From an uncultured Tateyamaria sp. (GTDB taxonomy: Bacteria; Pseudomonadota; Alphaproteobacteria; Rhodobacterales; Rhodobacteraceae), in assembly GCF_947503465.1 (NCBI RefSeq), contig NZ_CANNDN010000003.1, positions 124,001-188,000 on the forward strand: a DNA stretch of 64,000 nucleotides, written 5' to 3'. Positions 1 through 64,000 of this stretch are shown here, piece by piece (position 1 is the stretch's first letter; the number at the start of each line of letters is the position of its first letter). The notes under the pieces are model-generated. The model had not been told where the DNA came from. It did not search any database and saw only the letters and a program-made list of their open reading frames with translations. The position numbers and the translations under genes were made by a program.

Positions 1-273
1 GCGCAGGCGGCACAGGCGCGTCCGTGGGTCTAAGCCACCATTAACCAAGATATGGCATAGCGGTGGTGCATCGCTATGCCTGCCGCAGGGCGCAAACACA
101 ACATCTTGCGCCCTGCCAAAATCCCGCCTCAGAAATGATGCACAAACGCACCACACCGACCCTCAAAATGCCCAATGGATTACGTTTCATTAACCACAAG
201 GCTTGAGAGACCGGGTCAATCAAGGCACAAATGTGGCCAGAATGAGGCACCCGCCTGACCCGGTGGGATCAAG

Positions 274-1167
274 TTGGAACAAGCACGCGGCAACGTATCG
301 CGGCTGGCCAGTTTGAAGGGATCGAGAAACGTGATTGCACGATTGTCTGGAGCCGCATTGCGCGGTTTTTTGGTGGCTTTGATGATTGCCACGCCCGCAC
401 TTGTGGTGCCCGGGGTGTCCATTGATTCATCGCAAGCCACTGTTTTGATTGCGCTTCTTGCAGCCTTTCTGACGTTCATCGAATACAATGCGCAAAGCCC
501 CAGCATTGTCGAGTTCCGCGATGCCGCCCCGTTCAACCGCCTGCGCTTTGCCGCCCTTCTGGCCACCGTTCTGCTGCTTAGCATCATTTGTCGTGGCAAG
601 ACGGACCCCACCCTGCTGACCAATGCGCTGACCTCTGTCGGCACGATCATCGGCAGCAGCATCGACTTTCCCTACAGCCCGGTGCGCCTTGTGGTGCTGA
701 TGCTGCCGCCCGACGCACATGACAGTGTGGTGCAATCGGTGCGCACAGCGGCCGGTATTGCCTACCTCATCTCGCTGATCGGCATGGCGATGTTCCTGTT
801 CCTCGTTCGCGTTCTGGGCTGGCCGTCGCGCAACGGGTCGTTCAACGTCTGGGTCAACCTGCCCTTGTTCGACCCCACGGCGGGCGGCGATGTCCTGTAC
901 CGCCTCAACCGTGACGCGCGCATCAACATCGCCCTTGGCTTCCTTCTGCCCTTCCTCATTCCGGCGGTGGTCAAGATGGCAGCGGACCTGCTAAACCCGA
1001 TCACGCTTGAGAACCCGCAAACCCTGATCTGGACGATGAGCGCATGGGCCTTTCTTCCCGCCAGCATGATCATGCGCGGCATCGCGATGCAGCGGATCGC
1101 AGAGATGATCAAGGACCAGCGCAAGCGCGCCTATGCCAACGCGGATCCGGACATGTTGCCGGCCTGA
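274..1167 (+). CDS. Integral membrane protein of unknown function
   Basis: I do not recognise this family. The 297-residue product has about five to six hydrophobic segments (roughly residues 28-48, 54-68, 91-106, 160-183, 218-240 and 250-268) and a basic C-terminal tail, so an inner-membrane protein is clear while a function is not. The start is uncertain: TTG at 274 has a GGTGGGA-like sequence five bases upstream, and GTG at 331 has GGGA nine bases upstream; either leaves the first membrane segment intact. The stop overlaps the beginning of the following nuclease-fold gene, so the two are probably translated together. Confidence 0.7.
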   Translation: MEQARGNVSRLASLKGSRNVIARLSGAALRGFLVALMIATPALVVPGVSIDSSQATVLIALLAAFLTFIEYNAQSPSIVEFRDAAPFNRLRFAALLATVLLLSIICRGKTDPTLLTNALTSVGTIIGSSIDFPYSPVRLVVLMLPPDAHDSVVQSVRTAAGIAYLISLIGMAMFLFLVRVLGWPSRNGSFNVWVNLPLFDPTAGGDVLYRLNRDARINIALGFLLPFLIPAVVKMAADLLNPITLENPQTLIWTMSAWAFLPASMIMRGIAMQRIAEMIKDQRKRAYANADPDMLPA

Positions 1168-2201
1168 TCACGACGCTTGCGGCCCTGCTGTGCGGGGCCG
1201 TGGCACAGGCGGACACATTGCGCATCGCCACCTACAACACGGAACTCCAACGCAAGGGCCCCGGTCTTTTCCTGCGTGACCTCGTGCGAGGTGACGATGA
1301 CCAGATCACTGCCGTGCTCGACGTCATCGCGCGGGCGGATGCCGACGTTCTGGCGCTCCAGGGCATCGACTACGACCTGACCGGAGAAGCGCTCAGCCGC
1401 CTTGCCGACGCTGCGGGGTACCCACACCATTTTGCGCTGCGTCCCAACACCGGCCGTCCCACCGGACTGGATATGGATGGTGACGGACGGCTTGGCGGAC
1501 CGCGCGACGCCCAGGGCTTTGGTTACTTTTCCGGTCAGGGCGGTATGGCGATCCTGTCGCGCCTGCCGATTGATGCCGCCAACGTCCAGGACCTGTCCGA
1601 CCTACTGTGGGTCGATGTGCCGGACGCGCGTCTGCCCGAGGTGAACGGGGCCCCCTTCCCATCCAAAGAGGCGCAAGCCGCTCAGCGCCTGTCCACGACC
1701 GGGCACTGGATCGTGTCCATCACCACGCCGGACGGTCCGTTTCACCTGATGACCTTCCATGCCAGCCCGCCGGTCTTTGACGGGCCCGAAGATCGGAACG
1801 GCAAGCGCAATCACGACGAGGTCCGGCTGTGGCAGCACGTTCTGGACGGCACCGTTGGCACCGCACCGCCGGGTGCGTTTGTGATTGCCGGGGATGCAAA
1901 CCTTGACCCCCGGGACGGCAGCGGTTTGCACAGTGCGATCATTGACCTTCTGCAAGATCAACGGCTTAGCGATGTGTCCCCGCGGGGACAGTTTGGCACC
2001 GACACCGTGGACTGGACCGATCCCGTGCCCGGCGACCTGCGCGTCAGCTATGTTTTGCCCTCGACCCACTGGACCGCCATCGACAGCGGCGTGTTGTGGC
2101 CCGCACCGGACGATCCCTTTGCCGACTCGGTCGCCACAGCCAGCCGCCACCGGCTTGTTTGGGCCGACCTGACCCTTGACCCTGCGGACGGTGGTGAGTA
2201 G
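1164..2201 (+). CDS. Endonuclease/exonuclease/phosphatase-fold protein, probably secreted
   Basis: The protein has the exonuclease/endonuclease/phosphatase (EEP) fold signatures: LRIATYNTE near the N-terminus, a DADVLALQGID segment, VIAGDANLDP in the middle and SRHRLVWADL at the C-terminus. A hydrophobic stretch ending in AVAQA just before LRIATYN looks like a signal peptide, suggesting a periplasmic or secreted phosphodiesterase or nuclease. Two things are odd. The usual catalytic Glu of the second motif (LQE) is Gly here (LQG). The only start that places the signal peptide at the N-terminus and overlaps the upstream stop is CTG at 1164; an ATG at 1044 would add 40 charged residues lying inside the previous gene. 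Activity and substrate are unknown. Confidence 0.75.
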   Translation: MITTLAALLCGAVAQADTLRIATYNTELQRKGPGLFLRDLVRGDDDQITAVLDVIARADADVLALQGIDYDLTGEALSRLADAAGYPHHFALRPNTGRPTGLDMDGDGRLGGPRDAQGFGYFSGQGGMAILSRLPIDAANVQDLSDLLWVDVPDARLPEVNGAPFPSKEAQAAQRLSTTGHWIVSITTPDGPFHLMTFHASPPVFDGPEDRNGKRNHDEVRLWQHVLDGTVGTAPPGAFVIAGDANLDPRDGSGLHSAIIDLLQDQRLSDVSPRGQFGTDTVDWTDPVPGDLRVSYVLPSTHWTAIDSGVLWPAPDDPFADSVATASRHRLVWADLTLDPADGGE

Positions 2202-2234
2202 GCGAAACCTCAAGCAATCAAAGGAGTTTCGCCC

Positions 2235-3338
2235 ATGTCCAATCCGTCGATCTTGATCCTGCCCGGCGACGGCATCGGCCCCGAAGTCATGGACCAGGTG
2301 GTCCGGGTCATCGACTGGTACGGCGCGAAACGGGACCTGGCCTTTGACGTCTCGACCGACCTTGTGGGCGGGGCGGCCTATGACGCGCATGGCGTGCCGC
2401 TACACGACGACACCATGGCCAAGGCACAAGAGGTGGACGCGGTTCTGCTGGGTGCCGTTGGGGGGCCGAAATACGACGACCTGGACTTTTCGGTGAAGCC
2501 AGAGCGCGGCCTGCTGCGTCTGCGCAAGGAGATGGACCTGTTTTCGAACCTGCGCCCGGCACAATGCTTTGACGCGCTGGCGGATTTCTCTTCGTTGAAA
2601 AAGGATGTGGTCGCAGGCCTTGACATCATGATCGTGCGCGAGCTGACATCCGGCGTCTACTTTGGCGAACCGCGCGGCATCTTCGAGGAAGGCAACGAAC
2701 GCGTCGGTATCAATACCCAGCGCTATACTGAATCAGAGATCGAACGCGCCGCCCGCTCGGCCTTTGAACTGGCGATGCGCCGCAGCAAAAAGGTCTGCTC
2801 GATGGAGAAGGCCAACGTGATGGAATCGGGCATTCTCTGGCGCGAAGTCGTGACCAAGGTGGGCGAAGACTATCCCGAGGTGGAGCTGAGCCACATGTAC
2901 GCCGACAATGGCGCGATGCAGCTGGTGCGCGCGCCCAAGCAGTTTGACGTGATCGTCACGGACAACCTGTTCGGCGACATCCTGTCGGACTGTGCCGCGA
3001 TGCTGACGGGTTCGCTCGGCATGTTGCCCTCCGCCTCGCTGGGTGCACCGATGGCGAACGGACGGCCCAAGGCCATGTACGAGCCCGTCCACGGCTCGGC
3101 CCCCGACATCGCGGGTCAGGGCAAGGCGAACCCGATTGCCTGCATGCTCAGCTTTGCGATGGCCCTGCGCTATTCCTTCGACCAAGGGGACGAAGCCGCG
3201 CGGCTGGAGAACGCCATCGAAAAGGTGCTGGCAGACGGGGCACGCACGGCTGACCTGATGGGACCCGAAGGCGGCACACCGCTGTCGACGGCAGACATGG
3301 GCGACGCGATCCTCGCGGCCCTTGACGCCAGCCTTTGA
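2235..3338 (+). CDS. leuB: 3-isopropylmalate dehydrogenase
   Basis: LeuB catalyses the NAD-dependent oxidative decarboxylation of 3-isopropylmalate to 2-oxoisocaproate in cytosolic leucine biosynthesis. The 367-residue length is normal for the family. Visible signatures are the N-terminal [10 protein letters not shown] nucleotide-fold motif, the substrate loop with [18 protein letters not shown], and the metal/NAD-binding signature around [15 protein letters not shown] followed by [18 protein letters not shown]. The ATG follows AAGGAG eight bases upstream. It follows the EEP-fold gene by 33 bases and may be co-transcribed with it. A strong GC hairpin lies just after the stop. Confidence 0.97.
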
Positions 3339-3348
3339 CAGGGCGCGG

Positions 3349-3374
3349 GCGCGCGACTGCCACAGGTCGCGCGC
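3349..3374 (+). terminator. GC-rich hairpin downstream of leuB
   Basis: A perfect inverted repeat with nine-base arms (GCGCGCGAC and GTCGCGCGC) around an eight-base loop begins ten bases after the leuB stop. It lacks a T-run, so it is either a weak or Rho-assisted terminator or an RNA-stabilising 3' hairpin. Confidence 0.5.
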
Positions 3375-3459
3375 CATGTCAGGGCAGGAATTCCTGACTT
3401 GGGACATCACGACGCGGTCACCACTTCGTGATCCGTAGTAACGGACCAAAGGAAATCCC

Positions 3460-3822
3460 ATGTCCCTGTATTCCCTGCGCACTGCACTGTGCGCCCTTGT
3501 TCTTGGTGGCCTTGCGGCCTGTGATCTTGCATACCCCGTCAGCGTGATTGGCGATGACGGCATGACCTTCCGCGGCTCTGCCACCGACACGTTCCTGCAT
3601 GGTGGCAGCTTTCAGGCGACGAATGGCAGCGCGGTGTGTTCGGGCACCTATGACAAGTTCGCGGATATCAGCACGGTGAGCTTCCCCGTCGTGTGCAACA
3701 ACGGCCTGCGCGGCGTCGGCACCGCCTATTTCCAATCGCCCACCAGTGGTTCCGGCTTTGTCACAATGACCGATGGCAGCCGCTGGCAGTTCATCTTCGG
3801 ACAAGGTGCGCTGTCTATTTAG
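3460..3822 (+). CDS. Small predicted lipoprotein
   Basis: This 120-residue protein begins with a basic, hydrophobic leader and a lipobox LAAC at about residues 18-21, so Cys21 is the likely lipidated residue. The mature part is rich in Gly, Ser and Thr, with alternating hydrophobic residues (FRGSATDTFLHGG, YFQSPTSGSGFVTMTDG) that suggest a small beta-structured outer-membrane lipoprotein. Cysteines at about 60 and 79 could form a disulfide. AAGGAAA precedes the ATG by five bases. I do not recognise a named family; many Rhodobacteraceae carry similar small lipoproteins. Confidence 0.7.
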   Translation: MSLYSLRTALCALVLGGLAACDLAYPVSVIGDDGMTFRGSATDTFLHGGSFQATNGSAVCSGTYDKFADISTVSFPVVCNNGLRGVGTAYFQSPTSGSGFVTMTDGSRWQFIFGQGALSI

Positions 3823-3894
3823 GCAGTGGCGGGGCTGGTGGAGCGCGGCCAGCCCCGCTATGCAGCCCCTGACCCAACCACCAAGGCGACGCTG

Positions 3895-4878
3895 ATGTCA
3901 TCCAATGCCAAGGGGGCGCTTCTGGCCCTGATCGCTTTTGGGCTGTTTTCCACCCACGACGTCTTCATCAAGACGCTCGGGGCCACGTATTCGCCCATCC
4001 AGATCGTGTTTTTCAGCGTGCTGCTCAGCTTTCCGCTGGCAACGATCATGCTGATGCGGGATGCAAGGCCCGGCACGCTGGTTCCCGTGCATCCGTGGTG
4101 GATGGCCCTGCGCACCGTGGGGGCCGTGATCACCGGGGTGTCGGCGTTTTACGCGTTTTCGAACCTGCCGCTCACGCAGACCTATGCCATCCTGTTTGCC
4201 ACGCCGTTGCTGATTACCGTGCTGTCGATCCCGATCCTGGGCGAAAAGGTGCGTCTGCCGCGATGGCTTGCCGTCATTGTGGGGCTGCTGGGTGTGATGG
4301 TTGTCTTGCGCCCGGGCACGACGGATCTGACCCTTGGCCATGCCGCCGCCATCGTCGCCGCCTTTGCCGGGGCGTTTGCGTCGATCGTCGTGCGCAAGAT
4401 CGGGGCCGAAGAGCGGACGGTTGTCCTGCTGCTGTATCCGATGGTTGCGAATTTTGTCGTGATGGGGATTGCCCTGATCTTTGTCTACAAACCCATGCCG
4501 GGCGAGCATCTGGCGATGCTGGCCATCATTTCGGTCATGGCCTGGGTCGCGGGCCGCTTTATCATCGCCGCCTACCAGACCGGCGAAGCCGCGATCGTGG
4601 CGCCCATGCAGTATTCGCAGATCCTGTGGGCAACGGCCTATGGCCTGATCTTTTTCGATGAAACGCCGGACATGTTCACCGGCGTCGGAGCGGGCATTAT
4701 CATCGCGTCCGGCCTGTTCATCGTGTTCCGCGAAAGCACGTCCGGAAATTCCGAAAACACCCCCGTGCTGCGCACCCGCAGCCGCATCGGCACGCCCGGT
4801 ACGTTCCGTGTCAGCAGCCTGATGACCAGCGGCAGGTTCCGGGACAAGCCCCTTGCCAAAACCCCGGACGCGGAGTAA
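3895..4878 (+). CDS. DMT-superfamily (EamA) transporter
   Basis: A polytopic membrane protein of 327 residues with ten hydrophobic segments arranged as two EamA repeats, typical of drug/metabolite exporters. The first repeat starts KGALLALIAFGLFSTHDVFIK and includes the conserved YAFSNLPLTQTYAILFATPLLITVLS segment; the second begins near AAAIVAAFAGAFASIVVRK. The C-terminal 45 residues are hydrophilic and basic. I chose the ATG at 3895 because the in-frame GTG at 3826 would add a non-hydrophobic leader. The substrate cannot be inferred; family members export amino acids, metabolites or drugs. Confidence 0.88.
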   Translation: MSSNAKGALLALIAFGLFSTHDVFIKTLGATYSPIQIVFFSVLLSFPLATIMLMRDARPGTLVPVHPWWMALRTVGAVITGVSAFYAFSNLPLTQTYAILFATPLLITVLSIPILGEKVRLPRWLAVIVGLLGVMVVLRPGTTDLTLGHAAAIVAAFAGAFASIVVRKIGAEERTVVLLLYPMVANFVVMGIALIFVYKPMPGEHLAMLAIISVMAWVAGRFIIAAYQTGEAAIVAPMQYSQILWATAYGLIFFDETPDMFTGVGAGIIIASGLFIVFRESTSGNSENTPVLRTRSRIGTPGTFRVSSLMTSGRFRDKPLAKTPDAE

Positions 4879-4893
4879 TCCGCGCGCATCGGT

Positions 4894-4970
4894 CGGAGTG
4901 TAGCTCAGCCTGGTAGAGCACTGTCTTCGGGAGGCAGGGGCCGGAGGTTCGAATCCTCTCACTCCGACCA
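4894..4970 (+). tRNA. tRNA-Pro (CGG anticodon)
   Basis: The sequence folds as a standard cloverleaf: acceptor stem CGGAGTG with CACTCCG, D-arm TAGCTCAGCCTGGTAGAGCA, anticodon stem CTGTC/GGCAG with loop TTCGGGA giving CGG, and a T-arm with GGTTCGAATCC. CCA is encoded at the 3' end. Confidence 0.97.
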
Positions 4971-5308
4971 AGAAACACCCCTTGTCTACATTGCCCTTGC
5001 CCTTGATCGCGCCCGCGGCAACGATCTTGGGTTTGCACCGCATCCGCGCTGTGCGCGGCGGACGACCGTGTGATCGAACGCCACACGATACCGACGTCAT
5101 CACGCTTTTACCGTGAGGCGCATTTTTCGAAATGGGCGCGTTCACTGTCCGCCATCCCGGTCGATTTGACTGGCCTGTGCCAGATGGACCCTGCATGGCC
5201 TTGCCACCCGTCGCAGCAGGATCGTTGTATGTCGCGAAAGCACTGGACAGGGATGTCCAGTATTTCGCACCGTTTCCGCAACAACGACTCGGAACAGGGA
5301 ATATCGGG
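4971..5308. other. Intergenic region between tRNA-Pro and the amine operon
   Basis: No convincing gene is present; short open frames here lack family signatures. A small inverted repeat (CTGGAC and GTCCAG, six-base loop) at about 5244-5261 lies some 50 bases before the oxidoreductase start and could be an operator or leader hairpin. Confidence 0.5.
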
Positions 5309-7714
5309 ATGAAGTCGCAATATCGCGTGGTGGTGATTGGCGGGGGTGTTGTGGGGGCATCGGTCCTGTATCACCTGGCCAAGATGGGGTGGACGGACGT
5401 GGCGCTGATCGAACGATCCGTTCTGACAGCCGGGTCCAGTTGGCATGCGGCAGGCGGCATTCACGCGCTGAATGCGGACCCGAACATGGCCGCGCTTCAG
5501 GCCTATACCATCGATCTTTTGTCAGAGATCGAAGAGGAAAGCGGCCAGAACATCGGGCTGCACATGACCGGCGGCCTGACCCTGGCGGGCACGCCCGAAC
5601 GCTGGGAATGGCTGCAATCAGCCTACCGCGTGTTCCAGTCCATCGGGATTGAGGATTGCGAGCTTTTGACACCGCAGCAAGCGCAAGACCGCTGTCCCAT
5701 CATGTCCACGGATGGTGTGTTGGGGGCCATGTGGGCCGACCGTGAAGGGTATGTGGACACAACCGGCACCGTGCATGCCTATGCCACGGCGGCCAAGAAA
5801 CGCGGTGCATCAGTGTTCGAACACACCAAGGTCGAGGCGCTGGAACAGGTGCATGACGGCTGGATCGTGAAGACGGACAAGGGCGACATCCGTTGCGAAC
5901 ATGTGGTCAATGCGGCGGGTCTTTGGGCCAAGCAGGTGGGACGCATGGCGGGGATCGAATTGCCTGTCTCGCCGCTGAAGCACCATTACCTGATCACCGA
6001 CCAGATCCCCGAAGTGGCCGCGCATGATTTTGAGATGCCCATGACCGTCGACCTTGAGGGGTTCACTTACATGCGGCAGGACCAAAAGGGCATCCTGATC
6101 GGCATTTACGAGCTGGAGCACCAGCACTGGGCCATGGACGGCGCGCCGTGGAATTACGGGATGGAGCTGTTTCAGCAAGACCTTGACCGGATCGAGAACG
6201 AATTGACGCTGGGCTTTGCCCGCTATCCATCGGCCGAGAATGTGGGGATCAAAACCTGGGTCAACGGCGCCTTCACGTTCAGCCCCGATGGCAACCCGCT
6301 GGTCGGGCCGGTGCCGGGCAAGCGCGGCTACTGGTCCGCCTGTGCGGTCATGGCCGGGTTCCTGCAGGGCGGCGGCGTCGGCAAGTCGCTGGCAGAATGG
6401 ATGATCGAGGGCGAACCGGAAGCCGATGTCTACTGCATGGACGTCGCCCGCTATGGCAAGTTCGCCGATAACAAGCAGTACATCAAGGAAACCACCGGAC
6501 AGTTCTACTCCCGCCGCTTCGTGATGTCGTACCCGAACGAACAGCTTCCAGCGGGGCGGCCGCTGAAGATGGCACCTGCGCATGATGCGATGACGGCGGC
6601 CGGGTGTCGCTGGGGGTCAAGCTGGGATCTGGAGACGCCCTTGTATTTTGCGCCCTCCGACGATTTCGTGGAAAACCTGACGCTGAAGCGGTCGAACGCG
6701 CATGATATTGTCGCCGCCGAATGCCGGAACGTGCGCGAAAATGTCGGCATGGTCGACATCACCGGCTTCTCGCGGTTCGAGGTGACAGGACCGCAGGCCG
6801 AAGCGTGGCTGAACCACGTCATGGCGTCGAAACTGCCCGCGCCGGATCGGGCCAAGCTGGCCCCGATGCTGGGCGAGGACGGGCGACTGAAGGGTGACTT
6901 GACGGTCCTGAACTGGGGTGACGGCCCGTGGTGGATCATGGGGTCCTATTACCTGCGCGCCTGGCACATGCGCTGGTTCGACGACCACATGATCGACGGC
7001 GTGCAGGTCCGCGATCTGGGTGAGGAGATGTGCGGCTTTGGCCTGACCGGCCCGAATGCGCGCAAGGTGATCGAAAAGCTGTGCCATCAGGACATTGGCG
7101 CGCTGGGGTTCATGGGCTGTGGTGATTTTGATGTGGGCATGATCCGGGCAAAGGTGGCGCGCATGTCTGTCGCGGGTGAGTTGGGGTACGAGATCAACTG
7201 CCGCTACGGCGATCATGTGAAATTGCGGCGGATGCTGCTGGAGGCTGGCGCGGATTTCGGCCTGCAGGAATACGGCTTCAACGCCATGCTGTCGTTGCGG
7301 CTGGAAAAATCCTTTGGCATCTGGTCGGCTGAATTTACCCAAGGCTATACCCCCGGCATGACCGGCATGGACCGGTGGATCGACTGGGACAAGGACTTTG
7401 TGGGCAAGGCCGCCGCCATCGCTGAGCGTGACGGGAATGGTCCGGCGCAAAAGCTGGTCACGCTTGAAATAGATGCCGATGACGCGGATGCCAGCGGGTA
7501 CGAACCCGTATGGAATGGCGATACGCGCGTGGGTTTCGTCACGTCGGGCGGTTATGGGCACACGGTGCAAAAGTCCCTCGCCATGGCGTTGGTTGACGTT
7601 GATGCCGCAGCCGAAGGCACCGACCTGAAGGTCCACGTCGTCGGCGTGGAACGGTCCGCCAAGGTGATCGGCCCCTCGCCCTATGACCCGACAGGCAAGG
7701 CCATGCGGGGATGA
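5309..7714 (+). CDS. FAD-dependent oxidoreductase fused to GcvT domain (dimethylglycine/sarcosine dehydrogenase family)
   Basis: This 801-residue protein has an N-terminal DAO-type FAD domain (VVVIGGGVVGASVLYHLAK at residues 6-24, then GSSWHAAGGIHALN, the usual covalent-flavin neighbourhood) and a C-terminal GcvT/aminomethyltransferase domain (about 430-801) that in relatives carries tetrahydrofolate. The family oxidatively N-demethylates dimethylglycine, sarcosine or related methylamines and passes the one-carbon unit to folate. The ATG at 5309 sits immediately before the FAD motif; the frame continues upstream without family similarity. It overlaps the MttB-family gene by four bases (ATGA), and the TetR gene follows, so the three form one operon for methylated-amine use. 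The exact substrate is not known. Confidence 0.9.
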   Translation: MKSQYRVVVIGGGVVGASVLYHLAKMGWTDVALIERSVLTAGSSWHAAGGIHALNADPNMAALQAYTIDLLSEIEEESGQNIGLHMTGGLTLAGTPERWEWLQSAYRVFQSIGIEDCELLTPQQAQDRCPIMSTDGVLGAMWADREGYVDTTGTVHAYATAAKKRGASVFEHTKVEALEQVHDGWIVKTDKGDIRCEHVVNAAGLWAKQVGRMAGIELPVSPLKHHYLITDQIPEVAAHDFEMPMTVDLEGFTYMRQDQKGILIGIYELEHQHWAMDGAPWNYGMELFQQDLDRIENELTLGFARYPSAENVGIKTWVNGAFTFSPDGNPLVGPVPGKRGYWSACAVMAGFLQGGGVGKSLAEWMIEGEPEADVYCMDVARYGKFADNKQYIKETTGQFYSRRFVMSYPNEQLPAGRPLKMAPAHDAMTAAGCRWGSSWDLETPLYFAPSDDFVENLTLKRSNAHDIVAAECRNVRENVGMVDITGFSRFEVTGPQAEAWLNHVMASKLPAPDRAKLAPMLGEDGRLKGDLTVLNWGDGPWWIMGSYYLRAWHMRWFDDHMIDGVQVRDLGEEMCGFGLTGPNARKVIEKLCHQDIGALGFMGCGDFDVGMIRAKVARMSVAGELGYEINCRYGDHVKLRRMLLEAGADFGLQEYGFNAMLSLRLEKSFGIWSAEFTQGYTPGMTGMDRWIDWDKDFVGKAAAIAERDGNGPAQKLVTLEIDADDADASGYEPVWNGDTRVGFVTSGGYGHTVQKSLAMALVDVDAAAEGTDLKVHVVGVERSAKVIGPSPYDPTGKAMRG

Positions 7715-9240
7715 CAGACCCTGCCCGTCGCCGCCGCGGTCGTGGTGCGGCCCCCGTGAGGAGCCGCACCACCAACTACCGCACCCTGCGCAATCCCTTC
7801 CCGCCGATGAACGTGTTTTCGCAGGACCGGATTGCAGCGCTGCACGAAGCGTCCCTGGACGTTCTGGAACGGTTGGGCATCAAGGTTTTGCTGCCCGAAG
7901 CGCGGGCCAGGTTCAAATCGGGGGGCGCGCGCGTGAATGACAGTACCGAAATGGTGCATATCGGGCGCGAGATGGTCGAGGCGGCGCTGGCAACCGCGCC
8001 AAGATCCTTTCCCCTGATCGCGGGAAGCCCGGACCGCAATCTGGTGATGGAACTGGGGTCGATGATCTTTCAGCCCGGCGCGGGCTGTCCCCATGCCACC
8101 GATCTGGACCGGGGTCGCCGTCCGGGCACGGAACAGGACTTTCGTGAATTGATCAGCCTGACGCAGCACTATGACGTGCTGCACATGATCCCGCCGCTGG
8201 TGGAACCGCAGGATGTGCCCATCCACCTGCGCCACTACGCCATGATCCAAGGGCAGATGGAACTGACGGACAAACTGCCCTTCATCTTTTCGCGTGGGAC
8301 CGGGCAGGTCGATGAAAGCTTTGAAATGCTGCGCGATTTTCGCGGGCTTTCAGATGCCGAATTCGCGGCCCGTTCGCATTGCTACACCATCATCAACACC
8401 AATTCGCCCCGGCAACTGGACATCCCCATGGCGCTTGGGATCATGGATTTTGCCCGTGCGGGCCAGATGGCGATCATCACGCCGTTCACGCTGATGGGGG
8501 CCATGGCACCAATCACGGTTGCGGGGGCCATGACGCTCAGCCATGCCGAAGCGTTGGCGGCAATCACACTGGGCCAGTTGGTCAATCCCGGCGCGCCGGT
8601 GTGCTACGGCACTTTCACATCGAATGTGGACATGAAGTCGGGCGCGCCCATCTTTGGCACGCCGGAACACTTCAAGGCATCATTGGCCGCTGGTCAGCTT
8701 GCCCGCCATATCGGTTTGCCGTGGCGATGTGCGTCGGGGTCCGCGGCGAACCTTGGCGATGTGCAGGCCGCGAACGAGACGCAGTTTGGAACCTGGGGCT
8801 GCCTGATGGCCGGCGCCACCGTCACGTTGCACGCGGCGGGGTGGTTGGAGGGCGGATTGACCATTTCGTATGAAAAGCTGGTCACGGATGTCGAGGTCTT
8901 GCAGATGGTGGCCGAACTTTGCGCCGCCACTCCGGCGGACGAGGCCGAGATCGCGATGGACGCATTGGAAGAGGTGCAACCGGGCGGGCACTTCTTTGGC
9001 GCGGCCCACACGATGGAACGCTATGCGACCGAATTCTATGAACCCGTCGTGGCGGATTTTGCCAACTTCGGGACATGGGAAGAACGCGGCGGTTTGGATG
9101 CCACCACGCGGGCGACTGACATCTGGAAAGGTATCCTGCGCGACTTTACCCCGCCTGCGACCAATGGCGATCGTCTGGAGGCCTTGCACAAATACATAGC
9201 AGACCGCACTGCCGCAGGCGGTTGCGCCCCCACAAGCTGA
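7711..9240 (+). CDS. Trimethylamine methyltransferase (MttB) family protein, non-pyrrolysine
   Basis: The 509-residue product belongs to the MttB superfamily, whose members move a methyl group from quaternary or tertiary amines to a corrinoid protein. Conserved segments include SLDVLERLGIKVLLPEAR, the IINTNSPRQLDIPMALGIMDFARAGQ region, TPFTLMGAMAPITVAGAM and GSAANLGDVQAANETQFGTWG. No in-frame TAG interrupts the reading frame, so this is a pyrrolysine-free member like glycine betaine or proline betaine methyltransferases. No corrinoid protein gene lies nearby. Translational coupling to the GcvT-fused oxidoreductase upstream points to a shared pathway for a methylated amine; the substrate is inference. 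Confidence 0.88.
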   Translation: MTDPARRRRGRGAAPVRSRTTNYRTLRNPFPPMNVFSQDRIAALHEASLDVLERLGIKVLLPEARARFKSGGARVNDSTEMVHIGREMVEAALATAPRSFPLIAGSPDRNLVMELGSMIFQPGAGCPHATDLDRGRRPGTEQDFRELISLTQHYDVLHMIPPLVEPQDVPIHLRHYAMIQGQMELTDKLPFIFSRGTGQVDESFEMLRDFRGLSDAEFAARSHCYTIINTNSPRQLDIPMALGIMDFARAGQMAIITPFTLMGAMAPITVAGAMTLSHAEALAAITLGQLVNPGAPVCYGTFTSNVDMKSGAPIFGTPEHFKASLAAGQLARHIGLPWRCASGSAANLGDVQAANETQFGTWGCLMAGATVTLHAAGWLEGGLTISYEKLVTDVEVLQMVAELCAATPADEAEIAMDALEEVQPGGHFFGAAHTMERYATEFYEPVVADFANFGTWEERGGLDATTRATDIWKGILRDFTPPATNGDRLEALHKYIADRTAAGGCAPTS

Positions 9241-9902
9241 TGTCTGAACCGCTCTTGCACAGGGACGATCCGGCCAAGGATCCGTTGGTCGGGAACATCA
9301 AGGTGACGCGACAGGATTGGCTGAACGCGGCCCTGTCCGTTTTGAAGCAAGGTGGCGTCGAGGCCGTGAAAGTGGCCGAACTGGCGGTGGCCATGGGCGT
9401 GTCGCGATCCAGCTTTTATTGGTATTTCAAGAACCGAACGGATCTGTTGAACGCGCTTCTTGAGCATTGGGAACGGACGAACACGGCCGCCATGGTGGCG
9501 CAGGCCAACGCGCCCGCGCTTACAATCACCGAAGCATGCTGCAACATCTTTCGCTGCAACATCAACACGGACCTCTTTGACAATCGGCTCGACTTTGCTG
9601 TGCGGGACTGGGCCCGGCGGTCCGATCAGGTCAATGCCGTGCTCAGGGCCGGCGACGATGCCAGGCTGGCCGCACTGACCCAGATGTTCCTGCGCTTTGA
9701 TTATCCGGAATTGGAAGCCGCCGCACGGGCGCGCGTGATCTATTACATGCAGCTTGGCTATGACGACGCCAACCTGGGCGAAACACTGGAGGAACGGCTT
9801 GCCATGGTGCCGGGATACCTGGTGGCGTTTACGGGCCGTCCCGCAAGTGAAGGCGAAGTCGCGGACTTTGCCGCCTATGCCCGCGCGGTCGCCGGTGCTT
9901 GA
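9240..9902 (+). CDS. TetR/AcrR-family transcriptional regulator
   Basis: A 220-residue protein with an N-terminal TetR DNA-binding domain (residues 15-65): DWLNAALSVLKQGGVEAVKV, then helix-turn-helix VAELAVAMGVSRSSFYWYFKNR. The C-terminal half is the helical ligand-binding and dimerisation part. The start ATG overlaps the upstream stop by one base (TGATG), so it is the last gene of the amine operon and probably regulates it. The ligand is not visible. Confidence 0.9.
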   Translation: MSEPLLHRDDPAKDPLVGNIKVTRQDWLNAALSVLKQGGVEAVKVAELAVAMGVSRSSFYWYFKNRTDLLNALLEHWERTNTAAMVAQANAPALTITEACCNIFRCNINTDLFDNRLDFAVRDWARRSDQVNAVLRAGDDARLAALTQMFLRFDYPELEAAARARVIYYMQLGYDDANLGETLEERLAMVPGYLVAFTGRPASEGEVADFAAYARAVAGA

Positions 9903-9950
9903 CCTTTGCAGCAATTGGTTATGTCGTATCACAAACCTCGGGGGGACATC

Positions 9951-11120
9951 ATGCGCACTCAGGTCGTGATCATCGGCGGCGGCCCGTCCGGCCTGTTGCT
10001 TGGGCAATTGCTGCACAAGGCGGGCATCGAAACGATCGTGCTGGAACGGCAATCCCGGGCGCATGTGCTGGGCCGCATTCGCGCCGGTGTGCTGGAGCGT
10101 GGCCTTGTCGGTCTGATGGGCGAAGCAAGTGTGGACACCCGCATGAAGGCCGAAGGCTTTGTCCATGACGGCACCTTGATTGCCTATGACAACGACATGT
10201 TCCGCGTGGATTTCGCCGCACATACCGACGCCACCGTCCTGGTCTATGGCCAGACCGAAGTGACGCGTGATCTTTATGATGCGCGGGACGCATCCGGTGG
10301 GGATACGAGGTTTGAGGTCACGGGTGTGGTCATCCACGATGCCGACAGGGACGCCCCTTTTGTCACGTACACGCAGCAGGGCCAGACGCATCGGATCGAC
10401 TGTGATTTCATCGCGGGCTGTGACGGGTTTCACGGGGTCAGTCGCAAGACGATTCCCGAGGCCGTGCGGCGGGAATACGAGAAGGTTTATCCCTTTGGCT
10501 GGCTTGGCATTCTGTCCGAGACCCCGCCCGTGAACGATGAACTGATCTATGCCAATTCGGATCGCGGATTTGCCCTGTGTTCGATGCGCAATGCCAATCT
10601 CAGCCGTTACTACATCCAGTGTGACACATCCGACGATCCATCAAACTGGACCGATGATGCATTCTGGGACGAATTGCGGCGCCGGATACCATCGCAAGCG
10701 GCGGATGTGCTGGTTTCGGGGCCAAGCATTGAAAAATCCATCGCCCCCTTGCGCAGTTTTGTCTGTGAACCGATGCGGTGGGGGCGGCTGTTCCTGTGTG
10801 GGGATGCGGCCCACATCGTGCCGCCGACAGGCGCCAAGGGTCTGAACACGGCTGCGTCGGATGTGCATTACCTGAACCAGGGTTTGCGCCAGTTTTACGG
10901 TGAGAAAAACAGCGAAGGGATCGACCGGTATTCCGAGCGCGCCCTTGCGCGCGTCTGGAAAACGCAGCGCTTCAGTTGGTGGTTTTCCACGCTGATGCAC
11001 CATTTCCCCGGCCAAACCGACTTTGACAAGAAGATGCAACTGGCCGAACTTGCCCTGCTGCGCGACAGTCGCGAAGCACAGGCCGCAATGGCGCTCAGCT
11101 ATGTCGGTCTACCGTACTGA
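9951..11120 (+). CDS. pobA: 4-hydroxybenzoate 3-monooxygenase
   Basis: PobA is a cytosolic FAD- and NADPH-dependent hydroxylase converting 4-hydroxybenzoate to protocatechuate, the entry to the beta-ketoadipate pathway. The 389-residue length fits the family. The N-terminal GGGPSGLLLGQLL binds the ADP of FAD, the DG motif is in FIAGCDGFHGVSR, and the second FAD motif is GDAAHIVPPTGAKGLN. I chose ATG 9951, preceded by GGGGGGAC, over an earlier ATG at 9906 that adds 15 residues. The usual adjacent regulator pobR is absent; the preceding TetR gene belongs to the amine operon. No other protocatechuate genes are in the window. Confidence 0.96.
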   Translation: MRTQVVIIGGGPSGLLLGQLLHKAGIETIVLERQSRAHVLGRIRAGVLERGLVGLMGEASVDTRMKAEGFVHDGTLIAYDNDMFRVDFAAHTDATVLVYGQTEVTRDLYDARDASGGDTRFEVTGVVIHDADRDAPFVTYTQQGQTHRIDCDFIAGCDGFHGVSRKTIPEAVRREYEKVYPFGWLGILSETPPVNDELIYANSDRGFALCSMRNANLSRYYIQCDTSDDPSNWTDDAFWDELRRRIPSQAADVLVSGPSIEKSIAPLRSFVCEPMRWGRLFLCGDAAHIVPPTGAKGLNTAASDVHYLNQGLRQFYGEKNSEGIDRYSERALARVWKTQRFSWWFSTLMHHFPGQTDFDKKMQLAELALLRDSREAQAAMALSYVGLPY

Positions 11121-11189
11121 TCTTAAACACTTTTCAAATTTCCGCTGCTTTAGCGTAAATGAACCACCCTCCTTGTCGGTTGTCGTGAC

Positions 11190-12164
11190 ATGAGGCCACA
11201 CGCGGCATGTCCGCCCTCGCAGCGGTCTCGCACCCATTGGAAAAGAAGAATTGAAACACTCGCCCCCGGTGGCGACGGCGGCAAATCCTTCGACATCCAG
11301 GCCGTGCAATCCATTGGCTTTCGGTCCGGGTCGCGCATCGATGCGTTGATCCTGACCGGGGTCCGGTATGGCGGCAATGGCGGCACGGAACGCAAGGAAA
11401 TCACCATGGCCATTGAGAGGACATCAGCAACCTGACCGTTCATTACGGCAGCCGCGTCTACGGCATCTTTGCCAAGACGAACCTGGGCCGGACGTTTGGC
11501 GCGGGCCATGCGAAGGGCAACACGCAAGAGTTCAAGAATGTCCGCATCATCGGATTGGGCGGCGAGCGCGGTGAAGACCTGGACACGCTGCGCCTGCACT
11601 ACATCCCCAACTACTCCGCTTCGGAACTGGAGGACAACGGGCGTCTGGCTGTCTTTGGCGCCGTGCCCGAGGGCCAGACCATCGAAACCTTCGTCTCAAG
11701 CCGCGTCTCGCATTTGTCGGCCACGCGCCTTTTCATGGAAACGGTGTTCAGCCTCGAACACTCGTCCGAAGCAGGTGTGTCCATTCCCATGGCCCGGACC
11801 GATATCATGGGCAAGACAAACACAGCTTTCGGTTTCACCATGACGACCCAGACCGAATTCACGGAATGGATCGAAAAGGAAGTGTTCGAAAGCAGGCCGG
11901 AAACCTACTCCCCCCAAAGGCAGCGTCAGCCTTGAGGGCGTGCAGGTTGACGTCTTCAAATCCAATGGTGGCAACGGCGCAGTGTGGTTCTTCCCGGTGG
12001 GCGAACCTCACCTGGTGTCCATGCCCCTCGACAAGGGCATGACCTTGGCGGATGAGCTTTATGACATAACCGGCACGCTCCAGCTGTTTTTCCCCGAAAT
12101 GGGCGACATGCTGCAACCGCCACACGGATACGACTATTCCCGGACCGCACCTGTTCCGGCGTGA
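11190..12164 (+). pseudogene. Frameshifted jacalin-like lectin domain protein
   Basis: Three consecutive plus-strand segments in different frames read as one protein. The first (to about 11410) has the jacalin-like pattern GGDGGKSFDIQAVQSIGFRSGS, then ALILTGVRYGGNGG. A shift between about 11405 and 11417 leads to DISNLTVHYGSRVYGIFAK through EKEVFESRPETYS. A second shift in the C-run near 11910 leads to PKGSVSLEGVQVDVFKSNGG and the C-terminus at 12164. The later part resembles the pore-forming or membrane-acting domain often joined to jacalin lectins, but I am not sure of that. The start is unclear. Either the gene is dead or the two shifts are sequence errors; nothing indicates programmed shifting. 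Confidence 0.55.
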
Positions 12165-12201
12165 CAGGCACCGGGATATCCCGGACAGTCGACTAAGAAT
12201 T

Positions 12202-12227
12202 GACGTGCGCGGACAATCGCGCACGTC
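12202..12227. terminator. Perfect GC-rich inverted repeat after the lectin-like pseudogene
   Basis: Ten-base arms (GACGTGCGCG and CGCGCACGTC) surround a six-base loop, 38 bases after the pseudogene stop. There is no T-run, so this is a terminator-like or RNA-stabilising hairpin. About 150 bases further on, the 12-mer AATAGTCTGCGC occurs twice in tandem around 12366-12398. Confidence 0.45.
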
Positions 12228-12440
12228 TCGCCACATTGCGGGCTTGGGGGGCAAACTGCCAGAGAAACCAAAATCATGCGCAAGCGCAAAATCCGACCCC
12301 TGCGACACCCGGATTTTATATGCTATTTCAGGCGGTTATCACGGTAATGATTCGGCGCTGAAATCAATAGTCTGCGCGGAATACCAATAGTCTGCGCAAA
12401 CTTTTTTCGAAAAAACTTTGCCCGATCTTACTCGCCCACG

Positions 12441-12470
12441 AAAAAGCCCGCGTCCAAGGACACGGGCTTC
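12441..12470 (-). terminator. Rho-independent terminator of the transposase remnant
   Basis: Read on the minus strand, AAGCCCGTGTCC, a four-base loop and GGACGCGGGCTT-type arm are followed by a run of T. It lies 27 bases downstream of the transposase stop at 12497 and is the natural end of that transcript. Confidence 0.75.
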
Positions 12471-12496
12471 GGATCAGCCGATCTGAGAGGAGTTGG

Positions 12497-13118
12497 TCAG
12501 CCGGGGATCTCCTCGGGGAAGGCCTCGACCGTCTCGACCATCGAGTCAATCGCCTCGTCGAGCGTCATGTCGGCGAACTCGACCATCCTCAGCTGGGCGG
12601 TCATCACATCCTTGGTGTCTTGGCTAAAGATAGTCACGAGGCGCAAGTCATCGGGATCAAGGCAAACCAGTACCTTCTTTGGCTTGCCCCCGGCGAACTC
12701 CTGCAGCTTAAAGGAGTTGTACCAGATACCGGAGATGCACACGCCTTCTGATGTAGTGGTGACCACTTGGCGCTCACCAAGGTGAATCCGCCGCTCTTCG
12801 GGACTCGGCGGCCTAATCTCGCCGTATTGCGCCTGGCAAGCCAGCCGCTTCATGCGCGGCGAGCTGCGAGACATACGCGATACCGCCGGTGTAGGCGAGA
12901 AGCTTCTTCTTCTTTTCCGACTGCTTCGGCGTGGTGACTTCGCAGTCGTTCAGACGGTTCGCCTCGTACACCCGCTCGAACGAGAGATTGGTGAACTCTT
13001 CGTCTTCGAGCCCCTCTACAGCAAAGCCGTACGAGTCCTTCCCGACCACGCGCCATCGCACATGCTCGAGGATCAGCTCGGAGCCGATCGGAACTTTATA
13101 GAGGGCCGCGTAGTCCAT
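12497..13118 (-). pseudogene. Internally deleted TnsB/MuA-type transposase remnant
   Basis: Two minus-strand segments read as the ends of a large Mu/TnsB-type transposase. The N-terminal part starts at 13118 ([20 protein letters not shown]) and runs to about 12850. A second frame from about 12870 to 12497 gives the C-terminal beta-barrel-like tail (SGIWYNSFKLQEFAGG, then VLVCLDPDDLRLVTIFSQD). The DDE catalytic core that should lie between them is gone, and the junction shifts frame, so the element is inactive. Its ATG overlaps the stop of the upstream frame as TGATG, as expected for a tnsA-tnsB type operon. The family assignment rests on pattern memory and is moderately sure. Confidence 0.6.
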
Positions 13119-13894
13119 CAGCCAACCCACACCCTTGAGCGCATCCAGATGAGGGTGTGCCAGTTCGTCCCCAGGGCCCTGCGCCCAATCAGCCGCAATG
13201 CCGCATCAAAGGCCCTTGGGCTCTCAAGCTTGCAGGAGCGGATCAACTGACCAAGGTCCCAGAAGGATGTCCGACGGGCCACATCGAGCAGGTGATCGTC
13301 CGCTTCCTGGTCAGGGCATTTCGTCGCTTCCCAGACCCGAAACAGGTTGTCCCGAAATCCTCGGGTGTAGCCGTCTCCATTCACGACGACCTTGTCGTCA
13401 GCGAAGCTTGCCGGCGTCGCTGCGAAGATCGCAGCGATATCCGCCTGCACCTTGCGCTTATCCTCGTGGATCACCCGCCCGACGGCACTGGGACGCCCAA
13501 CCAGCGGCGCCATGCTGGGCGTCGTGGTATCGACCACCACATGCCGGTCGTCATCGGATGCGAACTGGCGCAGCTTGACGAAGATCGTGCACCCCGGTTC
13601 CGAACCCGGCTGGTGGCGCGAGCCCGGGGGGTTGCGGACATAGGTGCCGGCGGGAGAGTCACCGTGTTCGTCCTGAAACACACCATCGAGCACCAGAAAC
13701 TCCTCGCCGCCGTCATGGGTGTGGGGCGAGAAATTGCTTCCGGGGGCGTAGCGCACGATGGTGGTCGCGCGGGCGACTTCGTCGCCGATCCGGTCGAGCA
13801 TGAGACGTTCCACCCCCGGCATCGGCGAGGGCACGAAATCCTGCCCGGCGGCATGGACGACGGCGCGGCGGGTGAAATCGGCGTTGAGCTTCAT
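13118..13894 (-). CDS. ChrR-like cupin fused to a remnant of the transposon's upstream gene
   Basis: The first about 120 residues are a single cupin domain of the ChrR-like type: [37 protein letters not shown] with the metal-binding His/His/Glu pattern, and a final His in [12 protein letters not shown]. Residues from about 140 onward ([15 protein letters not shown] to the C-terminus) have no cupin character; they resemble the C-terminal winged-helix part of a TnsA-like protein ([21 protein letters not shown]). The stop overlaps the transposase start, which supports that reading. Thus a transposon appears to have been deleted into the 3' end of the cupin gene, giving a 258-residue chimera. The cupin half overlaps the GST gene upstream by four bases and may still work. 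Confidence 0.65.
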
Positions 13895-14541
13895 GCGGCG
13901 GCTCCCTGCGCGGAAGGGGTTGGTGGCGTGAGACTGGCATCGGGCACGCGGTAGCCGCGTTGCACGGCGGGGCGGCGAGCGACCGCCGCGTACCAGCGCG
14001 CGACGTGGGCAAACTCCCGCAGATCGATCTTCTGGTGCTCGAACCGCGTCGACCACGGCCAGATCGCCATGTCGGCGATGGAATAGTCGCCGGCGACGAA
14101 CTCGGCCGCGGCCAGCCGCCGGTCGAGCACGCCGTAGAGGCGCCGCGCCTCGGTGCCGAAACGCTCGGCGGCATAGGCCGATTTGCCGGGGCTATAGTGC
14201 AGGAAATGGGCGGTCTGGCCCAGGATCGGGCCGAATCCGCCCATCTGCCACATCAGCCATTGCAGCACCTCGGCCCGGCGCGGCCCGGACGCGGGCAGGA
14301 ACTGCCCTGTCTTCTCGGCCAGATGGATCAGGATCGCGCCGGATTCGAACATCGTCACGCCCGCGTCGTGATCGACGATGGCCGGGATCTTGGCATTGGC
14401 GGAAATGGCGGCGAAGGCCGGGTCGAACTGGGCGTTGGCATAGATGTCGATGGGATGCACGCGGTAGGCAAGCCCCATCTCCTCCAGCCCGATCGCGACC
14501 TTGCGGCCGTTCGAGGTACTCCAAGTGTAGAAATCGATCAT
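13891..14541 (-). CDS. Glutathione S-transferase family protein
   Basis: A 216-residue cytosolic GST. The N-terminal thioredoxin-like domain has [21 protein letters not shown], the cis-Pro segment [11 protein letters not shown] and the glutathione-binding [12 protein letters not shown]; the C-terminal helical domain has the [17 protein letters not shown]-cap motif. The YTWSTSNG start is that of YfcG/YghU-like GSTs, which often act as disulfide-bond reductases. It sits in a tight minus-strand operon (four-base overlaps on both sides) after the nitronate monooxygenase gene and before the cupin gene. The role in electrophile or peroxide defence is inferred from family and context. Confidence 0.9.
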
Positions 14542-15515
14542 CGTGTCAGTCCTTTCGGTTCGGGCCAGAGCCGTTCCGCGGCTCCGGACAGGATGTGACG
14601 CGCTTCGCCTGCAATGCGCGTGGTCATCGCGGCTGCGGGTTCGACGGACTGCACGAGGTCCACCGCCTCGCCGACGATGACGGCGGCGGTCGCCGGGTCG
14701 CCCTTCATCGCGGCGGCGGCATAGGCAGCGCGGTCGTCCTGCGTCATCGCCCCGGGCGCTTCGGCCCAGCGGCCGTGGAACGCGTTGCGGCGGGCGCGGA
14801 GCGTCCAGGGCACGGGCCAGTCGAGCCCGCGCGCCAGATCGAAGACCGAGTCGCGGGCCGTGTCGTCACCCGAGGTCGCGACCGCCGCTTCGCGCAGACG
14901 GGAATGGGCCAGGGATTCCTCGGCGACATAGAAGGCGGTGCCGCACAGGACGGCATCGGCGCCAAGCATCAGGGCGGCGGCCATGCCGCGGCCGTCAGCG
15001 ATGCCGCCCGCGGCCAGCACCGGCGCCGCGCCGATGGCATCGCGCACCGCGGGCACAAGCGCCAGTGTGCCGCGCGCCGCCCCGTGACCGCCCGCCTCGG
15101 TGCCTTGCGCGACAATGACGTCGGCGCCTGCCGCGATCGCCGCGCGCGCGCCGGCCACGGTCTGGACCTGCGCGAAGACCGGAAGCCCGGCAGCGTGGAT
15201 GCGCGCGATGAAGGGCGCGATGTCGCCGAAGGACAGGAAGATCGCCCGGGGGCGGCGCGCCAGTGCGAGATCCAGCAGGCCGGGCTGCCGTGCCAGCGCC
15301 CAGGTGATGAAACCGACGCCCACGGGCGTATCGCCCGCGGCATCAAACTCGCGCATCAACCAGTCGCGGTCGCCATAGCCGCCGCCGATGAAGCCGAACC
15401 CGCCTGCACGCGTCACGGCGGCAGCAAGGCGGCCGCCGCTGACCAGCGCCATCGGTGCCAGGAACAGCGGGGCGGACATCCCGAACTGGGTCAGCAGATC
15501 ATGGCAGGATGGCAT
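14538..15515 (-). CDS. Nitronate monooxygenase (2-nitropropane dioxygenase) family protein
   Basis: A 325-residue FMN-dependent TIM-barrel oxidoreductase. Family features are APLFLAPMALVSGGRLAAAVTRAGGFGFIGGG at the N-terminus, VIVAQGTEAGGHG (phosphate and substrate site, with the catalytic His region), and LAAGGIADGRGMAAALMLGADAVLCGTAF. Such enzymes oxidise toxic alkyl nitronates such as propionate 3-nitronate, though some are enoyl reductases. The start at 15515 is chosen because upstream residues in the frame lie inside the tautomerase gene and lack similarity. It overlaps the GST start by four bases (ATGA). Confidence 0.88.
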   Translation of the reverse strand: MPSCHDLLTQFGMSAPLFLAPMALVSGGRLAAAVTRAGGFGFIGGGYGDRDWLMREFDAAGDTPVGVGFITWALARQPGLLDLALARRPRAIFLSFGDIAPFIARIHAAGLPVFAQVQTVAGARAAIAAGADVIVAQGTEAGGHGAARGTLALVPAVRDAIGAAPVLAAGGIADGRGMAAALMLGADAVLCGTAFYVAEESLAHSRLREAAVATSGDDTARDSVFDLARGLDWPVPWTLRARRNAFHGRWAEAPGAMTQDDRAAYAAAAMKGDPATAAVIVGEAVDLVQSVEPAAAMTTRIAGEARHILSGAAERLWPEPKGLTR

Positions 15516-15526
15516 CTCGGACCCCG

Positions 15527-15733
15527 TCACCGGGCCGCTTGGCGACGGTATTCCTCGACCGGAAGACCGCCGATGCCCCAGTGCTCCATCTCGACCTCGT
15601 CGATCACGACGAAGGTCGTGGTCGGGTTCTTGCCCAGAACATCGACCAGGAGATCGGTCGCACCCTTGATCAAGCGGGCTTTCTGTTCGGGCGTGGCGCC
15701 TTCGCGGGTTATCTTGATATTGACATAGGGCAT
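15527..15733 (-). CDS. 4-oxalocrotonate tautomerase family protein
   Basis: A 68-residue tautomerase. After removal of the start Met, Pro1 (MPYVNIKITREGATPEQKAR) is the catalytic base of the family, and Arg11 also matches. Tautomerases of this size form hexamers and interconvert enol and keto forms of unsaturated acids, often in aromatic-compound breakdown. Its place between an NTF2-like gene and nitronate monooxygenase suggests processing of an oxidised small molecule; the substrate is unknown. Confidence 0.9.
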   Translation of the reverse strand: MPYVNIKITREGATPEQKARLIKGATDLLVDVLGKNPTTTFVVIDEVEMEHWGIGGLPVEEYRRQAAR

Positions 15734-15736
15734 GGT

Positions 15737-16129
15737 TCACTCCTGCGGTTGCGGCGCAGGGATCAGGTCGTAGTGGAAGACCTTGGCGATGATCCGCCAG
15801 CCTGCGGCCGTGTCGATGAAACTGAGAAGATCGGTGAAATGGCGCTCGCCGATGGCGCAGTGGGCAACGACCAGCGCCGCACGGTCGCCCGCCATGGTGA
15901 TCGAAACGATCTCGTCGCGCCGGGGCTCGCCCCGCGCAGCCGGCGGCTCGCGCCGGTCCACGAGCGGGAAGTACTCGTCGAGACCGAGATTGATCACTTC
16001 GCCGCCGGTCGCGCAGACGTAACGCGCTCCGGGGGCGAAGACCTGGCCGAGCCTTTCGGTGTCGCTGTGATAGAGTCCATCGAAATAGAGTTTCATGCGG
16101 GCCTCGATCAAGGTTTTCGTGTCTTGCAT
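15737..16129 (-). CDS. SnoaL/NTF2-like (putative lumazine-binding type) protein
   Basis: A 130-residue protein with the cone-shaped NTF2-like fold pattern: an N-terminal helix (LIEARMKLYFDGLYHSDTERL), FAPGARYVCATGGEVINLGLDEYFPLVDRR, and beta strands ending GWRIIAKVFHYDLIP. Family members are small hydrolase or isomerase-like proteins or ligand binders. It lies three bases upstream of the tautomerase gene in the same operon. No catalytic residue can be assigned. A second possible start is the Met at residue 12. Confidence 0.8.
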   Translation of the reverse strand: MQDTKTLIEARMKLYFDGLYHSDTERLGQVFAPGARYVCATGGEVINLGLDEYFPLVDRREPPAARGEPRRDEIVSITMAGDRAALVVAHCAIGERHFTDLLSFIDTAAGWRIIAKVFHYDLIPAPQPQE

Positions 16130-16188
16130 CGGGATGCTCCCTTCCAGGCAGGAGGCGGAGCGGCAGGGCGGCCGCTCCGCCCGAAGTC

Positions 16189-16803
16189 TCAGGCAGCGAG
16201 GCCTTCGCGCTTCAACGTTTCCAGAACCTTGGGTCGGGCACGGACGCGTTCGATGTAGGCTCGCACATGCGGATAACCCGAGAGGTCGAACCCAATCAGA
16301 CCTGCCCAGGAGGCGACGACGAAGGTGTAGGTGTCCGCGACCGTGAAATCGCGGCCCATGATGTAGTCGCGGCCGTCCGAGAGCTTGGCCTCGAGCGCGT
16401 CGAAGCGCTTGGCGAGCTTGGCCAGCGCCTGCTCCTTCAGCGCGCCCTCGGGCTTCACCAGCGCGAAGAACGGCCCGAAGGACTTGTGCAGTTCCGAGGC
16501 CGTGTAGTTGAGCTCGGCCTGCAGCCGCACGCGCTCGCGGGTACCGTTCGCGGGGGCGAGGCTGGTTTCGGGCTTCAGATCGGCGACATATTGCAGGATC
16601 GCCGGCGCCTCAAGCAGCACCTCGCCGTCGTCGAGTTCCAGCGCCGGGACATATCCTAATGGATTGACGCGGCTGTAATCGGTGCCACTCTCGGTGATCT
16701 TGTTGGCCAGATCGACCTTTTCGATCAGGTGCTCGATGCCGGCCTCGTTTAGCGCGATATGCACCGACTGCGAACAGACGCCGGGGCTGTAGTAGAGTTT
16801 CAT
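16189..16803 (-). CDS. Glutathione S-transferase, beta-class-like
   Basis: A 204-residue GST beginning MKLYYSPGVCSQSVHIALNEAG; Cys10 is the position that in bacterial beta-class GSTs forms a mixed disulfide with glutathione. The cis-Pro segment NPLGYVPALELDDG and LLEAPAILQYVADLKP bind glutathione, and RDYIMGRDFTVADTYTFVVASWAG carries the C-terminal domain N-cap. It is the first gene of the minus-strand operon (59 bases before the NTF2-like gene) and is divergent from the HxlR regulator, which probably controls it. Confidence 0.92.
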   Translation of the reverse strand: MKLYYSPGVCSQSVHIALNEAGIEHLIEKVDLANKITESGTDYSRVNPLGYVPALELDDGEVLLEAPAILQYVADLKPETSLAPANGTRERVRLQAELNYTASELHKSFGPFFALVKPEGALKEQALAKLAKRFDALEAKLSDGRDYIMGRDFTVADTYTFVVASWAGLIGFDLSGYPHVRAYIERVRARPKVLETLKREGLAA

Positions 16804-16893
16804 CTGGGGTCCTTTCCTCTTTCATCCATTGCCCGCGATGGGCACGAAATATGGATAGGAATGCAGGTATCTATTGTAAATCGGGTTTCCTAA

Positions 16894-16928
16894 GGTTACC
16901 GTCAATTTCGAGTTTCCATTCGGTAACC
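16894..16928. promoter_or_regulatory. Candidate HxlR operator (8-bp inverted repeat)
   Basis: Perfect arms GGTTACCG and CGGTAACC are separated by 19 bases and end ten bases before the HxlR start, in the divergent intergenic region with the GST gene. Arm spacing of about 27 bases centre-to-centre is compatible with a dimeric winged-helix regulator. Binding is inference. Confidence 0.5.
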
Positions 16929-16938
16929 AGAGGATGCG

Positions 16939-17361
16939 ATGGCACTGAAGATGCGGAGAAACCGGGGGCCCGAGGTGCCGGAAGCCTGTCCGCTGCTGGA
17001 ATGCATGGCGATTATCGGCGGCGCGTGGACGCCGAACATCATCTGGTATCTGCGCGGCGGTCCGCGGCGGTTCAGCGAGCTGCGCGCCGACATCCCGCAG
17101 ATCTCACCGAAGGTGTTGACGACGCGGTTGCGCGAGCTGGAGGAATGCGGCGTGATCGACCGGCGCGTGATGCCCACTTCGCCGCCTTCGGTCGAATATG
17201 CGCTCAACGAGCTCGGGCAGCGACTGGTGCCCGCGATCGAGGCGATTGCCGCTGTGGGTGAGGAGCTCAAGCGCCGCGCTGGCGGCGAGCGCAGTCAGGC
17301 TGCGGCGACGCCCCGGCTGAAGCATTTCCGTGCGGCGCGCAGCGCCGAGACCACAGAATAG
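16939..17361 (+). CDS. HxlR-family transcriptional regulator
   Basis: A 140-residue winged-helix protein with the HxlR (DUF24) signature: ECMAIIGGAWTPNIIWYLRGGPRRFSELRADIPQISPKVLTTRLRELEECGVIDR. The N-terminal Cys (EACPLLEC, about residue 17) is at the place that senses aldehydes or oxidants in HypR, YodB and similar regulators. It is divergent from the GST/NTF2/tautomerase/nitronate monooxygenase operon and likely derepresses it on electrophile stress; this is inferred from family and position. Confidence 0.9.
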   Translation: MALKMRRNRGPEVPEACPLLECMAIIGGAWTPNIIWYLRGGPRRFSELRADIPQISPKVLTTRLRELEECGVIDRRVMPTSPPSVEYALNELGQRLVPAIEAIAAVGEELKRRAGGERSQAAATPRLKHFRAARSAETTE

Positions 17362-17399
17362 CGGCTTGACCCGGCGGACGGACCGCCGGGCCGATGACT

Positions 17400-17942
17400 T
17401 CAGGCCGCGCGGGCCTTGCGAGAGGGGAAGTCAATGTCGGTGGCGGCGACGTGGTTGAGGTAGTTGGTGAAGATGTTCGCCACCACGTTCGCAACCGTCT
17501 CGACGATGTCGGCCTCGGTCAGTCCTGCAGCCCGTGCGGCATCGAGGTCTGCATCCTCGACCATTCCTTTCGCGGCCACGATGGCCGCCGCAAGCCGCAG
17601 GATCGCCGCCGTGCGCGGATCTTCGGAACGTCCGGCAAGGTGCGCGTCGATGGTTTCTGGCGCGACCTTCAGTCCGGCCGAGATCGCGGCATGGGCAGAA
17701 GCGCAGTAGTCGCAGGCGTTCGCCCCGGCGACGGTCAGCGCGATGGCCTCGCGGGTGCGGGCATCGAAGCCGCCCCCCGCCAGTGTCTCGTTCAACCCGA
17801 GCATGGCAGCCAGCACCTTGGGCTGGTTCGCGGCGACGCGGTAGAGGTTCGGCACCATGCCGACCTTTCCCTTGATTGCGGTGAAAAGCGCGGCGGCCTC
17901 GGGGGCGGCGGCAGAGTCGGAAATCTGGGTGATACGAGCCAT
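17400..17942 (-). CDS. AhpD-like carboxymuconolactone decarboxylase family protein
   Basis: A 180-residue all-helical protein with the AhpD core: TREAIALTVAGANACDYCASAHAAIS, where the CxxC and downstream His form the peroxidase/disulfide site of alkylhydroperoxidase D. The N-terminal half (KGKVGMVPNLYRVAANQPKVL) is typical of peroxidase-related proteins in this family. It probably reduces peroxides using a thiol partner. It is downstream of the small membrane protein gene in a two-gene minus-strand operon. Confidence 0.9.
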   Translation of the reverse strand: MARITQISDSAAAPEAAALFTAIKGKVGMVPNLYRVAANQPKVLAAMLGLNETLAGGGFDARTREAIALTVAGANACDYCASAHAAISAGLKVAPETIDAHLAGRSEDPRTAAILRLAAAIVAAKGMVEDADLDAARAAGLTEADIVETVANVVANIFTNYLNHVAATDIDFPSRKARAA

Positions 17943-17971
17943 TGTCTATATCCTTTCGATGTTGTGGGGGT

Positions 17972-18334
17972 TTAGGCCGAGACCATTTCGGTTTCGGGCT
18001 TGGAGAGGCTGATGACAGCAACGACGGCGGTGCCGTTCAGCCAGTAGTAGGCGGCATCGAGCCCGGAAAAGCCGAGCGCGAAGGGCAGGATCAGGAAGAG
18101 CAGGCCAACCGCCAGATCGACGGCGAGGTGCAGCTTGTAGGGCAGCACGCGGATCACGCCGAGGTGGTGGTCGGTGAATACGGTCAGCAGTAACGCCGCG
18201 ACGCCCACGACCGGCGAGATCGTGAGGGCGAGCGGGTTGGAGGTGCCGAGCCCGAGCAGGAACGGCAGGGCGATGAGGGCCAGCGCGACGGGATAGTCGA
18301 GCCAGGCATGGATCGTCTTGGTGACAAAGCGCAT
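17972..18334 (-). CDS. Small four-helix membrane protein (SPW-repeat-like)
   Basis: A 120-residue membrane protein with four hydrophobic segments (about 12-30, 38-55, 70-88 and 94-108). The opening TIHAWLDYPVALALIALPFLLG resembles SPW-repeat proteins of unknown function. It is followed 29 bases later by the AhpD-like gene. Its upstream region holds three copies of a motif that also occurs upstream of the operon on the other side of the AraC gene, so I infer it is an AraC target. Confidence 0.7.
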   Translation of the reverse strand: MRFVTKTIHAWLDYPVALALIALPFLLGLGTSNPLALTISPVVGVAALLLTVFTDHHLGVIRVLPYKLHLAVDLAVGLLFLILPFALGFSGLDAAYYWLNGTAVVAVISLSKPETEMVSA

Positions 18335-18407
18335 GTGCAGGGTCCTTTCGGTTGGAAATCAAACGACGAGCTCCGCCGTCGCAGTCTCCAACCTAAGGGC
18401 ATCAGTG

Positions 18408-18453
18408 CGGACGATGAATTTCATATTGTCCGTAATGAATTGCAGATCGTCCG
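18408..18453. promoter_or_regulatory. Cluster of CGGACGAT motifs upstream of the SPW-like/AhpD operon
   Basis: CGGACGAT occurs at 18408-18415 on the plus strand and at 18446-18453 on the minus strand, with a one-mismatch minus-strand copy at 18425-18432. The two minus-strand copies are 21 bases apart, two helical turns, as usual for AraC-type half-site pairs. The same octamer flanks the other side of the AraC gene. Confidence 0.5.
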
Positions 18454-18470
18454 AGAACCCGGACGAAGTT

Positions 18471-19427
18471 CTAAGCTGCCTCGTGAGGCGCGAAGCCGGA
18501 CTGTCGGAAGGCGGCGGGCGACACGCCGATCTCCTTCTTGAAGACCCGGCTGAACGCGGATTCCGAGGCATAGCCCGAGACTTCCGCCGCTTCGGCGACC
18601 GAGAGCCCCCGCGTTGCGAGCGCCTCGCGCGCGATCTGCATCCGCCAGGAGGTCACATAGGCCATCGGTGTCACGCCCAGTCGATCCGAGAACCGCTCGG
18701 CAAAGCCCGTCCGCGACAGCCCCGCCTCGCGGGCGAGGCTAGCGACCGTCCAGTCGGCTGTCGGCGCGTGGTGAAAGGCGGTCAGTGCCCTTGCAAGATG
18801 GGGGTCGGCAAAACCGGCCACGCCACAGTTGGTCTCGTGCTCCGCCTCGATATGGGCGCGGATCGCCTGGGCGAAGATCGCTTCGGACATCTTCAGCGCG
18901 ATCAGATCGCCGCCGAGCCGCGCGCCGCCGGCCTCGGCCCCGATGACCCTGAGCGTGGCTTCAAGCCAGGGGCCCGCCTCCTCGCCATAGCCGCGCAGGT
19001 GGATGAAGGGGGGCAAGCGGTCGAACAGCAAGTGCCTCGACCCTTCGGCCAGCGCGAAGTGCCCGCAAATCAGCTGCGTATCACGCGGGCTATCGTCGCC
19101 ACCCCAAACCAGCGTCCCATGACCCGGAAACCCGGACCGGGACAGCACATCGTCCAACGGCAGGGCCTCGTCGGGCCCGGTGTGACGGCAGCACAGGACA
19201 TGGGCTGTCCCGTGCGGAATCACGATCAGGTCTCCCTGCGCCAGGTGCACGGGGACCGGCACCCCCGCGACACGCACCAGCGCCTCGCCCCGATGGGCAA
19301 AGTGGAAACGTGCCACGTCGCGGAAGGCGGGCACGCGGACGCCCCAGGGCTCGGTGAAGCTCGTGCGGAAGTAAAGCGTACCACGAAGCGAAAGGCGGGT
19401 GAGGATGTCACTGAGCAGGTCCAACAT
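18471..19427 (-). CDS. AraC-family regulator with N-terminal cupin domain
   Basis: The N-terminal two-thirds is a cupin sensor of the AraC-binding type (MLDLLSDILTRLSLRGTLYF, RVPAFRDVARFHFAHRG, GDLIVIPHGTAHVL). The C-terminal 100 residues are the double helix-turn-helix AraC domain: WTVASLAREAGLSRTGFAERF and then AEVSGYASESAFSRVFKKEIG. I place the start at 19427 (318 residues), where the usual first motif begins; the open frame extends to 19544. The gene lies between two operons with shared upstream octamers, so it probably controls both plus itself. Confidence 0.88.
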   Translation of the reverse strand: MLDLLSDILTRLSLRGTLYFRTSFTEPWGVRVPAFRDVARFHFAHRGEALVRVAGVPVPVHLAQGDLIVIPHGTAHVLCCRHTGPDEALPLDDVLSRSGFPGHGTLVWGGDDSPRDTQLICGHFALAEGSRHLLFDRLPPFIHLRGYGEEAGPWLEATLRVIGAEAGGARLGGDLIALKMSEAIFAQAIRAHIEAEHETNCGVAGFADPHLARALTAFHHAPTADWTVASLAREAGLSRTGFAERFSDRLGVTPMAYVTSWRMQIAREALATRGLSVAEAAEVSGYASESAFSRVFKKEIGVSPAAFRQSGFAPHEAA

Positions 19428-19468
19428 GGCCAAAAGTTTATCAGCAATTTCAGGCACGTCCAGCCCGC

Positions 19469-19520
19469 CGGACGATCCCGCATGAATTCCGGACTTTCCG
19501 GCATTCAAACGCCGGACGAT
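19469..19520. promoter_or_regulatory. Paired CGGACGAT motifs between the AraC gene and the DUF4142 operon
   Basis: Exact copies lie at 19469-19476 and 19513-19520 (44 bases apart, about four helical turns), each preceded by CG. They match the octamers upstream of the SPW-like gene. If the regulator starts at 19427, they are in the divergent promoter region shared with the operon that starts at 19568. Confidence 0.5.
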
Positions 19521-19567
19521 CTCGGGCAAATCGGTGGCATTCAAACCACCAACCCGGAGACACTCCC

Positions 19568-20095
19568 ATGAAGACCTTGACCCTTGCCATTGGATTCGCC
19601 CTCGCCACGACTGGCTTCGCCGCTCTGGCGGATGAGCCGATGAACGACCTCGAGATCGCCCACACCGCCTATACTGCCGGCGGCATCGACATCCGCTATG
19701 CGCATCTCGCGCTGGCGGTTTCCGAGAACGACGCGGTGCGCGACTTCGCCCAGACGATGATCCGCGACCATACGGCGGTGAATGAGGCGGCCGGCGCGCT
19801 GATCGCCGAGCTGAACGTGACGCCGCAGGACAACGCCCTGTCCCAGGCCCTGGTCGAGGGTGCCGCCGCCAAGCGCGCCGAACTGATGGCGCTGAACGGC
19901 AATGCCTTCGACTGTGCCTATGCGACGAACGAACTGGGCTATCACCAGATCGTCAACAAGACCGTCGCCGAGAGCTTCATCCCCGCCGTCACGGTGGAAC
20001 CGCTGAAGGCGCTGCTCGAGGATGCGCTGGTGACCTTCAAGGCACACGAGCAGCACGCCGAGCAAATGGTCGCGGGGTTGACGTGCGCGGGCTGA
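19568..20095 (+). CDS. DUF4142 secreted protein
   Basis: A 175-residue exported protein with a signal peptide (MKTLTLAIGFALATTGFAALA) followed by a ferritin-like helical DUF4142 domain: DLEIAHTAYTAGGIDIRYAHLAL, then MIRDHTAVNEAAGALI and FKAHEQHAEQMV. The function of the family is unknown; the arrangement of His and Glu resembles ferritin-like bundles. It is the first gene of a plus-strand operon and overlaps the cupredoxin start by 13 bases. Confidence 0.88.
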   Translation: MKTLTLAIGFALATTGFAALADEPMNDLEIAHTAYTAGGIDIRYAHLALAVSENDAVRDFAQTMIRDHTAVNEAAGALIAELNVTPQDNALSQALVEGAAAKRAELMALNGNAFDCAYATNELGYHQIVNKTVAESFIPAVTVEPLKALLEDALVTFKAHEQHAEQMVAGLTCAG

Positions 20096-20451
20096 CGCAC
20101 CTCACGCGGCGCGGGTTCGGCCGGGGACTTGGCGCAGCCTTGTCTCTGGCCGGGCTGCCGGGGCTTGCGCGCGCTCATGACGGCGCGCACGAGGTCGAGG
20201 TGCGCATCGCCAGCTTCGCCTTCGATCCGGTTAGCGTCGAAGTCCTTGTGGGCGACAGCATCACCTGGACGAACGCCGATCTTGCGCCGCACACCGCCAC
20301 GGCCGAGGACGGAAGCTGGGATACCGGCACGCTGGAAAAGGGCGGCCGCGCACGCATCACGTTCGACGCGCCCGGCGACTATTCCTACTTCTGCGCCTAT
20401 CACCCCCACATGAAAGCAACCGTCACCGTCCGGACCCGGTCCGGCGCCTGA
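20083..20451 (+). CDS. Amicyanin/plastocyanin-like cupredoxin
   Basis: A 122-residue periplasmic blue-copper protein. It starts at GTG 20083 and carries a Tat-like signal (LTRRGFGRGLG...ARA). The copper ligands are visible: His in ADLAPHTATAEDG and the Cys-x-x-His-x-x-Met cluster FCAYHPHM. Such proteins carry electrons between periplasmic redox enzymes and cytochromes. Overlap with the DUF4142 gene indicates co-translation; the partner enzyme is not evident. Confidence 0.9.
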   Translation: MRGLTHLTRRGFGRGLGAALSLAGLPGLARAHDGAHEVEVRIASFAFDPVSVEVLVGDSITWTNADLAPHTATAEDGSWDTGTLEKGGRARITFDAPGDYSYFCAYHPHMKATVTVRTRSGA

Positions 20452-20525
20452 CGCACGCACGGGCCGCCCTCTGTTCCCCAGACACCCCCAGGGCGGCCTG
20501 CGCGCCATTTCCAGAGGCGAATATT

Positions 20526-21218
20526 ATGACACTGTCCATCACCCTCGTCAGCCACGCGCTGTGCCCTTACGTCCAGCGCATCGCCATCGCGCTTTCCGAA
20601 AAGGGCGTCGCGCACGAGCGCGTCACCGTCGATCTGGCGAACAAGCCCGGCTGGTTTCTGGCGCTTTCGCCGCTCGGGCGAACGCCCGTCCTGCGGGTCG
20701 GCAAGGCGGCGCTATTCGAATCCGCCGCGATCCTCGAATTCCTCGAAGAGACGCAGCCGAATCCGCTCCACCCAACCGACCCGATCGAACGCGCGCGGCA
20801 CCGCGCCTGGATCGGCTTCGCCTCGGAGTGCCTGAACGACATCGCGGGATTCTATTCGGCCCCCGACACCACGACGCTCGAACGCAAGGCCGCGGCGCTC
20901 CACGCCCGGTTCCGGGTGATGGAGGGCCAGTTCGGCCTAGGCCCATGGTTTGCCGGAGAGGAGTTCAGCCTCGTCGACGCGGTTTTCGCGCCGGTGTTCC
21001 GCTACTTCGACACCTTCGACCGGATCGGCGACTTCGGCGTCTTCGACGGTCTGCCGGGGATGGCCGAATGGCGTCACGCGTTGGCCGGGAGGTCCTCCGT
21101 TCAGAACGCGGTCACGGCGGAGTATCCCGAGAGGCTCGCCGATTTCCTGCGCCGGAAGGACAGCGCGCTGTCGCGGATGATGGAGCTGTCCTGCCTCACA
21201 CTCCGGCAATCTGCATGA
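20526..21218 (+). CDS. Glutathione S-transferase family protein
   Basis: A 230-residue GST resembling the omega/DHAR-like bacterial group: SHALCPYVQRIAIALSEKGV with a CPYV motif in which Cys is the likely catalytic thiol, then SPLGRTPVLRVG and LFESAAILEFLEET for glutathione binding, and FAGEEFSLVDAVFAPVFRYF in the C-terminal domain. Members act as glutathione-dependent reductases or lyases. It overlaps the acetyltransferase start by four bases. It is the third of four GST genes in 13 kb. Confidence 0.9.
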   Translation: MTLSITLVSHALCPYVQRIAIALSEKGVAHERVTVDLANKPGWFLALSPLGRTPVLRVGKAALFESAAILEFLEETQPNPLHPTDPIERARHRAWIGFASECLNDIAGFYSAPDTTTLERKAAALHARFRVMEGQFGLGPWFAGEEFSLVDAVFAPVFRYFDTFDRIGDFGVFDGLPGMAEWRHALAGRSSVQNAVTAEYPERLADFLRRKDSALSRMMELSCLTLRQSA

Positions 21219-21730
21219 CCGGCGCCGTCCTCGCCCTCCGCTTCGCGCGGCTGACCGAAGTGCCGCTCGGGGACGTGGTTGCGCATATGTCCGACCCGCG
21301 GCTGCGCGCACACATGCCGCTGCTGACTGGCGCCTGGGGCGAGGCGGAGGCGCGGGCCTTCGTGGCGGCCAAGGAGGCGGCTTGGGCGCGCGACGGTCTT
21401 GGCCACTGGGCCTTCCTGGCCGAAAAACGGTATGTCGGCTGGGGTGGCTTCCAGAAGGAAGACGCGGAATGGGACTTCGGCCTCGTGTTGCGGCCGCGGG
21501 ATTTCGGGCTTGGCCAGCGGATCGCGCATGCGGCGCTCGACTTCGCGCGCGCCGATCCGCGCATTCCCTTCGTCACCTTCCTCTTGCCGCCTTCGCGCCG
21601 CAACCTCGGTGCGCTGCACCGGATGGGGGCACAGTCTGCCGGTCGGCAGGACCACTCCGGCGCGACATTCCTGAAATTTCGTCTCGACACCACGTCGATC
21701 AACCAGCGTTCACAAGGAGAGTTCCCATGA
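21215..21730 (+). CDS. GNAT-family N-acetyltransferase
   Basis: A 171-residue acetyl-CoA-dependent acyltransferase of the RimJ/RimL-like type. The N-terminal strand-helix RFARLTEVPLGDVVAHMSDP, FLAEKRYVGWGGFQKEDAEWDFGLVLRPRDFGLGQRIAHAALDFA (pyrophosphate-binding loop region) and PSRRNLGALHRMGAQ match the fold. Both ends overlap neighbours by ATGA, so it is tightly embedded in the operon. The substrate is unknown. Confidence 0.82.
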   Translation: MTGAVLALRFARLTEVPLGDVVAHMSDPRLRAHMPLLTGAWGEAEARAFVAAKEAAWARDGLGHWAFLAEKRYVGWGGFQKEDAEWDFGLVLRPRDFGLGQRIAHAALDFARADPRIPFVTFLLPPSRRNLGALHRMGAQSAGRQDHSGATFLKFRLDTTSINQRSQGEFP

Positions 21731-22116
21731 CCACCATCGACCATCTCAGCCTCGGGGTTACAGACGTGCCTGCGGCGCGCGCCTTCTACTGCCGCGTTCT
21801 GGACGTCCTCGGCATACGCTGCCTCGCGGAAGGAGACGGGTTCGCCGCCTTCGGACGTGACCGCGTATCCTTTCTGCTCCTGACTCCTTTCAATGGCGGA
21901 TTGGCCTCCGCGGGCAACGGCGCTCACGTAGCCTTCGCAGCGCCGGATCGCGAGGCGGTCGCAAAGGCCCATGCCGCGGGCCTCGACGCTGGGGCAACCG
22001 ACGAGGGAGCTCCGGGTGTGCGTGCCGCCTATCCGATGCCCGGCGTCTTCGCCGCCTATCTGCGCGACCCCTGGGGCAACAAGATCGAACTGGTCCATGG
22101 CGGATTCAGCGCCTGA
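21727..22116 (+). CDS. VOC-family (glyoxalase/dioxygenase fold) protein
   Basis: A 129-residue protein with two beta-alpha-beta-beta-beta modules: TTIDHLSLGVTDVPAARAFYCRVLDVLG and NGAHVAFAAPDREAV, ending AYLRDPWGNKIELVHGG. His6, Glu near the C-terminus (IELVH) and His55-like positions can form the metal site. Members include glyoxalase I-like lyases and resistance proteins. With the GST and GNAT genes it fits an electrophile-detoxification operon; the substrate is not known. Confidence 0.88.
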   Translation: MTTIDHLSLGVTDVPAARAFYCRVLDVLGIRCLAEGDGFAAFGRDRVSFLLLTPFNGGLASAGNGAHVAFAAPDREAVAKAHAAGLDAGATDEGAPGVRAAYPMPGVFAAYLRDPWGNKIELVHGGFSA

Positions 22117-22170
22117 CCGACCGTATGCCATCAGACCACCGACCATCCCTAGAGAGGACAAAAAAGCACC

Positions 22171-23322
22171 ATGGCCACCCCAGACACCGTCCCCCCGACT
22201 CGCGGAACAGCACTCTATCTCGCCGCCTGGCGCTGGCATTTCTATGCCGGGCTCTACGTCATCCCGTTCCTGCTGATGCTGTCGGTGACCGGCCTCGTCA
22301 TGCTGTGGGTCGCCTTTGCTCAGGGGATTGGCGACGAAAAGCGCGCCGTCACCCCGGGCGAGGCGCCGCTCGCCACAAGTGCCCTGCAATCGGCCGCCGA
22401 GGCCGCCGTCCCAGGCGGGTCCGCATCGCAATAAATCGCGCCGCTGGCGCCTGATCGGGCGGCGGTCTTCAAGGTGACAGGTGCGGGCGACGCGACCGGC
22501 GTCACGCTCGACCCCTACACGGGATCGGTGCTGAACACCTTTCCGTGGCGGGCCGGGTGGTATGACTTCGCCAACGAGGTTCACGGTACCCTCCTGATCG
22601 GCGATACGGGCGACCTGCTGATCGAGGCGGCCGCGAGCCTCGGGTTTCTGCTGGTGGCGACCGGGCTTTACCTGCACTGGCCACGAAACGGGGCCGGCAT
22701 GCGCCGCATGCTCTTGCCCGCGCTTGCCGGATCCGGTCGTGCGCTGTGGAAATCGCTGCATGGCGTGACGGCCTTCTGGTTCTCGCTGATCCTGATCTTC
22801 TTTCTGGTCTCGGGGTTGAGCTGGACGGGCATCTGGGGCGGCAAGCTGGTGCAGGCGTGGAATACCTTCCCCGCGGCCAAGTGGGATAACGTGCCCCTGT
22901 CCGATGCCACGCATGCCACGCATGCCAGCATGAACCACGGTGCGGCAAAGGAGGTACCATGGACACTGGAGCAGACGCCGTTGCCGGCCTCGGGGTTGCT
23001 GGCTGGAACCCCGTGCGATTGACGGCTTGGTGACGATCGACAGTGTCAACGCCTTCGCTGACCGGCTGGGCTTTCGGGGGCGCTATCAGGTCAACCTGCC
23101 ATCGGACCAGACGGGCGTCTGGACGATCAGCCATGACAGCATGTCGAATGACGGGCCGGACCCATCGGCCGACCGCACGATCCATCTGGACCGGTTCACC
23201 GGCAACGTTCTGGCCGACATACGCTACGCCGACTATTCCCCCTATGCCAAGTCGATGGCCTGGGGGATCGCCCTTCACGAAGGCGATCTGGGGCTTTGGA
23301 ACGTGGCGCTGAACACCGTCTT
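22171..23322 (+). pseudogene. PepSY-associated membrane protein, broken
   Basis: Starts at 22171 as a PepSY-TM iron-uptake-type protein (LYLAAWRWHFYAGLYVIPFLLMLSVTGLVM). An in-frame TAA at 22432 interrupts it; the same frame resumes (DPYTGSVLNTF, FANEVHGTLLIGDTGDLLIEAAASLG, LWKSLHGVTAFWFSLILIFFLVSGLSW). A frameshift near 22985-23020 moves the reading to a frame giving IDSVNAFADRLGFRG, RYQVNLPS and ITHLD-like RFTGNVLADIRYADY. The gene then ends abruptly after GLWNVALNTVF, where an unrelated, convergent aminotransferase fragment starts. It is thus broken at three points and cannot make a full protein. It was originally the last gene of the DUF4142 operon. Confidence 0.8.
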
Positions 23323-23609
23323 CACGGCAAGGCGTAGACTGCCATGTTCCAGGCGCGCGTTGCGTTCTCTGCATAAGCGATCTCGTCCGGCGCCGCGTGC
23401 AAAAGTTCTGCCAATCCGGTGTAGAGACTTTCAAGTGCGGATTGCGCGCGGCGCTCCGCCTCGTAACCGCCCAAGGCGCGTTCCGCAGCCATATGATCGG
23501 TCACGGCACGAAAGACCGGATCGGGCATTGGCGATGCACCGGCATTGTCGAAATGAATGAAGGTCTCGCATCCGGGTGTGTCGCGCCGGACTTGGGCTAT
23601 GTCGATCAT
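23322..23609 (-). pseudogene. N-terminal fragment of a class V aminotransferase (cysteine desulfurase-like)
   Basis: The first 95 codons match the start of class V PLP enzymes: FIHFDNAGASPMPDPVFRAVTDHM and ESLYTGLAELLHAAPDEIAYAENATRAWNMAVYAL. The PLP lysine and the rest (about 280 residues) are missing because the sequence meets the truncated PepSY gene head-on near 23322-23330. One deletion that removed both 3' ends explains the structure. Confidence 0.8.
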
Positions 23610-23649
23610 GGTGTCTTCTCCATTGGGCTGATTGGGTCAAAATATACGG

Positions 23650-24048
23650 TCACGCCCGACGCTCAGACAGGCCGTGCCGATCCATCACATCCGACACGGC
23701 CCTGCGCTTCACATCAGGCGTCAATAATTTTTTGTGGCAAGATCCTTCAGAGCAGCATTGTCCAGCATCGCCTCCGCCAGCATGCGCTTCAGACGATTGT
23801 TCTCGTCCTCAAGCGCGCGCAGCTTCTTCGCGTCCGACACGTTCATGCCGCCAAACTTCGCTTTGTATTTGTAGAAAGTCGCATCGCTGATCCCGTACTT
23901 TCGGCACAGCTCCTGCGCTTTCACGCCAGCCTCGTATTCCTTGATCATTCCAATGATTTGCTCGTCACTAAATCTGCGTTTCATAGTCCATCCTTTGCTT
24001 GGACGGATTACTAACACCTCACTGGCCTGATTTCAGGGGGCTGGGTCA
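23650..24048 (-). mobile_element. IS3-family (IS407-group-like) insertion sequence remnant
   Basis: The right terminal end begins at about 24048 on the minus strand with TGACCCAGCCCCCTGAAATC, a typical IS3/IS407-group end. orfA is intact. orfB begins in the -1 frame at the A-run near 23733-23739 (LLTPDVKRRAVSDVMDRHG) but breaks off after about 25 codons near 23650, so the DDE catalytic domain and the left end are absent. Confidence 0.85.
23721..23984 (-). CDS. IS3-family transposase OrfA
   Basis: An 87-residue OrfA with helix-turn-helix (RRFSDEQIIGMIKEYEAG, ELCRKYGISDATFYKYKAKFGG) and a leucine-zipper-like tail (KKLRALEDENNRLKRMLAEAML). In intact elements, frameshifting at the terminal A-run joins it to OrfB. 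OrfB is truncated here, so OrfA alone cannot transpose the element. Confidence 0.88.
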   Translation of the reverse strand: MKRRFSDEQIIGMIKEYEAGVKAQELCRKYGISDATFYKYKAKFGGMNVSDAKKLRALEDENNRLKRMLAEAMLDNAALKDLATKNY

Positions 24049-24202
24049 CCTCTATGATTTTCTCGATTCTAAGGGCCTTCAGCTCCGTTTTCGGAGCCAT
24101 GAAATGCATCGCGCGATCGAGACTGCTTCGTCCAGCCCCGGAAGTCTGCGGAAATTTGGAATCCGGGCTAGGGTATCTCAGAGCCTGGGTTGCCGAACGG
24201 GT

Positions 24203-24604
24203 TCAATCCAAAGCTTTATCGGGATCTTGGGCAGTTTTGCACAAACGCCATCCCCAAATGCCAATGACGAGAATGCCGAGGTTCCCGGCGAAGTCGAGCA
24301 ACATCCATTGGTTCAGGACCGGTTCGATGTACAGAAACCAAAAGTTGAAAACGAAGAATGGAATCGACCCTGCCAAACCGAACACAAGGAAAGTCATTGA
24401 AGAAAAACGGGCGGTCAAAATGATTGTGTCCGTCAACACCGCCTGCGCTCCAAAGCAGCCCATGATGAACCGAGCCTGCTCCGAGGCGAAAGCAAGCTCC
24501 GGGCGGAACGTTACTTCAACGACCATGCTCGGGAAGAACAAGCACCACGAACCCAATAGGAGAAAAATTAGTGAAAGGCATGTCTGTAGTTTTCGAGCAG
24601 TCAT
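24203..24604 (-). CDS. Four-helix membrane protein of unknown function
   Basis: A 133-residue protein with four hydrophobic segments (about 8-28, 46-66, 69-90 and 97-118) and short polar loops. I do not recognise a family. It lies alone between the IS3 remnant and the dihydrofolate reductase-like gene, with lower GC than its neighbours, which fits acquired DNA. A start at 24604 gives a typical N-in leader. Confidence 0.6.
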   Translation of the reverse strand: MTARKLQTCLSLIFLLLGSWCLFFPSMVVEVTFRPELAFASEQARFIMGCFGAQAVLTDTIILTARFSSMTFLVFGLAGSIPFFVFNFWFLYIEPVLNQWMLLDFAGNLGILVIGIWGWRLCKTAQDPDKALD

Positions 24605-24655
24605 ATTCGTGCCAGTTGTTTGGAAGTGAAATGGCGGGCGCAGCGTTGCCCATCG

Positions 24656-25192
24656 CTACGCATGGAGAACCCGATACTCCTGAAACAAGTACCCCCGACC
24701 ATAGTCTCGTGTTTCCGTATGCTCTAAGCCGAGCGATCCCTTGATGTGTCCGAATAGCGAAACACCGTCACCGAGAATGATTGGTGCACGCTTGAGGCGC
24801 AGAACATCAATCTTTCCCATGGCAAGAAGCGATCCGGCGAATGCGCCTCCTCCACAGAGGTATATCGGCCCGCTAGATCGGGTTCTTATGGCGTCGATTG
24901 CCTGGGCATCGCTGGATCTCTGCACCGCAACCTCTGCGTCATCCGGCAGGTCGAGCGACTTCGAAAGGACTATTGTTTCCATGTGCGCATAGGGGTTCTG
25001 GCCGGGCTGCATGCCGAAGCGATAGCCGAACTCGTATGTCGCCCGGCCCATGATCGCGGTCGCGTAGGTTTCGAGGCGGGCTGAATAGTCTTCGACCACA
25101 GCGCCTTCCTGGGCAAACTGCGAGATATCGGCGCCGGGCCCGGAAATGTATCCGTCGATCGAGACGGCGACATCATAAATGATTTGTTGCAT
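24656..25192 (-). CDS. Dihydrofolate reductase-family (RibD C-terminal-like) protein
   Basis: A 178-residue protein of the YyaP/RibD_C type: IIYDVAVSIDGYISGPGADIS at the N-terminus, MGRATYEFGYRFG, TIVLSKSLDLPD and IYLCGGGAFAGSLLAMGKIDVLRL, which line an NADPH site. Members are uncharacterised reductases, distinct from folate DHFR. I use the Met at 25192; one codon set further upstream is also possible. Confidence 0.85.
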   Translation of the reverse strand: MQQIIYDVAVSIDGYISGPGADISQFAQEGAVVEDYSARLETYATAIMGRATYEFGYRFGMQPGQNPYAHMETIVLSKSLDLPDDAEVAVQRSSDAQAIDAIRTRSSGPIYLCGGGAFAGSLLAMGKIDVLRLKRAPIILGDGVSLFGHIKGSLGLEHTETRDYGRGYLFQEYRVLHA

Positions 25193-25240
25193 CTGACACA
25201 CCTCTAGTAGCGTTGGTTGGTTGACGGAAAACCCAGCCGG

Positions 25241-25867
25241 TCAGCGCTCCTGAAACGCCAGTCTGATGCCAAGCGCACAGTAGATGCTGCCCACGACTTT
25301 AGATTGCCAGCGCTGGACAGCCGGATGTTGCCGAAGAAACCGACCAACGTGGCCAGCGGCGACAGCCGCTACCAGCGTTGCGAATGTCCCCATGAGAACG
25401 AAGAGCAGTCCAAAGATCGTAAGCTGCAGCGCAATCTGTCCGATGCCCGGATCGACGAACTGTGGCAGGAACGCGAGAAAGAACATCGCGGATTTCGGGT
25501 TCAGAATTTCGGCAAGGCTGGCTTGTCGGAATGCCTGACCTATCGAAATCGGCGGCGTGGCTTCGGAAGTCATGCGAAAGCTGCTCTCGAACAGCGAACG
25601 CAGGCCGATATAGATCAGATATCCGGCTCCAAGCAGCTTGATCAGCGTAAACGCCTGTGCCGAGGCCGGCAGGATCGCGGAGATCCCAGCGACCGCCATG
25701 ACCGTATGGAAGAGATCGCCCAGTCCGATGCCAAGACTTGTTGCGACACCAACGCGTATTCCCGAGGTTGATGACCGGGTGAGCGTGAGCAGGATCGACG
25801 GGCCAGGAAAGAAGACGAACCCCGTTAGAACGGCGATGTAGGTCAACAGAACCGGCAATTCGGGCAT
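25241..25867 (-). CDS. LysE/RhtB-family exporter
   Basis: A 208-residue inner-membrane exporter with about six membrane segments. The N-terminal signature is LTYIAVLTGFVFFPGPSILLTLTRSSTSGIRVGVATSLGIGLGDLFH, standard for LysE-type amino-acid or homoserine-lactone efflux proteins; the later segment AEILNPKSAMFFLAFLPQFVDP is also typical. It follows the methyltransferase gene by 36 bases in the same direction. The substrate is unknown. Confidence 0.9.
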   Translation of the reverse strand: MPELPVLLTYIAVLTGFVFFPGPSILLTLTRSSTSGIRVGVATSLGIGLGDLFHTVMAVAGISAILPASAQAFTLIKLLGAGYLIYIGLRSLFESSFRMTSEATPPISIGQAFRQASLAEILNPKSAMFFLAFLPQFVDPGIGQIALQLTIFGLLFVLMGTFATLVAAVAAGHVGRFLRQHPAVQRWQSKVVGSIYCALGIRLAFQER

Positions 25868-25903
25868 GGTGTAGGCTCCTTCATTCACTGCGCGTGGGCT
25901 TGG

Positions 25904-26593
25904 TCAATGAGGGGCTCGCCTGCTGGTCCAGCATCTGTACCAGAGACTGCGGAAAATCTCGATTGGCTCGATCAGACCCGCTTCGGCAAAGAGCGCGCGG
26001 GTGCGCCTGCCTGATATGACCGGCAAGTTGGGAATCGCATCTAGTTCCAAACGCGTTGCGTCGGCTGATACACCGTAGATATCCGCGTGCGCTAAATAGA
26101 TTGGGACCAGTCGTTTGAAGTCGTCGATTTCATCGAAGCAAACATCGGCGTGAATAAGGCGACCATCGGGGGCGAGCCTGTCCCGAAGGCCTTTCAGATA
26201 GGCAAGTTTGGCGCCGTCGTCCCGAAGGTGGTGCATGACCAGAAGCGACGTGACGATATTGAACCTCTCCCCTTGGGGGATATCGTCCACCGTGCCGACG
26301 AAAAACCGAACATTCAGAGATGATCCATGATCCCTGGCGACATCCCGCGCCAAATCGAGACTGCGCGTCGACGGATCAAGCGCCGTGATCTGGCCATTGA
26401 ACTGCCCCTTGGCAAGCTCTTCAAGCTCGCGGCCTCCACCAGCTCCGACAATCAGAACCCCAGACGTTGTGTCATCGTCGCTGGAAATAAGAACGTGAAC
26501 ATGCCGGTACATGCCGTCGGGCCCCGGCACAGTGCGTTGCATCTCGCGGTACATGGCTCGCCGGTCGGCGGATTCTTCTTTTGAAACGGGCAT
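25904..26593 (-). CDS. Class I SAM-dependent methyltransferase
   Basis: A 229-residue Rossmann-fold methyltransferase: SGVLIVGAGGGRELEELAKG is motif I, ITALDPSTRSLDLAR binds the adenosyl ribose, FFVGTVDDIP follows, and FNIVTSLLVMHHLRDDGAKLAYLKGLRDRLAPDGRLIHADV is the C-terminal half of the fold. The start at 26593 overlaps the GST stop by one base (TAATG). The substrate is not evident; the GST-MATE neighbours suggest modification of a small toxic compound. Confidence 0.85.
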   Translation of the reverse strand: MPVSKEESADRRAMYREMQRTVPGPDGMYRHVHVLISSDDDTTSGVLIVGAGGGRELEELAKGQFNGQITALDPSTRSLDLARDVARDHGSSLNVRFFVGTVDDIPQGERFNIVTSLLVMHHLRDDGAKLAYLKGLRDRLAPDGRLIHADVCFDEIDDFKRLVPIYLAHADIYGVSADATRLELDAIPNLPVISGRRTRALFAEAGLIEPIEIFRSLWYRCWTSRRAPH

Positions 26594-27195
26594 TACAACA
26601 ATCCTTCCCGGCCCATTGCCTGCTGAACAGAGGGGCGCATCCCGATTGTCTCGGAATGCCTGTGCAGAGACGGCCAGTCCGCAAGAGCCATGTCCTGGTC
26701 CTTCAACCAGCGGCACAGTACAAACAGGTAGACATCCGCCAGAGAGAAATCGCCTCCCATCAGGTATTCGTGTTGGCAAAGATAGTCCTCGACGATCGAA
26801 AGCCGTCGACACAGGTGCAACCTGCCTGGCACACAGAAAGACGTCGGGGTTTCGGGCCGGAAAAGCGGACTGAAACTCTTGTGGATCTCCGTTGCAATGA
26901 AATTCAGCCATTCCAGCGATCGCAGGTGTTGCAGGTCGGAGGTCGGCAACAGCGCGGCCTGCGGCACCCTGCTGTCCACGAATTGAAGGATCACCGGCAC
27001 CTCGGTCAAGACCTCGCCACTTTCCAAAACCAGCACGGGGACATACCCCTTGGGACTGATCTTGTTGAAGTCGCCGCCGCCTGCCGTTCTTCGCGTCCGG
27101 TAGTCTACCGCGACAAGGCTGAATGGCAGACCGGCTTCCCGAAGGGCGATGTGCGGTGCCAAGGAGCAAGCGCCTGGCATAAAATAGAGCTTCAT
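26593..27195 (-). CDS. Glutathione S-transferase family protein
   Basis: A 200-residue GST with MKLYFMPGACSLAPHIALREAG (Cys10 as in beta-class enzymes), SPKGYVPVLVLESG, LTEVPVILQFVDS and the C-terminal MGGDFSLADVYLFVLCRWL motif. It overlaps the MATE gene stop by four bases upstream and the methyltransferase by one base downstream. Fourth GST of the accessory region. Confidence 0.9.
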   Translation of the reverse strand: MKLYFMPGACSLAPHIALREAGLPFSLVAVDYRTRRTAGGGDFNKISPKGYVPVLVLESGEVLTEVPVILQFVDSRVPQAALLPTSDLQHLRSLEWLNFIATEIHKSFSPLFRPETPTSFCVPGRLHLCRRLSIVEDYLCQHEYLMGGDFSLADVYLFVLCRWLKDQDMALADWPSLHRHSETIGMRPSVQQAMGREGLL

Positions 27196-28562
27196 GTCTC
27201 CGCCCCCTTGGATGGAAGGTTACGAAGCGCCAGCACACACAGCCCCGAATACACAATGGTTCCTGTTGCCATCGATATCCAGATTCCGATCGCACCCATG
27301 TCGAACACAATCGTTGAGATACCGATCAGGGGTGCGGCAACCACCCAGTTGCCGATCAGCGAATAGATCATGACGGGCCGCGTCATTCTCCTGGCACGCA
27401 GCAAGCCCGCTGCGCCCGCCCCCGCCGGACCAATAAGCTCAGCCATGGCGAGCGCTCCAATGACCGCGATTGCGACACTCACTGCTGCAGGCGTTGAACT
27501 CTGCAGCATATAGCTCGCAACCGGCGACGCTACGGCCAAAAGGGTCAGGCAAAGCGATACTCCGATCGCGACGCCAAGCAACATCGCCGTGTTCTTCACT
27601 TCATTCGCGCGATCTGACATGGGCTCGACTCTTGCAAGCCGGGTCATCGCCGCCTGTTGCAGGCCGAAGTAGAAGGTATAGCCGATGCCCGCCAGACGGA
27701 TCGCTACGGAATGGGCGGCGGCGTCTGTCACCGAAAGCGACGCGGCATAGATCGTTGCGCCCAGATAGATGCCGACCTCCGCCAGCGTGGCGACGGCGAT
27801 TGGTACCCCGATGCAGAAAATCTCGGCAACGTCCCCCCGGTCCGCCCGACCTGGTCCGCTGTCACCTGCGCGGTAGGTTTCCCACGACAAGGCGGCGAGA
27901 GTCAGTAAGCCAACCAGCAGCGAGGACACGCCCGCGCCCGTCACACCAAGCTGCGGCAAACCCAGAGCGCCATACATGAACAGGTAGTTGAAGACCGCGT
28001 TCAGAGGCACCGCGCAGAGCGTGATCCGCAACATGACGCCCGGGCGTTCAATCGCGGTCAGCCTTGTGCGCAAGACGCCGACGGCCAGCATCGGGACCAA
28101 GGTCAGCGCCATCGCACGGACGTAGCCCGTCCCCGCCTCGACAAGACCGTCTTCGATGCCGAGCAGGCTGAGAAACAACGGCGTCTGCCACAAGAGGACA
28201 CTGATCGGAGCGGCCAGTACAATCCAGACAATAGTGCCGGCCGTCCTGAGCCGCGCCAGCCGACCCGTATCGCCCGCCGCGTGGGCCGCCGCGTATAGTG
28301 GTCCAAGACCGCCGATGCAGCCGATGGCGAGATAGAAGAAGATCGAATAGAAATCGCTCGCGACGGCAACCGCCGCAAGGGCCTCCATTCCGAAGGCTGC
28401 CGTCATCATTGTGTCCGTCACACTCATCGCCATGTTGACGAGGGCTAGGCCGGTCAGCGGTGCGGCAAGGCGCACGAGTGCTGCGGCTTCTGCGCTGCTC
28501 ACATGGCGACCCGCGCGTTTCAGAGAGTGGCCCGATGGGCGCGTGATATCAAACGAAGTCAT
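27192..28562 (-). CDS. MATE-family efflux transporter
   Basis: A 456-residue protein with twelve hydrophobic segments in two six-helix halves, as in NorM-type multidrug and toxin extruders driven by Na+ or H+. Characteristic segments are LVRLAAPLTGLALVNMAMSVTDTMMTAAFGMEALAAVAVASDF and the VPLNAVFNYLFMYGALGLPQLGVTGAGVSS loop. It is translationally coupled to the downstream GST and methyltransferase genes, so the exported compound may be a conjugated or methylated product. Confidence 0.93.
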   Translation of the reverse strand: MTSFDITRPSGHSLKRAGRHVSSAEAAALVRLAAPLTGLALVNMAMSVTDTMMTAAFGMEALAAVAVASDFYSIFFYLAIGCIGGLGPLYAAAHAAGDTGRLARLRTAGTIVWIVLAAPISVLLWQTPLFLSLLGIEDGLVEAGTGYVRAMALTLVPMLAVGVLRTRLTAIERPGVMLRITLCAVPLNAVFNYLFMYGALGLPQLGVTGAGVSSLLVGLLTLAALSWETYRAGDSGPGRADRGDVAEIFCIGVPIAVATLAEVGIYLGATIYAASLSVTDAAAHSVAIRLAGIGYTFYFGLQQAAMTRLARVEPMSDRANEVKNTAMLLGVAIGVSLCLTLLAVASPVASYMLQSSTPAAVSVAIAVIGALAMAELIGPAGAGAAGLLRARRMTRPVMIYSLIGNWVVAAPLIGISTIVFDMGAIGIWISMATGTIVYSGLCVLALRNLPSKGAET

Positions 28563-28624
28563 GGATCTGATCCTAGGTGTAGCCCGACCAATCGTGCCGG
28601 GAGTGGCGGGAAACCGCAGCGCCG

Positions 28625-29827
28625 TCAGCTTTCGGCGGTCTCGGGCACCACGTTGCGTTGGGCTGGGGAAGAAGAACTTTGGATGCGGCGTTGCGGGTCA
28701 GAGGCAATGCCGTTGCCGATGCGCTTTGCTGCAGTCCGGGCAGCCTCGAAATAGCCCGTGAACTGGGGCTTGTAGCCGGTGAACCAAAGCCCCGGGTGCT
28801 TCGGGTCGGGTTCTCCTGCGGGACGGACGGGGGAGCCTCGAGCGTCGAGAACACCGAGTTGCCCCACGAGCGGTTCGAGGTTCGTGCGGTATCCCGTGGC
28901 GCAGATCACGACGTCGGGTTCAAAGCTTCTTCCGTCTTCAAAAATGACTTGAGAGCCATGGAATTCACTGACGGCCGGAGCGACTTTGAAACGGCCGCTC
29001 TTGATCGCCGCGACAAATCCATCGTCGATCGCAAATGCTGTGCCGTCCTTCGCCAGGCGGCTGCCACCGCCAAGCGGATGGGTGGTCATGCCGTGGCGAC
29101 TCAGATCGCCAAAGAACAGCCGCTGGGTCAGCGCGAATGCGCGATCAACGAGCGGTACCGGCATAGCCTGAAACAATCGCGCCGCGCGGTGCAGTGGAAA
29201 CCCGAAGACACGATTGGGCACGATTGCGGGGCCGTATCGGACGGACATCATGACCTCAGCAGGACTATGGCGCGCAAGGTGGTTCAGCACGTCGCTGCCT
29301 GAATTGCCCGCCCCCACGACAAGGACTCGCTGACCATCGAAGCGGTTAACATCGCCAAGGTCAGCGGCATGCAGGACCGTGCCCTCGAAATCCTGCAAAC
29401 CTTGCCAGTCGGGGACATGCGGAACGCAGTCGCGGCCCGTAGCGAAAATGACATGCGCGGCACCGAACACCCCGGCCGAGGTGCGAACCAGCCATGCGCA
29501 GGCATCGCGCTCAATCGCCGCCACGTTCACACCGAAGCGGATAGGAACCCCGATCTGGTGCGCATATCGTTCAAGGTAGCTGACAACGCTGTCGCGCCGT
29601 AGATAGGCGCCATCGGCGCGTGGCGGGCGCATCCCCGGCAGCCGGGCGAAATGGCGATGGATGTTAAGCCGCAATGCAGGATGGCGCTTCCGCCAGGGTT
29701 CGGCAACGCGGTCCTGCGCTTCGAGGATGGTGACCGCGATACCGCGGCGCCTGAGCGCCTCTGCGGCGGCCAGACCTGACAGGCCCGCACCGACGATCAG
29801 GACGTTGTTTGGAATGGTGGTTTCCAT
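28625..29827 (-). CDS. Flavin-containing monooxygenase-like FAD/NADPH oxidoreductase
   Basis: A 400-residue two-dinucleotide-domain flavoprotein: FAD motif VLIVGAGLSGLAAAEALRRRG near residue 9, the FMO-like FEGTVLHAADLGD motif near 150, NADPH motif VLVVGAGNSGSDVLNHLAR, and the C-terminal VICATGYRTN. Members oxygenate soft nucleophiles (N or S) or act as Baeyer-Villiger-like enzymes. It lies 62 bases before the MATE gene and 79 after the MddA-like gene on the same strand. Sulfur-compound oxidation is possible from context but not shown. Confidence 0.88.
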   Translation of the reverse strand: METTIPNNVLIVGAGLSGLAAAEALRRRGIAVTILEAQDRVAEPWRKRHPALRLNIHRHFARLPGMRPPRADGAYLRRDSVVSYLERYAHQIGVPIRFGVNVAAIERDACAWLVRTSAGVFGAAHVIFATGRDCVPHVPDWQGLQDFEGTVLHAADLGDVNRFDGQRVLVVGAGNSGSDVLNHLARHSPAEVMMSVRYGPAIVPNRVFGFPLHRAARLFQAMPVPLVDRAFALTQRLFFGDLSRHGMTTHPLGGGSRLAKDGTAFAIDDGFVAAIKSGRFKVAPAVSEFHGSQVIFEDGRSFEPDVVICATGYRTNLEPLVGQLGVLDARGSPVRPAGEPDPKHPGLWFTGYKPQFTGYFEAARTAAKRIGNGIASDPQRRIQSSSSPAQRNVVPETAES

Positions 29828-29905
29828 GGTTATTCTTTCTGTTCAGCGGTCACCAAGGGGCGACTGAGCCGTTGAAGGTTGAAGTGTTTGGATCGCGATG
29901 GGCTA

Positions 29906-30649
29906 TTACGGGGCACCGTGAACAGACCCGCGTGAGCGACGGAATGGGTTAGGGATCAACATGGGCACGTCACGCTGGTAGGCCGCGTAAGCCGCGCCGA
30001 AGTCCCGCAGCAGCGCACGTTCCTCAAAGCGCAGACCGATGGCGATATAGACGGCCATCGCCACAACGAAGATCAGGTGGCCCAGTGTCATCACAGGGGT
30101 TGCGACCATCATGATCAGAAGGCCGAACTGTAGCGGGTGGCGCACGATGCGGTAGAGCAACGGGGTTCGGAACGTCGCGGGCGGCGTCGGGGTACCAGTT
30201 AGGTTGTGCCAGGCTTGTGACAGGCCGACGAACTCGAAGTGACCCAGCAGAAAGGTCGCGACCAGAATGATCACCGCGCCAAGCGCCGACGCACCGTAGA
30301 ATATCCAGACCGCCGGTCCTTCGACCTGCCAGATGATCGCCGGGATCGGCTGCCATTGCCAAATGAACAAGCCCAGCAGCAAAGAGGATTGCAGCACGTA
30401 GGTCGCGCGTTCGGACGCGGGCGGGATGATGCGGGTCAAAATCCGCTTGAAAGCTGGCCGCGCCATCACACTGTGGACAACGCCGAACAGCAGGATCAGC
30501 GCCAGATTGATGAGGGCGGCAGTCATTGCGGGACGTGTCGCCGGACCACGCAGATCGCCGAGGTTGTGCAGGAAGGCGACCAGCCAGAAAAACACAGCTC
30601 CAAACAGGGCGTAGCTGATGAGCGCGTAGGCAAAAATAAGGTATTTCAT
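29906..30649 (-). CDS. mddA: Methanethiol S-methyltransferase-like membrane protein
   Basis: A 247-residue membrane methyltransferase closely fitting MddA, which methylates methanethiol to dimethyl sulfide with SAM. Features are FGVVHSVMARPAFKRILTRI, the repeated membrane helices, WHNLTGTPTPPATFRTPLLYRIVRHPLQFGLLIMM and GLRFEERALLRDFGAAYAAYQRDVPMLIP; RHP and EER are the SAM-site signatures of the isoprenylcysteine-methyltransferase-like fold. The start at 30649 fits the first membrane helix. NnrU-like relatives are an alternative. It is downstream of the di-haem peroxidase gene. Confidence 0.82.
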   Translation of the reverse strand: MKYLIFAYALISYALFGAVFFWLVAFLHNLGDLRGPATRPAMTAALINLALILLFGVVHSVMARPAFKRILTRIIPPASERATYVLQSSLLLGLFIWQWQPIPAIIWQVEGPAVWIFYGASALGAVIILVATFLLGHFEFVGLSQAWHNLTGTPTPPATFRTPLLYRIVRHPLQFGLLIMMVATPVMTLGHLIFVVAMAVYIAIGLRFEERALLRDFGAAYAAYQRDVPMLIPNPFRRSRGSVHGAP

Positions 30650-30726
30650 GGTGTAACTTTCGTATTGATGTACTTGAGAATTCTCGGAGGGCCGCACCGG
30701 CAAGCCAGGGCCGCTTTGGTTTTGGG

Positions 30727-32265
30727 CTAATGCTGGATTTTGTCTCCCCGGCCGTTGCAGCGAGGCTCCGGCAGTCCTTCTGCCTTTCCTGAGAATGCCA
30801 TTGCGCCTGCCAAGGAAGGGGTGTCGCTTAAGCACGCGTCGCCACGACCGGGTTGCGGCGGCAGGCCGGACGGCACGACCGTTGGCACAAGATAAGAGCG
30901 ATCAATCGCCGTCGGGTCGGTGAGCGTTTCCAGAAACGCAAGGATGCTCGACACCTCTTCATCCGACAGGTCCACCGGCGCGAGCGTGTTGGCGCGGGCG
31001 ATCTCGTTCCTCAGCCGTTCCGAACTATGTACCCAGATGTCTCGCAGATCATAGGCGCCGCGTTGCATCGGGCTCAGGGCTTGGTAGCTGACGCCGGTTC
31101 TGCTGCGCACCGGCTGGATCACGGTATCGAGCGGCGGAAGCTCCGCCGGGGTGTAGCGCGTCAGCGATGCCACCGTATCGAGATGGTGCCGCACCATATC
31201 CTCAAGCGAGGCAAAGGCGCCGTTGTGCCCCCACGGCCCTGTCAGCGAGACATTCCGCAGCGATGGCGTACGGAATGCGTAGAGGTTGGCCTTTTCACCG
31301 GTCACATTGAAACGGCCCTGATCCTCGACCCGATGCGGATAGCCGGAATGGACAGCGTAGCTGCCGTCTGATCCCTGATCTTTGCCGGGACCGATCTGTG
31401 GAACAGCGATTGCGTGAAAATCGTGATCTGTCAGCAACGGGCCGCTGTGACAGGAGCTGCACCCCGCCGCGCCATAGAATAACTCCAGCCCGGCTTCCTC
31501 GGTTGTGGTCATCGGCCAGCCAGCAAGACGCGCATCGAACCGGCTCAAGTCAGACCGGAAGGCTGCTGTTTCAAAGGCGGCAATCGCCGTGGCCGCGTGG
31601 TCGAACCGGATGTCGTCGGCTGCCTCGATTTCGTCGAAAGCCGTCACGAACTGCTCGGCATAGCCGGGATTTGCGGCCAGCCGACCCGCCAGAAGGCGCC
31701 ACGCCTGTTTGAAATCTCGTTTTGAAACGGCGTCGGCGACCGGGTTCTCGCCGGGCTGGCCTGCCATCTCCACCGCCGAAAGGACCGGGAACATCGCTTG
31801 CGCGGTCAGGGCATTGTCCAGACCCTCGGGCAGTTGGTCATTGGCCGGGCTTCTGAGGCGGCTTGGAAAGCCACCCATGTGGTCAAGCTCAAGCCGCCCG
31901 TCATGAAACATCGAGGTATATGCCCGCGCGCCAATGTTGTAGAGCGGCTGCGCATTGCGGGGCACGCGCCCGGTCACGCCGTCCTGGGTGACACGTTCGG
32001 GACCAAAGCCGATGCCGCCTTCGCCGATGGACAATGAGACGCCATCGCCTGTTCCGCGCGCCGGATCGTGGCAGGTGGCGCAGGCGATGTTTCGATTGCC
32101 GGACAGAATGGGATCGAAGAACAGGCTTCTGCCAAGCTCGTAAAGCTCCGGGCTGGGTACTCCGTTCCATAGAAAATCCCTGTCCTCAAGCGGGCCGGGA
32201 AGATCGGCAGCTTGTGCACCGATGCAGGTGGTCAGAAGCAAGGCGATGGTCATCGGGGATTTCAT
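30727..32265 (-). CDS. Di-haem cytochrome c peroxidase/MauG-family protein
   Basis: A 512-residue periplasmic protein with signal peptide (ending GAQA) and two c-type haem sites, CATCH near residue 62 and CSSCH near 270. Segments GRSLFFDPILSGNRNIACATCHDPA, FHDGRLELD, RTPSLRNVSLTGPWGHNGAFASLEDMVRHH are those of the CCP/MauG family. Members reduce H2O2 or carry out long-range oxidations; this one has a longer C-terminus than classical CCP. It precedes the MddA-like gene by 77 bases. Confidence 0.9.
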   Translation of the reverse strand: MKSPMTIALLLTTCIGAQAADLPGPLEDRDFLWNGVPSPELYELGRSLFFDPILSGNRNIACATCHDPARGTGDGVSLSIGEGGIGFGPERVTQDGVTGRVPRNAQPLYNIGARAYTSMFHDGRLELDHMGGFPSRLRSPANDQLPEGLDNALTAQAMFPVLSAVEMAGQPGENPVADAVSKRDFKQAWRLLAGRLAANPGYAEQFVTAFDEIEAADDIRFDHAATAIAAFETAAFRSDLSRFDARLAGWPMTTTEEAGLELFYGAAGCSSCHSGPLLTDHDFHAIAVPQIGPGKDQGSDGSYAVHSGYPHRVEDQGRFNVTGEKANLYAFRTPSLRNVSLTGPWGHNGAFASLEDMVRHHLDTVASLTRYTPAELPPLDTVIQPVRSRTGVSYQALSPMQRGAYDLRDIWVHSSERLRNEIARANTLAPVDLSDEEVSSILAFLETLTDPTAIDRSYLVPTVVPSGLPPQPGRGDACLSDTPSLAGAMAFSGKAEGLPEPRCNGRGDKIQH

Positions 32266-32333
32266 GATCGCGTCCTCGGTTGGGTGCTTTCGCCGCGATG
32301 GGCGGCGAAAGCTTTCGTGATCTGGAAGGGGCT

Positions 32334-32915
32334 TTAGTCGATGTCACTTTGAGACAGGCCCGGCGACAGCGCCGCGTGCTCTTCGGGCTTGACGTCGATC
32401 AGAAGCCGCACGCCGTAGCCCTCAGACATGCCCAGCAAAACCTGCGTCATCTCGCCCGACATCCCGGCGAAAGCGCCAGTGCCACCGGTGATGACACGTG
32501 GGGCCTTGACATTGACGTCGACCAGTTCGGTGCCCTGGTTGATCAGGATGTCGCCATTGTCGAATTCAAAGACCTGCCGGGTGATGACGACAGCACCGGT
32601 CTGCGTGCGCATCCCGTCACCGACGAAATACCCGTCACAGGTCCAGCGGCCGATCACCTTGTCGGGAAAGGCAGGGCTGCCGTCGGGCAAAGTGCCTTCG
32701 ACGCCGCTGTCGAGCGTGCCGTCTTCATAGATGTAGCCCTGCGTGATGAACGCGTTGCCATAGGCTGGCATGCCATCATCAAAGACAGGGGCCGGCGCAA
32801 AAACGAAGCGGCTCATGTCTTCGGCCACGTCGAATGACATGGGTGTGTCGCCCGCGAAGGCATGGGTGGTCGCCGCCGCCATCAGTGCGATTGCACAGAG
32901 AGTTGACTTATACAT
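32334..32915 (-). CDS. Secreted allene-oxide-cyclase-barrel-like protein
   Basis: A 193-residue protein with a signal peptide ending HAFA. The mature part has a small beta-barrel pattern: GNAFITQGYIYEDGTLDSG, TGAVVITRQVFEFDNGDILINQGTELVD and TGGTGAFAGMSGEMTQV, which resembles the AOC/dirigent-like barrels. Bacterial members are of unknown function. It heads the peroxidase/MddA gene row (68 bases before the peroxidase). The fold call is from pattern recognition. Confidence 0.6.
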   Translation of the reverse strand: MYKSTLCAIALMAAATTHAFAGDTPMSFDVAEDMSRFVFAPAPVFDDGMPAYGNAFITQGYIYEDGTLDSGVEGTLPDGSPAFPDKVIGRWTCDGYFVGDGMRTQTGAVVITRQVFEFDNGDILINQGTELVDVNVKAPRVITGGTGAFAGMSGEMTQVLLGMSEGYGVRLLIDVKPEEHAALSPGLSQSDID

Positions 32916-33013
32916 TGGGTGTCCTTTTCTGGTTTGAGTTGAACAACGAGGGTCACAGACGAAGCGCGACGGACGCGCTCCGGGCTGTTTGGGCTGGAGA
33001 TCGGCAATCCCGA

Positions 33014-33229
33014 CTACAGAATTCGGTGACGGATGATGGTCTCGGGCGGCTCCGCATAGTGCTCGAGGCCCATGTCGCGCAGGAGGTGACGGGGCAGCCG
33101 AGACAGCGCTTTCATCTCCTTGCGGATGCGCCGCCGCCTCGCGGCTTCTGCCAGCAGATTGCGTAGCAAGGTGGCTATGCTTGAAGGCTGTCGGCGCGGG
33201 GCGCCCGCGTGGAGGGAAATCATGGTCAT
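33014..33229 (-). CDS. DUF1127 small basic protein
   Basis: A 71-residue Arg-rich protein with the C-terminal DUF1127 motif: RRIRKEMKALSRLPRHLLRDMGL. Such small alphaproteobacterial proteins bind RNA or affect phosphate and carbon regulation. The start MTMISLHAG at 33229 is chosen because the upstream frame is non-family. Confidence 0.88.
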   Translation of the reverse strand: MTMISLHAGAPRRQPSSIATLLRNLLAEAARRRRIRKEMKALSRLPRHLLRDMGLEHYAEPPETIIRHRIL

Positions 33230-33351
33230 GTTTTTCGTCCTATTGATGAGCGCTCGGAGGCGAGCGATGGTTTTGGCTTTCGGGCGCCCACACCCGGACC
33301 GGGACGCTCGATCGAAACCTGTCCGGTGTGGGCATCGACGCCGCGGGAATT

Positions 33352-34329
33352 TCAGGCGGCGGTTGCGGGAAGCATGGCGTCGGCCATGCAGCCGACGTGA
33401 CGGTGATCGGTGCCGCAGCACCCGCCGACGACTTTCAGCTCAGGAAGCTTTCGGGAGAGATCGGCATGTAGCGCACCGAATTCTTCAGGGTTCCCGTCGT
33501 CCAGAGTCTCTGCTTCGTCAAGTTCCGCATGGCTCAGCCGCGATGCGTTCGCGCGGACACCGCGAATACGTCGGCACCAGGCTTCGTCGTCAAGAACGTC
33601 GCGAAAATGCTCGGGATGTGCGCAATTGATCATGTAGTAGATCGGTGCACCCCCGGTTGCGGCGTCTGTTTCAAGCACGGCGCGCGCGAGCGGCGTTCCA
33701 TCGGGCAGACATCCGTCCGTCTCCACCGTGAACGAGATCGCAACGGGCACGCCCGCCTTGACGCTTGCACGGGCGAACCCGATCGCCTCCGGCAGGCTGC
33801 CGAAGGTCAGCGCGCTGACCAGATCGACCCCGCATGAGCCAAGCAATGCGATCTGCGGCGCGTGGATCGCCTCAGCCTCGGCTGCATCGAGTGCGAGCGT
33901 GCCGTCATAAGCGTCGCCGGCGGGTCCGATCACCCCGTTGATCAGGATCGGCGACACGCGATCTTGCCACCTTTCCCGGATCGCCACGGCAAACCGGACG
34001 GCATCGCGGGTGAGGTCCTGCATCTGGGCGGGCGTACGGCCGACTGCGTCCGCCCAATGCGTCCCGGAGCGCCAGGTGTTGGTGTCGAGAACAAAACCGG
34101 TGCCTGCCGTCTCTGCCATCGCGAGAAAGCGATCGAAGTACCGGTCCATTGCCGCACGGGCAACGTTGTCGTCGAGCAGGACGCAGGCCGCGAAGGCCGG
34201 CAGGTCGAACCCCTCGAGGAACAGCATGAAGGTCTCAAAACCGCCATCGGTCAAGTAGGTGCGCGGGTCGGCGAGGTAGTTGCGGATCACGTCGGAGTGA
34301 AACGCTGGGCTTTGGTTTTGAATAGTCAT
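33352..34329 (-). CDS. Homocysteine S-methyltransferase family protein
   Basis: A 325-residue zinc-dependent methyltransferase barrel: LTDGGFETFMLFLEGFDLPAFAA at the N-terminus, ILINGVIGPAGDAYDG, the distal Cys near MINCAHPEHF, and the double Cys GGCCGTD near residue 310, giving the three zinc ligands. Members transfer methyl from S-methylmethionine, betaine or other sulfonium donors to homocysteine or a related thiol. It is divergent from the DJ-1/AraC regulator. Co-location with the MddA-like gene suggests methyl-sulfur metabolism; the donor is unknown. Confidence 0.88.
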   Translation of the reverse strand: MTIQNQSPAFHSDVIRNYLADPRTYLTDGGFETFMLFLEGFDLPAFAACVLLDDNVARAAMDRYFDRFLAMAETAGTGFVLDTNTWRSGTHWADAVGRTPAQMQDLTRDAVRFAVAIRERWQDRVSPILINGVIGPAGDAYDGTLALDAAEAEAIHAPQIALLGSCGVDLVSALTFGSLPEAIGFARASVKAGVPVAISFTVETDGCLPDGTPLARAVLETDAATGGAPIYYMINCAHPEHFRDVLDDEAWCRRIRGVRANASRLSHAELDEAETLDDGNPEEFGALHADLSRKLPELKVVGGCCGTDHRHVGCMADAMLPATAA

Positions 34330-34467
34330 CCTGGTCCCTTTTTGCTTTGGGTTGGCCCAAAAGGCCGTTTCATTGGCTGTCATATGGACCCAGCCAGCGA
34401 GTCGCGTTAGAAGAGGAAAAGACCAAAACGGTTCTTATCGGACCAATTCAGTGATCAGGAGGCACAA

Positions 34468-35478
34468 ATGAGCATTAATGCTGCTGTTATCGGATCGCGC
34501 CTTGCCGGATCCTCGGTGGTGTTCTCGATCCTCGACGTGCTGGCCTCGGTTGGGCGTGACTGGGCCATGCTGCACGGCATCCCGGCGGCGGAACCGATTT
34601 TCGAGATCAGTCTGCGGACTCTGGACGGGGCACCATATTGGGACGTCAACGGGCGCAAGATCACGCCGGACGCGATGCTGGACGAACCACCCGTCATCGA
34701 CCTGGTCATCGTGCCCGATCTGTTGTTCGCCCCGGAAACTGGACTGCCTGACGATTTCACCTCTATCGCCGACTGGATTGGCGATGCCCATGCGCGTGGC
34801 GCCATCGTCGCCTCGGTCTGCTCCGGTGCGGTGCTCCTCGGCATGGCTGGCCTGCTCGACGGGAAGGAGGCGACGACCCATTGGGGCTATGCCGACATGC
34901 TGGGCCGGGATTTCCCTTCGGTAAACGTTTGTCGCGAACGCATCCTCGTGCCGACGGGTGAGGGTCACCGCGTCATCACCGCCGGCGGAATGTCGGCTTG
35001 GGAAGACCTCATGCTCTATCTGATCGGGCGGTTCGCCGGCACCGAGGAAGCGCGCAGGATCGCGAAGATATATCTGATCGATCCGCACCTTGATGGGCAG
35101 TTGATCTATGCATCGCTGACCACCTCGCGCCAGCACGAGGACCAGTTGGTCGCAGATGCACAGGTTTGGGCGGCGCAGCACTATGACACGCCAAGCCCGG
35201 TCGCAGCCATGGCCGAACGAAGTGGCATGACCGAACGCGGCTTCCACCGTCGGTTTAGGAAGGCAACTGGTCAGGCACCTGTTGAGTACATCCAGACCCT
35301 GCGGGTCGAAGAAGCAAAGCAGTTACTGGAAACCACCGCCGCTCCGATTGACGAGATCGCCGCGGAGGTCGGCTATTCCGAACCGTCAAGCTTCCGATCG
35401 GCGTTTCGAAAGCGCGTCGGTATCTCCGCCTCGGCCTATCGAAAGAAATGGCAGGCTCTCTCACCAGCAACTCAGTGA
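34468..35478 (+). CDS. GlxA-like regulator: DJ-1/PfpI domain plus AraC helix-turn-helix
   Basis: A 336-residue regulator. Residues 1-200 form a DJ-1/PfpI-like amidotransferase domain with the nucleophile-elbow Cys in IVASVCSGAVLLGMAGLLDG, and residues about 230-330 the AraC double helix-turn-helix (VAAMAERSGMTERGFHRRFRKATG, EIAAEVGYSEPSSFRSAFRKRVG). The family includes GlxA and CdhR, which sense small amines or amino acids. It is divergent from the homocysteine S-methyltransferase-like gene (138 bases apart) and probably regulates it. Confidence 0.9.
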   Translation: MSINAAVIGSRLAGSSVVFSILDVLASVGRDWAMLHGIPAAEPIFEISLRTLDGAPYWDVNGRKITPDAMLDEPPVIDLVIVPDLLFAPETGLPDDFTSIADWIGDAHARGAIVASVCSGAVLLGMAGLLDGKEATTHWGYADMLGRDFPSVNVCRERILVPTGEGHRVITAGGMSAWEDLMLYLIGRFAGTEEARRIAKIYLIDPHLDGQLIYASLTTSRQHEDQLVADAQVWAAQHYDTPSPVAAMAERSGMTERGFHRRFRKATGQAPVEYIQTLRVEEAKQLLETTAAPIDEIAAEVGYSEPSSFRSAFRKRVGISASAYRKKWQALSPATQ

Positions 35479-36283
35479 TCGTTGGAAATCCGACATTCCG
35501 GGAGTTCCTACAAGAACGCATTTCGGCGCGCGATCAATATATTCTTATTGTAGCTTCGCTGTCGTGGGGTGTTTTATGTTGCGTTCTTAAGAAGATAACT
35601 GAAATGGCCGCAGCGAAAGCGCGGTTTCGGTTCCTGCAGGAATATCACCCACAAATGACCGGTATTGTGGAAAGCGCTGCGCAGCTTCGATTGGTTTGCC
35701 GCGGGTGCGAAGGAATGCTGCTTCAGCAGCATGGCCAAACATCAATGTCGGCAAAGTCCGCGTCCCGCTTATCCAACCTGGCCGCGGCGAAAGTGCGGTG
35801 TTGGTTGGAGCGGTTATGTCACCCGCGAATGATCGGTCTGGCGACATGCCCTGCGAAGCGGCGATATGATTGCTGCGGATGCGAGAAGGTTCTGCGTCAG
35901 CGAAGTGTACAAACAGAATGATGGATTTGTCTCGCGATCTGTGAGTTCGACCACCACTGGATTTTGCGCCCGCAGCGAACGGCGGCTGTGACGGGCCGCG
36001 CCGCAGCGTCGCGATCTACAGTTGACGGTCAGCAATGGGCCGGGCGTGTTGCCAATAACAGGCAAGCTTGAGCGAATGCTGCGCTGCATCCGATGGCGGG
36101 TGTGAGCCCAACCTGTGAATTCAGATTTCTCGCTGCAAGCGCTCGCAGCGAAGAAATCGCCGCAATTGCACGATGCAGAGGAGTGTTCAGCTGCAAATAA
36201 AGCGGCCATTCACGATATGCTATGCTTTCTCCGTCAGCGCGGTGCTGATGACAGGGCGCGGAGGGCGGATAGGAGGGCATATC
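35479..36283. other. Intergenic region with degenerate repeats
   Basis: About 800 bases without a recognisable gene. Short open frames cross it, but their residues (rich in Cys, Arg and Trp) match no family, and the sequence consists of diverged copies of a GCAGCGAA-containing unit. The tyrosine recombinase gene starts at its right end. Confidence 0.6.
35603..35904. repeat. Imperfect tandem copies of a ~125-bp unit
   Basis: Copy one (35603-35727) begins ATGGCCGCAGCGAAAGCGCGG and contains ACCCACAAATGACCGGT, GCGCAGCTTCGATT and GGGTGCGAAGGA. Copy two (35779-35904) shows the same order: CTGGCCGCGGCGAAAGTGCGG, ACCCGCGAATGATCGGT, TGCGAAGCGGCGA, GGATGCGAGAAGG. A third, weaker similarity starts near 35965. 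I infer old non-coding repeats next to an integrase. Confidence 0.5.
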
Positions 36284-36916
36284 ATGCCAAGAGTCCAACT
36301 TCCCGCCGTCACGCGAAAACGCAGAGCTTGGAACAAGGGGCGTATCATCGGTCAGAAACGACCGCTGTTGCCGAAACAGGTCTGGGCGATCCGCGCGCGG
36401 CTAGAGCTCGCGGGCAATCTTCGGGACCTAGCGTTGTTCAACGTCGCTATCGATAGCAAGTTGCGCGGTTGCGATTTGATCAAACTTTTGGTCACCGACC
36501 TTGTGAAAGATGACCGCGTTCGCGAACGGGTTTCTGTGGTTCAGAGCAAAACAAAGCGTCCGGTTCAATTCGAACTGACAGAAAACACACGCGAGTCTGC
36601 TTTAGCGTGGGTAAAATCGCCGGCAATGCTGGCTTGCAGATTTATGTTCCCAAGTCGCTTCCATGATCGTGCGCATATCTCGACGCGCCAATACGGCAGG
36701 ATGGTCCGTGATTGGGTAACCGCAATTGGACTGGAACCAAGCGGCTACGGCACTCATTCCCTGCGTCGCACTAAGGCGGCGGAGATTTATCGCAAGACAG
36801 GCAACCTTCGCGCCGTGCAGCTTCTGCTGGGCCACACAAAGGTCGATAGTACAGTGCGCTATCTTGGTGTTGAACTTGAAGATGCGCTGAGTATCGCTGA
36901 GAGCATCGACATGTGA
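36284..36916 (+). CDS. Tyrosine recombinase/integrase
   Basis: A 210-residue site-specific recombinase of the phage-integrase type without an extended arm-binding domain. Catalytic residues are visible: Arg in DSKLRGCDLIKL, His-x-x-Arg in THSLRRTKAAEIYRKTG, His in LLLGHTKVDSTVRYLGVE and the nucleophilic Tyr in that segment. It lies at the right end of the accessory region, so it may have moved it or be a solitary mobile gene. A strong hairpin follows the stop. Confidence 0.9.
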   Translation: MPRVQLPAVTRKRRAWNKGRIIGQKRPLLPKQVWAIRARLELAGNLRDLALFNVAIDSKLRGCDLIKLLVTDLVKDDRVRERVSVVQSKTKRPVQFELTENTRESALAWVKSPAMLACRFMFPSRFHDRAHISTRQYGRMVRDWVTAIGLEPSGYGTHSLRRTKAAEIYRKTGNLRAVQLLLGHTKVDSTVRYLGVELEDALSIAESIDM

Positions 36917-36922
36917 TCCAAC

Positions 36923-36949
36923 ATGGCGAACGGTCTGGCCGTTCGCCAT
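36923..36949 (+). terminator. Hairpin after the tyrosine recombinase gene
   Basis: Perfect ten-base arms (ATGGCGAACG and CGTTCGCCAT) with a seven-base loop start seven bases after the stop. There is no clear T-run, so termination efficiency is uncertain. Confidence 0.6.
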
Positions 36950-37105
36950 CGTAAATCGGGTTGTTGTTCGCAATGTGGCCGCGGCGGCAGTTTTCGAGGT
37001 GCTTTGGGCTGCGTCGGAAACTCCTGTGTCTCCAGCAGATTTGTTCTGTGCAACTTCGGCTCAGTGTGTCGCACAGGCTTGCTTTCCACACCACATTCAA
37101 TACAC

Positions 37106-37121
37106 ATTCAAATGTGAGAAT
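37106..37121 (+). promoter_or_regulatory. SoxR/BigR-type operator ATTC-N8-GAAT
   Basis: ATTC at 37106-37109 and GAAT at 37118-37121 with eight bases between, 22 bases before the metallo-hydrolase start and directly before TTTATATTGGAGG. This is the known site of the persulfide-sensing ArsR-family repressors (SqrR, BigR, YgaV); the SoxR gene is in this locus. Confidence 0.75.
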
Positions 37122-37142
37122 TTATATTGGAGGTATGTCGCG

Positions 37143-38057
37143 ATGGATTTCGATAGACGCGCATTTCTGGTGCAGTGCGGAGCGTATGCGGCGGCGACCA
37201 TGTCGACCGCCCAGGCTGTGGCGCAGACGGCGTTGGGTGAAGCGACGCTGACAACTGTGAGCGACGGCACGTTAACTCTTCCGGGCAGTTTCATCTTTGA
37301 ACCGATGCCGCAGGACGCGCTGACGCCCATTCTGGCGGATTACGGAATTCAGCACGACCGGCTTGAGCCGGAATGCAATCTGGCGCTGTACCAGGACGGC
37401 ACGCGCAATGTGCTGTTTGATGTCGGGTCGGGGCCGGATTTCATGCCCACCGCGGGCGCGGTGATCGACAGTCTGGTGGCAGCCGGACTGGCGCCCGAAG
37501 ACGTCACCCATGTTTTGTTCACCCATGCCCACCCGGATCACATCTGGGGCTTGCTGGATGATTTCGACGAGCCCGTTTTTGCCGACGCCACATATATGAT
37601 GGGGCGTGCGGAGTGGGATTACTGGTGGAACCCCGAAACCGTCGACACGATTGGCGAAGCACGCGCGGCGTTCGCCGTGGGGGCCAAGCGACGGATGGAG
37701 ATGATCGAGGACAGTGTGGTGCTGTTCGACGATGGTGACGAAGTACTACCGGGCATCGCCGCCATCGCCACGCATGGGCACACGCCGGGGCACATGAGCT
37801 TTGAGCTGCGCGGCGGGTCGCAAAGCGCGCTGGTGCTGGGCGATGCGATTGGCAACCATCATGTGGCCTTTCGCAAGCCCGCATGGATCAGCGGGTCGGA
37901 TCAGGATGGGGACATGGCCGCCGCCACACGGCAGATGCTGTTTGACCGGATCATGGCGGAACAGATGCAGGTCGTGGGCTTTCACCTGCCGCAAGGCGGG
38001 ATGGGCCGCGTGGACCGCGCGGCGGAGGGGTTCGTGTTTGTGCCGGACGCGACATGA
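37143..38057 (+). CDS. MBL-fold metallo-hydrolase, exported, sox-associated
   Basis: A 304-residue protein with a Tat-type leader (MDFDRRAFLVQCGAYAAATM...AQA) and a metallo-beta-lactamase domain with the full HAHPDH motif (FTHAHPDHIWG), a downstream His in ATHGHTPGHMSFEL and Asp in LVLGDAIGNHHV, so a di-metal site is intact. GGAGG precedes the ATG by nine bases. It opens the plus-strand operon under a SoxR-type operator and overlaps the next hydrolase by four bases. A role with persulfide or thiosulfate intermediates in the periplasm is inferred. Confidence 0.88.
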   Translation: MDFDRRAFLVQCGAYAAATMSTAQAVAQTALGEATLTTVSDGTLTLPGSFIFEPMPQDALTPILADYGIQHDRLEPECNLALYQDGTRNVLFDVGSGPDFMPTAGAVIDSLVAAGLAPEDVTHVLFTHAHPDHIWGLLDDFDEPVFADATYMMGRAEWDYWWNPETVDTIGEARAAFAVGAKRRMEMIEDSVVLFDDGDEVLPGIAAIATHGHTPGHMSFELRGGSQSALVLGDAIGNHHVAFRKPAWISGSDQDGDMAAATRQMLFDRIMAEQMQVVGFHLPQGGMGRVDRAAEGFVFVPDAT

Positions 38058-38998
38058 AACGGCTGCTGACCGCACTCGCCCTTGTCGCAAGTCCCGCCCT
38101 GGCCAGCGAAGACATCGCGGACCAGTATCCCGGCTCGGTCCTGTATTCCAAACCGGTCGAAGTGATCCCGCATGTGTGGTCCGCCATTGGGGCCACAGCA
38201 CCGCCGACCTATGAAAACAGCGGGCATAACAACAACCTGAGCTTTATCGTCACCGGCGACGGGGTTGTGGTGATCAATGGCGGGGCCGCGTACCTGCTGG
38301 CCAAGGCACTGCATGACGAGATCAAGGGCATCACCGATCAGCCCGTCAAATTGGTGATTGATGAGAATGGGCAAGGCCACGCGATGCTGGGCAATTCCTA
38401 TTGGGCCGAACAGGGCGTGCCGATCCTGGCCCATGTAGACGCCGCACACGAAATCGAAGAGCGCGGCAATCGTATTCTGGAGAACATGAAGCGTTATAAC
38501 CGGGACAAGGCCGAGGGCACGTTCGTCGCCCCGCCCACGCGCACGTTCGAAGAGACCGAGATCATCGAGATGGGCGATTTCCGCATCGAAGTGCTGCACC
38601 TTGGCCCGGCCCACAGCCCCGGTGACACGCAGGTGTGGCTGCCGGAACAGGGGCTGGTGATCGCGGGCGACATGGCCTTTCATGAGCGGATGTTGCCAAT
38701 TTTCGAGGACACGATTGTTCTGGACTGGATCGAGACGTGGGAGTGCTGTTTCGAGGCGTTGAATGCGACCTATGTGATCCCCGGTCACGGCCACCCGACC
38801 AACATGGCGCAGGTGCGCCGGTACACGCGCGACTACCTGCAGCATCTGCGTGATGTCGTGGGCGCGCATCTGGACGCGGGCGGGGATCTGGCCGAGTCGT
38901 ATTATGTTGACCAATCGCCATTCACGCACCTTGATACATTCGAGGAATTGGCGACGCGCAATGCAGGCCGCGTGTATGAGCAAATGGAGTTTGAGTGA
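38054..38998 (+). CDS. SoxH-like MBL-fold protein with altered metal motif
   Basis: A 314-residue exported protein (signal MKRLLTALALVASPALAS) with the MBL fold, like SoxH proteins at the edge of sox clusters. HNNNLSFIVTGDGVVVINGG and GDMAFHERMLPIF are fold signatures and HSPGDTQVWLP, PGHGHPTNM keep late metal-type His. The first motif, normally HxHxDH, reads DENGQGHAMLGN, so only one His remains; a di-zinc site as in classical hydrolases is unlikely. SoxH function is unknown. It overlaps its neighbours on both sides (ATGA, GTGA). Confidence 0.85.
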   Translation: MKRLLTALALVASPALASEDIADQYPGSVLYSKPVEVIPHVWSAIGATAPPTYENSGHNNNLSFIVTGDGVVVINGGAAYLLAKALHDEIKGITDQPVKLVIDENGQGHAMLGNSYWAEQGVPILAHVDAAHEIEERGNRILENMKRYNRDKAEGTFVAPPTRTFEETEIIEMGDFRIEVLHLGPAHSPGDTQVWLPEQGLVIAGDMAFHERMLPIFEDTIVLDWIETWECCFEALNATYVIPGHGHPTNMAQVRRYTRDYLQHLRDVVGAHLDAGGDLAESYYVDQSPFTHLDTFEELATRNAGRVYEQMEFE

Positions 38999-39615
38999 GC
39001 GCAGACAGCCTGAGGGACTATGCCGCGCAGGGCGACCGGATCGAGGTGCCGGTCGGCACCTGCCTGTTCCAGCCCGGCGATGAGGGCCGCGCGTTCCTGA
39101 TTGTGGTGTCGGGCGTGGTGCGGGTTGAGCAAACCAACAGCGCCGGGCGCACCATCGTGCTGTACCGTGTGCGCGCCGGGGACAGTTGTGTGTTGACGAC
39201 CACCTGTCTTTTGTCGGCGCGGCCTTATTCTGGATATGGTTATGCCGAGGGGGCCGTTACCGCCGTGGCCATTGATGCCGAGCGGTTTCGGCGTTTGCTG
39301 GCGCAGGATGCGGCGTTTCAGGAATTGGTGTTCCGTGGCTTTGCCCAACGCGTGGGCGAGTTGACGGATGTGATTGACGAACTGCTGTTGCACCGCACCG
39401 ATCTGCGGCTGGCACGGTGGTTGAGCCGGCAGGACGCCACAGTACTGCACCGCACCCAGCAGGACATCGCCCAAGAGCTTGGCACCGCGCGCGAGGTCGT
39501 GTCGCCCACCCTCAAGTCGTTTGAGCGGAGTGGCTGGATTGCGCTGGAACGTGGGGCGATCCAGATCCGGGATGCGCGGGCACTTGCGGCGCACGGAGCA
39601 CAAGCGGAACTGTGA
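38995..39615 (+). CDS. Crp/Fnr-family transcriptional regulator
   Basis: A 206-residue regulator with an N-terminal cNMP-binding-like beta-roll (GDRIEVPVGTCLFQPGDEGRAFLIVVSGVVRV) and a C-terminal winged helix (TQQDIAQELGTAREVVSPTLKSFERSGWIALERG). Only two or three Cys are in the sensor (GTCLF, SCVLTTTCL), not the Fnr cluster pattern. The GTG start at 38995 overlaps the SoxH-like stop (GTGA). It may act on sulfur or redox genes; the signal is unknown. Confidence 0.88.
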   Translation: MSADSLRDYAAQGDRIEVPVGTCLFQPGDEGRAFLIVVSGVVRVEQTNSAGRTIVLYRVRAGDSCVLTTTCLLSARPYSGYGYAEGAVTAVAIDAERFRRLLAQDAAFQELVFRGFAQRVGELTDVIDELLLHRTDLRLARWLSRQDATVLHRTQQDIAQELGTAREVVSPTLKSFERSGWIALERGAIQIRDARALAAHGAQAEL

Positions 39616-39684
39616 CATAGTCACGGACAAGCGCCGCGGGCGCGGTCAGAACAGGGTCGTCTCAACCTGACAGGAGTGACTGAC

Positions 39685-39873
39685 ATGACCCGCAATCTTG
39701 GACAAATCGACCGTATCGCCCGCATCGCCCTGGGCGGATTGATGATTCTGCTGGCCGCGATGGGCACCATCGGTATCTGGGGCTATCTGGGTGTGATTTT
39801 CGTTGGTACCGCGTTTTTCAGCTTCTGCCCGATCTACCGGGCCTTTGGCCTTAAATCATGCCAAGACTGCTGA
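39685..39873 (+). CDS. DUF2892 inner-membrane protein
   Basis: A 62-residue YgaP-membrane-domain-like protein: RNLGQIDRIARIALGGLMILLAA then a second helix, ending FFSFCPIYRAFGLKSCQDC with paired Cys. DUF2892 proteins often accompany rhodanese and sulfur-handling genes, consistent with its place here. AGGAG lies nine bases before the ATG at 39685. Confidence 0.88.
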   Translation: MTRNLGQIDRIARIALGGLMILLAAMGTIGIWGYLGVIFVGTAFFSFCPIYRAFGLKSCQDC

Positions 39874-39965
39874 TCCGACGTTTGATCTGGGCCATAGCCG
39901 CGGCTGCATTTGCCGCGGCGGTAGTGCTTTTGTCGTCGGCTGTTGTGTTTGCGGATTTGGCCTGA
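39858..39965 (+). CDS. Possible 35-residue single-span membrane peptide
   Basis: ATG at 39858 overlaps the end of the DUF2892 gene and gives an Arg-rich start (MPRLLIRRLIWAIA) followed by one hydrophobic helix, ending AVVFADLA. The charge-then-helix pattern is protein-like and the overlap would allow coupling, but length and lack of a known family keep this tentative. It ends two bases before the convergent hemA stop. Confidence 0.35.
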   Translation: MPRLLIRRLIWAIAAAAFAAAVVLLSSAVVFADLA

Positions 39966-39967
39966 CG

Positions 39968-41185
39968 TCACTGCGCGGCAATGGGCAGGCGCGCCAATTG
40001 GCATTGCGTCCAAAGGTCTCCGAGCGCCGCGACAAGCCGGTTCACATCCTGTGCGGTATGGACGGGAGAGGGCGTGATCCGCAACCGCTCGGTTCCCTTG
40101 GGGACAGTCGGATAGTTGATCGGCTGGATGTAGATGCAGTGATCGCGCAAGAGCGTGTCCGAGATGAACTTGCACTTGACCGGATCGCCCACCATCACCG
40201 GGATGATGTGGCTGGGATTGTCGATATGCGGCAGGCCGATGGCGTCGAGCCGGGCGCGTACGTCTGCGACACGTGCCTGATGGGCGTTGCGTTCGGATGC
40301 GCTGGTTTTCAGGTGGCGGATCGACGCTGTTGCCCCGGCGGCCACAGCGGGTGGCAGCGCGGTGGTAAAGATGAACCCGCTGGCAAACGAGCGCACGAAA
40401 TCGCACAGCTCCGCGCTGGCCGCGATGTAGCCGCCCATGACTCCAAAGGCTTTACCTAGCGTCCCTTCGATCACAGTGAGCCGGTCCATCAGCCCCTCAC
40501 GTTCCGCAATGCCGCCGCCGCGCGGGCCGTAGAGACCGACCGCGTGCACCTCGTCGAGGTAGGTCATCGCGTTGTAACGGTCGGCAAGGTCGCAGATTTG
40601 TGCAATTGGGGCGATGTCGCCATCCATGGAATAGACGGACTCGAAGGCAATCAGTTTGGGGACGTTGCGCGGCAGAGCGGCCAGCTTGGCCTCAAGGTCG
40701 GCAAGATCGTTGTGTTTCCAGATCACGCGGGTCGCTTTGGAATGCCGCATGCCTTCGATCATCGACGCGTGGTTCAGCGCGTCGGACAGGATCGTCAACC
40801 CCGGAATACGCGCTCCCAGCGTCCCTAGCGCGGCCCAGTTCGACACGTAGCCCGAGGTAAACAGCAACGCCGCCTCTTTGCCGTGCAGATCGGCCAGTTC
40901 GGCCTCAAGCACCAAGTGATCGTGCGTGGTGCCCGAGATGTTGCGCGTCCCGCCCGCTCCGGCACCCGTCCGGTCCAGCGTGTCGTGCATGGCGGCCAGC
41001 ACGTCCCGGTGCTGGCCCATCCCGAGATAGTCGTTGGAACACCAGATGGTGACTTCTCCCGGCCCGTTGTGGCAAGTGGCGCGCGGGAATGCCCCACGGT
41101 GCCGTTCCAACTCGGCAAACGCGCGGTAATTCCCGTCCGTGCGCAACTGGTCCAACTCGGACCGAAAGAAATCCTGGTAGTTCAT
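39968..41185 (-). CDS. hemA: 5-aminolevulinate synthase
   Basis: A 405-residue PLP enzyme making 5-aminolevulinate from glycine and succinyl-CoA, the first step of haem synthesis in alphaproteobacteria. Family signatures are [45 protein letters not shown] and [16 protein letters not shown] with the PLP-binding Lys245. It sits at the 3' end of the sox gene row, overlapping the DUF302 gene by one base. A main chromosomal copy probably exists elsewhere; here it likely supplies haem for the Sox cytochromes (inference). Confidence 0.95.
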
Positions 41186-41616
41186 CAGTTCTCCACAGCC
41201 TCTGCGACGATGCTTTGCAGCAGGTCTTCGACCTTGGACATCTCGCCCTCGGGGTAGTCCCGGTAGCCGATCACCACGGCCCCCGCCTGTTCGGCGACGA
41301 AAATTCCATAGGGGCAGTGCGCGATGTTCATCGGATCCGCCTCCATCACTTCGCGGGACAGAACGGCAGAGCAGAAGATAAAGATGTCTGCGGCCTCGAA
41401 CAGCTTGGTATCACTACCTACATCCGCTCCCGTACGGTTCAGCATGTCGCCGACATGGCTGACATAGTCAATCACCAGCCCCCGGTCGACAATTGCGCTT
41501 TCGACGGCAAAAGCGGCGTCGTCAAAGCTGCCGTCAAACGGTACGACAATCGGTGTTTCGGCATGTCCTGCGGCGGCAGCAAGGCCGAGAGAGATGGCAA
41601 GAAAAGTCTGTTTCAT
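41185..41616 (-). CDS. DUF302 periplasmic protein
   Basis: A 143-residue exported protein (signal [19 protein letters not shown]) with a DUF302 domain: [50 protein letters not shown] and [27 protein letters not shown]302 proteins are frequent in sulfur-oxidation and heavy-metal loci, function unknown. Cys residues in FIFCSAV and AHCPYG might bind a metal or sulfur species. It overlaps the hemA start. Confidence 0.85.
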
Positions 41617-41697
41617 CTGATCCTCCTGAATGTGCCGCATTCTCGCCGATCGTGCGGAGCACGGCGTTGAGATGGATCAACGCCGCGCTTAGTTTTG

Positions 41698-42966
41698 TCA
41701 GGCTTTGGCGCCGAACATGTCGGCGGTGATGCCTGCGTACCAGCCTTCGGATTCCTCGTAGGTGGCTTTGCGCACATCCGCGCTTTCGCCGGTCTGCGAG
41801 ATAAACCCATCGACCTTGGCGATCTTTTCGTCCGTCGCCTCGTAGGTCGCGCCCACCTTGACACCGTCATTGGTGTCGATGAGCGACCAGCAGGTGTTCG
41901 AGAACTTGGCCGGGAACACCTTGGAGCCTGTCAGGGCACCGCGCACCGCATTGGCACAGACCTTGGCCTGGCTGTTGGCGGAGAAGCCGGATTTCGGCAT
42001 ATCGCCCTGTTGGCTGGCATCACCCAGCACATAGATATCCGGGTCCGCCTTGGTGGACATGTCGGCTGCGTTTACCGGAGCCCAGTTACCATCGGTCACG
42101 CCTGCGATCTCGGCAATGCGGCCTGCTTTCATCGCTGGGATGACGTTGCAGACGTCTACCTTTGTCACCTCACCGTCGATGGTCACGGTCATGGCTGCCG
42201 GGTCCACGGAAACGTTGCCGCCGCCAAAGTCTTCGCCGACCCAGTCGACCATGCCCGCGTAGTGGTTGTTCCAACCTTCCTGGAATAGCGCCATTTTCGA
42301 AAATTTCGGCTTGGGGTCGGCGACGATGATCTTGGCCGTGGGGTTGTTGGCCTTGAGGTAGTGCGCGACCATCGACACCCGCTCGTAGGGGCCGGGGGGG
42401 CAGCGATAGGGGTTCGGCGGGGCCACCATGGCGAATGTGCCGCCCTCTGGCATCGCTTTCAGTTGCGACTTGAGCAGCTCGGTCTGCGACCCGGCCTTGT
42501 AGGCATGCGGCATCGCGTTTTGCGCATTCAAGTCCCAACCTTCGACCGCCCCTTCGACAAAGTCGATGCCCGGAGACAGGATCAGCTTGTCATAGGTCAG
42601 GCTACCGCCACCGGCCAGGGTGACCGTCTTGGCACCGCGGTCAACGCCAACGGCCCAGTCGTGCACAACGTTCATGCCGCCCGCTGCCAGCCCGCCGTAG
42701 CTGTGGCCCAGATCCTCGATCTCTTTCACGCCACCAATATAGAGGTTCGAGAAAAAGCAGGTGTAATAGGTGCGCGTGGGCTCGATCAGGGTCACGTCGA
42801 CGCCGCCCTTGCTGTCCTTTGCGATGTATCGGGCCGCCGTCGCGCCACCGGCTCCGCCGCCGATCACGACAACACGCGGTTTGCCCTGCGCGCGCACCAT
42901 CGGTGCTGCAAGGCTGGCCGCCAGCACGGCAGATGTTCCAAGGAACGTCCGTCTATTGAAAGTCAT
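41698..42966 (-). CDS. soxF: Sulfide dehydrogenase flavoprotein subunit SoxF (FCSD-type)
   Basis: A 422-residue Tat-exported flavoprotein (FNRRTFLGTSAVLAASLAAPMVRA) oxidising sulfide in the periplasm and passing electrons to a cytochrome c. The FAD motif is VVVIGGGAGGATAARYI; redox-active Cys occur in YYTCFFSNLYIGG and PYRCPPGPYER (the FCSD disulfide pattern); the C-terminal FAD motif is IYVLGDASQQGDMPKSGFSANSQAK. It follows soxE by 24 bases, whose di-haem cytochrome is the expected partner. Confidence 0.94.
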   Translation of the reverse strand: MTFNRRTFLGTSAVLAASLAAPMVRAQGKPRVVVIGGGAGGATAARYIAKDSKGGVDVTLIEPTRTYYTCFFSNLYIGGVKEIEDLGHSYGGLAAGGMNVVHDWAVGVDRGAKTVTLAGGGSLTYDKLILSPGIDFVEGAVEGWDLNAQNAMPHAYKAGSQTELLKSQLKAMPEGGTFAMVAPPNPYRCPPGPYERVSMVAHYLKANNPTAKIIVADPKPKFSKMALFQEGWNNHYAGMVDWVGEDFGGGNVSVDPAAMTVTIDGEVTKVDVCNVIPAMKAGRIAEIAGVTDGNWAPVNAADMSTKADPDIYVLGDASQQGDMPKSGFSANSQAKVCANAVRGALTGSKVFPAKFSNTCWSLIDTNDGVKVGATYEATDEKIAKVDGFISQTGESADVRKATYEESEGWYAGITADMFGAKA

Positions 42967-42990
42967 GTCTGTCTCCTCCCTAGGGTTGCC

Positions 42991-43701
42991 TCAATTCTCG
43001 AGGTCTTTGAAATACGCGGCGAGTGCTGCGATCTCTTCGTCGGCCAAACGCCCGGCGATCATCTGCATGACCGGATGCTTGCGTTGCTTGTTCTTGTAGG
43101 CGTGCATGGCCACCACAAACTGGTCTTCGGGCCAGAGCGTGATGGACGGGATCCCGTCATCACCACCTGCGGCCTGATGGCAGGTGGTGCACTCGCCGCT
43201 CAGGTATTCGCCATATTCCGGGTCGCCCTTGAGCGCGAGGATCGCCGGGTCCAGGTCATGGTCGATGCCCGTGGCTGTCGGGTCCGCTTCGGGGATGTTG
43301 GCCGGATCGTCCGAATATTGGCGCAGGAACGCGATCAGGTTCGTTCGGTCCTCCGCACTTTTGATCCCGCGAAAGCTCATCCGCGTGCCGGAGGTCATGG
43401 CGCGCGGATCTTCGAGAAAGACATCGATCGTGTCGGCATGCCATTCGAGGCCACTGGCGCCCGCGCGCTGAAAGCTCTTGGAATAGCGGAAATCGTCCAG
43501 CCCGGCCGCCTTGCGCCCGAAGAGCGCGTTAAGGTGCGGGCCGCTGCGGTGTTTGGCCCCACTACCGACCTGATGACAGCCCTTACATTGCTGGAACACC
43601 TTTTCGCCCGCTTCGATATCAGCGGTGTCGGCCAAGCCGAACCCAGCCAGCAGCGCCGACAAAACCAGCGCCGCCAGGTATCGCGTGCCGCACACCCTCA
43701 T
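42991..43701 (-). CDS. soxE: Di-haem cytochrome c SoxE
   Basis: A 236-residue periplasmic cytochrome with signal peptide (ending GLADT) and two haem sites, CKGCH near residue 39 and CTTCH near 175. The N-terminal half has SGPHLNALFGRKAAGLDDFRYSKSF, typical of class I cytochromes, and Met in GTRMSF. SoxE forms the electron-accepting partner of SoxF. The start overlaps the soxD stop by four bases. Confidence 0.93.
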   Translation of the reverse strand: MRVCGTRYLAALVLSALLAGFGLADTADIEAGEKVFQQCKGCHQVGSGAKHRSGPHLNALFGRKAAGLDDFRYSKSFQRAGASGLEWHADTIDVFLEDPRAMTSGTRMSFRGIKSAEDRTNLIAFLRQYSDDPANIPEADPTATGIDHDLDPAILALKGDPEYGEYLSGECTTCHQAAGGDDGIPSITLWPEDQFVVAMHAYKNKQRKHPVMQMIAGRLADEEIAALAAYFKDLEN

Positions 43702-45032
43702 TCGCCAAAGCTCTCGAGGTAGACGGTGATGGCGGCCAGGTCTTCGTCCTTCTTGAGGCCAGCAAACGCCATCTTGGTGCCTTTCATGTAAGACTTGGGC
43801 TTGGCGAGGAAGGCGGCGAGTTCTTCGGGCGTCCACGCGCGTCCTTCGGCACCTGCCTCAAGGAAGCCTTTGGAATACTTGTACCCATCGACAGAACCCA
43901 TCGTCCGGCCCATCAGCGCGTTCAGGTGCGGGCCGGACTTGTTCTTGGCCCCGTCGCCCACGGCGTGACAGGCGGCGCATTTCTTGAACACCTTTTCGCC
44001 GTGCTCGAAAAGTGGATCGCTGTCGGTCGCAGCGACTTGGGTCGGCGCCGAAGCTTCGACCGCTGCCTGTTTAGGGGCGGCTGCCGGGATAAAGGACGGG
44101 CCTGCGGCGGTAAACGACGGCAGATCGTCGATCGTGGCGTGGTTCATCACGGATTCCGAGCCACCTTCGGGCGGGGTTTCCACGAGGAAGACGGAGCGCA
44201 TGGTGATCTCCACTTCGTCCTTACAGTTCTGCATGCAAGGTTCGGTGCGCCATTCGGCGTATTCCAACTCGGGCCGGTCATCGACGACAAAGCCATCGGC
44301 GTTGTGCATCTCGACATCCATGAATGTGTCGCGGCTGAGAACGAAATCCTCATCCACCATGTCGTTGGAATAGAGGATGTAGGCGACGATGGCGTAGGTT
44401 TCGTCCGACGTCAGAGTGCCCGCGCCGCCAAAGGGCATGGAGCGGTTCACGTAGTCGAACACGGTGGACAGGTACGGCCAGTAGCTGCCGACGGTCTTGA
44501 CCGGATCCTCGTCCGCGAGCGTGTCGAAACCACCCGCTAGTACGGGCCAATTGTCCACCCCTTCGGCAAAGTCACCGTGGCAGGACGCGCAGTAATCGTA
44601 GAACACCTCCTCGCCCGTGATCGCGTCGCCGCTGCCGTCGGGCAAGCCGCGCCCGTCGGGCAGCACGTCCACGTCCCAGGCGGCGATCTCTTCGGGATGC
44701 GCTGCACGGCCCAGGCCCAATGTGCCCGCCGGGATGGGGGCGGCTTCGGTCAGCGATGCGCCGCTGGCCACAGCCTTTTCGGCTTTGGCCTGCACCAGCG
44801 CCACCTGCTCTTGCAATTCGGCCGCACGGGCCGCTTCTGCTTGCGCTTGCGCCGCGGCTTCCGATGCGCGTGCCAATGCGCCCTCGGCTTGGGTTTCGAT
44901 CTGCGCCACGCGGGTTTCCAGCGTCGCGATCTTGTCCGCGCCGTAGTTCTTTTGCGAGATGCCATAGGCCGCGCCCAAAGCAATACCGGTCACCCCGAGA
45001 GCGGGGAGGAGGATGTTAGGAGACTTCGACAT
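43698..45032 (-). CDS. soxD: Sulfur dehydrogenase cytochrome subunit SoxD
   Basis: A 444-residue protein with an N-terminal hydrophobic anchor or signal (ILLPALGVTGIALGAAYGIS), an Ala/Glu-rich coiled coil (about 30-85), and two cytochrome c domains: CASCH near 153 and CAACH near 355. The second has the SGPHLNALMGRTMGSVDGYKYSKGF class I signature. SoxD is the electron-transfer partner of the molybdenum subunit SoxC. It overlaps the soxC stop by 17 bases. Confidence 0.95.
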   Translation of the reverse strand: MSKSPNILLPALGVTGIALGAAYGISQKNYGADKIATLETRVAQIETQAEGALARASEAAAQAQAEAARAAELQEQVALVQAKAEKAVASGASLTEAAPIPAGTLGLGRAAHPEEIAAWDVDVLPDGRGLPDGSGDAITGEEVFYDYCASCHGDFAEGVDNWPVLAGGFDTLADEDPVKTVGSYWPYLSTVFDYVNRSMPFGGAGTLTSDETYAIVAYILYSNDMVDEDFVLSRDTFMDVEMHNADGFVVDDRPELEYAEWRTEPCMQNCKDEVEITMRSVFLVETPPEGGSESVMNHATIDDLPSFTAAGPSFIPAAAPKQAAVEASAPTQVAATDSDPLFEHGEKVFKKCAACHAVGDGAKNKSGPHLNALMGRTMGSVDGYKYSKGFLEAGAEGRAWTPEELAAFLAKPKSYMKGTKMAFAGLKKDEDLAAITVYLESFGE

Positions 45033-46278
45033 TCTCGGCGGTCCCTTCTGCGTTCACGTACCAGGTCTGGATACAGTTGTTGTGGTAGACAGCGTTCTCG
45101 CCACGCTTTTCGCGCAGCTGCGCCTTGGTCGGCTGGACATAGCCGGTGTCGTCCATCGCGCGGGATTGCAGCAGCATCGGCGCGCCGTCCCAGTCCATAT
45201 CGAGGTAGAAGCGCGTGAGCGCCTTGGTGTCGCCCTGCTTGCCCAGACGGGCGGTTTCCCAGGTGATGCCCCCATCCTTGGACACATCCACACGGGTGAT
45301 CTTGCCATGGCCGGACCATGCGAGGCCCGAGATGACCAGCGGCCCCTTGCCGTGCGTGATCGGCATTTGCGGGCTGGGCGAGGTTATGACGGATTTCGCG
45401 TCCATCTCCCATGTCCATTTGCGGGCGGTGCCGTCTTCGTAGACGTCGGTGTATTTCGAGGTCTCCTCGCGGCTTTCCACGGCCATGTCGGTCACTTCGA
45501 TGCGGCGCAGCCACTTGATCCACATGTTGCCTTCCCACCCCGGCACGACGAGGCGGACGGGATAGCCGTGTTCCATCCGCAGTGCCTCACCGTTGGCCTT
45601 GAAGGCGACGAGCACATCGTCCAGCGCCTTTTCCATGGGGATCGAGCGGCCGTTCGAGGACGCATCGGCCCCTTCGACATAGACCCACTTGTCATCGCCC
45701 ATGTCCGCGCCCGCCTCTTGCAACAGCGCGCGCAGCGGGATGCCGGTATATTCCATGTTGTGGATCATGCCGTGGGTGAACTGCACGCCATTGAGCTGCG
45801 CACCGGCCCATTCCATGCCCGTATTCGCGGCACATTCGCAGAAATACACGTGGTTCTCGCGGGGGAAGCGCTCGAGGTCGTCATAGGTGAAGACCAGCGG
45901 ACGATCCACGAGGCCGTTGATCATCAGGCGATAATCTTGCTTGCTCAGTTCGATGGCACCCGAGTGGTGCCGTTCAAACGCACAGCCCTGCGGCGTGATC
46001 GTCCCGTCGAGCGCGTGGATCGGCGTGAAGTTGATCGACGAAATGGGTGAGGCAGTTAGCCATTCGACATTGCGCCGCACCACGTGGGATTCGAAGCTAA
46101 TGGGCATGCCATAGGGCGTCTCGTCCACACCAGCGCCGGTGTAGCTGGCCCAGTCCTGCAATTCGGTGATCAGCGGGTCGGGCCCATTCGCGCTGGCCGC
46201 ACCGGCGACAGTGCCCGCGGCAACCGCGGCGCTGCCGCGCAGGAAGGCCCGCCGGGATGGTTTGAACATATCATCCAT
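45016..46278 (-). CDS. soxC: Sulfur dehydrogenase molybdenum subunit SoxC
   Basis: A 420-residue Tat-exported molybdopterin enzyme of the sulfite oxidase family (SRRAFLRGSAAVAAGTVAGAASA). The Mo-ligating Cys is in HVYFCECAANTGMEW, followed by the dimerisation domain. SoxCD oxidises the outer sulfane sulfur on SoxY to sulfone level in six electrons, so its presence predicts full oxidation of thiosulfate to sulfate without sulfur globules. Confidence 0.96.
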   Translation of the reverse strand: MDDMFKPSRRAFLRGSAAVAAGTVAGAASANGPDPLITELQDWASYTGAGVDETPYGMPISFESHVVRRNVEWLTASPISSINFTPIHALDGTITPQGCAFERHHSGAIELSKQDYRLMINGLVDRPLVFTYDDLERFPRENHVYFCECAANTGMEWAGAQLNGVQFTHGMIHNMEYTGIPLRALLQEAGADMGDDKWVYVEGADASSNGRSIPMEKALDDVLVAFKANGEALRMEHGYPVRLVVPGWEGNMWIKWLRRIEVTDMAVESREETSKYTDVYEDGTARKWTWEMDAKSVITSPSPQMPITHGKGPLVISGLAWSGHGKITRVDVSKDGGITWETARLGKQGDTKALTRFYLDMDWDGAPMLLQSRAMDDTGYVQPTKAQLREKRGENAVYHNNCIQTWYVNAEGTAENVEVS

Positions 46279-46295
46279 GGTGTTGAATCCCTTGG

Positions 46296-47996
46296 TTAAA
46301 CGCCGGTGACGACGACGCTGTTATTGTCCGGTTTGACGGTGACGGTCCCCATCTTGGCGATGTGGCTTTCGACCACGTCCCAGATTTGCGGTCCTTCGGT
46401 GCCTTCGTTGACCGAGGCCCAGCCTGCGACCACGTAGCTGCGCGCCGGGTCGATGGCTTCGCCCGTGCTTAGCAGGGTCATGTTGCTGATCCGGCTGCCC
46501 TGCGGCTGGCGCACATCGATGTGGTAGCCAAGCCCACCGGTGCGCACCATGTCACCGCCTTGCTGATAGTAGGGGTCGGGGTTGAAGATATTGTCGGCCA
46601 CATCCTCCAGCACGACCTTGAGGAACTCACCCGTCATTTCCGTGCGGTATGCCTTGCCGTAGGTCATCGAGGTGACGTTGAAGATATCCTCGCGCGTGAT
46701 GTCCTGACCGGGGATCATTGACGGGCCCCAGCGGACGCCGGGAGACAGAGCAATCTCGGCCTCGCGTTCGGACAGCAGTGCATCACAGATCAGGTCATCC
46801 CACGTGCCGTTGAAGTTCCCGCGACGGTAGAGAAGGCTGTCGGTCTGGCCGATCACCTCCGACAATTCGGCCTCAAACGGTGCGCGCTGTGCGTCGATCA
46901 GCGCAGCCATATCAGCATCCGGGGAGATCACGTCGGAGAAGATCGGGATCAGCTTGGACCTGTAGCCCATCATCCGACCGTCGCGGATATCGAGGTCAAT
47001 GCGCGTCACGAACTTCCCGTTGGAGCCGGACGGGAAGATCAGCGTGTCGCCTGACAGCACAGGTTCGGGCAACGCGTCGTGGGTGTGACCCGACAGGATC
47101 ACGTCGATGCCGCTGACGACAGTTGCCATCTTCTTGTCGACGTCAAAGCCGTTGTGGCTGAGCACGACAACGCATTCGGCCCCCGCTGCGCGCACCTCAT
47201 CCACCATGGCCTGCATGTTTTCGTCGCGGATGCCGAAGGCGTATTCGGGGAACATCCAACCCGGATTTGCGATGGGCATATAGGGAAAGGCCTGCCCGAT
47301 GACGGCGATCTTGGTGCCGCCACGTTCGAACATCTTGTAGGGCGGGAATAGCTCGGTCGGTTCGTCCCATTCGACGTCAAAGATATTCTGGCCAAGCGCC
47401 GCAAAGGGCAGACTGTCGACCAGTTCGTTCACCCGCTCGGACCCCAACGTGAATTCCCAATGGAAGGTCATCGCGTCCGGCTCCAGCGCGTTCATCACGT
47501 TGACCATGTCTTGACCTTGGGTCTTGAGACAGGTGTATGAACCATGCCAGGTGTCGCCACCATCCAGCAGGATCGCGTCAGGTCGGTCGGCGCGGATCGC
47601 TTTGACAACCGTTGCGACCCGGTCCATGCCGCCCACGTGGCCGTACCCCTGGGCAAGGGCGGAGAAGTCACCGGAGGACAGTGCATAATGGCTGGGGCTG
47701 CCGTCGACGATGCCATAGAGCCTGCGGAAATCGGCACCGGTCACGTGGGGCACGGCGCCCTTGTTCCCGCCGACGCCGATATTGACTGACGGCTCGCGGA
47801 AATAGATGGGCTTCAGCTGCGCATGGATGTCGGTGATGTGGATCAACGAGACGTTGCCGAACGTGTCAAATTCCAAGAGCTGATCCTGCGTCAACGCCTG
47901 TTGCGCGGCCAAACGGGCCCAGTTCCCAAAGCCGGACGCGCCGACCAAAGCCGAGGCGGCCATGCCAACCTGAAGAAAGTCGCGGCGAGAGATCAT
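46296..47996 (-). CDS. soxB: Thiosulfohydrolase SoxB
   Basis: A 566-residue Tat-exported di-manganese enzyme that hydrolyses sulfate from SoxY-bound thiosulfonate. Metal-site motifs of the 5'-nucleotidase family are all seen: LIHITDIHAQL, LLDGGDTWHGS, LSHNGFDVDKK and ILSGHTHDALP. The leader is ISRRDFLQVGMAASALVGASG. It starts its own segment of the cluster, after a terminator and a weak SoxR-type site. Confidence 0.97.
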   Translation of the reverse strand: MISRRDFLQVGMAASALVGASGFGNWARLAAQQALTQDQLLEFDTFGNVSLIHITDIHAQLKPIYFREPSVNIGVGGNKGAVPHVTGADFRRLYGIVDGSPSHYALSSGDFSALAQGYGHVGGMDRVATVVKAIRADRPDAILLDGGDTWHGSYTCLKTQGQDMVNVMNALEPDAMTFHWEFTLGSERVNELVDSLPFAALGQNIFDVEWDEPTELFPPYKMFERGGTKIAVIGQAFPYMPIANPGWMFPEYAFGIRDENMQAMVDEVRAAGAECVVVLSHNGFDVDKKMATVVSGIDVILSGHTHDALPEPVLSGDTLIFPSGSNGKFVTRIDLDIRDGRMMGYRSKLIPIFSDVISPDADMAALIDAQRAPFEAELSEVIGQTDSLLYRRGNFNGTWDDLICDALLSEREAEIALSPGVRWGPSMIPGQDITREDIFNVTSMTYGKAYRTEMTGEFLKVVLEDVADNIFNPDPYYQQGGDMVRTGGLGYHIDVRQPQGSRISNMTLLSTGEAIDPARSYVVAGWASVNEGTEGPQIWDVVESHIAKMGTVTVKPDNNSVVVTGV

Positions 47997-48019
47997 GTGC
48001 AGATCGTCCTTTAATACAT

Positions 48020-48035
48020 ATGCGTATGTTTGAAT
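48020..48035 (-). promoter_or_regulatory. Degenerate SoxR-type site upstream of soxB
   Basis: On the minus strand ATTC-N8-GCAT, two changes in the second half of the ATTC-N8-GAAT consensus, 24 bases before the soxB ATG. TATAAA overlaps its left edge and could be part of a -10 element. With the terminator just upstream, a soxB promoter here is plausible. Confidence 0.4.
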
Positions 48036-48047
48036 TTATATGGTATG

Positions 48048-48078
48048 AAAAAGGCCCCGCGCCAGAAGACGCGAGACC
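48048..48078 (-). terminator. Rho-independent terminator between soxA and soxB
   Basis: On the minus strand, GGTCTCGCG, an eight-base loop and CGCGGGGCC (nine pairs including two G-T) are followed directly by TTTTT, ten bases after the soxA stop. Confidence 0.75.
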
Positions 48079-48087
48079 CTAAATAGC

Positions 48088-48918
48088 TTAGTTGCGTACC
48101 GACGGTGTTTCGACCGACAGGCCCTGACCGCGCGAGGCAAGGTACAGTTCCAGCGCCTTGAACTCGTCTCCGCCTTCGGAAAAGGGGGTTGCGCGGATAT
48201 TCTTCATGCAACCCTTGAACCGCCCGTGGATCGAGTTCAGCTTGGCGTTTTTCAGACGATAGGTCGGAAAGCCGTTGGTCTGGCCCTGGCTCAGGTGGTC
48301 AGCCCGGATCATCACGCCATAATTGTCTTCGTGGCAGTTTGAGCACGACATGTCGAGTTGGCCCACGCGGGTGTAGTACAGTTCCTTACCGGTTTCCCAG
48401 AAGGGGGCCGCGTCGCCGTCAATTGCCACATCCATTGGCATGCCACGCGATTGCAGGCCGATCAGTGCCGTCACGGCAGTCATCTGGCCACCAGACCACT
48501 TCCACGGCTCAGCACCCATGCGTTCGGTCCGGCAATCGTTCACGAGGTCTTCCATCGCGACCAATTGGCCATCCTGGACGCGGGGCAACTGCGTGCGCAG
48601 ACCGGCGAAGTCCTCGACATTCTCATGACAGGAGGAACAAGCCTTACCCTCGGTCCCATCAACCTTGTCAAAAAGGTCAATGCCCTGATCGACAAACACA
48701 AAGGCCGGATTGTCGAAGTCGTCTGTTTCAAGCGCTTGAGTCTCGCCCGAGCGGAACCGCCAACCTGAATAGATCGTGTCTAGGTTTTCGACATGGGCCG
48801 GCGCCGCGGCTTCGGTCACCATGGTTTCGCCCTCGATCGTGAGCGTATTGTTGTCCTGCGCTGTGGCCGCGCTGGCGATGCCCGCCGCAACCACTGCAAT
48901 CCACGGTTTCACATTCAT
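48088..48918 (-). CDS. soxA: Thiosulfate oxidation cytochrome SoxA
   Basis: A 276-residue periplasmic c-type cytochrome (signal ending AATA). Two haem sites, C94SSCH and C192SNCH, and the catalytic Cys237 in FKGCMKN, which becomes the persulfide haem ligand. With SoxX it covalently joins thiosulfate to the SoxY cysteine. The start at 48918 follows GGGAGGGAC; the frame upstream is non-family. Confidence 0.97.
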   Translation of the reverse strand: MNVKPWIAVVAAGIASAATAQDNNTLTIEGETMVTEAAAPAHVENLDTIYSGWRFRSGETQALETDDFDNPAFVFVDQGIDLFDKVDGTEGKACSSCHENVEDFAGLRTQLPRVQDGQLVAMEDLVNDCRTERMGAEPWKWSGGQMTAVTALIGLQSRGMPMDVAIDGDAAPFWETGKELYYTRVGQLDMSCSNCHEDNYGVMIRADHLSQGQTNGFPTYRLKNAKLNSIHGRFKGCMKNIRATPFSEGGDEFKALELYLASRGQGLSVETPSVRN

Positions 48919-48974
48919 GTTGTCCCTCCCTGGCTGACCCGGTGTGGGCCTGGCTGGATCGTGTCGCCCTGTTG

Positions 48975-49304
48975 TCAGACGACTTCGATCTTCTTGCTGG
49001 TGTCGTAGACTTCGCCGTCGTCGTCGTACCATGTGAACGTGAACTCGCCGCTTTCGGGCACCGTTGCTTCAAACTGGAAGTACGGGTTGGTCGAGATTGC
49101 GGGTTCCAGGGTCACGTCGATCACGTTCTGACCGTTGAAGTCAGCCGTGAAGCGGTTGATGATTGAGCGAGGGATGACGTTGCCATCATCATCCTTGCGC
49201 TGACCGCTTTCCATCTTGTGGCTGATCAGGGTCTTGATTGTGATAGTCTCGCCAGCCGCGGCTGTTTTCGGGACTTTCACGCGGGGTTTTACGCCGGATG
49301 CCAT
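48975..49304 (-). CDS. soxZ: Sulfur carrier partner SoxZ
   Basis: A 109-residue beta-sandwich protein without signal peptide, as usual because it is exported with SoxY. Signatures are KPRVKVPKTAAAGETITIKTLISHKMESGQRKD and the C-terminal FTWYDDDGEVYD. It forms the SoxYZ heterodimer that carries sulfur intermediates between Sox enzymes. Confidence 0.96.
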   Translation of the reverse strand: MASGVKPRVKVPKTAAAGETITIKTLISHKMESGQRKDDDGNVIPRSIINRFTADFNGQNVIDVTLEPAISTNPYFQFEATVPESGEFTFTWYDDDGEVYDTSKKIEVV

Positions 49305-49328
49305 GTTCTTGCTCCTTGTCCTTTGGGA

Positions 49329-49751
49329 TCAGCCGCCGCAGCCGCCGATGGTCACTTTGACGTTGGCCTTGGCCATCTGGTACGAGCCGTCTTCCATCTT
49401 GGCCACGGCCACGACGTTTTGCGTAGTGGCCAGCCGGATGCGGGTCGAAGCACTTCGCGACGCGCTGAGCGGGCCGAAGTTGAATGTCGCCACGTTGGGC
49501 ACCGGGTTGCCGTCCGCGAAAAGCGTGATGGCCACCGCACCGGGCGCGTCGACTTCGATTGGCACTGTGTTACCGTTTTCCGCGATCTCGGGTGCGGTCA
49601 GCGTCACGCTGCCTTCACCGAGCGCCGCGCCACCTGTCAGTTCCGCGATGGCGTCATCGGTCAGCGAAGCAAAGGCGGGCAATGAGCCCATGGCCGTCGC
49701 AGCCACGCCTGCCGAGCTGAGGATCAGCAGATTGCGTCGTGTGAGTTTCAT
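49329..49751 (-). CDS. soxY: Sulfur covalently-binding protein SoxY
   Basis: A 140-residue Tat-exported carrier (KLTRRNLLILSSAGVAATAMG). The C-terminal GGCGG swinging arm has Cys138, which carries thiosulfonate and sulfane intermediates. It is 24 bases upstream of soxZ, consistent with heterodimer assembly and co-export. Confidence 0.97.
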   Translation of the reverse strand: MKLTRRNLLILSSAGVAATAMGSLPAFASLTDDAIAELTGGAALGEGSVTLTAPEIAENGNTVPIEVDAPGAVAITLFADGNPVPNVATFNFGPLSASRSASTRIRLATTQNVVAVAKMEDGSYQMAKANVKVTIGGCGG

Positions 49752-49775
49752 ATCTTTCTCCTCGGGGTTCGGGGA

Positions 49776-50231
49776 TTATTCGAATGTGAGCGTCTGAAGG
49801 TAGGCCACCACATCCTCGACCTGCTGCGCGGTCAGGATGCTCTGGCCCGCAAAGTCATCGAGCGGCCGCTCGTAACCGCTGTCTACGTAGAAGGCGGGCA
49901 TGATCGTGCCTTCGAACATCATTTTGGAGTTGGTGACGATGCCGCGCAGTTCGGCCTTGGTCCAGCGGTCGGCAACGCCGTCCATGGGCGGACCCACCTC
50001 ACCGTGAAAGCTTTCTTCGGCCAGGTCGGCATTCATGTGGCATGCGAGGCAATTGCCCTGCTTGCGGTTGGCAAACACCTTGCGCCCCTCGACCGGGTCA
50101 CCGGGCTGGCCGGTCAGGGATTGCTCAACCGTGCCATCGACAAAGGAAACGGCTGTTGGCTTGATCTCTTCCGCAGTTGCGACCGACGTGATCAACGTCA
50201 CGGCGATGGCCCCTCCCAATGCGTGTTTCAT
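49776..50231 (-). CDS. soxX: Thiosulfate oxidation cytochrome SoxX
   Basis: A 151-residue mono-haem periplasmic cytochrome (signal ending SVATA), haem site CLACH near residue 62, with the axial Met in GTIMPAFY and a C-terminal VEDVVAYLQTL helix. It partners SoxA. It is the first gene of the soxXYZA unit, with an exact SoxR-type operator 76 bases upstream. Confidence 0.96.
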   Translation of the reverse strand: MKHALGGAIAVTLITSVATAEEIKPTAVSFVDGTVEQSLTGQPGDPVEGRKVFANRKQGNCLACHMNADLAEESFHGEVGPPMDGVADRWTKAELRGIVTNSKMMFEGTIMPAFYVDSGYERPLDDFAGQSILTAQQVEDVVAYLQTLTFE

Positions 50232-50306
50232 GCATCCTCCCTGGGTCGATTCTTGGCCTTGGTTTTTGGCACACTATCGTACACCGGCGCGCTCACGCAA
50301 TATCAA

Positions 50307-50322
50307 ATTCAACTACTTGAAT
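50307..50322 (-). promoter_or_regulatory. SoxR-type operator ATTC-N8-GAAT upstream of soxX
   Basis: ATTC at 50307-50310 and GAAT at 50319-50322 with eight bases between, in the 152-base gap between soxW and soxX. AT-rich DNA flanks it. Identical in form to the site at 37106. Confidence 0.78.
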
Positions 50323-50383
50323 TTTTATATTTGTTCGCATCCGCAGCATTTTCGGCAATGATTGTGCAGGCGCAGAAAGACGA

Positions 50384-50944
50384 TCAGCCCTCCTGCTCTT
50401 CGAATTTGCGCGCGTGGTACTTCTGAAACGGCTCGTCGCTGTCATAGCCTTTTTCGACCACCCAGTTCAGCATGTTGAACGTGGTCCAGCGGCCAAACGC
50501 GCCGGGCATGTTGGCCACCGCTGCTTGTGTCGCCATCACATCATCGCCAACTTCTTCGGGGAAAAAGTAGATGCTGGGTGTGAACAGTGCGCCCCAGCGT
50601 TTCACCATGTCCTTTTCCGGCAGGGTGGTGCCGTCGAAGTCCGTCACCTCCACGTCGCCGAACATGTTGATCTGCACGACAAAGAAATTCTCTTCGATGA
50701 ACGCTTCGATCTCGGGCACGACAAAGACCTCTTCGTGCATCTTGGTGCAATAGATACAGCCGCGTTGTTCGACCATGACCATCAGGCGCTTGCCCTCGGC
50801 GGTCGCCTCGTTGAGGTCCTCGGACAGGTCCTTGAACGTGTCGCGCATCCACGACGTCTTGTGCAGGCCGTCATCGCCAAGTTCAGCAGCGGCAACGGGC
50901 ACAGCCAACAGCAATGCGATCAAAAACGTAGCGATGTGTTTCAT
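50384..50944 (-). CDS. soxW: Periplasmic thioredoxin SoxW
   Basis: A 186-residue thioredoxin-fold protein with signal peptide (ending VAAA) and redox motif C63IYC66 in QRGCIYCTKMHEEVF, cis-Pro in FTPSIYFFPEEVG. SoxW receives electrons from SoxV and keeps Sox components reduced. It follows soxV by 16 bases. Confidence 0.9.
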   Translation of the reverse strand: MKHIATFLIALLLAVPVAAAELGDDGLHKTSWMRDTFKDLSEDLNEATAEGKRLMVMVEQRGCIYCTKMHEEVFVVPEIEAFIEENFFVVQINMFGDVEVTDFDGTTLPEKDMVKRWGALFTPSIYFFPEEVGDDVMATQAAVANMPGAFGRWTTFNMLNWVVEKGYDSDEPFQKYHARKFEEQEG

Positions 50945-50959
50945 GATGTCCTCCCAGAC

Positions 50960-51700
50960 TTACCCGACAGCGCTGAACCACGGGATATGCTCCAGCATCC
51001 ATTGAGCGATGTAATTGATGGAATTTGTGGCGATCAGCACGCCAAACAGGATCAAGAGCGCGCCCATCCCTTTTTCGATCAGGCCCAGATGGCGGCGGAA
51101 CCGGGCCATCCACGACATGAATGGCCCAATGAAAAGTGCGGCCGCAATGAAGGGCAACGTCATGCCCAGACCATAGACAAACAGTAGGCTTGCCCCCTGG
51201 CTCGCCGTATCCTGTCCTGCGGCAGTGAACAGAATGGCGGCCAGCACCGGCCCCACGCAGGGCGTCCAGCCAAAGGCAAAGGCCAACCCGATGACGAACG
51301 CGCCCAGAAAACCGACATTTGACGTGTTTCCCGCATCCGCTCGGAATTGGCGGCAAAGGACCCCGATGCGCACCACGCCCAGAAAATGCAGGCCCATCGC
51401 GATAATGATCCCCGCAGCCACCCACCGCAGGATATCGAAATACTCGCGCACCATCTGCCCAAAAGCCGTGGCCGTCGCGCCAAGCCCCATGAATACAGTG
51501 ATGACCCCAAGCGCAAAGCAGCATGCCGCCAGGAATGCACGCAGCCGCACCTCGCGCGAGATCTCGGCCTCGGCCGAAATCTGGTTCATGCCGACCCCTG
51601 CCAGGTAGCTGAGGTAGAATGGCACGATGGGCAGAATGCACGGTGACAAAAAAGACAGCAGACCCGCCAGCAAAGCGCCCAAATATGTGACATCAAACAT
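50960..51700 (-). CDS. soxV: CcdA-type thiol-disulfide transporter SoxV
   Basis: A 246-residue six-helix inner-membrane protein of the DsbD/CcdA family. The two redox Cys are in LSPCILPIVPFYLSYLAG and FGWTPCVGPVLAAILF. SoxV moves reducing equivalents from cytosolic thioredoxin to periplasmic SoxW and SoxS. It is divergent from soxS with a near-consensus operator between them. Confidence 0.95.
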   Translation of the reverse strand: MFDVTYLGALLAGLLSFLSPCILPIVPFYLSYLAGVGMNQISAEAEISREVRLRAFLAACCFALGVITVFMGLGATATAFGQMVREYFDILRWVAAGIIIAMGLHFLGVVRIGVLCRQFRADAGNTSNVGFLGAFVIGLAFAFGWTPCVGPVLAAILFTAAGQDTASQGASLLFVYGLGMTLPFIAAALFIGPFMSWMARFRRHLGLIEKGMGALLILFGVLIATNSINYIAQWMLEHIPWFSAVG

Positions 51701-51725
51701 GAAGTAAGCGCCCTTGCCTTGAGAT

Positions 51726-51741
51726 ATTCAAAAATTAGATT
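51726..51741. promoter_or_regulatory. Near-consensus SoxR-type site between soxV and soxS
   Basis: ATTC-N8-GATT, one base from ATTC-N8-GAAT, in the divergent promoter region, 26 bases from the soxV start and 39 from the soxS start. Confidence 0.6.
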
Positions 51742-51779
51742 ATGATTGGATGACACGAAACGTCAATCGGAGTGTTTGG

Positions 51780-52148
51780 GTGAAACGTCTTCACATCCTT
51801 TGGGTCGTGGCCATGCTGTGGCTGCCCGCTGCCTCGGTTGCGGAGACCTACCTGCTGATGGCAGAGGAGGACGGATGCTATTGGTGCGCCAAGTGGAATG
51901 AAGAGATTGCCCACATCTATCCAAAGACAACCGAAGGCAAAATGGCACCGCTGCAACGCTACGATCTGCACAGTGAAACGCCGGACGTCACCTTTGACAA
52001 ACGTGTGCATTTCACCCCCACTTTCGTGCTGGTGCAAGACGGCGTAGAGGTGGGACGGATCGAAGGATACCCCGGCGAAGACTTCTTTTGGGGCCTTCTC
52101 ACAACGATGTTCGAGCGCGCGAATATCCCCTTGGAAAAGAGCGGATGA
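51780..52148 (+). CDS. soxS: Periplasmic thioredoxin-like SoxS
   Basis: A 122-residue exported thioredoxin-fold protein with C33YWC36 in EEDGCYWCAKWNEEIA and cis-Pro in FTPTFVLVQDG. SoxS reactivates SoxY in Paracoccus. I use GTG at 51780: it has GGAG seven bases upstream and starts directly with the signal peptide; ATG 51750 would add ten residues. Confidence 0.9.
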   Translation: MKRLHILWVVAMLWLPAASVAETYLLMAEEDGCYWCAKWNEEIAHIYPKTTEGKMAPLQRYDLHSETPDVTFDKRVHFTPTFVLVQDGVEVGRIEGYPGEDFFWGLLTTMFERANIPLEKSG

Positions 52149-52154
52149 ATCGCT

Positions 52155-52538
52155 ATGTCGCTGGATATGTCAACTGAACCTGACACTCAGGGCACCCTGC
52201 CCTCGCGCTTGCCTGTCTTCGACCCGAACATGTGTGCCGAGGACATGGAAAAGATGATGCGCAATGCGCAGGAAGCGTCGAATTTCCTCAAGGCGATCAG
52301 CCACGAGGGCCGTCTGATGATCCTGTGCCACCTCACATCCGGCGAAAAGTCGGTGACTGAGCTTGAAGATCTGCTGTCCGCCCGTCAGGCGGCCGTGTCC
52401 CAGCAACTTTCGCGCCTGCGGCTCGAAGGGCTGGTGAAACCGCGGCGCGACGGCAAGACGATTTACTACAGCTTGACAGATGACCGGCCCCGGCAAATCA
52501 TGGAAGTCGTCTACGACCTGTTCTGCCGGGACGACTGA
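52155..52538 (+). CDS. soxR: ArsR-family sulfur-responsive repressor SoxR
   Basis: A 127-residue winged-helix repressor: FLKAISHEGRLMILCHLTSGE, recognition helix region ARQAAVSQQLSRLRLEGLV and wing RRDGKTIYYSL. Cys58 (ILCHL) and Cys124 (LFCRDD) match the pair that forms a polysulfide bridge in SqrR/BigR/YgaV; Cys27 is extra. It represses sox genes until persulfide builds up. Six bases separate it from soxS. Confidence 0.95.
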   Translation: MSLDMSTEPDTQGTLPSRLPVFDPNMCAEDMEKMMRNAQEASNFLKAISHEGRLMILCHLTSGEKSVTELEDLLSARQAAVSQQLSRLRLEGLVKPRRDGKTIYYSLTDDRPRQIMEVVYDLFCRDD

Positions 52539-52580
52539 CCGGTCGCCTCGCCAGCGGTCGGTCCTGGGAAGGAAGCCGAT

Positions 52581-53636
52581 ATGCTGGACACGCTAGGAGA
52601 AGCCAACACCGTTGCTTTGATTGGACTTTTGGGTGGCATCGCCCTGGGTCTGGCCGCGCGCATCGGGCGCTTTTGCACACTGGGTGCGATTGAGGACGTG
52701 CTCTATGGTTCTGATGACAGACGCATGCGGATGTGGGCGCTAGCGATTGGTGTGGCGATCATCGGCACGCACGTGGCCGTGGCCTTGGGCGCATTTGACG
52801 TCTCCCAATCCGCCTATCTCGACCGCGTATGGAACCCGGCGGGCACAATCGTCGGCGGTCTCCTCTTCGGCTACGGCATGGCACTCAGCGGCAATTGCGG
52901 CTACGGCGCTTTGGCGCGCCTCGGCGGCGGCGACTTACGCTCTTTCATCATCGTAATTGTCATGGGCCTCTCGGCTTATTTCGTGATGTCCGGCCCACTG
53001 GCGCATGCGCGTGTCTGGCTCTTTCCGGTCGAGGCCGGCGCCACCAGCCCGCAGGGACTTGGCCAATTGCTCGATGCTCAGTTTGCCGTCTCTCCAATTC
53101 TCACCGGGCTTCTCGCAGGGGGGGTGATCCTTACCGTCGGCCTCGGCAGCGCTGAGATACGCCGGTCACCCAAACACATCCTATGGGGCTGTGTCGTCGG
53201 GTTGGCCATCGTATCTGGCTGGGTTGGCACCTACTGGGTGACCACCGTCGGCTTCGAACCGGAGCCCATCGAAACACACAGCTTCGTGGCCCCCATCGGG
53301 GACACCATTTTCTACATGATGACTGCCTCCGGCAACACGCTGTCGTTCAGCGTCGGATCGGTGGCTGGCGTGGTCATCGGCGCGGCAGTGGGGTCGTATT
53401 CCAAGGGCCATTTCCGCTGGGAAGCCTGCGAAGACCCGCGCGAGTTGAAACGCCAGATTTCAGGTGCCGCCTTGATGGGGCCCGGCGCTATCCTTGCCGT
53501 GGGGTGCAGCGTGGGCCAAGGCATCTCCGCCTTTTCGACCTTGGCCTTCAGCGCCCCCGTCGCCTTTATCGCAATTTTCCTCGGTGCAAGTTTTGGCCTA
53601 AGGCAACTGATCACAGGCTTTTCACCAGCAGAGTAG
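52581..53636 (+). CDS. soxT: YeeE/YedE-family sulfur transporter SoxT
   Basis: A 351-residue membrane protein with about nine helices and the two hallmark Cys motifs of YeeE/YedE: GMALSGNCGYGALARLGGG and AVGCSVGQGISAFS. Related YeeE imports thiosulfate; SoxT proteins are linked to sox loci and signalling of external sulfur. It follows soxR by 42 bases. Confidence 0.93.
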   Translation: MLDTLGEANTVALIGLLGGIALGLAARIGRFCTLGAIEDVLYGSDDRRMRMWALAIGVAIIGTHVAVALGAFDVSQSAYLDRVWNPAGTIVGGLLFGYGMALSGNCGYGALARLGGGDLRSFIIVIVMGLSAYFVMSGPLAHARVWLFPVEAGATSPQGLGQLLDAQFAVSPILTGLLAGGVILTVGLGSAEIRRSPKHILWGCVVGLAIVSGWVGTYWVTTVGFEPEPIETHSFVAPIGDTIFYMMTASGNTLSFSVGSVAGVVIGAAVGSYSKGHFRWEACEDPRELKRQISGAALMGPGAILAVGCSVGQGISAFSTLAFSAPVAFIAIFLGASFGLRQLITGFSPAE

Positions 53637-54178
53637 AGAACCGTTTTGATTGATCACATGAAAGAGTGAAGCGCCACTTTCAGGATCACGCGTGCTCTGA
53701 AACACACAGCGATTGCTCTGGTAGACTACTGGTATTCATCAAAAGACCGAGGCATCAAAAACGCGGTAGTGTCGTTACATACAAGCTTCGAAAAGTCACT
53801 TCACTGCCGGTTACGCTGTTGAGAAGTAATAAAGACGCCGGCCTATGGCTTGCAGTGCCCAGATCTTCACAACTTAGGTAAGTTGCAGCGCCAGGAATTC
53901 TAATTCATGTCCTAACACCGACTTGCAACGACCGCTTCCATGAGTTGGATTGCCCTGCGGCGATACACATGCCGCTCTTGCCAAGATATGCTGCGCCGGC
54001 AATAGCTGCGACTGCATAAGTCCGGTTTGTCCCGCAAGCAAGGCATTCAGTGCATGCGCAGTGAATGACCGCTTCAGGCAGGTCTTTTTGCTTTCCTGAA
54101 GTCGCAGAAGGCGTTGTTTCTTCGTCGCAACTCGAGGTGTCGTTCGCAAAACGGCTGTCGACCGAGCACCGGCGGGCT
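53637..54178. other. Intergenic region after the sox locus
   Basis: About 540 bases with no supported gene. GC drops relative to the sox genes. A minus-strand open frame reaching into it lacks protein-like composition. It marks the left edge of the decayed accessory region. Confidence 0.6.
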
Positions 54179-55063
54179 TCACCTGTGGGCCTCGCACTGC
54201 GCGATCAAACTTTCCCATGTCTGGCGGCTGCACGTAAAGCCTACCGACCGAGCCTGATCTGCATACCTTGTGAACGGCGCGTCAGGTATGTCGTCTTTGC
54301 CTACGAATATCATCCGTTTGGCCCCCGCGCGACGTAAGCGACGCATGGCATCATCGAAGGGGTCTTCAGGATCCGTTTCGTCTTCAAGGCCGTAAAGGAT
54401 GGGCGCATAGTCGGCGACCAGCTTTTCCAATGACTTCACGCGGAAACCCGCGACTGGAACCGCTTCCTCGAGCAACAGCACGGTATCGAACAGCAACCGG
54501 CCACCGATGGCAAGTAGGTCGGCATCGGGTGTGTTCCCAAGCTCCAGGTCGAGCGGGACCAGAACCGTATGCGCCATCTGAGGAGTGATTTCATGGTATC
54601 CCATGAGCAACGCGCTGCGGTTTGCGTGGGAGAGGTCATTCAGGGTTGGGATCGCCTTCCGGAACGGAAAATTTTGATACGCGGCGGTCAGGCTGCGCAG
54701 GTTCCGATCCGAGAAAATCACGGTGTCATCAGTTGGTATGCCAAGCTTGTGCAACTGGCTTTCCAGTCGTCTTAGCATTTCTCCTGCGGTGACGGTCAGC
54801 GGGTCCACTCGGACAATTGTCAGATGAGGCTCGTTCGCATCCTCGGCCACCTCGGGCAGTCGTAAAGGGCCGCCGGACAAGGCGATCACGGGCAACCCGG
54901 TCTCAAGCGCGAGGCGAAGCAGCGCATCTTCGAAGGTTTCCGCCACCTGACCGCCGATGATTGGTCCTGTTCTCATAGGAACGGGATAGGCGGCGGGCCT
55001 CTGCCCCATCAGATCGAGGCAGGCCGCGCGTGGGCGGCTTCTGGGTTGGGTTGGTTCTGTCAC
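54179..55063 (-). CDS. Hypothetical protein, family not recognised
   Basis: A 294-residue soluble protein. Alternating hydrophobic strands and helices (LPVIALSGGPLRLPE, HLTIVRVDPL, TVIFSDRNLRSLTAAYQ, LLAIGGRLLFDTVLLLEEAVPVAGFRVKSLEKLVADYAPILYGL, AKRMIFVGKDDIPD) suggest an alpha/beta fold. No signal peptide or membrane segment. Coding quality is good, so it is probably real; its neighbours are phage-like remnants. The N-terminal 25 residues could be excess if a later start (Met19 or Met30) is used. Confidence 0.6.
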   Translation of the reverse strand: MTEPTQPRSRPRAACLDLMGQRPAAYPVPMRTGPIIGGQVAETFEDALLRLALETGLPVIALSGGPLRLPEVAEDANEPHLTIVRVDPLTVTAGEMLRRLESQLHKLGIPTDDTVIFSDRNLRSLTAAYQNFPFRKAIPTLNDLSHANRSALLMGYHEITPQMAHTVLVPLDLELGNTPDADLLAIGGRLLFDTVLLLEEAVPVAGFRVKSLEKLVADYAPILYGLEDETDPEDPFDDAMRRLRRAGAKRMIFVGKDDIPDAPFTRYADQARSVGFTCSRQTWESLIAQCEAHR

Positions 55064-55138
55064 TTCACGCTTCCTGTTCCCAAAGCCGGACCTTCTTCTT
55101 TGCCGGACAAATTTTTCTCCTGATTTCCGCAGTATCCC

Positions 55139-56122
55139 TCATGCCCCCCGAACGCCCTCTTCAATCTGCTCTGCGACGCAGATCGCCTGTGCTTCCCTTG
55201 TCTCGATGGCGATTGCGCTGATGCCTTCCGCCTTCTTGCCCCATCTGCGGTAAAATGCTGTCGGCGTTGATCGATCGCCGAGCCGATACCAGCGCGAGAC
55301 GGTACGCGCCCAGCCTGCGTCGGGATCGATACCGCAGAGCGGGGATGTATGGATCATAGGGCCGATGGATACGGGATGCGCATCAACATCACCGACGAGA
55401 TGCGCGCCGGTACCGCCATCGGATCGGACTGGGACCCAGCCCGCCAGGAATGGCGCGCAATCCAGTTCCGCCGCCGCCGGCCCAGCCACCGCCAATTCGA
55501 GCGACCGCAGCCGCATGCGGGTCGTGATCAGCCGCCAGATGTCCTCATAGGCGAATACCCATTCGAATGCGGTGACGTAGAGCCCGCCGTCGATGCGGGT
55601 CGGTTCAAACTCGGGCGCGACTGTCAGGAATGTCTCCCGCAGGTCGCGGTCGAGGTTGTCCCACGACACCACCGTGCCGTCATCATGCCCCTCCACCCAG
55701 AGGGGGCGGGCTGACCGAAGCCTTTGGAGCAGGTCGAGATCACGCTCATTCAGCTCCATGGCGGCTCTCCCATGCGCAGGCGTCTCGCAAATAGGCTGCC
55801 GAGACATCGGGCTGCTCGTTTGGATATGGGCCTGCGATGCGCCTGCCGTTGTACTCGACCCAACCTTTCGCCCAGTAAACTCGGCCCCTCTTGTAGATTT
55901 CGAGCGGCATGCCTGGCCTCCTTCAAAAATCTTGTCGATCTGCGCCGGTGTGATCAGCATTGTCCGCCCAAGGCGGTAGAATGCCCCAGTCTCGTTTGCT
56001 CGCTCCCGCAGGGTCCGCTCAGAAATATCGATACCCATATCCGCCATCAGCTCGACCCATTCGGAAGGCTTTTTCCCAAGGCCGAGGATTTGGGAGCTGT
56101 CTGATTTGTCGGTCTCTGTCAT
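55139..56122 (-). CDS. Excisionase-type helix-turn-helix protein fused in frame to a DUF6634-like protein
   Basis: Residues 1-about 75 (LGLGKKPSEWVELMADMGIDISERTLRERANETG, then GRTMLITPAQIDKIFEGGQAC) match small excisionase or HTH proteins that precede integrases in Rhodobacteraceae elements. From about residue 122 (MELNERDLDLLQRL at 55759) the protein is different, ending VRSDGGTG, TVSRWYRLGDRSTPTAFYRRWGKKAEG; this half resembles uncharacterised DUF6634-type proteins (low certainty). The 327-residue frame may be a chance fusion after a deletion: the second half has its own ATG at 55759 and could be made separately as 206 residues. Confidence 0.55.
   Translation of the reverse strand: MTETDKSDSSQILGLGKKPSEWVELMADMGIDISERTLRERANETGAFYRLGRTMLITPAQIDKIFEGGQACRSKSTRGAEFTGRKVGSSTTAGASQAHIQTSSPMSRQPICETPAHGRAAMELNERDLDLLQRLRSARPLWVEGHDDGTVVSWDNLDRDLRETFLTVAPEFEPTRIDGGLYVTAFEWVFAYEDIWRLITTRMRLRSLELAVAGPAAAELDCAPFLAGWVPVRSDGGTGAHLVGDVDAHPVSIGPMIHTSPLCGIDPDAGWARTVSRWYRLGDRSTPTAFYRRWGKKAEGISAIAIETREAQAICVAEQIEEGVRGA
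55746..55910 (-). pseudogene. N-terminal remnant of a phage-type integrase
   Basis: In another frame of the same strand, ATG 55910 gives 54 residues beginning MPLEIYKRGRVYWAKGWVEY, the usual N-terminus of tyrosine integrases that overlap an excisionase gene in this family. Similarity ends after about 28 residues (RRIAGPY); the arm, core and catalytic domains are absent. It marks a deletion junction near 55825. Confidence 0.5.
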
Positions 56123-56277
56123 TTCAGTCGTCCTTGTCCGCTTGAGTTGAAACCCCACGCCGCATGGAATCGCTTGTTAAGCACCAATTGACGTGGTCAG
56201 ATGGAAATAATCGGAATAGTTCGTCATTTTTTGCAATGTTCGCGAAAAAATACGATCTCGTCAAATGGAAACTGCAC

Positions 56278-56700
56278 ATGGCGCGGAAAGACGCTGAATT
56301 GTTTGCTTCGATGGGTGCGCGCCTAACGATTGCGCGTAACGAAGCAGGGTTGTCTCAAGCTGCCATGGCTGAAGCGCTTGGTGTGTCGCCTCGGGCGTAT
56401 CACAGCTACGAGAAGGGCCAGCGCGGAATTCCAGTTGAAGCGTTGGTGGCCTTTGGTGAGCAATTCGAAGTCGATGTGCCGTGGCTGTTATTGGGCACCA
56501 AGGCGATACGCGCTGGCCACGATTTCAATGCTTTGAAGGAGATCGAGACCTCACTCGATCAGCACCTCAACGCAGAGAACATCAAAATCAAAAGTGAAAA
56601 GCGCGGGGCCATCGTCGCGCGTTGGTACCAGTCGCATGTTGAGGGGCGGGAAGTAACGGATGATGACGTTCACACTTGGATCGAACTCGTAAGGGATTAA
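56278..56700 (+). CDS. XRE-family helix-turn-helix regulator
   Basis: A 140-residue protein with a Cro/cI-type HTH at residues 10-65: MGARLTIARNEAGLSQAAMAEALGVSPRAYHSYEKGQRGIPVEALVAFGEQF. The C-terminal part is helical and charged (KSEKRGAIVARWYQSHVEG). The ATG at 56278 gives a standard length; the frame is open 114 bases further upstream. Divergent from the excisionase-type gene, it may be the element's repressor, or control the following operon. Confidence 0.82.
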   Translation: MARKDAELFASMGARLTIARNEAGLSQAAMAEALGVSPRAYHSYEKGQRGIPVEALVAFGEQFEVDVPWLLLGTKAIRAGHDFNALKEIETSLDQHLNAENIKIKSEKRGAIVARWYQSHVEGREVTDDDVHTWIELVRD

Positions 56701-56704
56701 GCAA

Positions 56705-57001
56705 ATGCAAAAACCAAGCGACCAATGGAAGAAACTTCGCTGTGCAGCACTGGAACGCGCGCGCCGCAATATGATTGAACCTTTGGAGGTCGTTCACCTG
56801 GCTCTGCTAGGAGCCAGCGCGTTGTACTTGGCCGGATTTCTGCGCCTAAATCTATTCGCTCAAACTGATGAATTTTCGTGGGCTTCCGGCGCCTTCGTTC
56901 TGGTAGCAGCCACTGCCGGTCTACTTGTGCCTGTTCTGACTGGATCAGTTTTGACCCTGCGTTTTGCAGATCGCAGGTTGGCTCGCCTGATTGGCGGGTG
57001 A
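56705..57001 (+). CDS. Small membrane protein, unknown
   Basis: A 98-residue protein with a basic N-terminus (QKPSDQWKKLRCAALERARRN), two hydrophobic segments (about 26-48 and 58-83) and a basic tail. It starts four bases after the XRE gene stop, so they form an operon. No family recognised. Confidence 0.65.
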   Translation: MQKPSDQWKKLRCAALERARRNMIEPLEVVHLALLGASALYLAGFLRLNLFAQTDEFSWASGAFVLVAATAGLLVPVLTGSVLTLRFADRRLARLIGG

Positions 57002-57015
57002 AGCAAGAGTCCAGT

Positions 57016-57042
57016 GTTCACTGTACTACAGTACGAACACGG
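57016..57042. promoter_or_regulatory. Nested palindrome upstream of the kinase operon
   Basis: The 13-base palindrome ACTGTACTACAGT is flanked by GTGTTC on the left and GAACAC on the right. TGTTCAC recurs at 57073-57079 and TGTTCCA at 57084-57090, close to the operon's first ATG at 57108. The layout suggests a regulated promoter with several binding sites. Confidence 0.5.
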
Positions 57043-57107
57043 TTAGGTTGCCAATTATAGCAGCAGCGCATATGTTCACTTTATGTTCCACTCAAAGGTG
57101 AAGTAAA

Positions 57108-57566
57108 ATGATGACGATCGGCATCCGGGCCCGGCCCTCTAGCGTGGTCTACGCTGTAGTTGACACGGCTGACGGTAGTATCGTGAACCTTGATGAGATA
57201 GTTGTGCCATTGGCATTTGATACACCCGATGCGCTCAAGTACGTCCGGAGCAACTTTCTGGACATAATCCGTGAATACGATGTCCAGCAGGCTGGCATCC
57301 GAGCCACTGAACCAAATTCACAACGTATGAACATCCAGAGGCTTCAGATTGAAGGAGTGATCATCGAGGCCTTTGCGAGCAGCCCGCTTAAGGGCTACTA
57401 TGTCGGTCATATCTCCTCAATTGCATCGCGTTTGGGCCGAACTCGAACAGACCTGAAACCGATGATTGATGGTGACGTCGCCTTCGATGTTGATGACTGG
57501 GAGAATATGTCCAAAGAAGAAAGAGAAGCCGTCCTGTGTGCACTTGGAGCTGAACAAAATGCTTAA
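57108..57566 (+). CDS. Predicted RNase H/RuvC-fold protein, unknown function
   Basis: A 152-residue protein. The N-terminal strands TIGIRARPSSVVYAVVDTADGSIVNLDEIVVP, a helix (DALKYVRSNFLDIIREYDVQQAGIRATEPN) and then QIEGVIIEAFASSPLKGYYVGHISSI fit the order of an RNase H/RuvC-like fold. The first-strand catalytic Asp of RuvC-type nucleases (GID) is Arg here (GIR), so nuclease activity is doubtful; Glu and Asp residues remain elsewhere. The last codons overlap the kinase gene by eight bases. The fold call is inference, and the family is unnamed to me. Confidence 0.65.
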   Translation: MMTIGIRARPSSVVYAVVDTADGSIVNLDEIVVPLAFDTPDALKYVRSNFLDIIREYDVQQAGIRATEPNSQRMNIQRLQIEGVIIEAFASSPLKGYYVGHISSIASRLGRTRTDLKPMIDGDVAFDVDDWENMSKEEREAVLCALGAEQNA

Positions 57567-58584
57567 GCCACACAAAAGAGCTGAGGTTGAGTGGCACGAA
57601 ATCCGCGAGATTGGGCAAGAGGGTAAGAATTCAACCACGTATGTTGTTGAAGATGTCCAGCTAGGCGCTGAAATCGTTATGAAGAGGATCGCAAAAGCAA
57701 AGCTGGATTCTGCCGCTGAATATTTTGATGAAGCTAAGGCTTTGTATGCGACTGCACATCAAAACGTCGTTCCAGTTCTCTACTCCTGCGAAGATGACGA
57801 ATACGTCTACATCGCGCTACCATTCTATGAAGGCGGTTCGTTGGGATCGCTGATGGCGTCTCGCAATCTTACGGTTCGAGAGATTGTTAGAATATCGTGC
57901 CAGCTTTTGTCTGGTCTACACAACATCCACTCGAAAGGCTTGATCCACTTCGACATCAAACCTGACAACATTCTGCTGTCAGAACGCGGCGAAGCTTTGA
58001 TTTCGGATTTTGGTCTTGCTAAGCAGATGTATGCCGGAGAGGCTTGGCAGGACCAGTTCTATATGCCCATAGCCCCGCCAGAAAGAGTGGTTGGACCACC
58101 TTTCAACTTGCAGCATGACATATATCAGTTCGGCCTAACGCTTTATAGGATGTGCTGTGGTGAAGCTTCCGTCAGAGAGCAGTTCGATGCGTTTGGAGGC
58201 GACCGAAAGGCTTTTGTAGGAGCACTTGAAAAGGGGACCTATCCAAGCCGATCACTGTTCCCAGAACATATACCTAACCGGCTGAAAAGTGTTGTTATTC
58301 AGTGCTTAAAGCCAGATCCAAACGACAGATTCCTTTCTGCCTTGGCAGTCGCAAACGAACTTGCGAAGGTCGATAGTTGCTTTGACTGGATGTATGAGGC
58401 CGTTGGAGACGAAAAGCATTGGAAACGGCACGACAATGGAACAGTGAAGAGTTTTACCGTAAGAGGGGATGGTTCAACTGAGTTTTTAACGACAAAGAAT
58501 GGGAGATCGCGCCGCAAAACTGCTCACTGTAAAGCGACAATGACCCCAACAAAAATACGTGGCGTTCTAAAGAGCGAGGGGTAG
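57559..58584 (+). CDS. Serine/threonine protein kinase
   Basis: A 341-residue Hanks-type kinase. Visible elements: glycine loop G19QEGKNSTTYVV, Lys42 (VMKRI), Glu58 (helix C), catalytic loop H130FDIKPDN (HFD in place of HRD), D150FG, P-P-E at 173-175. All catalytic residues are present, so activity is likely. The C-terminal 70 residues are basic and not a known sensor or membrane domain, so the kinase is cytosolic. It overlaps the RNase H-like gene upstream and is followed three bases later by a small basic gene. Ser/Thr kinases occur in several defence systems; the role here is inferred. Confidence 0.88.
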   Translation: MLKPHKRAEVEWHEIREIGQEGKNSTTYVVEDVQLGAEIVMKRIAKAKLDSAAEYFDEAKALYATAHQNVVPVLYSCEDDEYVYIALPFYEGGSLGSLMASRNLTVREIVRISCQLLSGLHNIHSKGLIHFDIKPDNILLSERGEALISDFGLAKQMYAGEAWQDQFYMPIAPPERVVGPPFNLQHDIYQFGLTLYRMCCGEASVREQFDAFGGDRKAFVGALEKGTYPSRSLFPEHIPNRLKSVVIQCLKPDPNDRFLSALAVANELAKVDSCFDWMYEAVGDEKHWKRHDNGTVKSFTVRGDGSTEFLTTKNGRSRRKTAHCKATMTPTKIRGVLKSEG

Positions 58585-58587
58585 TCG

Positions 58588-58755
58588 ATGAAGCGGATCA
58601 AGAACAACCCATGCTCATACAAGCGACGTGAGATTAAGGCGTCGGCTTGGAGCGCTCTGGATGCGCGGCGCGATCCAAACTCACGCAAGGATTTGTTGAG
58701 CGTGAAGATGACACGGGAAGTAAACGTCACTGTACGCAAGAAACCAAACAAGTAA
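58588..58755 (+). CDS. Small basic protein downstream of the kinase
   Basis: ATG 58588 gives 55 residues, very rich in Lys and Arg (KRIKNNPCSYKRREIKASAW, LLSVKMTREVNVTVRKKPNK). It starts three bases after the kinase stop and GAGGGG lies upstream, so translation is plausible. No family recognised; it might be a kinase substrate or a nucleic-acid binder. Confidence 0.55.
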   Translation: MKRIKNNPCSYKRREIKASAWSALDARRDPNSRKDLLSVKMTREVNVTVRKKPNK

Positions 58756-58796
58756 GTTGCTTCTACTCTAGAATAGACCGCGATTTAGTTTTTTCG

Positions 58797-58823
58797 GCAT
58801 AGGCTTGCTATGCGGAACTTTTT
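58797..58823 (+). terminator. Weak terminator-like hairpin between convergent kinase and deaminase genes
   Basis: GCATA and TATGC arms with a seven-base loop are followed five bases later by TTTTT on the plus strand. The stem is short and overlaps the deaminase stop. Confidence 0.3.
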
Positions 58824-60328
58824 ATATCTGAACCGTAGAGATTTTCGAGCACTGCATAGATGACACGAGCCGGTGCCCCAACCTCAATACTACCCAGTCT
58901 TGGCGCTCGTTCACCGTTATACCAATCGACAACTTCACCTTCTGTCGTTTGCCTAGAGCCCTTTTCAAAAATATCGCGGTAACGTCTTGGCGATATACCA
59001 AAAAAGTGTTCGATACTGACCTTTGCACTTTCGGCTGCGTCGGGGCCTACGATGTCTTGGAATAGACTTTCAGTTTTGCTTTTGGGATAGGGTTCAACAA
59101 AGACGATCCGCTCGATGCCAGCCCCAATCAGGTGTTTCGCACAGTTGTGACATGGGTAAGTAGTCACAAAAATTGATGCACCTTTAAGCGAACGGCCCAG
59201 GCGCGCTGCATCAGACAGAGCATTCATCTCGGCGTGAACCATTCTACCATATTCAGTCACACCAGATACTAAGGAGCCCTTTATTGCTTTTCGGTGGCCA
59301 TCATTCTGCAAGATACTATCGACATCATGGCCATCAACAATAAGCCCTTGCTTTTGCAAAACACCTAGGAAATCAAAGATTATCCTATTGATTTCATTCT
59401 TATTTGCCTCACCACCGAGATCAATGTCACGCTTCTTATTCGTATCTTCGTCCCAGTAGTTTCCCCCTCCGTATTTTGGGACTTCGTTGCAACCGACAGC
59501 GATCAAATCGCCCTCGGGCGTCATGATTGCGGCACCGACTTGTCTTGAAAGATCGACCGACCTCAACGACGCAGCTTTTGCCATGTAGCTACCAAATTCA
59601 TCACGGGTTGGTGCGACATTGTTGCGCCCAAAGAAGGCTTTCAAAAAACGCTGGCTGGACCTTTCGAGAGAATCCTCGGACGCGCCATCAAAAAAAACGT
59701 CACCTAGATGAAAAATCTTAGAGATGCGCTGCCCACGTTTGTCGCTTCGTTCGTTTTGATCAGTTGCAATCAGCTTGTCTGCATGGGTTTCGCAGCGGGC
59801 GTTGTCCCAACCATGCTGCTCACTACGCAGCCGAGCTACCAAAGACTGTCTGCGTTGCTCTAGCGAAGAAACGACAGAAACTTGAACAAAGCGCTTTCCA
59901 AAAACCTTGATGAGCAGTTCGACTTCTTCAGGTCGCTTTAGTTGGTCAATGATGAATGCATGTTCGTCGAGTGGGATGAGCGCTCGCTCGTCTATTTTCT
60001 CCTCATCCGTTTCTCCTTGATTTCTTGCAAAGTCTTTTCGAAAATCAACGATCTGTCTGATAGCTTCAGCGGCAAGCACTCCGTTGTTATTGAACGCTTC
60101 TCGAAGCTTGTTTCCTTTGAGAATCTTTTCCTCAAGTACGGACTCGGAGCCCCCCTTGACTACGCTTCCTTTCGCCTGCAAGAGCCTGTCCATCTCTGCG
60201 CTGAGCGACACTGTCACTGGAGTGTAGTCCAATTTCTTGATCGTCGAAGCCAGAATGTCACGTGCTTGATGGATTGGACATCCAATTGGACCAACCAACC
60301 CAAACACCAGTTCGACGCGGTTACTCAT
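58808..60328 (-). CDS. Anti-phage dCTP deaminase-type protein (AvcD/DCD-like)
   Basis: A 506-residue two-part protein. The N-terminal half is a P-loop-like kinase fold with a degenerate Walker A (GLVGPIGCPIHQ). The C-terminal half is a cytidine/dCMP-type deaminase: H365-A-E367 in RMVHAEMNAL and P392CHNC396, giving the zinc ligands and catalytic Glu. This architecture matches the DCD/AvcD proteins that deplete dCTP on phage infection. The start at 60328 follows AAAGGAGTGCAG. It is convergent with the kinase operon and divergent from a small coiled-coil gene. Confidence 0.85.
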   Translation of the reverse strand: MSNRVELVFGLVGPIGCPIHQARDILASTIKKLDYTPVTVSLSAEMDRLLQAKGSVVKGGSESVLEEKILKGNKLREAFNNNGVLAAEAIRQIVDFRKDFARNQGETDEEKIDERALIPLDEHAFIIDQLKRPEEVELLIKVFGKRFVQVSVVSSLEQRRQSLVARLRSEQHGWDNARCETHADKLIATDQNERSDKRGQRISKIFHLGDVFFDGASEDSLERSSQRFLKAFFGRNNVAPTRDEFGSYMAKAASLRSVDLSRQVGAAIMTPEGDLIAVGCNEVPKYGGGNYWDEDTNKKRDIDLGGEANKNEINRIIFDFLGVLQKQGLIVDGHDVDSILQNDGHRKAIKGSLVSGVTEYGRMVHAEMNALSDAARLGRSLKGASIFVTTYPCHNCAKHLIGAGIERIVFVEPYPKSKTESLFQDIVGPDAAESAKVSIEHFFGISPRRYRDIFEKGSRQTTEGEVVDWYNGERAPRLGSIEVGAPARVIYAVLENLYGSDIKSSA

Positions 60329-60410
60329 TCTGCACTCCTTTAACAACCGGAGCACGAGTGTCGGTCCATCCTTAACCAACGTCAAGGCAAGCATTGATCC
60401 ATCACTGAAA

Positions 60411-60430
60411 GTGATTCACAATAGAATCAC
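60411..60430. promoter_or_regulatory. Palindrome between the dCTP deaminase and the divergent small gene
   Basis: Perfect arms GTGATTC and GAATCAC with a six-base spacer (ACAATA) lie 83 bases from the deaminase start and 18 bases from the small gene's ATG, a position suited to an operator acting on both. Confidence 0.55.
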
Positions 60431-60447
60431 AACAGGGAGCAGACACA

Positions 60448-60603
60448 ATGGATCAAGAAAAGCAGCAACAACCTCAGCATGAACCAAACGAGGATGCTCT
60501 GGCCCGCGATCTGGACAAAGAACGAGCAGAGTTCGAACGGATGGCTGAGCGTCAGTCGGAAGCTTCAAGAGAGTATACACGAGGTAAGCTTCTCTCTGCT
60601 TAG
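60448..60603 (+). CDS. Small acidic coiled-coil protein
   Basis: ATG 60448, with GGGAGCA about ten bases upstream, gives 51 residues: a Gln-rich start (MDQEKQQQPQHEPNEDALAR) and a charged heptad-like helix (DLDKERAEFERMAERQSEAS). Composition is protein-like. Vibrio-type avcD genes are paired with an upstream inhibitor (AvcI, an RNA); whether this divergent gene has any such role is unknown. Confidence 0.5.
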   Translation: MDQEKQQQPQHEPNEDALARDLDKERAEFERMAERQSEASREYTRGKLLSA

Positions 60604-60786
60604 GACATGATAGTCAGCTAAGGCATTTACATTTAACAAAAATTTGCTTGCACGGTTGCCCCTCAGCCTTGCAAGAGAGCATGCTGCGAAACATTGTATT
60701 GGGTGTTGCGTCTCTTTGTTAGCGTTCATTTATTGAGCTATGTATCACACATTGACACATGTATCGCGATATGATACGCACCCCTC
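60604..60786. other. AT-rich promoter region of the higBA-like pair
   Basis: No gene. TTGACA at 60752-60757 is a good -35 candidate, and GTATC/GATAC half-sites (60761-60777) lie where the -10 should be. Confidence 0.45.
60761..60777. promoter_or_regulatory. GTATC-N7-GATAC inverted repeat, candidate HigA operator
   Basis: Arms GTATC and GATAC with seven bases between overlap the expected -10 region, ten bases before the higB start. A related half-site TGTATCA is at 60741. HigA-type antitoxins typically bind such palindromes to autoregulate. Confidence 0.5.
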
Positions 60787-61067
60787 ATGATTCAAAGTAC
60801 CAAGGGCAAACTCGCCGCCAGCGCTGTTAAAGGCAATACGGCAAAGGCTTCCCGGGTGACTTGGTGAAGCGCACGCGTGCGATGCTTTCGGCGCTGGATG
60901 CTGCGGTGGTTGTTGAGGATTTGCGGTTCCCGCCCGGCAACCACCTGGAAGAACTGAAAGGGGATCGTGCCGGGCAACACTCCGTGAGGATCAACGGGCA
61001 ATGGCGCATCTGCTTTGTCTGGACGCCGAACGGCCCCGCCGATGTCGAGATTGTGGACTACCATTGA
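60787..61067 (+). pseudogene. higB: Frameshifted HigB/RelE-type toxin
   Basis: ATG 60787 opens as MIQSTKGKLAAS, but this frame stops early. From about 60845 another frame reads YGKGFPGDLVKRTRAMLSAL, then LRFPPGNHLEELKGDRAGQHSVRINGQWRICFVW and VEIVDYH, the complete C-terminal part of HigB mRNA interferases. One indel near 60830-60845 explains it. Initiation at GTG 60861 would lack the first strand and helix. The toxin is probably inactive unless the shift is a sequence error. Confidence 0.75.
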
Positions 61068-61079
61068 GAGGATACGCTG

Positions 61080-61370
61080 ATGAGCTTACTTGAAGACCCT
61101 ATGCACCCCGGTGAGGTCCTGAAGGAGCTTTACCTCGATCCCCTGGAGATGGGGGCCATCGCGTTTGCGCGGCGTCTGGGCGTACCTCGAACGCGGATCG
61201 AGCGGTTGATCAAGGGGACGACCGGGATCACGCCTGACACGGCGCTGCGCCTAGCCCGTGTGTTCAACACGACCCCGGCTTACTGGGTGAACTTGCAGAC
61301 GAATTATGACATGGCTTTAGCGGCCAAGGAAATTGACGTGTCTGGCATCGAACCGCTCGTTGCCGCCTAG
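61080..61370 (+). CDS. higA: HigA-type antitoxin
   Basis: A 96-residue XRE-family antidote: MHPGEVLKELYLDPLEMGAIAFARRLGVPRTRIERLIKGTTGITPDTALRLARVFNTTPAYWVNLQTNYDM is the HigA signature. It is intact and starts 12 bases after the toxin stop, as usual for higBA. With the toxin broken it would act only as a repressor. Confidence 0.93.
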   Translation: MSLLEDPMHPGEVLKELYLDPLEMGAIAFARRLGVPRTRIERLIKGTTGITPDTALRLARVFNTTPAYWVNLQTNYDMALAAKEIDVSGIEPLVAA

Positions 61371-61554
61371 TTAATGACGGCTGCCCGAAGGAGAGAGACC
61401 TGTGTGTTCTTCGCAGAAGTTCTTCAGCAAAGAACGAACTCCATTTAACCGACACTATTCGCAGCACGAGAAGCTGGTTTGGCTAAGTCGTTGAGCGAAA
61501 CCTAGCGCTCCCTCAGGACACTATTGGCATGACACGAAAACGAAGATTACAAAA

Positions 61555-61800
61555 ATGGATTACGTCAACCTAGTGTATCTTGAAACGGCTGAAGACACTT
61601 TACGCATGCTGGACGATCTGGTCGGACAATTGGCCAGCCCGATTTCTAGGCCGATACTTCGTGGAGTAGGCAACGAAGCATATACCCTGACCCCCTCCGC
61701 ATTCAGAAAAGAAGGTCAGGTATCACTCTTTCAGATATTGAGGTGCTTTCCCGGATGGAAAGCACACCTTGAGGTAGGTTCTTACAAGTTCCAAGGGCTC
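61555..61800 (+). pseudogene. Truncated FRG-domain gene
   Basis: ATG 61555 gives VNLVYLETAEDTLRMLDDL and then SRPILRGVGNEAYTLTPSAFRK, the start of an FRG domain (Arg-Gly-rich signature with PS..R). After about 61790 the frame becomes Ser/Arg-rich noise antisense to the next gene, so the gene is cut short. FRG proteins occur in phage and defence contexts. Confidence 0.55.
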
Positions 61801-61834
61801 GCAGATCCCCGCTCCGCATGGGCCTCCTGGCTGT

Positions 61835-62134
61835 CTAGCTGTCCCTCAATCTCTCGGCGGCGACTTTCGCTAAGGTCAAGCTCTGCTGCAAGCTCTCGTC
61901 CAGCGTCTTGTAGCTCGCCTCGTCGGTCAGCAATCCGTTCAAGGCCTTCATGGATGCGGCCTGCGAACGAATGAGCAAGGCCACGCAGTCTTTCAATCCA
62001 GCCAGTTCCCTCTCGATCCTGCCGGTCGAGCGTGTCTCCAAGGCGGTCAAATCCTTCGCGGAGGCCTCTGAGGCCGTCACCAACCGCTCGACGCAGGCGA
62101 GCAAGTCGCGTTCCAAGGCTGTCAGTTGGGTCAT
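61835..62134 (-). CDS. Small helical phage-like protein
   Basis: ATG at 62134 has a perfect GAGGAGGATT Shine-Dalgarno just upstream. The 99 residues are predicted mostly helical (LTALERDLLACVERLVTASE, LAGLKDCVALLIRSQAASM). I do not recognise a family. Its strong initiation site argues that it is or was expressed. Confidence 0.6.
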   Translation of the reverse strand: MTQLTALERDLLACVERLVTASEASAKDLTALETRSTGRIERELAGLKDCVALLIRSQAASMKALNGLLTDEASYKTLDESLQQSLTLAKVAAERLRDS

Positions 62135-62257
62135 CTAATCCTCCTCGATGCCAGAGCCATCGTCAGAGGCCTTGTCCGCCAGAAACATGATGATCTGCTT
62201 GCGCGTCGCACTCCCAAACTTCCGCTCGGCGCATGCGTTTGCCACGCGCCAGCTCAT
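62135..62257 (-). pseudogene. N-terminal fragment of a phage-type helix-turn-helix/replication protein
   Basis: MSWRVANACAERKFGSATRK, then QIIMFLADKASDDGSGI, matches the start of small replication-initiator-like HTH proteins of Rhodobacteraceae prophages, which continue with the DNA-binding domain. Here it stops after three more codons, two bases before the next gene's ATG. Most of it is missing. Moderate certainty. Confidence 0.45.
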
Positions 62258-62412
62258 TGGGAGGCCTCGAAAGCCGCACAGACGTGCGAATTTTGTACAG
62301 GTTTTGTACGAGATTTCGGTCGTTTCCGGAGAATTCTGCGGAAAACGAAACGGGTGTTTCTGCACGCTCCTGCAGAACCCCTTGCAAATAAGTCATATTT
62401 TTCAGGCAGTTT

Positions 62413-62489
62413 TGGCGACCCCGGCAGGATTCGAACCTGCAACCTGCCCCTTAGGAGGGGGCTGCTCTATCCAGTTGAGCCACGGGGCC
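62413..62489 (-). tRNA. tRNA-Arg (CCT anticodon)
   Basis: On the minus strand: acceptor GGCCCCG paired with CGGGGTC (one G-T pair), D-arm GGCTCAACTGGATAGAGCA, anticodon stem GCCCC/GGGGC with loop CTCCTAA giving CCT, T-arm GGTTCGAATCC, encoded CCA. Decayed mobile DNA lies on its 3' side, a usual place for integration. Confidence 0.96.
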
Positions 62490-62615
62490 GCTGTGCACCG
62501 AATTATCGTTTCAAGCAGCCCTTGTCACCCGTTTCAGCAACCTTCGGGTCGCCCAAATGCTTGAATCCCGCGCGGTTTTGGCGGTAACTCGGACAAACGA
62601 CTGAAAGGACCCTCC

Positions 62616-63650
62616 TTGACCGACCGCCCTGCCCGCCCGCTGACCCTGCGCGATGTCTCAGCCGCGTCGGGCGTGTCCGAAATGACCGTCAGTCGCGTGC
62701 TACGCAATCGGGGCGATGTCTCGGAAGCGACCCGCAAGAAAGTGCTCGAAGCGGCCAAGGCGCTGGGTTACGTGCCCAACCAGATCGCAGGGTCGCTGGC
62801 ATCCCAACATGTCAACCTTGTGGCGGTGATTGTCCCGTCGCTCAGCAACATGGTCTTTCCCGAGGTGCTGACCGGCATCAACCAGGTGCTGGAAGATACG
62901 CCGTTGCAACCTGTCTTCGGTGTCACGGACTACATGCGCGACAAGGAAGAGCGGGTGCTTTACGAAATGCTGTCCTGGCGCCCATCCGGCGTGATCATCG
63001 CAGGGCTAGAGCATTCGGACGCAGCCCAGGCCATGCTGAAGAATGCAGGCATCCCCGTGGTCGAAATCATGGACACCGATGGCACACCCGTGGACAACAT
63101 GGTCGGCATCTCGCACCGCCAGGCGGGGCTGGACATGGCCAAGGCGATCCTCAAGCAGGGGTATTCCCGGATCGGGTTCATGGGCACATCGATGCCGCGC
63201 GATCACCGCGCCCGCAAGCGGTTCGAAGGTCTGACAGAGGGCCTGGCCAAGGCCGGGATCGAGATTGAGGCCCGCGACTTTTATGAAGGCGGGTCGGCCC
63301 TGGCCAAGGGGCGCGAGATGACCAAAACGATGCTTGACGCGAACCCCGAACTGGATTTCCTGTATTATTCCAATGATATGATCGGTGCCGGTGGCCTGCT
63401 TTACCTGCTGGACGAAGGGATCGATGTGCCCGGCCAAATCGGGCTGGCGGGGTTCAACGGGGTTGAATTGTTGCAAGGGTTGCCCCGCCAACTGGCCACG
63501 ACAGATGCCTGTCGGTTAGAGATCGGGCGCGCAGCGGCAGAGATTATTCGCGATCGCAACGCCGACGGCGCAGATCCGGACCCCAGGCACATCACGCTCA
63601 AGCCCACCATTTCCTATGGCGACACATTGCGCCGCGCCCTGCGGACGTGA
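62616..63650 (+). CDS. LacI-family transcriptional regulator
   Basis: A 344-residue regulator: N-terminal LacI HTH (LTLRDVSAASGVSEMTVSRVLRNRGDVSEATRKKVLEAAKALGYVPN) with hinge AGSLASQ, then a periplasmic-binding-protein-like sugar sensor (VNLVAVIVPSLSNMVFPEVL, QGYSRIGFMGTSMPRDHRARKRFEG). It resembles GntR/gluconate-type repressors. TTG at 62616 has AAGGA seven bases upstream; no earlier start is in frame near it. The stop overlaps the next gene (GTGA). Targets are outside the window. Confidence 0.92.
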   Translation: MTDRPARPLTLRDVSAASGVSEMTVSRVLRNRGDVSEATRKKVLEAAKALGYVPNQIAGSLASQHVNLVAVIVPSLSNMVFPEVLTGINQVLEDTPLQPVFGVTDYMRDKEERVLYEMLSWRPSGVIIAGLEHSDAAQAMLKNAGIPVVEIMDTDGTPVDNMVGISHRQAGLDMAKAILKQGYSRIGFMGTSMPRDHRARKRFEGLTEGLAKAGIEIEARDFYEGGSALAKGREMTKTMLDANPELDFLYYSNDMIGAGGLLYLLDEGIDVPGQIGLAGFNGVELLQGLPRQLATTDACRLEIGRAAAEIIRDRNADGADPDPRHITLKPTISYGDTLRRALRT

Positions 63651-64000
63651 CGCCCTTTGCCCTGACGAACACGCAAGCGCGGCGCGTTTTTCTGGACCGG
63701 CACGCCCTGTCAGACACGCCCGCCGGCCCCGCCCGTGGCGCAGCCCTGCTGGATCTGATCACGCGCCTTGGCTTTGTGCAGCTTGACAGTATCAACACCG
63801 TTGCCCGCGCCCACGATCTGATCCTGTTTGCCCGCAAACCCCAGTACCGCCCCAAGAACCTGCGCACTCTCTATGAACGGGACCGGGCGCTGTTTGAACA
63901 TTGGACGCATGATGCCGCGGTGATCCCGAACGCGTTCTACCCCTATTGGCATTTGCGCCGTGAACGGGATGCCGCGCGATTGCGCGACAAGTGGAGCGCG
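63647..64000 (+). CDS. Winged-helix crosslink-repair glycosylase family protein (YcaQ-like), partial
   Basis: GTG 63647 opens a frame that runs off the window end (118 residues seen). LTNTQARRVFLDRHALS, LLDLITRLGFVQLDSINTVARAHDLILFARKPQYRPKNL and LFEHWTHDAAVIPNAFYPYW are the start of the YcaQ/AlkX family (HTH_42), DNA glycosylases that unhook interstrand crosslinks. Catalytic QxD-type residues (QLD at about 45) are present in this part. Confidence 0.9.
   Translation, partial: MTPFALTNTQARRVFLDRHALSDTPAGPARGAALLDLITRLGFVQLDSINTVARAHDLILFARKPQYRPKNLRTLYERDRALFEHWTHDAAVIPNAFYPYWHLRRERDAARLRDKWSA

Follow-up and report, generated by a model that had tools for sequence, protein, structure and literature searches.

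What are three tightly packed genes, encoding a RuvC-like protein, a Hanks-type serine/threonine kinase and a small basic protein, doing in the DNA of an uncultured Tateyamaria species? They lie within an analysed stretch of 64,000 nucleotides (hereafter the window), and an earlier sequence-only reading had taken them for an undescribed defence or stress module with no named counterpart. All three are read in one direction from the forward strand with overlapping or abutting ends, as that reading had described. The first (57108 to 57566) encodes a 152-residue protein, P152, which has a RuvC fold with arginine at two catalytic-acid positions. The second (57559 to 58584) encodes an Stk-type Hanks kinase of 341 residues and shares 8 nt with the end of the P152 gene, while the third (58588 to 58755) encodes a protein of 55 residues, 31 % of them lysine or arginine, that had already been singled out as Lys/Arg-rich. 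On sequence grounds the locus is a chromosomal relative of the known phage Stk module, from which it differs in its setting and in a LexA-type box. We hold with moderate confidence that it is a chromosomal Stk-type abortive-infection module, in which the pseudo-RuvC and the small protein would release the kinase so that infection is stopped at the cost of the cell.

The identification comes from phages. A tblastn search of 50,697 phage records returned P152 matches in 14, all of which also encode the kinase; 12 are Enterobacteria, Escherichia or Stx phages and two are SPbeta-like phages of Bacillus. The immunity region of phi24B reads cI, a 113-aa ORF, a RuvC-like ORF, stk and a 54-aa basic ORF. 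P152 and the window kinase are respectively 40.3 % and 38.8 % identical to their phi24B counterparts over 98-99 % of their length (99 % of the query for the kinase), and the catalytic residues of the kinase are intact. The stk module of 933W-like lambdoid phages and the window have the same order, with the RuvC-like gene directly upstream and the small basic ORF directly downstream of the kinase, and the same abutting starts. We therefore dropped the idea of an undescribed system, and the statement that no named system has this composition falls with it: phi24B shares the gene order, and the product of phage stk is homologous to the kinase over its full length. What survives of the original proposal is that the proteins belong together and are best read as serving defence.

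Of 5,426 E. coli genomes, 223 carry the three-gene stretch of phi24B, with at least 80 % of it in 221; many of the matches listed are O157:H7, where the annotation mostly names one kinase and two hypothetical proteins. The link to phage 933W runs through the words 'similar to bacteriophage 933W' in the phi24B record, the gene name stk and the presence in O157:H7, the 933W record itself being outside the phage matches listed. Passages of the Stk literature (PMC3681748, PMC6356687, PMC8008677, PMC3564112) describe 933W Stk as aborting infection by HK97, with an activity that is limited, if any, without infection and is activated by HK97; in those passages tyrosine phosphorylation and abortive infection of HK97 are described for 933W only. 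The papers listed by searches on RuvC, kinase and defence together concern CRISPR and unrelated subjects, and passages of PMC10003480 and PMC9955262 do not mention Stk. No account of the three-gene composition, of the arginine-substituted RuvC site or of the version with a LexA box was found among the papers and passages listed from the literature searched, which lies mostly outside subscription papers and the primary Stk papers.

The association of the genes extends well beyond these phages. P152 relatives were collected from 109 loci (58 in viral contigs, 48 in bacterial genomes, and L002 to L004), many of them near-identical phi24B-type copies, and a member of the kinase family lies directly 3′ of the P152 relative in 108, with alignment gaps of -4 to +36 nt; the lone exception, L006, stops at a contig end. 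Conversely, a scan with the kinase profile found P152 adjoining in 60 of 61 loci, the exception (L150) beginning at a contig end. The two scans overlap: the P152 scan had already covered 56 of the 61 contigs and, of the five new ones, four are paired and the fifth is L150. Because the kinase scan used short motifs of this family, distant kinases fall outside this statement. The distances of P152 and of the kinase are correlated (r = 0.88). In L015, L028 and L034 the kinase frame, taken from its inferred start, is interrupted, and L013 ends within the kinase. An unconserved pairing in other genomes, which the sequence-only reading had named as an outcome that would tell against it, is thus not what was found: the pair is near-obligate. 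The non-redundant set of 60 used below was drawn from 107 loci, with L001 to L004 set aside; it requires at least 140 aa of the P152 relative and at least 325 aa of the kinase, and was thinned of sequences at 92 % identity or more.

The system ranges over alpha-, beta- and gammaproteobacteria, Bacteroidota and Bacillus phages, yet it is rare, being present in 2 of 394 genomes of the family and 2 of 385 of the class, the window's own genome included in each count, and in 5 of 72,556 plasmids. Measured against L064, dN/dS is 0.024 for P152, 0.065 for the kinase and 0.105 for the small protein; against L065, where dS is near saturation, the values are 0.048, 0.052 and 0.131. Comparisons with L066 and L067 (saturated) and with L063 (too similar) are uninformative. 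The L065 values argue that the three-gene unit is more than chance, and dN/dS indicates that the module of the window is under purifying selection.

Convergent with the module lies a gene for a dCTP deaminase (58808 to 60394, reverse strand, its start uncertain, at 60394 or at about 60328). Its anti-phage type, proposed from the sequence, is borne out by the NF041025 model (414.3 bits against a cut-off of 400) and by PADLOC dCTPase (2e-138). The deaminase adjoins the module in all four closest relatives (L063 to L066) and, by tblastn, beside no module in the other fetched loci, whose flanks reach up to 6-7 kb and are in some cases shorter; it is a co-inherited neighbour outside the core module. 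In a blastn comparison with 12.5 kb of L065, DNA homology covers 57073 to 60603 only, that is, the module and the deaminase, and in the closest relatives the two move jointly as a cassette of 3.5 kb.

The surroundings look like decayed mobile DNA, as had been suggested, because homology to the relatives' island breaks off at 55825, within the ORF that in L063 carries the integrase domain. A tRNA-Arg(CCT) at 62413 to 62489 matches a 47-bp repeat (L063 3649-3695) beside the L063 integrase. The 339-aa ORF at 55139 to 56158 (reverse strand) matches the relatives' island over its N-terminal third (62-89 %) and holds DUF6634 in the remainder; this chimera-like composition suggests a deletion junction. 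The toxin-antitoxin remnant reported nearby is a HigBA-type pair at 60861 to 61370, with a short HigB of 68 aa against 93 in L066. Elsewhere, L063 carries at 10359-12117 a weak NACHT match below the Pfam cut-off and a following ORF, possibly a further defence gene.

Across 30 genome loci, the nearest ORFs (117 of 119, the longest of L091 and of L099 being omitted) match 90 PADLOC families at 1e-10, and the 25 families listed include dCTPase (to which L065 and L066 contribute as members of the set), dGTPase, capP, capH, type I REase, AbiEi/AbiEii and DrmD. A control of 117 arbitrary ORFs of related genomes, drawn from 18 of 19 stretches, has matches in 24 families, which include DpdF and IetA. 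We treat the comparison as supportive only, since PADLOC families overlap and the control was drawn without matching its genomes to the loci for taxon.

The unit could instead be toxin-antitoxin-like, the kinase being a self-killing toxin and the pseudo-RuvC or the small protein its antitoxin, with retention of the mobile element as its main job and abortion of phage infection as a side effect. In favour of this are the tight overlap and fixed order, the carriage by prophages, plasmids and integrase islands, and a rare and scattered occurrence (one of 393 other genomes of the family and one of 384 others of the class). We nevertheless consider it unlikely, as the HK97-activated and otherwise limited activity described for 933W Stk in the passages cited above speaks for a triggered logic rather than one of antitoxin loss, and several known defence genes are among the neighbours. 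The chromosomal Stk-type abortive-infection module remains our preferred reading.

A LexA-type (SOS) box, GTTC-N7-GTTC, lies at 57074 to 57088 on the forward strand, 34 bp 5′ of the P152 start, and the stretch common to the window and L065 begins at this box. The same box stands 34 bp before P152 in L063 to L066, and none lies within 200 bp upstream in the more distant L005, L007, L067 and L068. The motif is given as the LexA site of alphaproteobacteria in a passage of PMC3323433. The genome's own lexA and recA each carry it upstream. Exact sites number 132 in the window's genome and those of the reversed control pattern 107, so a single occurrence says little by itself; the claim rests on position and conservation. 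Within 200 bp and on either strand the motif occurs in 5 of the 60 non-redundant loci, where 0.62 would be expected by chance; it stands at -34 in three (the window, L065 and L066), at -142 in L009 and at -138 in L080. No gamma- or Bacillus-type LexA box was found in the 60 loci, and a promoter scan gave one promoter-like site against 1.5 expected by shuffling, which is no evidence of a promoter. The data do not support LexA control across the family as a whole, the box at -34 being confined to the closest relatives.

The phi24B-type stk sits in an immunity region, whereas the window copy does not. The upstream protein HTH178 has HTH matches and no peptidase S24 domain, and no CI-type repressor combining the two domains lies upstream on the same strand; we do not, for this reason, file the locus as an immunity region. 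HTH178 is also separable from the module: in L064 its identity is only 67 %, against 98 % for the module, and L065 has no match to it. We accordingly rejected a 933W-like immunity region with HTH178 as its CI. In further contrast to phage stk, the window copy has its own LexA-type box and the convergent dCTP deaminase. L065 and L005 likewise lack an immunity-region context. Other copies follow S24-type repressors or lie in other DNA: among ten upstream ORFs picked by size from the listed loci, nine have S24 and seven have both S24 and HTH. Two genes near the upstream end of the module deserve mention: a 98-aa hydrophobic protein (56705 to 57001) follows the HTH gene, with counterparts in L063, L064 and L066 and no Pfam family above cut-off, and in L066 an HNH restriction-type protein (4886-5818; PADLOC HNH 3.1e-18) lies between the 98-aa gene and the module.

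This setting raises a further alternative, in which the kinase and the RuvC-like protein regulate the state of the prophage or island by acting on a repressor, an integrase or recombination, the LexA-type box supplying a tie to DNA damage. S24 repressor-type proteins just upstream in at least nine loci, seven of them also with HTH, are consistent with this, as is a passage of PMC3430580 that places stk under the control of pRM, with expression only in stable lysogeny. However, the viral contig L005 carries, within 1331-8380, the module reversed among apparent tail genes, in an arrangement that its ORFs suggest is moron-cassette-like, and L065 and the window have only the module and the deaminase in common. 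We regard such a regulator as quite improbable, and return to the abortive-infection module and to what each of its proteins may contribute.

The RuvC fold of P152, recognised in the sequence-only reading together with the loss of the first catalytic aspartate (GIR in place of GID), is upheld by its PHROGs match to phrog_3875, 'RuvC-like Holliday junction resolvase' (3.6e-35). The RuvC resolvase has what we take to be the catalytic acids D7, E66, D138 and D141 (E. coli numbering). P152 lacks this set: R7 and R65, invariant in all 60 non-redundant loci, align over D7 and E66 in a profile alignment (the R65-E66 match at an hhalign probability of 20 %), so that D7 and probably E66 are replaced by arginine, while position 137 is glutamate in 39 of 60 and E140 is present in 60 of 60. 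The RuvC Pfam family PF02075 is absent from the P152 matches at E up to 1, and searching the PDB with the sequence profile of P152 yielded chance-level matches only. P152 has a single match in its own genome, and a housekeeping RuvC is encoded elsewhere in it (L115). RuvC-fold domains with a non-cutting role are known from TEFM, Tex and Spt6. These match P152 less well than true RuvC does and form part of transcription proteins that are not known to be linked to kinases. That P152 is instead an active nuclease, cutting phage DNA under licence from the kinase, we set aside as very improbable, given the arginines at the D7 and (probably) E66 positions in 60 of 60 loci and the missing Pfam match.

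The kinase had been read as complete, with an HFD loop, and this holds: K42, E58, H130, D132, K134, N137 and D150 are invariant in the 60 non-redundant loci and the phenylalanine of HFD, which replaces HRD, is found in 57. The Asp150 named earlier is the aspartate of DFG; that of the catalytic loop is D132. The homologous start is the ATG at 57559, a 372-aa frame from a TTG at 57466 being a mechanical ORF only. Matches to Pkinase (Pfam, 2.9e-37) and phrog_2361, 'serine-threonine kinase' (5.6e-65), agree with this assignment, and Y168 is the sole invariant residue between DFG and the P of (A/P)PE in the 60-sequence alignment. The structure model (pLDDT 90.9) comprises a kinase domain of about residues 12-270 and a confident C-terminal beta5-alpha domain, residues 278-341 (58390 to 58581), and the structure-search matches listed stop near residue 277. 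Known anti-phage kinases in PADLOC, among them MAD6 of MADS (7.1e-48) and PD-T4-6 (3.6e-33), have the Hanks kinase domain in common with it, and the similarity appears to lie mainly there: of the 25 matches listed, to which no cut-off applies in the method, most extend no further than about residue 270-280, although one continues to 327 of 341. The window kinase also misses the NF047741 cut-off of MAD6 (116.2 against 460 bits). We know of no pseudo-RuvC or small partner in PD-T4-6 or in Stk2, a further anti-phage kinase, of staphylococci.

An equivalent of the third gene, encoding 49-72 aa, is present in 58 of the 60 non-redundant loci, defined as an ORF of 45-75 aa with at least 17 % Lys+Arg that starts -30 to +60 nt from the kinase stop; mononucleotide shuffles yielded one in 178 of 3000 cases. 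The remaining two, L016 and L059, have ORFs of 55 and 59 aa at the same place, just under the cut-off. An N-terminal K-x-x-N ... Y-x-x-R pattern, judged by eye, is common to many of the small proteins.

Homology, gene order, the near-obligate set of three genes, purifying selection, the arginine positions and the LexA-type box together support a chromosomal Stk-type module, its putative defence role resting on homology, with about 39 % identity between the kinase and Stk of phi24B. We propose that the three proteins are made from their overlapping or abutting genes behind the LexA-type box and that the kinase would be held inactive in the uninfected cell, the low activity before infection being taken from the 933W papers. 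Infection or DNA damage would induce the unit. The pseudo-RuvC, presumably dead as a catalyst, would most likely act as a sensor or scaffold for branched replication or recombination DNA, or for a phage protein acting on such DNA, and the small basic protein as a disordered inhibitor or docking partner. Together they would release the kinase, cell proteins would be phosphorylated, and infection would be stopped with the loss of the cell; this abortive outcome is taken from 933W, and the window copy may work in the same way. A broader version is attractive but more doubtful than not: a widespread three-part system in which a charge-inverted RuvC pseudo-nuclease, with arginine in place of metal-binding acids, might read phage recombination or replication intermediates and activate a Hanks kinase of non-RD (HFD) type that a disordered basic peptide restrains or docks, under a lysogeny promoter in prophages and a LexA box in Roseobacter islands, with 933W Stk as its visible third.

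933W Stk is one of the few prophage kinases reported to abort infection. Since the Stk-type kinase is hardly ever met without two companions, a small basic protein and a RuvC-fold protein from which catalytic acids are missing, these two become concrete candidates for the switch that turns Stk off and on. Should the pseudo-RuvC indeed sense branched DNA, a resolvase would here have been converted into the sensor of a kinase.
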